IMG/VR virus record: IMGVR_UViG_3300020171_000099
Location: 1-30,757 of that record
Length of the DNA: 30,757 bases
Direction: 5' to 3' (one strand)
Source of the DNA: a virus
This document shows positions 1-30,757 of the stretch, one piece after another (position 1 is the stretch's first letter; each line of letters starts with the position of its first letter). The notes beneath the pieces were generated by a model. That model saw only the letters and a list, made by a program, of their open reading frames with translations, was not told the origin of the DNA and made no database searches. Position numbers and translations under genes: made by a program.

Positions 1-356
1 ATACCCGCATCTATTAAATTATTAAAAAAAGCAGCATTAGCCATAGCTTCTTCTTTTGTATTGCCTATCTGACCATATCCAAACTGAATGTCATGCAGAA
101 GGCATGCTTTGTATACAACGTCTTTCCATTTTAATCCCCTGCAAATATATAATAGCCTATCCGGAATCAGCGAACAGCCGTCAAATACAAAAGAGTTAAA
201 TTTTTCTGGATGTTTCTCAAGACGTTCAACTATATACTGCATTTTGAAAAACCGAGCCAACTCCAACCCTTTATCAACTGTTATCACATCACCTACGCGG
301 ATTAAATCATATACTTCTATTTTTTTACTTTTTAAACCAAATGGCAAAGTAATCAT
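1..356 (-). CDS. DUF1353-like protein, partial (C-terminus outside window)
   Basis: Reading leftward from an ATG at 356, the frame stays open to the window edge (118 codons), so the 3' end is missing. The translation holds a segment of the type FDGCSLIPD followed some 20 residues later by KACLLHDIQFG and an alternating Ala/Glu helix. This matches what I know of the DUF1353 family (DGxSxP, then a HD pair in a helix), found in phages near lysis genes and of unproven function. The start has a GGGAGAG ribosome binding site and overlaps the stop of the 45-residue gene upstream by two bases, so the two are probably translationally coupled. Family assignment is from recalled motif pattern only. Confidence 0.6.
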   Translation of the reverse strand, partial: MITLPFGLKSKKIEVYDLIRVGDVITVDKGLELARFFKMQYIVERLEKHPEKFNSFVFDGCSLIPDRLLYICRGLKWKDVVYKACLLHDIQFGYGQIGNTKEEAMANAAFFNNLIDAG

Positions 357-490
357 ATCACTCTCCCATTACCCAAGCCCATGGCCTTTAACAATTTTCT
401 GAATAGCTTAAACGGTATATTAAGAATCATCAATCCGATCAATAATGCTTCCATTTTCTTACTAAGTTTTAAGCCTGCTGGAGCATACAT
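353..490 (-). CDS. 45-residue single-pass membrane peptide
   Basis: This short frame starts in a TAATG overlap with the stop of the FN3-like gene (shared base at 490) and ends overlapping the start of the DUF1353-like gene. That chain of overlaps is the main reason to call it real. The translation is basic at both ends with one hydrophobic stretch (about residues 13-29, MEALLIGLMILNIPFKL), then a basic tail (residues 30-36). This is compatible with a small inner-membrane protein, for example an accessory holin, but nothing identifies a family. I do not recognise it. Confidence 0.5.
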   Translation of the reverse strand: MYAPAGLKLSKKMEALLIGLMILNIPFKLFRKLLKAMGLGNGRVI

Positions 491-864
491 TATCTATTAA
501 TCTCCACAGATATCAACCTAAATGAAGGTGCTTTAGGGGCTTCCGTATCCAAATTAGCTCCTACCTCGTTGCTAGGCCCGCTCTCATTACCATGTGTGTC
601 AAAAGCAGTAAGTACCCAACTCCAGTCTCCATCTGGTACGTTCGGAAGCGTTAATGTTTCAGTGCCAACGGGAATCTCAGCAACCTCATTCCCCTTACCG
701 TAGACATAGCTTCCTGGCGTTGCAGACTGATACAACCGGTAACCCGAAAGGTCTGTTTCGCTGTTTGCGTCCCATTCGAACCTGACAGTGGAATCTGCCA
801 AGCAAATTGAAACTAAACCAAGAACTAAAAATAATACTAATATTAACTGTTTTGTTTTATACAT
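490..864 (-). CDS. Secreted fibronectin type III-like protein
   Basis: The 124-residue product begins with a clear signal peptide: basic MYKTK, a Leu/Val core, and a probable cut after CLA near residue 23. The rest is one domain reading as a fibronectin type III fold: FEWDAN near its start, a central SGYRLYQS strand, an aspartate-glycine-aspartate turn, then WVLTAFD and the ESGPSNEV strand typical of such domains. FN3 domains are common on phage structural and exported proteins and often contact carbohydrate. An exported stand-alone FN3 domain in the late region suggests a role at the cell envelope or as a moron. The role is inference. Confidence 0.65.
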   Translation of the reverse strand: MYKTKQLILVLFLVLGLVSICLADSTVRFEWDANSETDLSGYRLYQSATPGSYVYGKGNEVAEIPVGTETLTLPNVPDGDWSWVLTAFDTHGNESGPSNEVGANLDTEAPKAPSFRLISVEINR

Positions 865-1022
865 TTCTCAAATTCCTCCTTTTGTTCTTTAGTAAAGAAA
901 CCATTCTTCCCATTGCAAAACATACAGTCATCAGGGAGCCTATATCCAGAAGGATTCAGATGATTGCACTTCGGACACGCTCTTGGTCTACCAAACATAG
1001 GTTGTTCAGGATACTTAATCAT
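843..1022 (-). CDS. Small zinc-ribbon protein (59 aa)
   Basis: The start ATG at 1022 overlaps the end of the transglutaminase-like gene by 8 bases and has a purine-rich site (AGAAGGGGGC) ahead of it. The translation contains CPKC at residues 16-19 and CMFC at 33-36, a two-knuckle zinc-ribbon pattern, followed by a charged Lys/Glu helix. Its end runs 22 bases into the FN3-like gene in another frame, which is consistent with tight phage packing. Stand-alone zinc ribbons of this size usually bind nucleic acid or protein partners, but no specific role can be given. Confidence 0.55.
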   Translation of the reverse strand: MIKYPEQPMFGRPRACPKCNHLNPSGYRLPDDCMFCNGKNGFFTKEQKEEFEKCIKQNS

Positions 1023-1410
1023 GTTTGCTGCCCCCTTCTACAATATTATCCTTGAATGCCCCGCTCTTATAAACAATTTCAATAAATCTAAAAACATCAT
1101 ACCTAATAATAGGCTCAAAACCTGGTTGCTTCCAATCAGGGTCAAGCAAAATACTGTTCTTTCCTATATCCTGCAACCAGATTCGTTTACCATCTACTAT
1201 CACACAGGCTTCAGCATGTGATGGGGTGGTTGTAAGGACGCCCAGCCAAATCTCACATTGATAGCCTGCCCTGGTGCAGACTAATCCTTTAGAAACTGCT
1301 AAATCCCAACAGTCCTTACGAATTACTGTTGCCGATATGCAGCCTATAAAAGTTGCTACATATATAGCTATAAAGGAGCATATTATTGCTTCTAAAAGAT
1401 ATCGTCTCAC
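1015..1410 (-). CDS. Membrane-anchored transglutaminase-like cysteine protein
   Basis: The 131-residue product has an N-terminal hydrophobic segment (about residues 8-29). It is followed by a short domain with Cys34 in DCWDLA, His65 in SHAEACVI and Asp81 in WLQD. The order and spacing Cys, +31 His, +16 Asp is that of transglutaminase-like peptidases, in which the cysteine sits at a helix start, the histidine begins a strand ending in valine-isoleucine, and the aspartate follows a Trp-rich strand. Such domains cut or cross-link proteins or peptidoglycan peptides. Lying beside a holin-like gene and a coiled-coil exported protein, it could serve in lysis or envelope modification. No conventional endolysin is visible in the window. 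The triad is seen; the function is inferred. Confidence 0.55.
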   Translation of the reverse strand: MRRYLLEAIICSFIAIYVATFIGCISATVIRKDCWDLAVSKGLVCTRAGYQCEIWLGVLTTTPSHAEACVIVDGKRIWLQDIGKNSILLDPDWKQPGFEPIIRYDVFRFIEIVYKSGAFKDNIVEGGSKHD

Positions 1411-1649
1411 TTATCTTTCACTTCCTTTTTTGCTTCTTTGGCCTTCTTTTCTTCTGCAAGAATCTTATTCATCTTATTTGTAAGTTCCGGTAGTTCAATC
1501 TTGCTTATCAACTCATATCTTTGCTGAAGAATTGTAAGCTGCATGGTTAAGTTTTCTATTTTAAGCTGTAGTTCTTCTTTTTCTCCTGCAAAGCAAGTTC
1601 CAGTAAATAAAAACAAACAAACTACTGCATTAATAATAATTCTTTTCAT
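1407..1649 (-). CDS. Exported coiled-coil protein, possible spanin-like
   Basis: The 80-residue product has a signal sequence (MKRIIINAVVCLFLF) with a good signal peptidase I site after CFA near residue 21. The remainder is one long helix with heptad hydrophobics and many Glu/Lys residues, ending in a Lys/Glu-rich tail. An exported or membrane-tethered short coiled coil in the lysis region recalls Rz-type spanins. A lipobox or outer-membrane partner is not evident, so the assignment is only suggestive. It ends overlapping the next gene by 4 bases. Confidence 0.5.
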   Translation of the reverse strand: MKRIIINAVVCLFLFTGTCFAGEKEELQLKIENLTMQLTILQQRYELISKIELPELTNKMNKILAEEKKAKEAKKEVKDK

Positions 1650-1658
1650 AATTCCCCC

Positions 1659-1994
1659 TTATTGTATAGGTATAGGTACGTAATTATCAAGCCAGTCCTG
1701 ATATATAGCATTGTAAGCCTCAGTTGCAGCTTCTTTAATTACTTTTTCTTCATACCGATTTAAAAAATCTATCAACTCATTTTTTATTTTACGAGTTAAA
1801 CAAGCTTTAGCATTAAGAGTATCAATTATAACTCCATTCTCATCTACAACAGTACAATTAAGACTACCTTCAACTGCTGCCTGAAGCCGTGCAACATAAG
1901 CATCTGGAATTGTAAGCGTAATAATTACATCAGCCGCATAAACAGGTACGACTATAAACATAAATACAATACTTAAAATAATAATTCTTTTCAT
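1659..1994 (-). CDS. Exported phage protein of unknown function
   Basis: The 111-residue product starts with MKRIIILSIVFMFIVV and a probable cut after VYA (residue 20), so it is likely exported. The mature part begins DVIITLTIPDAYVARLQ, which I recall as a recurrent opening in hypothetical phage proteins, and continues with a central Cys pair (Cys47, Cys65) and a C-terminal helix rich in Ala/Glu. The C-terminal helix (ELIDFLNRYEEKVIKEA) is amphipathic. It lies between the tail fibre and the coiled-coil protein in the same leftward run. No enzymatic motif is visible. Confidence 0.5.
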   Translation of the reverse strand: MKRIIILSIVFMFIVVPVYAADVIITLTIPDAYVARLQAAVEGSLNCTVVDENGVIIDTLNAKACLTRKIKNELIDFLNRYEEKVIKEAATEAYNAIYQDWLDNYVPIPIQ

Positions 1995-2007
1995 AATTAG
2001 TTTCTCC

Positions 2008-3915
2008 TTACCAATAAGGCATATATCTTAGTGTACCATTCACATTAATCTTCATCCATCCAAGAGGGTCTCCAGCATTAGCCCCAGTAGGGCCTGTTCC
2101 AAGTGTTACACCAACAGCAGCAGGAGAAGCTAAGCATTTATGTGTACCAGTTGCCGCATCAAATCTAAAGACTGCGCCGTCTGTGATTGCCGCAGGGCCA
2201 GCACCAATTCCAGTTACATTGTTAATCCCTATATAATTATGCCTCGTTACTGTTTGTGCTGTAGCAGCGGTATAGATAGGAGTTAATCTAAGTCCCGCAC
2301 AATATCCATCGGCCACCGCCCCAGTTATAGTTTTGGTCATTGAAGCAATTAACTTGTCGTCGCCCATCTTAACTGTGAGACCATCTTCGGATAGTACATG
2401 CAAGCCTGAAGCTCCGGCAGTTCCATCCACATCCGCTGCCCAAGCCTGAACCATATCAGCAGGACGTGTGGTTGGGGCAGTACCATTGCCTATGCCTAAG
2501 ACTTTGGCTGCGTTTGTGCCGAAGGTGGTTGCGCCGATGCCGATGTTGCCGGCAGTATCTATTACTATTCTTTGAGTAGGAGTAAATGTATTACCTGGTG
2601 TTAAAGATGGGTCGGTGAAAAACTTAATTTCTCCAGAATGTCCCCAAATACCCGTAGCAGAAGTTGCTCTTGCTATCCACGCATTTGCATCGGTTATAAT
2701 AGTTCCAGTATATTCAGCACCAGATGTTATAATTGCCTGTCCACTTCCATCAGATGTAAGATACAAACCATCGTTTGTGGTGCTACTTCTAATATTAAGA
2801 CCTGATTTATCAGCAGTTTCAGCAATAGTAAGAATCTGGTCAGGTGCCGTCGTCCCAATCCCAACAATCCCCGCACTCGTAACAGCAATAGCCGGAGTAG
2901 CACTATAAGCCGCATCTGCTATACTCGGATAAATCCCCAAGTAACCAGTCGGAGCAGCCGCACCTTGAACCGGCCTTACATCCATCAGGAACTCAACTTT
3001 TTGACTTGCTGCGGTTGCATCTGTTTTCCAGCCACTTCCACGAAAGACAAGAGGCGGTGAGTATTGCTGTGCGCCTGCTGCTGCTGCGGTGGTATTGAGA
3101 ATACCAAGACCGTAAGCATCTGATCGTGTTACGCCTATTGCAGTCTTAGTGATTGAGGCAACTGTGGTTAAGGCTGGACTGTCTGAAAATACAGACAACA
3201 GAGTTCCAGTCTCATCTGTTAAAGCACTCGCCAAATTCGCACTTGAAGAAGTTGCCAAAAATGTAGCAACATTCGCAGCAAGACCTGAGACACCTGTGGA
3301 TACCGGAAGCCCTGTACAACTGGTTAGTGTACCTGAAGCTGGCGTGCCAAGAGCAGGGCCGTTTAGTGAAGTAATATCAGAATTTGCGCCATCGCTGGCT
3401 GCATTAGCTACTTTGGCAAGGGGGATACCATCGTTACTAAGGCCTGTCATTGAGGTAATGTCGTTATTTGCACCCGATGTGGCTTTTCCGTTAAAAGTAT
3501 CCCAGTCTGTTCCAGTCAAGAATCCTTTAACTCCTGTGGCCGCTGCCTGACCATTTGTATAGTCGATGGCAACATTACCAGCAGTTACATCAAAATCGGA
3601 AGCACCAAATGAAGCAGCACCTTTATTAGTCGGGGATGCATCTTCAACTGCAATCCCTAAAGTTCCTGCACCTAAAGTAGTATCTATTGCTTCGCCGTCA
3701 GCAATAGTTCCAAAGACCGGAGCTGCGCCTGTAACTCCAATTACTACTTGACCATCTATAGCAGCAGGAATACTTCCCATAGCTCCAGAATCATTTACCT
3801 GAATTTCATTATCATTTCCCGCAGCAACTCCATCATGAAATTCAAATGCAGATACAGGCAAAGCCATGCAAGCAATCATAGCCCACAATATAATTATTTT
3901 GAGGTATTTACTCAT
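2008..3915 (-). CDS. Tail fibre or adhesin with N-terminal signal peptide
   Basis: This 635-residue protein is low in charge and rich in Gly, Ala, Ser and Thr, as in trimeric fibres. It carries the recurrent fibre motif GTPASGTLTSCTGLPVSTG (about residues 190-208), followed by an ANVATFLATSSSANLA segment and a DETGT turn. The middle has repeats of the form VGIGTTAP / GNIGIG, and the C-terminus ends in an aromatic PYW. These motifs are widespread in environmental phage tail fibres. The odd feature is the first 23 residues, which form a convincing secretion signal ending VSA, unexpected for a protein assembled in the cytoplasm. The ATG overlaps the holin-like gene by 8 bases, so the start is well placed. 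It probably binds the host surface; an alternative is an exported adhesin. Confidence 0.7.
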   Translation of the reverse strand: MSKYLKIIILWAMIACMALPVSAFEFHDGVAAGNDNEIQVNDSGAMGSIPAAIDGQVVIGVTGAAPVFGTIADGEAIDTTLGAGTLGIAVEDASPTNKGAASFGASDFDVTAGNVAIDYTNGQAAATGVKGFLTGTDWDTFNGKATSGANNDITSMTGLSNDGIPLAKVANAASDGANSDITSLNGPALGTPASGTLTSCTGLPVSTGVSGLAANVATFLATSSSANLASALTDETGTLLSVFSDSPALTTVASITKTAIGVTRSDAYGLGILNTTAAAAGAQQYSPPLVFRGSGWKTDATAASQKVEFLMDVRPVQGAAAPTGYLGIYPSIADAAYSATPAIAVTSAGIVGIGTTAPDQILTIAETADKSGLNIRSSTTNDGLYLTSDGSGQAIITSGAEYTGTIITDANAWIARATSATGIWGHSGEIKFFTDPSLTPGNTFTPTQRIVIDTAGNIGIGATTFGTNAAKVLGIGNGTAPTTRPADMVQAWAADVDGTAGASGLHVLSEDGLTVKMGDDKLIASMTKTITGAVADGYCAGLRLTPIYTAATAQTVTRHNYIGINNVTGIGAGPAAITDGAVFRFDAATGTHKCLASPAAVGVTLGTGPTGANAGDPLGWMKINVNGTLRYMPYW

Positions 3916-4159
3916 TTTTTTTAACCTCCTTGATTATCTTTTCCTCTTTACTCTTTTGATAGCCTTTTATTCCAAGAACACCAAGAATCATCGATATTTC
4001 CTGCCAATCAAAAGAAGAAATCGTATTGTGTGTAATATTGAAATATGTCCAATTACCCATCACTATAAGAATTACTAAAAAAGCCAGTATTCTCATAGAT
4101 GATGGATTGCCATTGTCTTCTGATATCATATTTTTAATACCCGATAATACCATATTCAT
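3908..4159 (-). CDS. Holin-like single-span membrane protein
   Basis: The 83-residue product has an N-terminal polar part with GNPSSMR (residues 17-23), one strong hydrophobic segment (about 25-43), a second weakly hydrophobic segment ending LGVLGIKGYQK, and a Lys/Glu-rich tail. The GNPSSMR motif before the first span and the charged C-terminus recur in small phage proteins annotated as holins or holin-like. The start has an AAGGAGGGGG site. Position directly before the tail fibre, and not far from the putative peptidase and coiled-coil genes, supports a role in lysis, but this is not proven. Confidence 0.55.
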   Translation of the reverse strand: MNMVLSGIKNMISEDNGNPSSMRILAFLVILIVMGNWTYFNITHNTISSFDWQEISMILGVLGIKGYQKSKEEKIIKEVKKNE

Positions 4160-4171
4160 TTAACCCCCTCC

Positions 4172-4534
4172 TTACGACGTAGTCCAAGAACCAAGCGCTC
4201 CTTGCCTACCCCAATTTGTTGCTGTTTCTAAAATCAATCTTACATAGGCATAGGTCTGTACAGCTACTGTATTTGCAATACTTGTTAATCCAACTACTGT
4301 ATTTGCCCCACCTCTATTAACAGTAAGATTGCCGGCTCCCTTCTTTCTAAATTCTACCCAGTCTTTTACGTCACTTGCGCCAACAGAAGGAAGATTAACA
4401 ACAACAGCTGCAGCATTTTCTATAACATGCACTTTATTAAGATCAGAAGTACTAAGATTTATAAGAGTATCTGTACCATTATAAACTACAGTTTCTCCAC
4501 CACCTACTGTTAATGATCGTTTAATATGAATCAT
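4172..4534 (-). CDS. Small beta-rich virion appendage protein
   Basis: The 120-residue product alternates short hydrophobic strands and Gly/Asn turns, with the segment VHVIENAAAVVVNLP and an ending NWGRQGALGSW. Similar short beta-rich proteins occur as fibre tips or decoration proteins in phages, and the neighbours on both sides look structural. No Cys residues and no signal peptide are present. Function is inferred from composition and position only. Confidence 0.5.
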   Translation of the reverse strand: MIHIKRSLTVGGGETVVYNGTDTLINLSTSDLNKVHVIENAAAVVVNLPSVGASDVKDWVEFRKKGAGNLTVNRGGANTVVGLTSIANTVAVQTYAYVRLILETATNWGRQGALGSWTTS

Positions 4535-4538
4535 TATT

Positions 4539-4904
4539 TCACCCCGCTACATACGCTGTTAAAGTTACTGTTCCCCCAGCCCCGCCAGGAACTCCAGAAA
4601 GAGTAATTTTCCATTGTTCCCCCTCTGCCCCCATAATAACACATTCATTTGGAATGAGAGTTATATCATACTCCTCGTTTTGCGCCAAGGAAGATGACTG
4701 GAATATCTCTTTAGAATCAGCATTATCCATTGTTATAACTGCTGTCACAGTATTCGTCCAATTTGGAATAGTAGCAACCAACTTAACCACTTCTCCTTTA
4801 ATACCAAGATAATACAAGATGGCAGCTGTTTTAGACAAATCCGCTGCACCAAACACAAACGAATATGAATACTTTTTATAATCTTTTGTTGCCTTTACTT
4901 CCAT
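4539..4904 (-). CDS. Beta-sandwich structural protein, unknown
   Basis: The 121-residue product starts behind a very strong AAAAGGAGGT site. It reads as a single all-beta domain ending GGAGGTVTLTAYVAG. A run TNTVTAVITMDNAD and a QWKITLSG strand fit a jelly-roll or Ig-like fold. It lies four bases upstream of the next appendage gene. I do not recognise the family. A virion appendage or fibre-associated role is the most likely from context. Confidence 0.5.
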   Translation of the reverse strand: MEVKATKDYKKYSYSFVFGAADLSKTAAILYYLGIKGEVVKLVATIPNWTNTVTAVITMDNADSKEIFQSSSLAQNEEYDITLIPNECVIMGAEGEQWKITLSGVPGGAGGTVTLTAYVAG

Positions 4905-4909
4905 TTCAT

Positions 4910-4948
4910 TTACCTCCTTTTAATAAGACTTTTCAAAAAATCAGCCAT
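4910..4948 (-). promoter_or_regulatory. Possible 12-codon leader ORF before the 4904 gene
   Basis: A short frame MADFLKSLIKRR starts at an ATG preceded by AGAAGGGA and stops at a TAA that lies inside the Shine-Dalgarno of the gene starting at 4904. Termination here would place a ribosome exactly on that site, which could couple the two starts. It may also be chance in a gap of 82 bases. Confidence 0.2.
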
Positions 4949-4986
4949 AATATAGTCCCTTCTACATAGCCTACTTTCTATATAAT

Positions 4987-6135
4987 TTATAAATATCCAT
5001 AAATTTTTAATTGACGAGCATCGTAATATGCCTCATTATCAGTCCACGTTGCTCCATCATAATAACCGAGTCCTCCACCAGCATAAACACTTGCAGCAGT
5101 CCTAAATAAATATATCGCCTTAGTAGGATCAACCGGTTCAAAAACAAGAAAATAAGACAAACCGTTTACTAAGATTGCAGGAGATACAAAAGTAAAGGTT
5201 TCTTCAGTCCCAGGAGATACTGCTAATGCTATTGTGTCAGATGTGCCAACTAAAGTACCTGAATCAGGATCTCCTCCTTCATCTAAATAAATTTTTAATA
5301 AAGCATTATCCGCTATATTTAAGTATATAGCATCCAACCAAACTGAAGTAACCTCCCAATCTGCATCTGCAGTTATAGAATGATAAACTTTATACAGCCC
5401 ATAATAAGATGCCCCAGAACTATCTATATGCAATAAAAGCTCCTCTGACAAAGCAACCGTACTTGTTGTAGATATAGTAGAACTTGTTGTACTAATTGTA
5501 CTTGAAGTACTTGATGTACTTGATGTACTTGATGTACTTGATGTTGTTGATGTTGTTGATGTTGTTGAAATAGTACTTGTTGTTGAACTCGTACTTGATG
5601 TTGTAGAGACGGTACTACTTGTTGATGTCGTACTAATAGTAGATGAAGTACTACTTGTTGTACTTACAGTACTACTTGTAGACGTTGTACTTATAGTACT
5701 ACTTGTACTTGATGTGGTTGATACGGTTGAACTTGTTGATGAAGTACTACTTGTAGATGACGTAGTACTGATAGTTGAAGAAGTAGATGTTATTGATATA
5801 GTTGAAGAAGTACTATTTGTAGAACTTGTAGTACTGCTGATTGTTGAAGATGTAGTTGTTGTGCTTGACGAAGTACTGCTTGTACTAGATGTAGTAGAAG
5901 TAGTTGACGAAGTCGTGCTAATAGTACTTGAAGTAGACGAGCTACTCGTAGTAGTTGTACTGGATGTAGTAGTTGTTATCCCTCTTATTGTTTCTGGGGT
6001 ATCTAAATAACCCGAAACAAAATCCACCAAAGTAATAACTCGATCGTGCCCGTCTGCATCTTGCTCATTAGCGTTTCTTGAAGCAAAACGATCACCAAGT
6101 TTTTGACTTTGTATTCTGGTAGCTTGTTCTGACAA
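4987..6135 (-). CDS. Thr/Ser-stalk appendage protein (long paralogue)
   Basis: The 382-residue product has three parts. Residues 1-53 are a small domain that is 32 of 53 identical to the product of 6512-6736. Residues 54-226 are almost pure Thr and Ser with scattered Ile, Val and Asn, a mucin-like stalk. Residues 227-382 form a beta-rich domain (LDAIYLNIADNALLKIYLD, then SYFLVFEP) resembling carbohydrate-binding or choice-of-anchor sandwiches. A likely reading is an anchor, an extended flexible stalk and a distal binding head on the virion. Thr/Ser stalks may be glycosylated, but nothing here shows that. Codons within the stalk vary, so it is not one simple triplet expansion. Confidence 0.65.
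   Translation of the reverse strand: MSEQATRIQSQKLGDRFASRNANEQDADGHDRVITLVDFVSGYLDTPETIRGITTTTSSTTTTSSSSTSSTISTTSSTTSTTSSTSSTSSSTTTTSSTISSTTSSTNSTSSTISITSTSSTISTTSSTSSTSSTSSTVSTTSSTSSTISTTSTSSTVSTTSSTSSTISTTSTSSTVSTTSSTSSTTSTISTTSTTSTTSSTSSTSSTSSTSSTISTTSSTISTTSTVALSEELLLHIDSSGASYYGLYKVYHSITADADWEVTSVWLDAIYLNIADNALLKIYLDEGGDPDSGTLVGTSDTIALAVSPGTEETFTFVSPAILVNGLSYFLVFEPVDPTKAIYLFRTAASVYAGGGLGYYDGATWTDNEAYYDARQLKIYGYL
5458..5976 (-). repeat. Thr/Ser-coding low-complexity repeat tract
   Basis: This is the DNA of the stalk in the 4987-6135 gene. Locally it contains tandem 9-base units, for example GTACTTGAT copies around 5507-5541 and GTTGTTGAT copies around 5543-5569 (plus strand). Elsewhere the units are degenerate. 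It shares word content with the repeats in five other genes of the window, so recombination among them is possible. Confidence 0.8.
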
Positions 6136-6146
6136 TTAGACCACCC

Positions 6147-6500
6147 CTAGACCACCCCAGCTCTTAATAACACGCCATTAGCAGCTCCACCAATTGCTGT
6201 AACATGAAGTCCTATCTTAGGAGCACCAGTAATATCCCACTGAAGTTGTTCCGATAAATACGAACCGGTTCCTCTACGAAATAAAGTTGAAACATTAGAA
6301 GCCTTCGTTTCTAATACGGCAAGTACTATCGTGCCGGCACTATTAAAAACAATTGGAGTAACAGAAACTTCTCCGTCACTAACCGTATGTTCTGGATTAA
6401 CAAGGAGAGTTGTCTTATCACCTACTGTTATTAAATTTGCAAGTAATTCTGCTGGCAAATTATTTAGATCAAGACTATCAGTCACTGTTATTTTTGCCAT
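6147..6500 (-). CDS. Small beta-rich structural protein, unknown
   Basis: The 117-residue product contains strands such as KTTLLVNPEHTV and SVTPIVFNSAGTIVLAVLET, then a QLQWDITGAPKIGLHV segment. It has neither signal peptide nor Cys residues. It sits between the two paralogous Thr/Ser-stalk genes and is closely spaced with both, so it is probably part of the same virion appendage. No family is recognised. Confidence 0.5.
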   Translation of the reverse strand: MAKITVTDSLDLNNLPAELLANLITVGDKTTLLVNPEHTVSDGEVSVTPIVFNSAGTIVLAVLETKASNVSTLFRRGTGSYLSEQLQWDITGAPKIGLHVTAIGGAANGVLLRAGVV

Positions 6501-6511
6501 AATATTACTCC

Positions 6512-6736
6512 TTATACTGTTGTAGTTGTGCTACTCGTACTTGATGATGTAGTAGTAGTACTCGACGTAGTAGTAGTTATTCCTCTGATAGTTTCCGGAG
6601 CATCTAAATGTCGAGCAGCCAATCCAACTAATTGAACAACTCTACTATTGCCGTCTGCATCCAATTCATTAGCATCTCTTGTAGCAATATAATCACCACT
6701 TGCTTGGTCTTTTATTCTGGTTGATTGTTCTGACAT
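6512..6736 (-). CDS. Short Thr/Ser-tail paralogue of the 4987 gene
   Basis: The 74-residue product is the anchor domain of the 4987-6135 protein (TRI at 6-8, GD at 14-15, ANE, DADG, then PETIRGI at 47-53) followed by only about 20 Thr/Ser residues and a stop. It lacks the distal head. Such a short version next to a long one may reflect duplication with loss, or a cap and stalk pair with separate roles. The shared anchor suggests that both attach to the same site on the particle. Confidence 0.6.
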   Translation of the reverse strand: MSEQSTRIKDQASGDYIATRDANELDADGNSRVVQLVGLAARHLDAPETIRGITTTTSSTTTTSSSTSSTTTTV

Positions 6737-6754
6737 TATTTATTCTCCAATTGT

Positions 6755-8368
6755 TTATTCGTAATTAAAATATATCGAATAAAAAGTCCATACGTTTGGG
6801 TCATCACCTCCAGCAATGCCATCGATGCGAACCATAAAATAATCTATACCGGTTGATATAAATCCGCCCCCTTCGTCATCTGTATAACACCATCCAGACA
6901 AATCACTCAATTTTATTTCTATACTTCTCTCATCGTACTCTAACGGAAATGTTGGATTTATGAAATCAGATTCGACGAGATGAGATTCAGGGCCAACTCC
7001 AGAACTGATAGAATACACAGTCTCGTTTAGCAATTCATCTTGAGAGATAAGAGATGCTTTTTTTCTGCCGTCTCCCCCATCGCATCTATTCAGAGAATCA
7101 CAAAGACCGTCATCACCTATCCCTTTAAACGCATAGTAATGTACAAGATGAGAACGATAATACTGAATATAATAAGGGATTGAGGCTTTCAATAGCCGTC
7201 TTTTTATTACTGTTCCTGTTTTAAAGTACAAGGTAAGATCGCCAAGGTCAGGCACCGAGTAGCACGGATCGCTCGGTAATACACATCCAGATGGAGACCC
7301 AGCACCTATAGATGGAGAATATTCTTGGTCTAATTCTTCCCAATACGGAATATTATCTTGACAATTACCAACTGAAATTCTATCAGAAAGCTGGGTTTTC
7401 TCAGCATATTTATAAATATAAGGATATTGAGAATCTAATGCATACATCAACCTTACAGTTGAAGTTTCCCACGCCATACCATTCCACGTAAATCCTTGAG
7501 ATTCACCAGCACCCAAAACAATGCCATTAACAGTAATGACATAACTCATGTTACATTCCTTAGCCTTTACAGTAAAAGTTCTTCCAGCAATAATATCAGT
7601 AGGAGTCTGCAATGTTTGAGAATTACCAGCGGCAGTAAGCTTTATAATTATTCCTATATTATTATCTATAATGGAAGTTGTAACGGCAGCATTCCCAGCA
7701 GGATCAGTTGCTGAAGTTGGAGAAACACATTTAAAAAAAGGCCAGTACAATTTATCATCACTTGGATTAACTTGCTCAACAGTAAAATATCCAGTACTTG
7801 GATTATAAGTCCCTCTCCACGCCCATTCAGGATAATCTGGATCGGTATCATCATAATGCCAAATACCGGTTCCTTCATTATACACCCAATAGCTCGAAGA
7901 CCATCCATGATTACCAGGAAGAGCACTATAAAAATCTATACTGCCATCATACAATCCCCATAATTGTATTGCTTCCAAATTATAAATATCTATCGGCAAT
8001 CCAGAAGGCGTCGTAATATTACCTGCCCCATCTCTAATAGTTGTATCATCGTCCCTAAATAATTTAAATTTCCAACTACAGCTTTTCAATCCATCAACAA
8101 ACCCAGTTATTGTTAAATCCCCATCCTTATTTAAAACATATACGGAATCACCTTCTAAGAAGGCCACAGCCCCACCTTCAACCTCTTCTTTTCCGGCGCA
8201 GTGATAAAATATAGGAACCCCACTAACCACGCCAATTCCGGCAATATCTACAACGGCAGTATCGGCATTATGATCTACAGATATAATTGTGCCCGTAGCC
8301 ACAGCAGTATCCAATAACCCCTCAAAATCACCAGCAATATATTCTATGTATTCATGCGTGCTTGCCAT
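6755..8368 (-). CDS. Large tail-tip or appendage structural protein
   Basis: I place the start at the ATG at 8368, giving 537 residues. It forms a TAATG overlap with the upstream stop and has AGGAAG ahead; the longer frame from 8434 would overlap the upstream gene by 67 bases. The N-terminal 75 residues resemble a small OB or SH3-like domain (TIISVDHNADTAVVDIAG, then EGDSVYVL). The centre has Trp- and Tyr-rich strands (YWVYNEGTGIWHYDD) and a segment GRTFTVKAKECNMSYVITVNG of the type seen in fibre repeats. The C-terminal part has several Cys residues. It is probably a tail-tip or receptor-contact protein. The exact role is unknown. Confidence 0.55.
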   Translation of the reverse strand: MASTHEYIEYIAGDFEGLLDTAVATGTIISVDHNADTAVVDIAGIGVVSGVPIFYHCAGKEEVEGGAVAFLEGDSVYVLNKDGDLTITGFVDGLKSCSWKFKLFRDDDTTIRDGAGNITTPSGLPIDIYNLEAIQLWGLYDGSIDFYSALPGNHGWSSSYWVYNEGTGIWHYDDTDPDYPEWAWRGTYNPSTGYFTVEQVNPSDDKLYWPFFKCVSPTSATDPAGNAAVTTSIIDNNIGIIIKLTAAGNSQTLQTPTDIIAGRTFTVKAKECNMSYVITVNGIVLGAGESQGFTWNGMAWETSTVRLMYALDSQYPYIYKYAEKTQLSDRISVGNCQDNIPYWEELDQEYSPSIGAGSPSGCVLPSDPCYSVPDLGDLTLYFKTGTVIKRRLLKASIPYYIQYYRSHLVHYYAFKGIGDDGLCDSLNRCDGGDGRKKASLISQDELLNETVYSISSGVGPESHLVESDFINPTFPLEYDERSIEIKLSDLSGWCYTDDEGGGFISTGIDYFMVRIDGIAGGDDPNVWTFYSIYFNYE

Positions 8369-9153
8369 TAATTTGTAAAACTTCCTATCTTCAAAGGTAA
8401 AATAACATTCCCAGATGATTGGACTGTAACCCAATCACCTACTGCATACTCAACAAAATCTGATGAAACACATATTATAGATTCCCCTTCTATATTAACA
8501 GTATAAGTAATATCTTCGCTTCCATATTCACCATTGACCGCTGTAATTAATCCACCAGTTAAATTATCAGTAGAAAAATATTGTTGTGCAGCAAAAACTC
8601 TTTCCTCATTAATTCCATCACTAAAATACCACGAAACGTTTAATCCATCTCCAGGAATAATATCTTGAGAGGAACTTTCAGGATCACCATCATCCCAATA
8701 AGCTTTAACATTAACTTCACTTTCTCCTCCACCACCAAAAACATCTGCTTTAGAATCTGGACAAGCCCCGCCTCCAATTGGAAAAGAAATTTGAATTAAA
8801 TTTCTTGGAAATATTTGTGGATACAACGTTCTATTAGAGCCGTTTACCCACAACACTGATGCCGCCCACTGACAATGGTCTGAATGCGAATACGTAATCT
8901 TTAAATTTCTTATCGCTTGTCTATCTTCTACTACAGAAATAACACCGGTATTAAATAATTTACAATATCGGGAAACACCCACCCCAATCATTTTAGTTGT
9001 AAGTTTTACAGCATCCGGAGAACACTCAGCACTTTTTTTAATTATTTTTGTACTGACTTTTCCAGATACTACTGATATAATATCAGGATCAAAATAATTA
9101 TCTTCAAAGGCCACCATTTTCTTACAACACAAATATGTAGTTATAGTCTCCAT
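8368..9153 (-). CDS. Baseplate or tail-tip-like structural protein, unknown
   Basis: The 261-residue product begins METITTYLCCKKMVAFEDNY and is beta-rich with a Gly-rich turn (VFGGGGESEVNVKAYW, about residues 158-173) like one in the 10128 gene product (QGEEVYVRAYW). The C-terminus has VEYAVGDWVTVQ, a small-barrel motif, and this theme recurs at the start of the next protein. It starts on the last base of the upstream stop and ends in TAATG with the following gene, so translation of the set is coupled. A tail-tip role is inferred from position. Confidence 0.5.
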   Translation of the reverse strand: METITTYLCCKKMVAFEDNYFDPDIISVVSGKVSTKIIKKSAECSPDAVKLTTKMIGVGVSRYCKLFNTGVISVVEDRQAIRNLKITYSHSDHCQWAASVLWVNGSNRTLYPQIFPRNLIQISFPIGGGACPDSKADVFGGGGESEVNVKAYWDDGDPESSSQDIIPGDGLNVSWYFSDGINEERVFAAQQYFSTDNLTGGLITAVNGEYGSEDITYTVNIEGESIICVSSDFVEYAVGDWVTVQSSGNVILPLKIGSFTN

Positions 9154-9899
9154 TATGCTACCACAAACGAATCATTATTTAAATTATCCTCATCAGAATT
9201 TTCATACCCATCTCTAACCATTTTTAATGTATGTGTAGTTCCGGGGAATAACAATCCTAAATTTATAATACCATTAGCATCCGTGAGTCCTTTATAAGAC
9301 CCATTTAAATAAACTTCCACTCCAGAAAGAATATCATCATTACAAAAATCTTTAACTTCTAATTCATATGCCACCGGAATGGCCGGATCAGTAGTAGATG
9401 CTGCAAAAGCAACAGAAAGACTCGCCCTTTGTGCATCATCTCCCGTCCCTTGAGTAACAACAACAAGAACAGTACCGACAGCGCTCGACATAAGCGAAAG
9501 TCGGCTCCCTTTTGTTGAATAAATACATTTAAGAACTGCAGTAACTTCATTCGGTACAGTTACTTTTTCGTTATTAAAAAGTGGAGTCCCTCCGCTAATA
9601 CCAACCCAGTCCCACGTTACACCACTTACTGGAATATGGCTTAAGGATGCCTCATTAGTATGAATGAATTGTACTTCTTCTTCAATTGGATAATATATAT
9701 TCTCCCCAACTATTGAACCAATTCCACTACTTCTTTCAACAATAAAAGATGCATTGCTTGCAGACAAAAATTTTAAATATACAACATCCGTTATCTCGAA
9801 AGAAGTCACGCCCTGATTCGCAACATCGTCAAGTGAAAGGCTGATAAGTGTTTCACTACTTGGTATTGAAAAAGAAATTGTAAGTGATTTTTCAGCCAC
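9153..9899 (-). CDS. Tail-tip protein with Ig-like/CarboxypepD-reg domain
   Basis: The 248-residue product has an N-terminal beta domain and a C-terminal domain (about 175-245). The latter reads as a carboxypeptidase regulatory-like or PEGA fold: ELEVKDFCND, GVEVYLNGSYKGLTDANG, then LFPGTTHTLKMVRDGYE. This fold commonly decorates surface proteins and binds carbohydrate or protein partners. There is no signal peptide. Its place in the baseplate-like block suggests a virion component that reaches the cell surface. The C-terminal fold is fairly clear; the role is inferred. Confidence 0.55.
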   Translation of the reverse strand: MAEKSLTISFSIPSSETLISLSLDDVANQGVTSFEITDVVYLKFLSASNASFIVERSSGIGSIVGENIYYPIEEEVQFIHTNEASLSHIPVSGVTWDWVGISGGTPLFNNEKVTVPNEVTAVLKCIYSTKGSRLSLMSSAVGTVLVVVTQGTGDDAQRASLSVAFAASTTDPAIPVAYELEVKDFCNDDILSGVEVYLNGSYKGLTDANGIINLGLLFPGTTHTLKMVRDGYENSDEDNLNNDSFVVA

Positions 9900-10143
9900 T
9901 GATTGCCACCCTTAATGGTTGTCTGTCTTTAACCATCTCTTTATTAGTGATATAATATTCTCCTTGAACTTGAACCACAATTACTTTAGACCCTTTAGAT
10001 AAAACAGAACCTGCTAAAGAACGAACAGTAATCGTTTTCCCTTCTACATCAACTCTATATCTTCCATTGGCTTGACGATTTTGGATACTCCCAGTAAGTA
10101 CTTGTTTTGTGTCTGAAGATAATAATTCTAAGAGACTTGACAT
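9892..10143 (-). CDS. Small barrel baseplate-like protein (83 aa)
   Basis: The sequence has the strand pattern of a small OB or SH3-like barrel: GSIQNRQANGRYRVDVEGK, then LSKGSKVIVVQVQGEYYIT. In many tails a small OB domain follows the hub and sits at the tip of the tube. Here it directly follows the hub-like gene and overlaps it by 16 bases. It has no catalytic motif. Confidence 0.45.
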   Translation of the reverse strand: MSSLLELLSSDTKQVLTGSIQNRQANGRYRVDVEGKTITVRSLAGSVLSKGSKVIVVQVQGEYYITNKEMVKDRQPLRVAISG

Positions 10144-11501
10144 TGAAGAACCTCCAGTTCATTAACAATTCGAACTCCATCAAACTTAATTTTGCAGACA
10201 GTTACGTGATATTTTCCAAAACATTGTACTTCTGCATCATTGATAAAAACCAAAACCCCGTCAATAGCATTATCATTATATGGAGTTTCTATTGTTATTT
10301 TTCTCCAATTATATCTATTATCATCAAGCCACGCGGCTCCCGCAACAACCGCTATGTTTTGAGAAGTAAGAAGAGACTGGGTAAGAGTCGGAGCTGGATT
10401 TCCCCCACCACCCATTTCAACTGTAACTGTAACATCAGACTCCCCACCAAAAGTTAATAAAAAAATTAACTGTTCAACATCATGACCACTTAACCTATAT
10501 AATGAGTAATTTGTATTGTAAACAATTTCAGCAATTCTATATGCTTCATCATCTATTTCCAAATCTGTATCATATATATTTTCGTAGGAAACATTAACTC
10601 CAGAATCCCCGATCCAAGTAATAGTCTTAATAGAAGAAATTGGTTTAGATACACTGCCAACACCATTTTCAAAAATAACAACTTCCGTTTCTTCATCTGT
10701 ATCATCTTTAACAAAACTTACAGACCCATCCGTTACGTAAAGTGTTGGAGTAACAGTTGGCTTCTTACCAGCCCAATAAGCACGAACATAAACCTCTTCT
10801 CCTTGTTCCGGGGAAGAACTATCTTCATCTAATGCTAAAATAGGCAAATCAACATCACTTGTAGCACCAATAACTTCTATCTCATTATAACCATTACCTT
10901 TGCCCTCTTCATAACTAAGAGCAATTAAATGCATTCTATTGTAATTTACTGCAACCACACTAGCTCCCATATCGATGGGCCTTACTGGAAATTTCTGTCT
11001 TACGTAAATAGTTCCATCGTCTTTGCATCTAACAACCGCCCCGATAGCAGAAGCAATTTGCTGGACCCCTTCCATTGGAGAACCAGTAAACTCAAATGAA
11101 GAAGGTAAATTCCAATCAGACACTTGCCAATCGAAAGTACTCACTTCTAAAATTTCTTCAACTACTGTTTGAACGGGGGTAGAACCTTCAAGTTCATATT
11201 CTAAATCCGTAGCATAAGGATTTTCTTCCCTTGCAGAAAGACTTCTTCCCCATAATGTAAATTCTTTTTCATCTCCAGATATTGATTCAAATAAAAAATA
11301 AATTATTCTTGTCCCTACTTCTACTTTTATACGAGATGTACCTTCTAATATTGTAGGATCAGCAAGAGGGAACAAATCCTTATCCGTAGAAGTAATAGCA
11401 ATAGAATTATGAACGTTGCTTTCACTATATTCTATTTCAGCTTTGTTAATCCTATTTGTAATAGTAATTCCATCAAGCAGTATATCAAAAGTTATCGCCA
11501 T
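10128..11501 (-). CDS. Baseplate hub / tail-tip protein
   Basis: The 457-residue product begins MAITFDILLDGITITNRI, like hub proteins that start with a short strand pair. It continues with a segment of the type ESISGDEKEFTLWGRSLSARE and the pairing PVQTVVEEILE / GVQQIASAIGAVVRCKDDGTIYVRQ, which recalls the gp27-like hub fold (helix, then strands around a Gly-Thr turn). The C-terminal half adds beta domains. Its position after the tape measure and three further tail genes fits a hub or tail-associated protein. No peptidase or lysozyme motif is visible. Family naming is by pattern recall. Confidence 0.55.
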   Translation of the reverse strand: MAITFDILLDGITITNRINKAEIEYSESNVHNSIAITSTDKDLFPLADPTILEGTSRIKVEVGTRIIYFLFESISGDEKEFTLWGRSLSAREENPYATDLEYELEGSTPVQTVVEEILEVSTFDWQVSDWNLPSSFEFTGSPMEGVQQIASAIGAVVRCKDDGTIYVRQKFPVRPIDMGASVVAVNYNRMHLIALSYEEGKGNGYNEIEVIGATSDVDLPILALDEDSSSPEQGEEVYVRAYWAGKKPTVTPTLYVTDGSVSFVKDDTDEETEVVIFENGVGSVSKPISSIKTITWIGDSGVNVSYENIYDTDLEIDDEAYRIAEIVYNTNYSLYRLSGHDVEQLIFLLTFGGESDVTVTVEMGGGGNPAPTLTQSLLTSQNIAVVAGAAWLDDNRYNWRKITIETPYNDNAIDGVLVFINDAEVQCFGKYHVTVCKIKFDGVRIVNELEVLQCQVS

Positions 11502-11504
11502 TTA

Positions 11505-11816
11505 TTATCCCCGAGGAAAGACCATTATTGGATTTCTTAAACTAATTAATATTTTTTGATTACTCTGAATCGGATCTATTTCATTTATTTTTAACAATAC
11601 TTTCTGATAAGACATAACATCACCATAAGAAATAGATAACACAACTGCATTTATTCCCTGTGCCCAAACTCCTAAATTCAACAAAGCCAATTGTTTTTCA
11701 TCTATACCCGCACCTACTGAGACCGCATTTTGAGATTGTTCACCAAAAGAATTTATAGTCTTTTGATACCCACGAGTCTGTTCAATATTACCAAGTATTA
11801 GTACTAAAGATGCCAT
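11505..11816 (-). CDS. Small tail-region protein, unknown
   Basis: The 103-residue product is well spaced with both neighbours and starts ASLVLILGNIEQT. It has a Gly-rich middle and no recognisable motif. Placement between two structural genes makes a virion or assembly role likely. No family is recognised. Confidence 0.45.
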   Translation of the reverse strand: MASLVLILGNIEQTRGYQKTINSFGEQSQNAVSVGAGIDEKQLALLNLGVWAQGINAVVLSISYGDVMSYQKVLLKINEIDPIQSNQKILISLRNPIMVFPRG

Positions 11817-11819
11817 AAT

Positions 11820-13241
11820 CTATTCACAATAAAAACCCAGAACAGCTAAATTATCTGCTTGTTGAGCAGTCAATGCAGGAACTATTTCTCGCCACCAAAC
11901 CGGAAATGCTGATGGATTTGTAGTAAATGTGATTGTATTTCCTGCTATCCAAGTTCCTCCCCAACCATCTTTTCCGATAGTGAAATACGGCTCTCCAGTA
12001 TTGGGGTTAACAGGAGAAAAGTCAGCTGCTGTACTACCCGCCCCTATACTTCCTTCGTTAACACCAGAACAAGTAAAGGCAATAGCACTTGTAAATGTGA
12101 TTGTCCAGGAATCCCGTTCAGTCCCATCGTTATACAAAACGAGAGGATAAGACGTCTCATCATAAGTGCCAAGAGCGGAGACTTCCGTCCATCCTGAAGA
12201 AGATGACGTTACTTCTGATTCATGAATACAACCCGCTCCATAAGAATTAGCAGTTAAATAAGCATTAGCAACCTGTTCATCTAAATAAACTGTGACTACA
12301 TTGCCCGCATATATAAAACAATTTTCTCTATATGTAATTGTAATATCAGTTGCAAGGTCGGGCGCAGTAGTCCACGTAATATTAGTAGTCCACGTTCCGT
12401 CAACCATATTCAGCGTACCAGCAGTACAGTAACCAGAACACACACCGGCCGCAGAAACATTAACTGTTCTTGCAACACCTCCACATGTAGCAGTTACAAC
12501 TGGGAGCTTACCACTTTGAGAACAAATACCATTCGTACCATGTAATAAATTGGTAAGAGCTGGAGTAAGATTAGCCCCATTACCATCTCCAATATCTTCA
12601 TCTGTATAAAGATAATCTTTTAATAATAGCCACTCCTCGTTCATTGCTTCTTTAGTAGTCATTACTACGTCATTACCAACATAGAGGCCATTGGGATATA
12701 CAATATCATCTGTTGCAGCAATCTTAGACCAAGTGCCACTACCATATGTAACAGAATCTCCAATATCAACATCTGCGTCTACAGTCTGAGCAACATCAAA
12801 TTTATTAGTAAGATGCAGATACCCACCATTCAGAAACACAAAATCGTTGCTCTCCATAAGCAATTCAACTTCAGTTTCTGTTCCAACCAAAGCAGTCTCT
12901 AAAGAACCAATGCCTAACCAATCCGGGGAAGCAGATATAATAGTACTTTGAGTATCAATCTGTGTGCCCTTACCAATAGCAAAACGATCGCCTCCATTCG
13001 AAGGAAATTCTAAAAAGAGTAGAACGTCATAAGCAACGTAATCGTCGGCATTTTCATTACACCAAAATTCTTTTCGATATCTCGTTACTCCAGCTGTCCT
13101 TTCTACTTTAGTTACTCTTGGGAAAAGACCATGTCTCGAACCAGATACTACAAGAGTTTGACCTTTTCGGCCTCCATTAGAAATCGTATCGGTTATGAAA
13201 GCTGATTTACGAAAAACAACATCCGATGCTTGAATACTCAT
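11820..13241 (-). CDS. Large virion structural protein of the tail tip
   Basis: The 473-residue product starts with a segment VVFRKSAFITDTISNGGRKG and then VTKVERTAGVTRYRKEFW. I recall both as conserved openings in a family of phage structural proteins of the tail region. The remainder is beta-rich and carries many Cys residues (for example TNLLHGTNGICSQSGK and VCSGYCTAGT), which is unusual for cytoplasmic assembly and could stabilise the particle outside the cell. It lies in the distal-tail block after the tape measure gene. The family is recalled, not searched. Confidence 0.55.
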   Translation of the reverse strand: MSIQASDVVFRKSAFITDTISNGGRKGQTLVVSGSRHGLFPRVTKVERTAGVTRYRKEFWCNENADDYVAYDVLLFLEFPSNGGDRFAIGKGTQIDTQSTIISASPDWLGIGSLETALVGTETEVELLMESNDFVFLNGGYLHLTNKFDVAQTVDADVDIGDSVTYGSGTWSKIAATDDIVYPNGLYVGNDVVMTTKEAMNEEWLLLKDYLYTDEDIGDGNGANLTPALTNLLHGTNGICSQSGKLPVVTATCGGVARTVNVSAAGVCSGYCTAGTLNMVDGTWTTNITWTTAPDLATDITITYRENCFIYAGNVVTVYLDEQVANAYLTANSYGAGCIHESEVTSSSSGWTEVSALGTYDETSYPLVLYNDGTERDSWTITFTSAIAFTCSGVNEGSIGAGSTAADFSPVNPNTGEPYFTIGKDGWGGTWIAGNTITFTTNPSAFPVWWREIVPALTAQQADNLAVLGFYCE

Positions 13242-13242
13242 T

Positions 13243-13626
13243 TCACTCTACCTCCATCAACCGAATCACAACATTATTATAATAATCTGCTACTGCTGGA
13301 TTTGGTCTAATTATTATTGGGACGGCTTCAATAGCTGGTGCATCTTCATTACGGAAACGCACCACTGTTTCTACTCCTTCATAACTCAAAGTATAAACAG
13401 CATTGGGGACCGAAGCAAGAGCTTGTAAATCCTCTAAAATTTCATAAGTAATAAAGCCCCAATCACTTCCTCCCACCAAATCAATTGGCCTCCCTTCTTT
13501 TGTCTGCTCCCATATTATTAAAGATCCATCTAAGGCTCTATCAACTATAGATTCAACACCAGCCCACTGAAATGCTAATTCATCTACAAGATCTGGTAAT
13601 ACTATCCCTTCTAATGTAATTGCCAT
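13243..13626 (-). CDS. Distal tail-like protein (127 aa)
   Basis: The product has the signature of a small phage tail family: GVESIVDRALDGSLIIWE, then EGRPIDLVGG, then an ALASVPNAVYTLSYEG strand-turn, ending in VVIRLMEVE. I recall such proteins placed just after the tape measure in siphoviruses, where they act at the distal tail. It starts on the last base of the tape measure stop codon, so the two are coupled. Function is inferred from position and pattern. Confidence 0.55.
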   Translation of the reverse strand: MAITLEGIVLPDLVDELAFQWAGVESIVDRALDGSLIIWEQTKEGRPIDLVGGSDWGFITYEILEDLQALASVPNAVYTLSYEGVETVVRFRNEDAPAIEAVPIIIRPNPAVADYYNNVVIRLMEVE

Positions 13627-16187
13627 TATCCGTTACTCCGAAGCATCCCTTCCCGTTTAATTGCTGTTTTTAATTCTTCAAGAACACTTATACTCCCCAA
13701 TACTGGATAACTGTGTGACCCAACTTTTAAATCTATTGTCCCCAGGGATTTAAAGCTTGGTTGAGCGACTAATCCCCCGGCTTGAAACTTCTGTTGAAAC
13801 GAAGTCAAGTCAGGTGCTATAATCCCTCCTATGCGTGCCTTCAGAAAACGTGTAGCTTGATTTATTGGCAAAGCTAAGGAATTATAAGCATTAAAAAAAG
13901 ATCTCCCGTATTTTCGTATTGCTTCCTTCCTAACAAAGCCTTCCCCTGCCTCTGCTAATACATTTATCTTATCTCCCCCACCATATCCAGGAAAAATTCC
14001 CCCACGTTGCCTCCCTTCTGTTTCAGCCCCACTATCCTCAGCAGTAACAATCGTTTTAGTAACCTTTATACTAATATGTTTTGTTTCATCTGCTATTAAT
14101 TTGTTAATAGCATTCTGAGCAGCCTCGACCTCTGTCAATTTAATTTCAATATTAGCAATACGTGCAACAGCAAGTTCATCCATCTTTTTCTTGATCACTT
14201 CCATTCTTTTTATTGCTTCATTTTCAAGAGCTTGATACATACTTTTTTGCTTTTCTTCCACCTGAACAGAAAAACTACCTACTTGCTGTATTCCCTGAGT
14301 AGCGATTGCAACTGAAGTTGCAAGAGATTGAGATATAATAGACTGACCCCCAATGTCTTTTGTAACTTCTCTAGCAAGACCAGCATAAAGAGACTCTGCT
14401 TCCTGGGCAAGCGATCTTGCTAAATTCAAATCACCTTGAGCTAGTGCGCTCTTTGCACCAGATAATTTCTGAGCTGCTTGTAACTGTTCATCTGCATAAG
14501 CCTTCTCATCTGTCATCAACTGACGTTGTAAATCCCTAATCTTATCCGCAGTACTCATTCTTATTGAACGGATGGTAGCTTCAACTTCTATGACTTTTGC
14601 AGCATAAGATTCAGCTTCCTCTTTGGCTGCTTGATATAATTTGGCTGCCTGCTTTATAAAACTATCAATAGTTTCTTTCATTCCCTTAGTCATTTCAATA
14701 GCAGCTTTACCAGAGGTATCCGCCAATGCTTTTATTCTTGATTTGATATCTTCAAATTCAGCATCATTAAAAACTTGAGTAAGCATTTTCCCTACATCTT
14801 CTGCCGCATACTTAACAGTAGCCGATGTTTCTGTTGCTACTTCTTTAAGTGCCGCTAAACCTTTCCTTGCTTTTACACCCATGGATTCATCTATTTTTAT
14901 TTCATCAAGCCCAACACCTTTTGCTCCTTGGTCTTGTAATTTCCTCAATTCGGCTTTTAGCATTACAAGCCTTTTAGTATAACTTTCAACTTCTTCTGGT
15001 TCAAGAAAATTCCAATCTTTAAATTTTAATTCCTGTTCAAGAAAAGCAATTTCAGTTGTTAAATTTTCTATTGCTGACCCACTACCAATAGCTTTTCTTC
15101 CTAACTCTTTAAATAATACATAAAACCTTTCGCCGGCTTTATAAAGCTCAGCTAACATAACAACAGCAACTTTAGCACTTGTTCCTCCCATAATTGCTAC
15201 CGCTATCCCCGCTGTTTGTACCCAAGTAGGTAAACTCTTAAACCAATCCCAGATAGCAGAAAATACCTTTCCAAAATTCAACATTATTGGGGCTAAAATA
15301 TCATAAGCATCAGCAATACCAATAACCATCTTCTCAAACGCATTTATTACTTTTGTTGAAATACTTTCCGCCCATTCATCAAGCTTGCCCGATTCCCGTA
15401 ATTCTATAATTTTATCATTAATACCAGTAAGCACCTTATTTATATAATCATAAATACCACTGTCCATTATCTTTACAGTAAATCGTTCCCAGATAGAAAT
15501 TAACATTTCCCATTGGCCAGATAACTCTTTATTCATAGCTGCCATCTGACCGCCAAAAGTACTCTTCATATTATCCAGAAGAGCAGTAATAATATCATTC
15601 GCAGTAACTCCTTGATCTCTTAATTTGGCAACTTGATCTCTTGCAACACCAAAAGTTTTAAACATTACTTCGCCAGCATTAATACCAGCATTAGCCAACT
15701 GATTCATATCCTGGGCGGTCATAAACCCTTGTGCTCTAATCTGGCCAAGTACTAATGCTATACGTCCTAAAACATCTGATCCTCCAAGAGCAGCGGCAGT
15801 ATCACCCAATGTAGTCATCATCTCAACAGTAGGTTCTAACCCAAATGCTCTTAAAGTTTTATACGATTCCATAACTTGGGCGATGCTAAATGGAGTTTCC
15901 TCAGCAAACTGAAGCATCTCTGCCCATTTAGCATTAGCTTTACCAATAGATCCTTCTAATGTTTCAAGGGTTTTTTGATACTTTACAAACTCGTTTTTAG
16001 TTTTAACAATACTATTAACAACTATGCCTGCCCCAAGACCAAGTAATGCAGCTTTAAGATTAAAAACCATCCCACTTACATTTCTGGCTCTATCTCCAAT
16101 TGTTTGCATTTGAGAGGAAACATTTTTCATACCCTTAGTAAACTTATCTTTAAGAGTAATAATTATTTCCATTTCTTTAGTAGCCAT
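13626..16187 (-). CDS. Tape measure protein
   Basis: The 853-residue product is mostly helical. It opens with an N-terminal coil region (KDKFTKGMKNVSSQMQTIG), then a Gly/Val hydrophobic segment. Next comes the conserved tape measure domain with ETPFSIAQVMESYKTLRAFG, TLGDTAAALGG and GQIRAQGFMTAQDMNQLANAG (about residues 97-190). A second hydrophobic stretch lies near 320-345, and a long Lys/Glu/Ala-rich coiled coil near 510-710. The protein sets tail length and is packed in the tube. At about 0.15 nm per residue the tail would be near 130 nm, which fits a siphovirus. No lysozyme or peptidase domain is visible. Confidence 0.92.
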   Translation of the reverse strand: MATKEMEIIITLKDKFTKGMKNVSSQMQTIGDRARNVSGMVFNLKAALLGLGAGIVVNSIVKTKNEFVKYQKTLETLEGSIGKANAKWAEMLQFAEETPFSIAQVMESYKTLRAFGLEPTVEMMTTLGDTAAALGGSDVLGRIALVLGQIRAQGFMTAQDMNQLANAGINAGEVMFKTFGVARDQVAKLRDQGVTANDIITALLDNMKSTFGGQMAAMNKELSGQWEMLISIWERFTVKIMDSGIYDYINKVLTGINDKIIELRESGKLDEWAESISTKVINAFEKMVIGIADAYDILAPIMLNFGKVFSAIWDWFKSLPTWVQTAGIAVAIMGGTSAKVAVVMLAELYKAGERFYVLFKELGRKAIGSGSAIENLTTEIAFLEQELKFKDWNFLEPEEVESYTKRLVMLKAELRKLQDQGAKGVGLDEIKIDESMGVKARKGLAALKEVATETSATVKYAAEDVGKMLTQVFNDAEFEDIKSRIKALADTSGKAAIEMTKGMKETIDSFIKQAAKLYQAAKEEAESYAAKVIEVEATIRSIRMSTADKIRDLQRQLMTDEKAYADEQLQAAQKLSGAKSALAQGDLNLARSLAQEAESLYAGLAREVTKDIGGQSIISQSLATSVAIATQGIQQVGSFSVQVEEKQKSMYQALENEAIKRMEVIKKKMDELAVARIANIEIKLTEVEAAQNAINKLIADETKHISIKVTKTIVTAEDSGAETEGRQRGGIFPGYGGGDKINVLAEAGEGFVRKEAIRKYGRSFFNAYNSLALPINQATRFLKARIGGIIAPDLTSFQQKFQAGGLVAQPSFKSLGTIDLKVGSHSYPVLGSISVLEELKTAIKREGMLRSNG

Positions 16188-16193
16188 ATTATC

Positions 16194-16733
16194 TTAACCC
16201 CATCTTATTAATTCTTTTATATATTTTTTCCATTCTTTATTATCTGCATGATAAGCATTTCTTGATGCTACAGCATACTCTGCTATATTTCTTGATCTAC
16301 TTTGTTCATAATTATTAATCGCTCTAACAAAATAAGAATATCCATAATCCATTGCATTTAAGTGTCCTGCTTCTATGAGCCTGCACTGCAAATCAAATAA
16401 TGCAAAAATAAATGAATCAAAAGTTTGGGGAGCGGTAGTTTGTTTAATAGATTTGTTAAAAAGTTGTTTGTTGATGTCTAAAAAAACATCGTATATAATT
16501 TTTAATTCGGAAGGATTAATTTGAAAAAGCACTTGAAATGGACAATTGGTAATAAATCCGACCAATGAATCCTCTTGAATCAATTTAGAAAACAATTGTT
16601 TAAAATCAGATTCATTGGTTATATCGTCAACGATATAATATAAGTTAAAAATATCTCCTATAGTGAGTTCATTTACCCAATAATACCTTTCACTTAGTGA
16701 TATTTTTCTCCTGTTTCGGACTTGAGTTGTCAA
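16194..16733 (-). CDS. Second tail assembly chaperone (paralogue of the first)
   Basis: The frame is open from the TAA before 16769. I prefer a TTG start at 16733 because GGAGAG lies five bases before it, and because the N-terminus then lines up with the first chaperone. The two share an INELT / VNELT motif at the same place and SPSEVKKLFDVFMEVNQ against NPSELKIIYDVFLDINK later. Alternatives are the GTG at 16769 (191 residues) or a +1/-2 ribosomal frameshift from the first chaperone, since the two frames overlap by 44 to 80 bases. Lambda G/GT uses a -1 shift, so this geometry differs. It lies just before the tape measure gene, as expected for these chaperones. Confidence 0.7.
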   Translation of the reverse strand: MTTQVRNRRKISLSERYYWVNELTIGDIFNLYYIVDDITNESDFKQLFSKLIQEDSLVGFITNCPFQVLFQINPSELKIIYDVFLDINKQLFNKSIKQTTAPQTFDSFIFALFDLQCRLIEAGHLNAMDYGYSYFVRAINNYEQSRSRNIAEYAVASRNAYHADNKEWKKYIKELIRWG

Positions 16734-17121
16734 TATTTCTCTCCACTTGTCCAGAAAATGCGACCACACATTCCCTTATAAAAGTATTTACAATCTGATC
16801 TTTAGTATCTTCAAATGCTTTTTCTAACCCCATGTACTTAGCAATATCCAAAGTTGTTTGGTTAACTTCCATAAAAACGTCAAATAGCTTTTTCACTTCT
16901 GACGGAGATAAACCAACAATTTCTTTAGTGGTAACATCGGAAGCTAAAGAAAGGATAGTCTCATATATCGATTTATCTTTAAACTGTTCAGTCAAATCAT
17001 ATTCCGGCTTCATAGGAACCAACCCTATTTTAGACAAAAGAAACAAAACTTCCTTAACCGTTAATTCGTTAATTTGTATTTCTCTATCTCCAAACTTTAT
17101 AATTTTTCTTTGCTTCATCAT
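16690..17121 (-). CDS. Tail assembly chaperone
   Basis: The 143-residue product lies directly between the tail tube and tape measure genes, overlapping the second chaperone frame. This is the hallmark place of tail assembly chaperones, which keep the tape measure soluble and help start tube polymerisation. The sequence is acidic and helical with INELTVKEVLFLLSKIG and LSPSEVKKLFDVFMEV. The second of two adjacent ATGs (17118) is better spaced from the GAGGAG site. A run GAGAAAAAT near the end could allow a +1 slip into the other frame. Confidence 0.75.
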   Translation of the reverse strand: MMKQRKIIKFGDREIQINELTVKEVLFLLSKIGLVPMKPEYDLTEQFKDKSIYETILSLASDVTTKEIVGLSPSEVKKLFDVFMEVNQTTLDIAKYMGLEKAFEDTKDQIVNTFIRECVVAFSGQVERNIDNSSPKQEKNITK

Positions 17122-17128
17122 CTCCTCA

Positions 17129-17683
17129 TTACGCAGTAGTAGTTGTAGTAGTTGTAGTAGTTGTAGTAGTTGTATATGTTACATCATAATATGGGCTACT
17201 CGCATGATTTGTAGTATCAGCAAGACCTTCGGCTGTAAATGACATTGACATATACTCCTCCCCGATAAGAGACAGCGGACCTCCCGGAGTTAACGTTGCT
17301 TTCCAAAAAGTCCATGTTCTATTTGGCCCAATCGGATTATTGGAAACAAACTGAAGAGCATATTCAGTATCTGCTGCCTGAAGAGCATGAAGGACGCCAC
17401 TCGCTTCTGTAGCTGACAAAAATAATTTTAAATTTTCAACGGCAATCTCATCTAAAACAAAAGTAACCATATAATCTGTTTGAATGATAGGATTCTTATC
17501 TTTTAGTCTATAATCTTGTCTTGAACTATAATGTGGCAATCTTTCAATAGTATGTTCTACCTCAATTGAAGAAGCGTTACCAACATCTGTATAAGCAACA
17601 GGAGGAGTAGCTCCCACCCATGCTGCAATTGAAAGAATCCCTTTCCCTATTGTATAATTTCCTGTATCTGCTGGTGTAGGCAT
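17129..17683 (-). CDS. Major tail tube protein with C-terminal Thr tract
   Basis: I use the ATG at 17683 (184 residues), which has GGGGGA eight bases ahead. The longer frame from 17725 would overlap the previous gene. The product is beta-rich with the pattern of siphovirus tube proteins: a GKGILSIAAW start, then EVEHTIERLPHYSSRQDYRL, and a late segment EYMSMSFTAEG. It ends in an unusual run of about 13 Thr residues and one Ala, coded by four perfect 9-base repeats. Such a tract would project from the tube surface on every subunit. Position before the chaperones supports the call. Confidence 0.8.
   Translation of the reverse strand: MPTPADTGNYTIGKGILSIAAWVGATPPVAYTDVGNASSIEVEHTIERLPHYSSRQDYRLKDKNPIIQTDYMVTFVLDEIAVENLKLFLSATEASGVLHALQAADTEYALQFVSNNPIGPNRTWTFWKATLTPGGPLSLIGEEYMSMSFTAEGLADTTNHASSPYYDVTYTTTTTTTTTTTTTA
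17136..17171 (-). repeat. Four perfect 9-base repeats coding the Thr tail
   Basis: On the plus strand the unit GTAGTAGTT occurs four times in tandem, plus a partial copy. Exact identity at the DNA level implies recent expansion by slippage or recombination, unlike the more degenerate stalk in the 4987 gene. Confidence 0.85.
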
Positions 17684-17685
17684 TT

Positions 17686-18138
17686 TTATATCCCCCTTAT
17701 TGTATGTACATACTGTACTATACATATCATCGAAAAGGCATAGTATGGATCAAAAATGCCTGTCTCGACATTAGTTGTTAAAGATGTTGCAATTGCTAAA
17801 TTTCCTTTCTGTGGATCTTCATATAATTTTGTCCAAATATCATCCGCTAATGACGATATCGCTTGATCTGGATTCTCATTATCCTGTCCATAAACAATAA
17901 GCTCAATGCTTAACTCTGAAATTATCTTATCAATATTGCCTTGGACTCTTGATGATCTTTTTAAAGTACCTGACGGCAATCCTGCTGTAACTGCTATAAA
18001 AGGCAACTGAGATTGAGGAATGGAAGATAGCTCCGAAAATCCCAACTTTCTTCTCGCAACAGTAGATATGGCTGCAATCTCCTCAAGAGAAGTAATTACA
18101 TTTTGTATAATCTGTTCTCTTATACTATTAACTGCCAT
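17686..18138 (-). CDS. Tail terminator-like protein
   Basis: The 150-residue product begins with a helix SIREQIIQNVITSLEEI and continues with strands QLPFIAVTAGLPSG and KIISELSIELIVYGQD, then an ALA-rich helix with DDIWTKLYEDP. This order (helix, beta pairs, helix) is typical of tail terminator and tail-tube joining proteins. It sits just upstream of the tube gene and starts on the last base of the previous stop. The family is inferred from pattern and position. Confidence 0.65.
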   Translation of the reverse strand: MAVNSIREQIIQNVITSLEEIAAISTVARRKLGFSELSSIPQSQLPFIAVTAGLPSGTLKRSSRVQGNIDKIISELSIELIVYGQDNENPDQAISSLADDIWTKLYEDPQKGNLAIATSLTTNVETGIFDPYYAFSMICIVQYVHTIRGI

Positions 18139-18596
18139 TATATCATCGCCTTTGCAATATGCTGATCTACTATTTTTTCTATCCCTTGAATATCTTCCAA
18201 ATTTATAGCAAAAAACTTTCTTTCTGGAAGTTTATTCATCCCATAATGATGTTTCTCTGCTTTTCTTGATTGTTCCTTATCTGCAAAATAAACAGTTGCT
18301 TTACTTGCATCTGCCTTAACCGACATACTCCCCATCATATGTCCTTTAAAAAATAAATCTACCTTATTTACTGGCCTCCCTGCCTTGAATCTAAAAAATC
18401 TATACGCATTAGAATATGGAGTAAACAAACTATTGTCTACATCTACTCCTGCCGCTGTTCTTTCAAGAATGCCTGTCTTAGCAAAAAATCCTAACTCAAG
18501 GAGTAATTTTTTAACTCGTATATCGCTTAAAGCCCCTTGCAATGCTTTTAACGCCAAAGCTACATCTCGATCAATTACTTGTACATGAGTCGCCAT
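18138..18596 (-). CDS. Virion morphogenesis / head-tail joining protein
   Basis: The 152-residue product has the order RTAAGVDVDNSLFTPYS, then VDLFFKGHMMGSM, a strand KATVYFADKE, then KAEKHHYGMNKLPERKFFAIN. I recall this as the Mu gpG-type virion morphogenesis pattern, in which a His-Gly segment is followed by a Pro-x-Arg-x-Phe-Phe motif. Such proteins join heads to tails or complete the neck. The position between a connector and the tail terminator agrees. Confidence 0.7.
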   Translation of the reverse strand: MATHVQVIDRDVALALKALQGALSDIRVKKLLLELGFFAKTGILERTAAGVDVDNSLFTPYSNAYRFFRFKAGRPVNKVDLFFKGHMMGSMSVKADASKATVYFADKEQSRKAEKHHYGMNKLPERKFFAINLEDIQGIEKIVDQHIAKAMI

Positions 18597-19091
18597 CTAT
18601 ATCCTTGACAATTGCCTTGGAAGTTTTTGATAAGCTTTTTCTTCTAATGCTTCTACCACATTATCTGCATCCCAATCGTAATCAATCCCCGCTTTAATAA
18701 TACGTTTAAATTCAATTTCATACTTCTTTGCATACCTATCTGATAAAGCCATATATACATCTGTTTCGGAATCTTTAGACAAGTACTCATAAGCAAGCTC
18801 AAATGTTTTAAATACCGACAAATCTTTAACTTGTGTTTCCCAGTTAAGCATTCTTCCAGGGGAGAAGGGAGTCAATCTATAATCAACCCCCTTCTCTCCA
18901 CAAGTTTGTCTATACCACCCGCTTTCTAAATCCCGATTAACGATATCCCTTGCTTTATAATGAGTAAAAGCCCAACTCCCTATCCCTAAACTAATTATAT
19001 TACTTCTTCTCTTAAGCAAATCATCATCGGACGAATAAGGAGGCTGAGTACTCGTCGTTGTAGTTGTTGTACTTGTTGTAGTAGTCGCCAT
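18597..19091 (-). CDS. Head-tail connector with N-terminal Thr/Ser tract
   Basis: The 164-residue product opens with 14 Thr/Ser residues after the initial Met-Ala. A largely helical domain follows: DDDLLKRRSNIISLG, then DIVNRDLESGWYR and KTFELAYEYLSKD. This is the pattern of head completion adaptors that dock under the portal (an ILSIG-like helix start, then a Tyr-rich helix). The low-complexity lead is an odd addition that conventional connectors lack. It is shared in type with five other genes in this window. Confidence 0.6.
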   Translation of the reverse strand: MATTTTSTTTTTTSTQPPYSSDDDLLKRRSNIISLGIGSWAFTHYKARDIVNRDLESGWYRQTCGEKGVDYRLTPFSPGRMLNWETQVKDLSVFKTFELAYEYLSKDSETDVYMALSDRYAKKYEIEFKRIIKAGIDYDWDADNVVEALEEKAYQKLPRQLSRI

Positions 19092-19105
19092 TTAACAAGG
19101 CTCCC

Positions 19106-19378
19106 TTATGTTGTTAAATCTCTATTTAATCGTATTTTTTTTCTGGCTACAGGAATGACTTCGTTGATACCAAGAGTAGTATCTCCAATTATATTCCCCG
19201 CAGGAGTTACATTTGCCTTTACAGGAGCGTCCAATTGTTCATACCCATATTTTCTTAAAACATGGATTAACCTTGGATTTTCTGTTTCTATTCTCCTTTG
19301 ATGAAAAGCAAACCAAGGCTTGTTTTCCTTGGGATTCCAAAGTATCGCCGGTTTGTCACCTTGTAAAAAAATAGCCAT
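19106..19378 (-). CDS. Small head-module protein (90 aa)
   Basis: The product contains ILWNPKENKPWFAF and RRIETENPRLIHVLRKYGYEQ. I recall this arrangement (data strand, short loop, then TxDPxLIxxLxxxGY) from small proteins between capsid and connector genes in many phages. The C-terminus is basic. The start has a strong AGGAGG site. A capsid-associated or assembly role is likely but unproven. Confidence 0.5.
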   Translation of the reverse strand: MAIFLQGDKPAILWNPKENKPWFAFHQRRIETENPRLIHVLRKYGYEQLDAPVKANVTPAGNIIGDTTLGINEVIPVARKKIRLNRDLTT

Positions 19379-19390
19379 AATCCTCCTTTT

Positions 19391-19675
19391 CTATGATGTA
19401 GTTGAAATAGTACTGCTAGTAGAACTTGTTGTACTTATAGTACTCGTTGTTGAAATTGTTGAACTTGTACTTGACGTGCTTGATGTAGTTGAAGTTGTAC
19501 TTGAAGTACTTGAAGTACTTGATGTCGTACTGCTTGTACTTGTTGTGCTTGTGGTTGTGGTTGTGGTTGTTGCATGAGTCACAATTGAATCATGCACTTC
19601 TTCCATAAATTCTCTCTCTTTTGGAGACCGAACTTTCATACAGTCATCATAATCAAATATCTTACTCTTAGCCAT
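19391..19675 (-). CDS. Small head-module protein with long Thr/Ser tail
   Basis: The 94-residue product has a compact N-terminal part (residues 1-35: SKIFDYDDCMKVRSPKE, then FMEEVHD), followed by 59 almost pure Thr/Ser residues. It is 30 of 35 identical in the N-part to the product of 19704-19850, which has only a short tail. The N-part is acidic and may bind the capsid, displaying the Thr/Ser tail outside. The codon variety suggests divergence after expansion. Function unknown. Confidence 0.6.
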   Translation of the reverse strand: MAKSKIFDYDDCMKVRSPKEREFMEEVHDSIVTHATTTTTTTSTTSTSSTTSSTSSTSSTTSTTSSTSSTSSTISTTSTISTTSSTSSTISTTS

Positions 19676-19703
19676 AATTTATCCTCCTTTCGCTACTTCC
19701 ACT

Positions 19704-19850
19704 TTAAACAGTAGTTGTTGTAGTAGTTGACGATGTAGTCGTAGTAGCGTGAGTAGTAATGGCATCATGCACTTCCTCCATAAAAGCTCTCTCTTTTGGA
19801 GACCGAACTTTCATTGAATCATCATAATCAAATATTGTTGATTTGGCCAT
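19704..19850 (-). CDS. Short Thr/Ser-tail paralogue next to capsid gene
   Basis: The 48-residue frame begins at an ATG at 19850 behind an AGGAGG-type site. It repeats the N-part of the 19391 gene (SxIFDYDDxMKVRSPKERxFMEEVHD) and then ends with about 14 Thr/Ser residues and a Val. The preserved protein sequence across two copies argues that it is coding. It was probably formed by tandem duplication with the longer copy. Confidence 0.6.
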   Translation of the reverse strand: MAKSTIFDYDDSMKVRSPKERAFMEEVHDAITTHATTTTSSTTTTTTV

Positions 19851-19892
19851 AATCTATCCTCCTATTATTGTTAAAAATTAAATGGAGGATGA

Positions 19893-20837
19893 CTAAGAAG
19901 TAGCCAATCCGGTAATTGTTCCATGATATTCTTCCGGGCCATAGTCAATTCCAATCTGTCCATAAATCTGACCTTTCTCAGATGCTCCTGTTTTAGAAAG
20001 TTCTTCGTAGAAAAGAACCCCTTTGCCTGGAACAGGAAGAAAGACAGGATAAACAACAGACATATCCGCAACCAGTATGGTTCCCGCCGGCACATTAGGC
20101 GCATAAACAATCCCAATAACCGCAAAGTCTGTTTCAATTTGCTTAATATTTACTCCACCAACATTCCTATCTTCCGGAGCGTATGCATATATATTAGTTA
20201 ATTTCTGTTTCTGAAAAGCATTGCAGAAAATAACCATATCCATAAACTGAGCACCATTGCCTGCCATCGTTCTAAGCAAAGTGTCGATAAGAGTTTTACT
20301 TAATGCCGCTGCTGCAGCCGCGACTGTATTGCTGGTCGCTGCTGTGATTATACCTTTTGTTTTAGCTGCTGTCGCCGCATCGGTTGCCGCTGCATAGGTA
20401 CCCCTAAGAAAACTATAATCCGCATCAATTGCAATTTGTCTCATGTTAGCTGCAATCTGGAAATCTTTCTCATTAGAGACAGGCTGATTCCCTAAAATAG
20501 ATAGCCCGCTAATTTCTCCAATTACAGACTGTTTTGCGTAAGAAATAGATACCTGCTCCTGGAATATCTGGACGGTATTAGTATCCTGCCCCCGAACATA
20601 AGTGGTCGGAGTAGGAGCGGTAAGAGAATCTGTTTCAGTAATAGCCGGTTGTGCTGCGCCTTCAAGGCTCCAAGGCTGGGCAATAGGAAACTGAAAAGAT
20701 GCACACTGCTTTGATCTTGCTCCACCAAGACCCCCAATCATATTTAAAAACGGAGTTTGATTTGCCCCAATCATAAATAATTCACCTATATAATTAGGAC
20801 AATTCCATACTGATGTTACTGCTGCTGCATTAGCCAT
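19893..20837 (-). CDS. Major capsid protein (HK97 fold, SU10-like)
   Basis: The 314-residue product starts ANAAAVTSVWNCPNYIGEL. It has the conserved opening TPFLNMIGGLGGAR of the SU10/DUF5309-like capsid group, followed by FQFPIAQPW, a SISYAKQSVIG segment and an Ala-rich spine helix (about 155-180). The later part has VIFCNAFQKQKL, FAVIGIVYAPNVPAGTILVAD and a C-terminal YGPEEYHGTI strand, as expected for an HK97-fold shell subunit. It follows the scaffold gene and has an AAGGAGAG site. No prohead protease is fused. The family name is from recalled motifs. Confidence 0.85.
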   Translation of the reverse strand: MANAAAVTSVWNCPNYIGELFMIGANQTPFLNMIGGLGGARSKQCASFQFPIAQPWSLEGAAQPAITETDSLTAPTPTTYVRGQDTNTVQIFQEQVSISYAKQSVIGEISGLSILGNQPVSNEKDFQIAANMRQIAIDADYSFLRGTYAAATDAATAAKTKGIITAATSNTVAAAAAALSKTLIDTLLRTMAGNGAQFMDMVIFCNAFQKQKLTNIYAYAPEDRNVGGVNIKQIETDFAVIGIVYAPNVPAGTILVADMSVVYPVFLPVPGKGVLFYEELSKTGASEKGQIYGQIGIDYGPEEYHGTITGLATS

Positions 20838-20900
20838 AATTTTCTCTCCTTTGTAATGCTAAATTGGCACTCCGTTTTTATATACAATAATTATGGTTAA

Positions 20901-21746
20901 TTACTGATAAATAGAGATACCTTTAGCGTGTAATTGATTTTTAAATGTAATTGCCATACTTGCATTACCTGCTGTAAGAGCATCTTTATACTTTGCTTTT
21001 AAAGCCGCAATGTCTCCTTTTTCACCCTTATTGTCTTGCCCAGAATTTCCAGACCCACTTGCTCCCGCTCTAAAAATACGATCTTTCATCGGATAACGAT
21101 CAATAATTTCTGCAATCGCTTCCTCAAAATCTGCATTCTCTCCAGGATTATTTCTGGACGGAATTCTATCTTCCCCTATATACCCTGCTACAATCAATTC
21201 CCCTGTTTCTGTTTCTTCAACCTTAAAATGTTTACCAAAATAACTTTCTGCAATTTCAGGGAGAAGAACAGTTTTAGAATCTTCCCCTGAGAAAAATGGC
21301 GAAGATGCAAATCTGGAAGAAACCATTAATTGATAAATTTTACCGTCTTTGTCAGATATAATTTTATCTCTGTTTGCTATTTCTGTTGTTTTAACTGTTT
21401 CTAAATCAGCAAGTTTAATATCATACGCTTCTTTAATCTGTCTCTTTAACTCGTCTACTTTATCTGCGTCAATCAATTTCTTATCTGATAAGTTTTGAAC
21501 AGTTTCAACGGCTTTCTTTGCATTAGCCATCCATTCTACCGGATTTTCAATATCTGCAAGGACAACCAATTTTTCTTCCATCTCTTGTATCTTTCTTTTA
21601 CGTGCTGCCGATTCACTGTTTACTGCTTGAATTTTAGAATAGAGTTGCATAACATCGATAACAACTTCTTTCTCATCCTTATCAATGTAAACAGGCTTTT
21701 CGTCAATCACTACTACGTTGCCATTTTCATCAAGTTTTAATTTCAT
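20901..21746 (-). CDS. Capsid scaffolding protein
   Basis: The 281-residue product is highly charged, mainly helical and coiled, with VDELKRQIKEAYDIKL in the middle. It carries a small globular part (SRFASSPFFSGEDSKTVLLP), then a GENADFEEAIAEII segment and a Gly/Ser/Asn-rich linker before a short C-terminal helix ending AKGISIYQ. This arrangement, and the place immediately before the capsid gene, identify a scaffold that guides shell assembly and is then lost. No protease active-site triad was seen. Confidence 0.75.
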   Translation of the reverse strand: MKLKLDENGNVVVIDEKPVYIDKDEKEVVIDVMQLYSKIQAVNSESAARKRKIQEMEEKLVVLADIENPVEWMANAKKAVETVQNLSDKKLIDADKVDELKRQIKEAYDIKLADLETVKTTEIANRDKIISDKDGKIYQLMVSSRFASSPFFSGEDSKTVLLPEIAESYFGKHFKVEETETGELIVAGYIGEDRIPSRNNPGENADFEEAIAEIIDRYPMKDRIFRAGASGSGNSGQDNKGEKGDIAALKAKYKDALTAGNASMAITFKNQLHAKGISIYQ

Positions 21747-21838
21747 AGTTACTACCTTTCGTTAGGCTTCTGCCTACTCTGTTTATTGTTTGTTAAGACT
21801 TCCGTCTTTTCATTATCAAATTATTAGATATTATTTTA

Positions 21839-21868
21839 TACATATATTAATTTTCTATTATAAATCAA
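21839..21868 (-). promoter_or_regulatory. Possible leftward promoter before the scaffold gene
   Basis: A TTGATT box (21868-21863) and a TATGTA box (21844-21839) are 18 bases apart, about 90 bases before the scaffold start. The -35 part lies inside the palindrome at 21860-21875. In such AT-rich DNA box matches are easy to find, so this is weak without RNA data. Confidence 0.3.
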
Positions 21869-21875
21869 GATTTAT
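21860..21875. promoter_or_regulatory. Palindrome ATAAATC-AA-GATTTAT (copy 2), operator-like
   Basis: Perfect 7-base arms around an AA centre, embedded in a 20-base stretch identical to one at 28238-28257. Both copies lie roughly 115-145 bases upstream of a leftward start codon (scaffold here, small terminase there). This is the form expected for a dimeric repressor or activator site. No binding protein is known from the sequence. Confidence 0.5.
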
Positions 21876-21898
21876 TATATTAATATCCTTAATTATCA

Positions 21899-21953
21899 AT
21901 ATTTAACTAATATTTAACTAATATTTAACTAATATTTAACTAATATTTAACTA
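21899..21953. repeat. Five tandem 11-base repeats (ATATTTAACTA)
   Basis: Five exact copies in a row, followed by a degenerate partial copy. The unit length is close to one helical turn, so the TTAA-containing sites would face one side of the DNA. They lie between the 57-residue gene and the palindrome upstream of the scaffold gene. They may be a protein-binding array, a curved element, or simple slippage. Confidence 0.85.
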
Positions 21954-21957
21954 ATAT

Positions 21958-22131
21958 CTATAATTTTTTTCTTTGTCTTGGCAAATAATATGCTGGTAAT
22001 TTCTTAAAATCATCCATCGTCATATTATTTAATTTTAAAAACTCATCTAATTCTTTTCCAATTGGCAAATCATAAGATTGTTTTGTCCAATCTGAGTTTA
22101 ATAAATCTGCATCTATTTCTATTGCTTTCAT
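21958..22131 (-). CDS. Conserved 57-aa phage protein following MuF
   Basis: The start overlaps the MuF stop as TAATG at 22131, so it is coupled. The translation contains DWTKQSYDLPIGKELDEFLK, then NNMTMDDFKKLPAYYL. I recall this pattern (DxDWTKxxWDLPxxxxxEFxxFL, then GxxxxxFxxLPxY) from small proteins placed directly after the portal or MuF gene in many phages. The role is unknown; capsid assembly is likely from context. It is too short to have been noticed easily. Confidence 0.65.
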   Translation of the reverse strand: MKAIEIDADLLNSDWTKQSYDLPIGKELDEFLKLNNMTMDDFKKLPAYYLPRQRKKL

Positions 22132-23867
22132 TATTTAGTTGCTCCATATATTGCGTTAGTTATATTTTTATTAAATTCACTTCCACTGCCAAAAAGATTA
22201 GACCAGCTACTTTCTCCCCATCTTTTTAAGGAAGAAACAAGTACTGTTTCCCCTCCAGTTTTTTGAGAACCTAAAACAACATATTCAAATTCACTTTCAC
22301 ATCCATATCCTGTAACTGGACAAGATAATACTCTATTTACTGGAATGTCTGCAAAAAATATAGCAGAATCTTCCGCCTCTTTAATCGCAAAACTTCTTGC
22401 AGTTCTCATATCGCTACTAAAACTTGACATTGGTTGTAATTTTATATTAATTTTCGATATTAAATTATCTCTTGTTGATTGAGCTATTCCGGTATCCCCA
22501 ATATATCCTCTTGCAACTCTAACTGTTTTCAATCCTTGTTTCTTTAAATAGGTCTGTGTATCATTATACATTTCTCTGAGAAATCTTCTTGCTGCTACTT
22601 CATGCGTTTTAAATAATGTTTGTGCTTCTGCTAATGCTGTTTTATCCCACCAAATAGAACTACCTTTTAATCCAAATTCTTTTTCTGCTGCTAACTGCAT
22701 CATAATACTTGGAGGATTATTATCTCCGCTTGTACACGCCCATTGTCGAATAAGATTATCTACTGTATCTGCGCTCATTTGTTCAGAAGAAGTTCCTGCT
22801 AAAGACCCAGAAAATTCTTTCTTAAATTTATTCCATTCTGATATATTAAGAGACTCCATTCGCTCGCCCAGTCTTTTAGAAATATTCTTTTTAAGTTCTC
22901 CTGCAGTTACATCTCCACCATAAGCGGCATCAGCTGAAATTTCATAATGATATAATATATCTTGTGCTGTACTAACTTTTGAACCTGAGGTTATTGCCCC
23001 TAATTCAACCGTTGGTATTACCTCTGCAAACGCTACCCCTTCAGCTGGCCATCTTTGTACTTCAATCTGTCCATCTTCAATCCATTCGGGTCTTACAGGA
23101 TGCCAGGAATGTCTACAATTATATCCGCCTCTGTTTATTAATGTTAAACCAGGCGCTTTGCCTGTCCATGACATTCCATCCATTTCTTGAATTTGTTCAA
23201 GCGTAAACACTTTCCCTGCCCTTGCAACACAAAATGGGCGACTATCTCTTATAATATTCCCATAATATAAAAATGTATCAATATCTGCGTCTGCTGCTTT
23301 CTTTACATTTAATCTGGTATAATAATTCATTAACGAATCATGCGCTTTTAATGATGCATATCTTTCTAACTGCCCTCCTGCTAATACGCTTTTTATATTG
23401 TCAACATATTCTGCAAACGATCTTCCTACGAGTACTGCATCGTATGTTGATTGGGCTATTTTATTAAGTGCATCATTGCCCAAATTTTGAAAGCTATCAA
23501 TTGTAGCGCTATGCAAAGCATTAAACATATCTTTGTCTGCTGTTGTAAACGAAAGAGGGATATCAAGTCCCTTAAATTCCTTTGATATAATACCGTTAAC
23601 TTTATTGAATCCATCAACTGCTCTGATAGCAGCATCCTCATATACTGTTTTAAACTCTTTTATAAGACTTTTATGATACTGGACGGCGCTTGATAATGTT
23701 CGTTGCGATTTAATATCACCTGCTCTTGCAATAGATAGTTTGTCGGCCGCTTTATCAATAATATTATTCTCAAGCTTTTTAATACTATTAGATAACAACT
23801 TTTGATTATTTAATAGTAATTTATCTATCTGATCTTCTGTTTGGGCATATATTTGGGATATATTCAT
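22131..23867 (-). CDS. MuF minor head protein fused to ADP-ribosyltransferase-like domain
   Basis: The 578-residue product has a helical N-part and a MuF head-morphogenesis domain (about 150-260). The latter carries NIIRDSRPFCVARAGK (Cys213) and GGYNCRHSWHP (Cys251, His253), which recall its zinc-like signature. The C-terminal third (about 300-578) shows the R-S-E layout of arginine-type ADP-ribosyltransferases: Arg450 or Arg453 in VRVARGYIG, a serine motif MSSFSSD (480-486) followed by ARSFA, and ESEFE before YVVLG (Glu526 and Glu528 as ExE). MuF proteins carrying toxin domains are known in phages and prophages. MuF proteins sit at the portal and may be injected, so this could modify host proteins at infection. 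Motifs are seen; activity is inferred. Confidence 0.8.
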   Translation of the reverse strand: MNISQIYAQTEDQIDKLLLNNQKLLSNSIKKLENNIIDKAADKLSIARAGDIKSQRTLSSAVQYHKSLIKEFKTVYEDAAIRAVDGFNKVNGIISKEFKGLDIPLSFTTADKDMFNALHSATIDSFQNLGNDALNKIAQSTYDAVLVGRSFAEYVDNIKSVLAGGQLERYASLKAHDSLMNYYTRLNVKKAADADIDTFLYYGNIIRDSRPFCVARAGKVFTLEQIQEMDGMSWTGKAPGLTLINRGGYNCRHSWHPVRPEWIEDGQIEVQRWPAEGVAFAEVIPTVELGAITSGSKVSTAQDILYHYEISADAAYGGDVTAGELKKNISKRLGERMESLNISEWNKFKKEFSGSLAGTSSEQMSADTVDNLIRQWACTSGDNNPPSIMMQLAAEKEFGLKGSSIWWDKTALAEAQTLFKTHEVAARRFLREMYNDTQTYLKKQGLKTVRVARGYIGDTGIAQSTRDNLISKINIKLQPMSSFSSDMRTARSFAIKEAEDSAIFFADIPVNRVLSCPVTGYGCESEFEYVVLGSQKTGGETVLVSSLKRWGESSWSNLFGSGSEFNKNITNAIYGATK

Positions 23868-23869
23868 TT

Positions 23870-24703
23870 TTAGTTTTCTTTCATCAATTCAGATAATGAT
23901 TCTGTAATTGTTTGCTTGATTTTACTCTTTGGGATGCCCAAAGTTTTGCCTTCGGTGAAAGCATTAGAGAGATAAGTTTTGATTCCATTTAACAATTCTC
24001 CAGCAAAATCCACGGGAGCTTTATTGCCGTCAATAAAGCTGGAACTATTTGAATTTATAGAAGATTCTGTGGGGTCTATTTTTTTATTTTTCTTAGCCTT
24101 TTTGCCTTGTCTGATTTTAGTACTAACTTTATGAAGAGATATTTTCCCGTCTCTTATATCTTGTTTTTCTTTTTTAGAAGCCTGATCTTTTACAGTTAAT
24201 AATTCCTGAGCCTTAGATTTACCAATATTAAGGTCTCTTGCTACTTCCTCGGCAAAATCTATCTTACTAACATTGACATCAATGTTAGTAGAGCTATTTG
24301 ATTTTATAGAAGATTCATTCTTAATTTTTATTGCGTTTTTTGCAACTTCTACCTTAGACATCCTATTATCTTCTCTTCTTTCAACAAGTTCTAAAAGAGC
24401 GCCATCTGACAAATTCCTACGATCTTTCTGATTATGGATTGCATACTCAATAGCTTTATTTTCGTCTTTAAAATCATAATCATCAAAAACATAAACCTCT
24501 TTTAAACCTGCCTGTTTTGCTGCCTGTAAACGAGTATGACCATCAACAACAATACCATCCCATAGAACAATAGGAGCAGAATCATCATATCCGTTAAGAA
24601 CCATATCTGCTGCAATAGCATCTACAACAGATTGTGAAATTGTAAATAATCCGCTAAACGGTTTTGCCACTTTAACATCATTAACATTCATTTTTTCTAT
24701 CAT
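23870..24703 (-). CDS. ParB/Srx-fold nuclease-like protein
   Basis: The 277-residue product has the ParB N-terminal core: PIVLWDGIVVDGHTRLQAAKQAG (DGHTRLQAA at about 54-62, close to the GERR-type box), then an IEYAIHNQKDRRNLSD helix. A helix-turn-helix-like region and a basic linker follow. A segment with ESSI, SNSS, ID and DFA in order occurs twice (about 130-153 and 213-235), an internal duplication. ParB-fold proteins bind or cut DNA and can bind CTP. Here it lies between portal and MuF rather than beside a ParA, so plasmid partition is unlikely. A role in packaging or DNA modification is possible. The start has an AAGGACGG site. Confidence 0.75.
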   Translation of the reverse strand: MIEKMNVNDVKVAKPFSGLFTISQSVVDAIAADMVLNGYDDSAPIVLWDGIVVDGHTRLQAAKQAGLKEVYVFDDYDFKDENKAIEYAIHNQKDRRNLSDGALLELVERREDNRMSKVEVAKNAIKIKNESSIKSNSSTNIDVNVSKIDFAEEVARDLNIGKSKAQELLTVKDQASKKEKQDIRDGKISLHKVSTKIRQGKKAKKNKKIDPTESSINSNSSSFIDGNKAPVDFAGELLNGIKTYLSNAFTEGKTLGIPKSKIKQTITESLSELMKEN

Positions 24704-24736
24704 CGTTACCGTCCTTTCATAACATCCTAAAATTGA

Positions 24737-24793
24737 CCTGGGGAAATAGAGTAGGACTTCTCTACTTTCGGCCTTAAGTTACCTATCCCCAGG
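24737..24793 (-). ncRNA. Possible three-way-junction RNA element in ParB leader
   Basis: On the minus strand, CCTGGGGA pairs with TCCCCAGG at the ends of a 57-base segment. Inside lie a TAGAG/CTCTA hairpin and a shorter CTT/AAG-type hairpin around an AAGGCCG loop. It occupies most of the 102-base gap between the portal stop and ParB start. There is no U-run after it, so it is not a standard terminator. It may be a processing site or a regulatory leader. No known riboswitch consensus was matched by eye. Confidence 0.4.
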
Positions 24794-24805
24794 CATATTG
24801 CCATT

Positions 24806-26251
24806 CTATTCTTCTCCCTCTACTGTCCCTGGAACAAACGGTTCAGGAGGAGTTACTTCTTCCATCTTTGTAGTATCTATCTCCTTATCAATCAACGCCA
24901 TTATTTCTTCTGGTTCATCTGGAAGAGTTAATCTTGCTATTTTCTTTTGTAAAGCTTTCTTAAAAGATTCTGCCTGAACAATCGTTGTTGCAACTAAACA
25001 ATTTTCTAACTGAACGGCAAGATCATCAATATTAAAACTGCTTGGCCTACTAATGGTTATACTATCAAACATACTGTCTAAATTTTGCCATCTCAACCAA
25101 TAATATATTGCTTTTATTTCTGCTTCATCAAGATCGTTTCCTTTAGCAGTAAGAACAGCAGATAACTGCTGGAACTCATATCTTAACGCTATCCCTGATC
25201 TCGCCTCGTTACTTGTTGCTTGCCCATATACATTAGACAAATGCGCAGTTCTATATATTTCAGATACTTTTCTTTCTATCCAACTAAGTATGCTGCCTAT
25301 CGGTTCTGCAACTTTAGCCTCTAACCAATCTGGCTTACTATTTGGTTGTTCAGGATCAAATTCAAGTATCGCAGTAACCCCTGCCATATCTTGTTCAGAA
25401 GAAGGTTGTTGATTTGATTGAAGCATTGGTTTTCTCATCATCGGGAAAGCGGCATATTTAATGATCTCAGACCCATTGCTTAGATCTCTTGTAATTGCAG
25501 CTTGTATACGGGCTAATCCTTTTATATCACTTATCCCAAGATAGGGCTTTTTAAGATTAACATAATTAGTATGCCATACAAACGGAATTTCTTTTAATTT
25601 ATTAACTCCTTCTTCTGTTTTTTTATACTGGCTTAAAGTGCCCTGTTTTAACTCCCATCTTTCCCATTCTTCTTTCGTCCATACTAAATATCCATTTGTT
25701 TCTTTTACTTTTAAATAAATAAGTTCAGGCCGGGCTGTAATTGGGTTTCTTACATATTCCCAATCGTGTATATTTTCTGGAATATATGCACTAAAATAAG
25801 GATAAATAGATTTATTTATTTCATTACTTCTTGTCGTCAATGTAGAATTTGGCTTATCAACCAGTACCCCTACAAATCCATAAACAGAAGCAAACACCTC
25901 AAGATTATTCCAAAACACATTGTAATCAGTCCCATATAAATCAACATCATTCTGAAACATCTGCCATTGCTTATCATCAGCCAAATTATCTAAAACACGA
26001 TGCACTTGTTGTTGAGAAAGAAATTGACAAAATAAATCTACTACAGTAGCGCAATAATTAAATACTTCTCCATCATTTAATCTTTCTGTAAAATTAGCAG
26101 TAGATTCTCTAGCATTTTGCTTTAGTACTAATTTTATAAACTCTTCTTCCCCATCATAAGCAGCTCCCCACAATAACCACTTTGAGATCATACTTTCATA
26201 ATCAACATGCTTATCGTCTAGCCTTCTTGTTACTTCATCAATAATAGCCAT
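24806..26251 (-). CDS. Portal protein
   Basis: The 481-residue product lies right after the large terminase, the usual portal position, and its length is normal. It has VTRRLDDKHVDYESM at the start, a helical part with FVGVLVDKPN, the segment KLKEIPFVWHTNYVNLKKPYLGIS (a loop before the stem), and SNGSEIIKYAAFPMM with a Pro-rich crown region. The C-terminus is acidic and Pro-rich. Twelve such subunits would form the DNA channel at one capsid vertex. Family (SPP1-like or DUF4055-like) is from recalled motifs. Confidence 0.8.
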   Translation of the reverse strand: MAIIDEVTRRLDDKHVDYESMISKWLLWGAAYDGEEEFIKLVLKQNARESTANFTERLNDGEVFNYCATVVDLFCQFLSQQQVHRVLDNLADDKQWQMFQNDVDLYGTDYNVFWNNLEVFASVYGFVGVLVDKPNSTLTTRSNEINKSIYPYFSAYIPENIHDWEYVRNPITARPELIYLKVKETNGYLVWTKEEWERWELKQGTLSQYKKTEEGVNKLKEIPFVWHTNYVNLKKPYLGISDIKGLARIQAAITRDLSNGSEIIKYAAFPMMRKPMLQSNQQPSSEQDMAGVTAILEFDPEQPNSKPDWLEAKVAEPIGSILSWIERKVSEIYRTAHLSNVYGQATSNEARSGIALRYEFQQLSAVLTAKGNDLDEAEIKAIYYWLRWQNLDSMFDSITISRPSSFNIDDLAVQLENCLVATTIVQAESFKKALQKKIARLTLPDEPEEIMALIDKEIDTTKMEEVTPPEPFVPGTVEGEE

Positions 26252-26332
26252 GGCAAATTCCCCTATTTACTTTTCTTTTCCGTCTAATTGTTTAAGGTCA
26301 TTTAAATTGATCTCTCTATATTGCCTATATTA

Positions 26333-27559
26333 TCATTTATAATACTTCTGCCCTGATGGAAAATATCGCTTAAAAAAATGAGAATACAGAGCATATCTAT
26401 CTCTATCGCAAACGTGGTCTGATACTTTCAACGGTTTATCTTCCCCTCTTTGTTGAGCTTTAGTATCCCAAACATAACTTTGATATCCTTTTATTGTTTC
26501 TGCACAACTCTTATCAACAAAGTATTTTTCTTCTGATAATAACTTACTTATAAACTTAATGCCTGAAAGAACGTCGTTATTTGCTCCTTTTATATTGTAT
26601 AATTTCCTTTGTTTTAATTCTGTAATAAAAGATAATGCAGACGGATCAACATATACTACATCAGGCTTTATATTGCCGAGAAAATCTTCTAAGTCATCTG
26701 CATACTGTCCATCTGTTTTTTGTTTTACATTATCTTTACTCCCATCATACCAATACTCTTTAACAAGATAAACAGGCAATCCTCCGTCAAATCCATATAA
26801 CCCGAACGTACATGGATTATTTGTTCCATAATCTATTCCCACAATATAATTTTGAAAATCATCTGAACCTACAATTGTATCAACATGAACATCTGGATTA
26901 AACACATCATATATAATTCCTTCCGCTAACGCCCATAATCCGTCTATGTATCTTTTATAGAATACTCCCGTATATTCTTTTTTTAAATTTGTAATATAAA
27001 CTTTCCCAAGAGACAAATTGTCATCAATATTAAAATGAAATACCGCCATGTCTAGTTCATTTACTCTATCTATATAATCTGTTTTTAACCAATGATATGG
27101 TCCTTCTGGATTTGTTGTTCCAAAAAATTTAGCTCTTGGTACCGATAATCTGGATAATAACATTGCGAAAAATGATTCAGGCGCCAATGCTAATTCATCC
27201 CCATATGCCCCTGCAAGTGTTAATCCCTGTATTTTCTGGACAGCCCTTTCATCAGATGCTCCTGCAAAATAAATTAACTTGTCTTTCAGGTACGCTTCCC
27301 CTTGACCTTGATTTATTCTTAATGAATTGCCAAGTAATCCCTGTAATGGGGTGAGTATATTTCTTCTTAATGTTCTTTCTGTTTTTCCAAACATAAGATA
27401 TTCGCCTGGAGGACCGCTATTAAGTACATATTCTATCCATTTAAGATTAGCACTTACAGTTTTCCCGCTTCTTACAGACCCCTCTGATATATTAATGCGC
27501 TTGTTTGCATTCTGCATATAATGGATTTGTTTAGGGGCTAATTTTTCTAAGTTATCCAT
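26333..27559 (-). CDS. terL: Terminase large subunit
   Basis: I place the start at 27559, whose ATG follows GAGGTC closely and overlaps the small-terminase stop by 8 bases; 408 residues. An upstream ATG at 27598 has no clear ribosome site. The ATPase half has Walker A GSVRSGKT (about 27-34), Walker B LAGAYGDE (Asp121, Glu122) and TTNPEG as coupling motif (about 148-153). The nuclease half has GIDYGT (Asp243), VDPS (Asp305) and HVCDRDRYAL (Asp385), the acidic triad of an RNase H-fold nuclease. It cuts and packages the genome into proheads. All key residues are present. Confidence 0.95.
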   Translation of the reverse strand: MDNLEKLAPKQIHYMQNANKRINISEGSVRSGKTVSANLKWIEYVLNSGPPGEYLMFGKTERTLRRNILTPLQGLLGNSLRINQGQGEAYLKDKLIYFAGASDERAVQKIQGLTLAGAYGDELALAPESFFAMLLSRLSVPRAKFFGTTNPEGPYHWLKTDYIDRVNELDMAVFHFNIDDNLSLGKVYITNLKKEYTGVFYKRYIDGLWALAEGIIYDVFNPDVHVDTIVGSDDFQNYIVGIDYGTNNPCTFGLYGFDGGLPVYLVKEYWYDGSKDNVKQKTDGQYADDLEDFLGNIKPDVVYVDPSALSFITELKQRKLYNIKGANNDVLSGIKFISKLLSEEKYFVDKSCAETIKGYQSYVWDTKAQQRGEDKPLKVSDHVCDRDRYALYSHFFKRYFPSGQKYYK

Positions 27560-28109
27560 TATTGACCTCGGTAGGCTCATTTGCCCCGTTTGTTCCATTT
27601 GTTATGTTAGAAAGTATATTAACGAGTTTGTTAATCGGGCTATCTACTGCGTCATCGGAGCCAGATTTAACAAGATCTAAGTCTAATTTTACTAATCTTT
27701 CATATGCTGTGATAAGAAGATTCAGATCATTTGGGGTTTTGATTTTTAAAATTACTTCTTTTGTAGTTTTATCTATTGCAGTTAATATTGCTTCATTAAT
27801 TATTGAAAGATGGGACGCTATATCTTCTCTGTATTGAGACTTAGATTTAACGATGTTGTTATTTGTTTGTCGTTGCAACCTCTTTGCTATTAATTGATCT
27901 CGTTCTGCTATTCGTTCGTCCCACTTGAATCTGTTCTTCCATATATATACTGTTTGATGGTGTACTTTATATTTCTCTGCTACCTGCTGATATGTCCTTC
28001 CTGGCCCTAATGAAAAATAATAATCGTACGCCTCTAACATCTTGGCGTTCTCTTTTCTTTTTTTAACGACAGAGGGCTTTTTAATCGGTTTTCTAGTGTA
28101 TTTTTTCAT
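27552..28109 (-). CDS. terS: Terminase small subunit
   Basis: The 185-residue product has a basic N-terminus, then a helix-turn-helix with GRTYQQVAEKYKVHHQTVY, followed by the conserved IWKNRFKWDERIAERD motif characteristic of phage small terminases. A coiled oligomerisation part follows (about 100-150) and an Asn/Asp-rich tail. It recognises the packaging start site and activates the large subunit. It is the first gene of the leftward module. No good ribosome binding site precedes the ATG, so an internal start such as Met24 cannot be ruled out. Confidence 0.9.
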   Translation of the reverse strand: MKKYTRKPIKKPSVVKKRKENAKMLEAYDYYFSLGPGRTYQQVAEKYKVHHQTVYIWKNRFKWDERIAERDQLIAKRLQRQTNNNIVKSKSQYREDIASHLSIINEAILTAIDKTTKEVILKIKTPNDLNLLITAYERLVKLDLDLVKSGSDDAVDSPINKLVNILSNITNGTNGANEPTEVNNG

Positions 28110-28168
28110 AGGATTAATTTTTTATATAATTCTTTAATAATTCCATATATATTCTTGATCTTTGTTTT

Positions 28169-28195
28169 TACCATATAAATCAAATAATTATGGTA
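28169..28195. promoter_or_regulatory. Inverted repeat TACCATA-N13-TATGGTA
   Basis: Perfect 7-base arms with a 13-base spacer that itself holds a TAAATCAA site (28176-28183). It lies about 60-85 bases before the small terminase start, between that gene and the other palindromes. It could bind a dimeric regulator or form a hairpin in a leftward leader RNA. Confidence 0.45.
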
Positions 28196-28211
28196 CAATT
28201 TATAAAATTGT
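28195..28211. promoter_or_regulatory. Inverted repeat ACAATTT-ATA-AAATTGT
   Basis: Perfect 7-base arms with a 3-base centre, directly next to the TACCATA repeat. Its size is typical of a phage operator. The region is AT-rich, which raises the chance of random dyads. Confidence 0.4.
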
Positions 28212-28218
28212 CTATATT

Positions 28219-28247
28219 ATATTAAGATTTTTCCTAATATAAATCAA
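28219..28247 (-). promoter_or_regulatory. Possible leftward late promoter before terS
   Basis: TTGATT (28247-28242) and TAATAT (28224-28219) are 17 bases apart, with an alternative TATAAT 20 bases away. The -35 box sits in the palindrome at 28239-28254, as at the scaffold copy. A start here would give a leader of about 100 bases before the small terminase gene. Box quality is modest. Confidence 0.35.
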
Positions 28248-28254
28248 GATTTAT
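28239..28254. promoter_or_regulatory. Palindrome ATAAATC-AA-GATTTAT (copy 1), operator-like
   Basis: Identical in 20 bases (28238-28257) to the copy at 21859-21878. It is also related to the repeated TAAATCAA words at 28176, 28343, 28353 and 28502, and inverted at 28558-28565. Recurrence at two gene-block starts points to a shared trans-acting regulator. Confidence 0.5.
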
Positions 28255-28342
28255 TATTATTTTTAATAGATTTTAATGATTTATTTTAATTTTTACTGTT
28301 TTTCTTAATTTATTATTTATAAAGATTTCAATAGGTTATTAG

Positions 28343-28370
28343 TAAATCAAAGTAAATCAAAGTAAATCTA
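28343..28370. repeat. Tandem 10-base repeats with TAAATCAA core
   Basis: Two exact copies of AGTAAATCAA and a third that diverges at the end, followed by short AGATAATAA repeats to about 28400. The array carries the same word as the palindromes. It may be iterons for a replication or regulatory protein. No initiator gene is visible in the window. Confidence 0.65.
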
Positions 28371-28420
28371 TGATAATTAAAGATAATAAAGATAATAAAG
28401 ATATAATTGAGTATAACTAC

Positions 28421-28467
28421 TCTTAATCGCCTTTAACCAATATTGATTATTATCTTAATCGCCTTTA
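28421..28467. repeat. 15-base direct repeat flanking/inside rightward promoter
   Basis: TCTTAATCGCCTTTA occurs at 28421-28435 and 28453-28467, 32 bases apart (about three helical turns). The second copy fills most of the promoter spacer. A protein binding both copies would cover the promoter, so this is a candidate repressor or activator pair. Confidence 0.6.
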
Positions 28468-28471
28468 TAAT
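28443..28471 (+). promoter_or_regulatory. Rightward sigma-70-type promoter
   Basis: TTGATT (28443-28448), a 17-base spacer, and a perfect TATAAT (28466-28471). This is the best promoter match in the window, and it points to the rightward genes. Transcription would begin near 28478, just before the foldable leader and the hammerhead. Confidence 0.65.
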
Positions 28472-28498
28472 CTTAATTAATATGAGAATTAAATTAAA

Positions 28499-28753
28499 TA
28501 ATAAATCAAGAGCCGCAAGGGCAATGGCGGCAGTAAGTAAACCCAATACAAAACATCTTGATTTATTAAGCCCCAGCAAATAGCAGGGGAATTTGCCTTC
28601 CAAGTCTGGCAGAGAACAAAAAATCGCAGGATGGATTAAGCCAGAACAAAAACGGAGCCTGAGACTTTAAGGGTCTTAAAAGATTTCTCCAAGGAATGAG
28701 AAGAGCGCAAACAACCTCACTCTGAACCGAAAGGTAAGGGTAGAATAGAGGTT
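28499..28753 (+). ncRNA. Structured leader RNA upstream of the hammerhead
   Basis: This stretch is clearly less AT-rich than the DNA on both sides and has no convincing ORF. By eye it folds into a chain of helices. The first is a 13-base-pair stem 28499-28511/28556-28568 enclosing a GCCGC/GCGGC hairpin (28512-28531). Next are a CCCC/GGGG hairpin (28571-28589) and a TCTGGC/GCCAGA stem (28605-28610/28640-28645). Then come GGAG/CTCC (28654-28657/28687-28690) around an AGAC/GTCT hairpin, and AACCTC/GAGGTT (28713-28718/28748-28753) around an ACC-GAAA-GGT hairpin with a GNRA loop. A pseudoknot between the first hairpin loop (AAGGGCAA) and TTGCCTT is possible. I recognise no family. Confidence 0.55.
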
Positions 28754-28761
28754 AAGTGAAA

Positions 28762-28818
28762 TATGTGTCTGATAGATTTTAACTATCACTGATGAGATTT
28801 TAGTAATCGAAACACATA
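28762..28818 (+). ncRNA. Hammerhead ribozyme, type III
   Basis: All core parts are present in the right order. Stem III 5' strand is TATGT plus G (28762-28767), and the cleavage triplet is GTC at 28767-28769. Stem I is TGATAG/CTATCA (28770-28775/28783-28788) with a 7-base loop. The invariant CTGATGA is 28789-28795. Stem II is GATT/AATC (28796-28799/28805-28808) with a 5-base loop, the invariant GAAA is 28809-28812, and stem III 3' strand is CACATA (28813-28818). Cleavage is predicted between 28769 and 28770. Stems I and II are closed and stem III is open, so it is type III. Its last base is the first base of the AGGAGGG ribosome site of the next gene. Hammerheads are known from phage genomes. 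Confidence 0.92.
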
Positions 28819-28830
28819 GGAGGGCAAAAC

Positions 28831-28971
28831 ATGAACAACCAAGAAAAAAATAGGACACAAACTAAACCCAATCTTATTATAAAAAATAGAACAATTATTT
28901 TAATAGCAAAGAAAGCAGAGCAAAAAGAACAAAAAACAATAACCAGATTGCAAAAACTTTTAGAAAAATAA
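28831..28971 (+). CDS. First rightward gene: 46-aa basic peptide
   Basis: The ATG follows a perfect AGGAGGG site (28818-28824), which begins inside the hammerhead's last stem. The product is basic and polar with a short Ile-rich middle and a Lys/Gln-rich helix at the end (TITRLQKLLEK). No family is recognised. Its likely control by the ribozyme and the strong site are better evidence of coding than the sequence itself. Confidence 0.6.
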   Translation: MNNQEKNRTQTKPNLIIKNRTIILIAKKAEQKEQKTITRLQKLLEK

Positions 28972-28981
28972 AGAGGATATT

Positions 28982-29278
28982 ATGAAATTTACTTTTAAAA
29001 AAACAATACATGAAGGAAGGTATAGATCTTTTGAACTTGATCATACAACTATAAAACTTAATAAAAAAGAAGTCGGCTATATATCTAAATCAAGAGAAAA
29101 TAGTCAATATACAGTTTATTTTGCTATTAAAAAAGAAAAAACAGAAAAAGAACCTGCATCTTTTAAGTGGATTCATCTAAAAAAGAGATTCGATAGTGAA
29201 CAAAGTGCAAGAGAAAAAATTAAAAAGCTTGAAAATAAAATTCAAATAGAACTTAATTTATACCAATTTGAAAATTAA
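28982..29278 (+). CDS. Hypothetical protein (98 aa)
   Basis: The start has AGAGGATATT ahead. The product is basic, with strands such as FELDHTTIKLNKKEVGYISK and YTVYFAIKKE, then a C-terminal helix SEQSAREKIKKLENKIQIEL. The layout suggests a small alpha/beta fold. It lies 10 bases after the previous stop, in the early-type rightward run. No function can be assigned. Confidence 0.6.
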   Translation: MKFTFKKTIHEGRYRSFELDHTTIKLNKKEVGYISKSRENSQYTVYFAIKKEKTEKEPASFKWIHLKKRFDSEQSAREKIKKLENKIQIELNLYQFEN

Positions 29279-29293
29279 TAAAAGGAGGATATT

Positions 29294-29731
29294 ATGGAAA
29301 TCAGATTAAAAATAGAAGATAACATGAACAAAGCAGAGGAAATAGATATTTTAGAGAAACTTCGAGATACCTATACAAATCATCCAGACAATTATTTGGC
29401 AACATTGTTTTCAGATAAATTTGTGAATTGGGCATCCAAAAGAATCAGAAATGACTTTCCAGTTGATTCGATGGAGTATATCAAGGCTCATGAACAGGAT
29501 GATCAGAAAGAAAAAATAAACAAATTAGAAGAAAGACTTGAAGAAGCGCAACAAGGAATAATTGAAATTAACGAAGTTGCTCACAATGCAACAGAATCAA
29601 CAAGATACTATAAAGAAGAACAATATAAACTTGAAAATATAATTAATGAAAAAGAAATCAAAATTAACGAACTTAAAAATTGCATAATAAATTTGAAGGC
29701 AAAACTTTATGATTTATTAGATAATAAATAA
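29294..29731 (+). CDS. Hypothetical coiled-coil protein (145 aa)
   Basis: A strong AAAAGGAGG site precedes the start. The N-part has EIDILEKLRDTYTNHPDNYL and a WASKRIRND segment; the rest (about 70-140) is a long coiled coil with heptad Leu/Ile. No enzymatic motif. It may oligomerise. I do not recognise the family. Confidence 0.6.
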   Translation: MEIRLKIEDNMNKAEEIDILEKLRDTYTNHPDNYLATLFSDKFVNWASKRIRNDFPVDSMEYIKAHEQDDQKEKINKLEERLEEAQQGIIEINEVAHNATESTRYYKEEQYKLENIINEKEIKINELKNCIINLKAKLYDLLDNK

Positions 29732-29778
29732 TTTAAATAAGCTGACCTATCGGCTGGACGGGGGAAAGAGGGATAAAA

Positions 29779-29985
29779 ATGGCATGGTATCAAATCAATT
29801 ACGCTTGCGGCCACACAGGCAGAGAGCAAATCTATGGCAAGGTACAAGATCGGCAAAACAAAGCTAATTGGCTTGGCAATAATAAAGTTTGCAAATCCTG
29901 CCAAATTAAAAGCAGAGCTGCCGCAGACAAAGCAGCCGTTCTTAAGAGGGCAGGACTGAAGGCAATAAAAGAAAATAATTTTTAA
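29779..29985 (+). CDS. Small zinc-ribbon-like protein (68 aa)
   Basis: The product has CGH near residue 10 and CKSC near residue 38, a split Cys-His and Cys-Cys pair, followed by an Ala/Lys-rich helix. The start MAWYQINYACGHTGRE recalls small phage proteins of unknown role. A GAGGGAT site precedes it. A zinc-binding role is inferred from the pairs. Confidence 0.6.
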   Translation: MAWYQINYACGHTGREQIYGKVQDRQNKANWLGNNKVCKSCQIKSRAAADKAAVLKRAGLKAIKENNF

Positions 29986-30050
29986 AAACCATTGATTGAA
30001 GGAGATTGAAAAACATAAAAATTTTTTTAAAATAACAAAGGAAAATGAAA

Positions 30051-30146
30051 ATGAAAATAATAGATAAAATAACCTGGATTTGCATAATATTATTAGCAGG
30101 AATTATTCTTGGATATACCTGGTGCTGGATAGCTTTAAATCCATAA
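30051..30146 (+). CDS. 31-aa single-span membrane peptide
   Basis: I choose the ATG at 30051, eight bases after AAGGA; a further ATG at 30045 would give 33 residues. A hydrophobic stretch with several Trp residues (ITWICIILLAGIILGYTW) fills most of the peptide. It has no family match by eye. Small membrane peptides are common in early phage regions. Confidence 0.4.
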   Translation: MKIIDKITWICIILLAGIILGYTWCWIALNP

Positions 30147-30177
30147 CTTATAAAAAAAGAGATAAAGAAAAACCATT

Positions 30178-30348
30178 ATGAAAACATATATAACAATATG
30201 CGCATGGTGCAATAAAATTAAAAGAAAAAATGGAAGATATAAATCTATTCCGCCAACAAAATTACAACAAATAAAAAATAACTTAAATCTCTTAATCAGT
30301 CATAGTATATGCCCAGATTGTTCAATTAAAATAACAAACAACATATAA
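30178..30348 (+). CDS. Stand-alone CxxC...CxxC zinc-ribbon peptide (56 aa)
   Basis: The product has CAWCNKIK at 8-15 and SHSICPDC at 41-48, with a helix in between. This pair closely follows the CxWCxKIR...SHGICPxC module that I recall from the ends of some bacterial two-component and PAS proteins. Here it stands alone. Its role is unknown. No ribosome site is obvious immediately before the ATG, so initiation may be weak or coupled. Confidence 0.5.
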   Translation: MKTYITICAWCNKIKRKNGRYKSIPPTKLQQIKNNLNLLISHSICPDCSIKITNNI

Positions 30349-30361
30349 GGAGAAAATCAAA

Positions 30362-30757
30362 ATGCAAGAATATCAAAATTATACTCGGCTCATTAAAAAA
30401 ATCTGTTGGTCATGGCACAAAACAACTGGCATTGAATTTGAAACTCTTGAAGCAGAAGCGAACGTCGCCTTTGTAGAATGCCAAAAAAATTATAATCCAG
30501 AAAGAGGCAAATTTTCAACGCTCCTCTGGCATACAATTGAAAGCCGCTTTAAAAACCTCATAACTCCAAGGCAAAAATATAATGGAACGGAAGTTGACTT
30601 AGAAGATATCGCATTGTCGGGCAATAGTAACCCTGAAAAAGAGTGCATTTTAAAAAATCTTCTTAGCAATCTATCTTTTGAAGCGACAACGATAATCAAT
30701 ACCGTTTTAGAAGCGCCTGCTGACCTTATTGAGATGTTACCAAAGCCAAGGTTATCA
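30362..30757 (+). CDS. Sigma-70-like factor, partial (C-terminus outside window)
   Basis: The frame is open from the ATG at 30362 to the window edge (132 codons), with an AAGGAGA site. Residues 1-60 resemble sigma region 2: LIKKICWSWHK, then FETLEAEANVAFVECQKNYNPERGKFSTLLWHTIESRF, with the typical DP-x-RG-x-FSTxxxxxI layout (NPERGKFST here). A linker and then LSFEATTIINTVLEAP follow, as at the start of region 4 in phage sigma-like proteins. It would direct RNA polymerase to phage promoters, most plausibly the late leftward ones. The rest of region 4 lies outside the window. Confidence 0.75.
   Translation, partial: MQEYQNYTRLIKKICWSWHKTTGIEFETLEAEANVAFVECQKNYNPERGKFSTLLWHTIESRFKNLITPRQKYNGTEVDLEDIALSGNSNPEKECILKNLLSNLSFEATTIINTVLEAPADLIEMLPKPRLS

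Follow-up and report, generated by a model that had tools for sequence, protein, structure and literature searches.

The window analysed here is the whole of a 30,757-base virus contig from IMG/VR. The genes identified to the left of position 28110 (terminase small and large subunits, portal, tape measure) point leftward, and past an intergenic stretch a set of small genes points rightward, encoding 46 (from 28831), 98, 145, 68 and 56 amino acids. The 46-residue reading frame gave no match in Pfam or PHROG, and a search for relatives of the rightward proteins found none. A protein with a sigma-70 region 2 is encoded by the phage at 30362-30757, where the contig edge truncates its gene. The intergenic stretch between the divergent gene blocks (28110-28480) is very AT-rich, with AAAGTAAATC present twice and AAAGATAAT repeated, and could contain operators or a replication origin. 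The motif TCTTAATCGCCTTTA occurs there in two exact copies (28421-28435 and 28453-28467), 32 nt apart; the pair looks like a regulator binding site, and its second copy overlaps the spacer and the -10 element of the promoter-like site at 28443-28471. That site was found with a consensus scan that returned 7 matches against 6.3 expected by chance, and from it we infer a promoter. Because the phage encodes a sigma-70 region 2 protein, phage-specific promoters are possible and a scan for host-type promoters may mislead.

Directly before the first rightward gene lies a hammerhead ribozyme (Table 1). The base A28818 is at once the last of its stem III and the first of AGGAGG (28818-28823), and the ATG follows at 28831. 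Since ribosome site and ribozyme adjoin, no transcript from an upstream start can include the former and lack the hammerhead. Both a complete type III hammerhead in a phage leader and the end of stem III on the first base of the ribosome site had been claimed in a preliminary description made from the sequence alone, and both readings hold.

Table 1. Features of the leader, the ribozyme and the first rightward gene (positions in the window)
Feature	Position	Strand	Basis or remark
Sigma-70-like promoter candidate, TTGATT-17-TATAAT	28443-28471	+	consensus scan; putative leader start near 28478
Structured leader, separable by cleavage	28478-28769	+	start putative; 2',3'-cyclic phosphate end at 28769 predicted
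Anti-Shine-Dalgarno segment UUUGCCUUCC	28592-28601	+	predicted pairing with 28819-28828
Alternative anti-Shine-Dalgarno partner in the free leader, GAAG..GCAAA	28701-28711 (approximate)	+	minimum-energy fold of 28478-28769
Hammerhead stem III, 5' strand UAUGUGU	28762-28768	+	direct reading, motif search, RF00008, phage covariance model
C17	28769	+	cleavage between 28769 and 28770 predicted from model alignment position
Stem I hairpin, 6 bp and 7-nt loop	28770-28788	+	direct reading, motif search, phage model
Core CUGAUGA	28789-28795	+	direct reading, motif search, phage model
Stem II hairpin, 4 bp and 5-nt loop	28796-28808	+	direct reading, motif search, phage model
Core GAAA	28809-28812	+	A28812 is A15.1 and pairs with U28768
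Stem III, 3' strand ACACAUA	28812-28818	+	direct reading, motif search, phage model
Shine-Dalgarno AGGAGGG	28818-28824	+	direct reading; ends 6 nt before ATG
First rightward gene, 46-aa reading frame	28831-28971	+	direct reading

The stretch 28762-28818 on the plus strand is a complete type III hammerhead. Its core holds CUGAUGA, GAAA and the UH dinucleotide at the cleavage site (U28768-C28769), with GUC as the cleavage triplet, and its topology is that of type III, with stem III open, stems I and II closed by loops and the elements in the correct order. Direct reading and motif search agree on the stems: stem I pairs UGAUAG (28770-28775) with CUAUCA (28783-28788) around the loop AUUUUAA, and stem II pairs GAUU (28796-28799) with AAUC (28805-28808) around UUAGU. 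The six and four pairs first given for stems I and II stand, and stem III, for which six had been counted, has seven when the U16.1-A15.1 pair is included. The stems are AU-rich, and stem II contains a single G-C pair. Loops I and II could pair at four positions (UUAA with UUAG), but across the phage set described below loop complementarity equals that of shuffled sequences, and a tertiary contact between the loops is not distinguishable from chance as a feature of the family. A motif search of both strands identified this as the only type III hammerhead in the window. In first-order Markov simulations, a loose version of the motif arose 0.012 times per window and an equally good one in 0 of 1000 windows.

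Covariance models were used to compare the element with known families. The Rfam model for type III hammerheads (RF00008, Hammerhead_3) matches over its full length at 39.8 bits (E 4.4e-9), although the Rfam gathering score of 48.5, which is an annotation threshold rather than a structural feature, is not reached. The element shares with RF00008 its topology, core nucleotides, GUC triplet and stem lengths, and differs from it in its AU-rich stems and its lower score. The 48.5-bit cut-off is uninformative for phage type III hammerheads, given that the best RF00008 match per record in 16 other phage records scores 18.0-47.3 bits, in every case below the cut-off. A separate covariance model was built from 44 other phage hammerheads, with the window left out, and scores the element at 49.7 bits (E 2.7e-11) with every pair intact. 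Base-pair covariation within the phage set is partly circular, since the sequences were chosen for having stems. Fast cmscan searches did not report the window's hammerhead, including at E values up to 10, despite the 39.8 bits that it obtains with the full model; one of the runs applied the gathering score, and in the others the element was probably lost to the speed filters. Surveys that use fast filters may therefore overlook AU-rich phage hammerheads.

The nearest relatives of the terminase have 45-49% identity in IMG/VR and 45% among named phages, where phage D6E is the best. No hammerhead was detected in the IMG/VR records of the three nearest terminase relatives, and these records may be fragments, such that conservation in the lineage cannot be demonstrated. 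No close relatives of the window were found in phage records, plasmids or genome contigs. A pattern search with the leader hairpin returned 11 stretches.

The placement of the ribozyme, which the preliminary description considered unusual, turns out to be common. A scan of IMG/VR that fixed stem III to one of three sequences and left the downstream context free yielded 75 distinct type III hammerheads for which enough sequence was available downstream; hits were thinned to less than 0.9 similarity, and some may share ancestry. An earlier pattern had included AGGAGG and was thereby biased towards this placement, and its loci were excluded from the placement statistics. An ATG that opens a reading frame of at least 40 amino acids lies 8-40 nt past stem III in 87% of the 75, compared with 16% of random positions on the same strand, and the median distance from stem III to ATG is 20 nt. 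When a Shine-Dalgarno sequence is also required, the values are 60% and 4.6%. An earlier subset of 40 gave 87.5% against 16%. A further 33 pattern hits that fail the stem criteria were intended as decoys, but many of them resemble hammerheads with a short stem II, which makes them an unclean negative control. Going by annotation, PaP3 is an exception, with about 95 nt separating its hammerhead-like match from the annotated gene that follows.

Many of the phage hammerheads lie in the middle of operons, 13-60 nt past the previous gene, and some phages have runs of two to four type III hammerheads, several of which precede consecutive genes (L189, L201, L203, L157, L122). Twenty of the downstream genes were tested and show no common function; they include genes for an ATPase, a PAPS reductase, an anti-restriction protein and an HNH endonuclease, and are mostly unknown. 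Because the hammerheads occur within operons or before consecutive genes, their common factor is the gene start and not the function of one gene. A position just before a gene start is thus the rule for phage type III hammerheads, recurring in unrelated phages. A limited literature search found no statement of a general placement rule in the papers that could be searched. There is an individual precedent in the hammerhead of the haloviruses HF1 and HF2 (HHphage), which lies 13 nt before the start codon of the gene that opens an early operon (Perreault et al. 2011, PMC3088659). For HF1/HF2, a mapped transcript 5' end and the cleavage site lie no more than three nt apart (PMC3088659). Both HHphage and the present element belong to tailed prokaryotic viruses and sit a short distance ahead of an operon's first gene, with 13 nt in the former and 12 nt between stem III and ATG in the latter. 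HHphage is, however, a core variant, whereas the present element has a canonical core and, in addition, a leader segment complementary to the ribosome site. The suggested link of self-cleavage to early gene expression is conjectural for the window, where the rightward genes are small ones of unknown function together with the sigma-factor-like gene at the contig end.

The hammerhead probably serves as the 3' end of the leader of the rightward operon, with self-trimming giving a defined, leader-free translation start. An upstream-started transcript that reads into the 46-residue gene would carry the ribozyme and would cleave itself, most likely during transcription, between 28769 and 28770, which is the position of the 5' end at 28770 given in the preliminary description. 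Removal of a structured leader of about 290 nt would leave an mRNA that has a 5'-OH at its start and, immediately ahead of the ribosome site, two short hairpins. The outcome would be a translation start that is defined, free of its leader and probably more stable, with a fixed context for the ribosome site, as in the engineered insulator RiboJ; it is cleavage in the cell and this benefit that we infer. That cleavage would remove a structured leader, as had been claimed, agrees with structure prediction: the fold of 28480-28840 has a z score of -4.07 against shuffled sequences, and that of the leader alone has a z score of -2.8. RiboJ, placed before a ribosome site in E. coli, raises transcript levels about twofold and protein levels two- to tenfold (PMC6206723). 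Like the window's hammerhead, RiboJ and other engineered insulators precede a ribosome site and trim a 5' leader. RiboJ is engineered and has an added 23-nt hairpin (PMC7536230), whereas the element in the window is natural and has no extra hairpin past the core. The AU-rich stems are the main caution for the predicted activity; riboJ57, an engineered hammerhead that is likewise AU-rich, did not function in the context where it was placed (PMC7536230).

It is possible, although unlikely, that the ribozyme also gates the ribosome site. In RNA that is still uncut, a 10-bp helix adjoining stem III would form between the leader segment UUUGCCUUCC (28592-28601) and the ribosome site GGAGGGCAAA (28819-28828) and keep the gene off. 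If the ribozyme cuts while the RNA is being transcribed, either ahead of this pairing or in place of it, the leader would come away and the gene would be turned on. Modifiers of cleavage, such as Mg2+, a protein or a ligand of the leader, would then set expression. Such a reading is chemically compatible with self-trimming, since gating adds a step to trimming. The preliminary description had proposed that release of the leader changes access to the ribosome site, for which it named no mechanism; the helix supplies a candidate for one, and the freeing of the site itself is doubtful, as discussed below.

The helix is predicted as 10 consecutive pairs, one of them G-U, with probabilities of 0.7-1.0 that come near 1. 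Opening the ribosome site is predicted to require 10 kcal/mol when the transcript is intact and 2.3 kcal/mol for the cut mRNA by itself. Sequestration of the Shine-Dalgarno is predicted stably for transcript starts from 28440 to 28590 and with three different 3' ends, and is gone for starts at or beyond 28600. The hammerhead fold is compatible with the anti-Shine-Dalgarno helix and is predicted to lie 0.3 kcal/mol above the best fold of the whole leader; a competing hairpin is predicted to be 0.3 kcal/mol better than the hammerhead. With 200 nt upstream included, the predicted gain in access on cutting is 8.9 kcal/mol. A gain of at least 5 kcal/mol is reached by none of 44 other phage hammerhead genes and none of 75 control genes, and 25 other genes of the contig gain at most 1.9 kcal/mol, such that 0 of 144 comparison genes reach 5. 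In the free leader, the anti-Shine-Dalgarno segment is predicted to pair mostly internally, near 28701-28711, and this re-pairing would offer a route for release.

Against gating, the helix was spotted post hoc in a single sequence and is suggestive only, given that there is no relative in which covariation could be sought; its p value among shuffles of the leader is about 0.005, and among 419 real stretches of equal length, 4 do as well. The cleavage products are also predicted to be about 19 kcal/mol more stable together than apart, leaving the leader bound to the mRNA, such that cleavage alone need not open the site. Cleavage would therefore help only if it occurs before the site is captured, or with ribosomes or helicases, and it is doubtful that it actually frees the ribosome site. 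The helix is absent from other phage hammerheads and hence is not their general function; as a general feature of phage hammerhead leaders it was rejected, with a mean gain of 0.41 against 0.12 kcal/mol (p 0.07). A SAM-III (SMK box) riboswitch was likewise rejected (19.3 bits against a cut-off of 45, E 0.17).

Engineered hammerheads that sequester a Shine-Dalgarno function in bacteria, and the switches of Wieland and Hartig (2008) resemble the prediction for the window in that the Shine-Dalgarno is held in the uncut RNA and the hammerhead cuts it loose, both as cited in PMC5052635. The window differs from those switches in having about 160 nt between its anti-Shine-Dalgarno segment and the ribozyme downstream, and in that this segment is predicted to remain bound after cutting. 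In the 2008 design, the Shine-Dalgarno reportedly sits within a ribozyme stem and a short strand leaves. To our knowledge, hammerheads that sequester a Shine-Dalgarno are so far only a design of synthetic biology. Should the segment in the window be functional, that design would have a natural counterpart: the leader would hide the first ribosome site of the operon until the ribozyme cuts, and cleavage, possibly sensed by the structured 160-nt domain from the anti-Shine-Dalgarno to the ribozyme, would turn the gene on. We hold this full scheme to be tentative and rather doubtful.

Improbably, the leader itself could be the product, with the ribozyme generating the 3' terminus of a stable RNA, about 290 nt long, that acts separately. 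The leader is more structured than shuffled sequences (z -2.8, or -4.1 with the hammerhead), but it matches no Rfam family and no similar DNA was found in phage or plasmid records, and many other phages simply have the tail end of the preceding gene in front of the hammerhead. An inactive match, whether arisen by chance or by decay, would fit the AU-rich composition, the weak stem II and the absence of conservation evidence in the lineage, but is very improbable given the 0 of 1000 simulated windows, the E value of 2.7e-11 with the independent model and a position that is the same as that of other phage hammerheads.

What hammerheads do in prokaryotes and their phages has been described as an open question (PMC6155905). 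The occurrence of 87% of the 75 elements 8-40 nt before a start codon indicates that their role concerns the 5' end and the translation start of single mRNAs, which can be tested with reporters. The placement rule is usefully quantified here; a leader that hides a Shine-Dalgarno would be new if shown, and the kind of ribozyme is already known.

Clusters of prophage hammerheads that flank single genes have been described (Perreault et al. 2011, PMC3088659). These prophage clusters are like the window's hammerhead in lying at gene borders in phage transcripts, with variable gene identity, and unlike it in number, given that the 30.8-kb contig has a single hammerhead. On one phage contig (L117, 1442-3492), one type III and three type II hammerheads lie within about 2 kb on the same strand. 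Five of the pattern hits (L066, L142, L149, L153, L155) are hammerhead-like elements that combine a strong stem I with hardly any stem II, and these also lie before gene starts. In these five, the loop of stem I and the region of stem II appear complementary (ATGGCA with TGCCA, for example).
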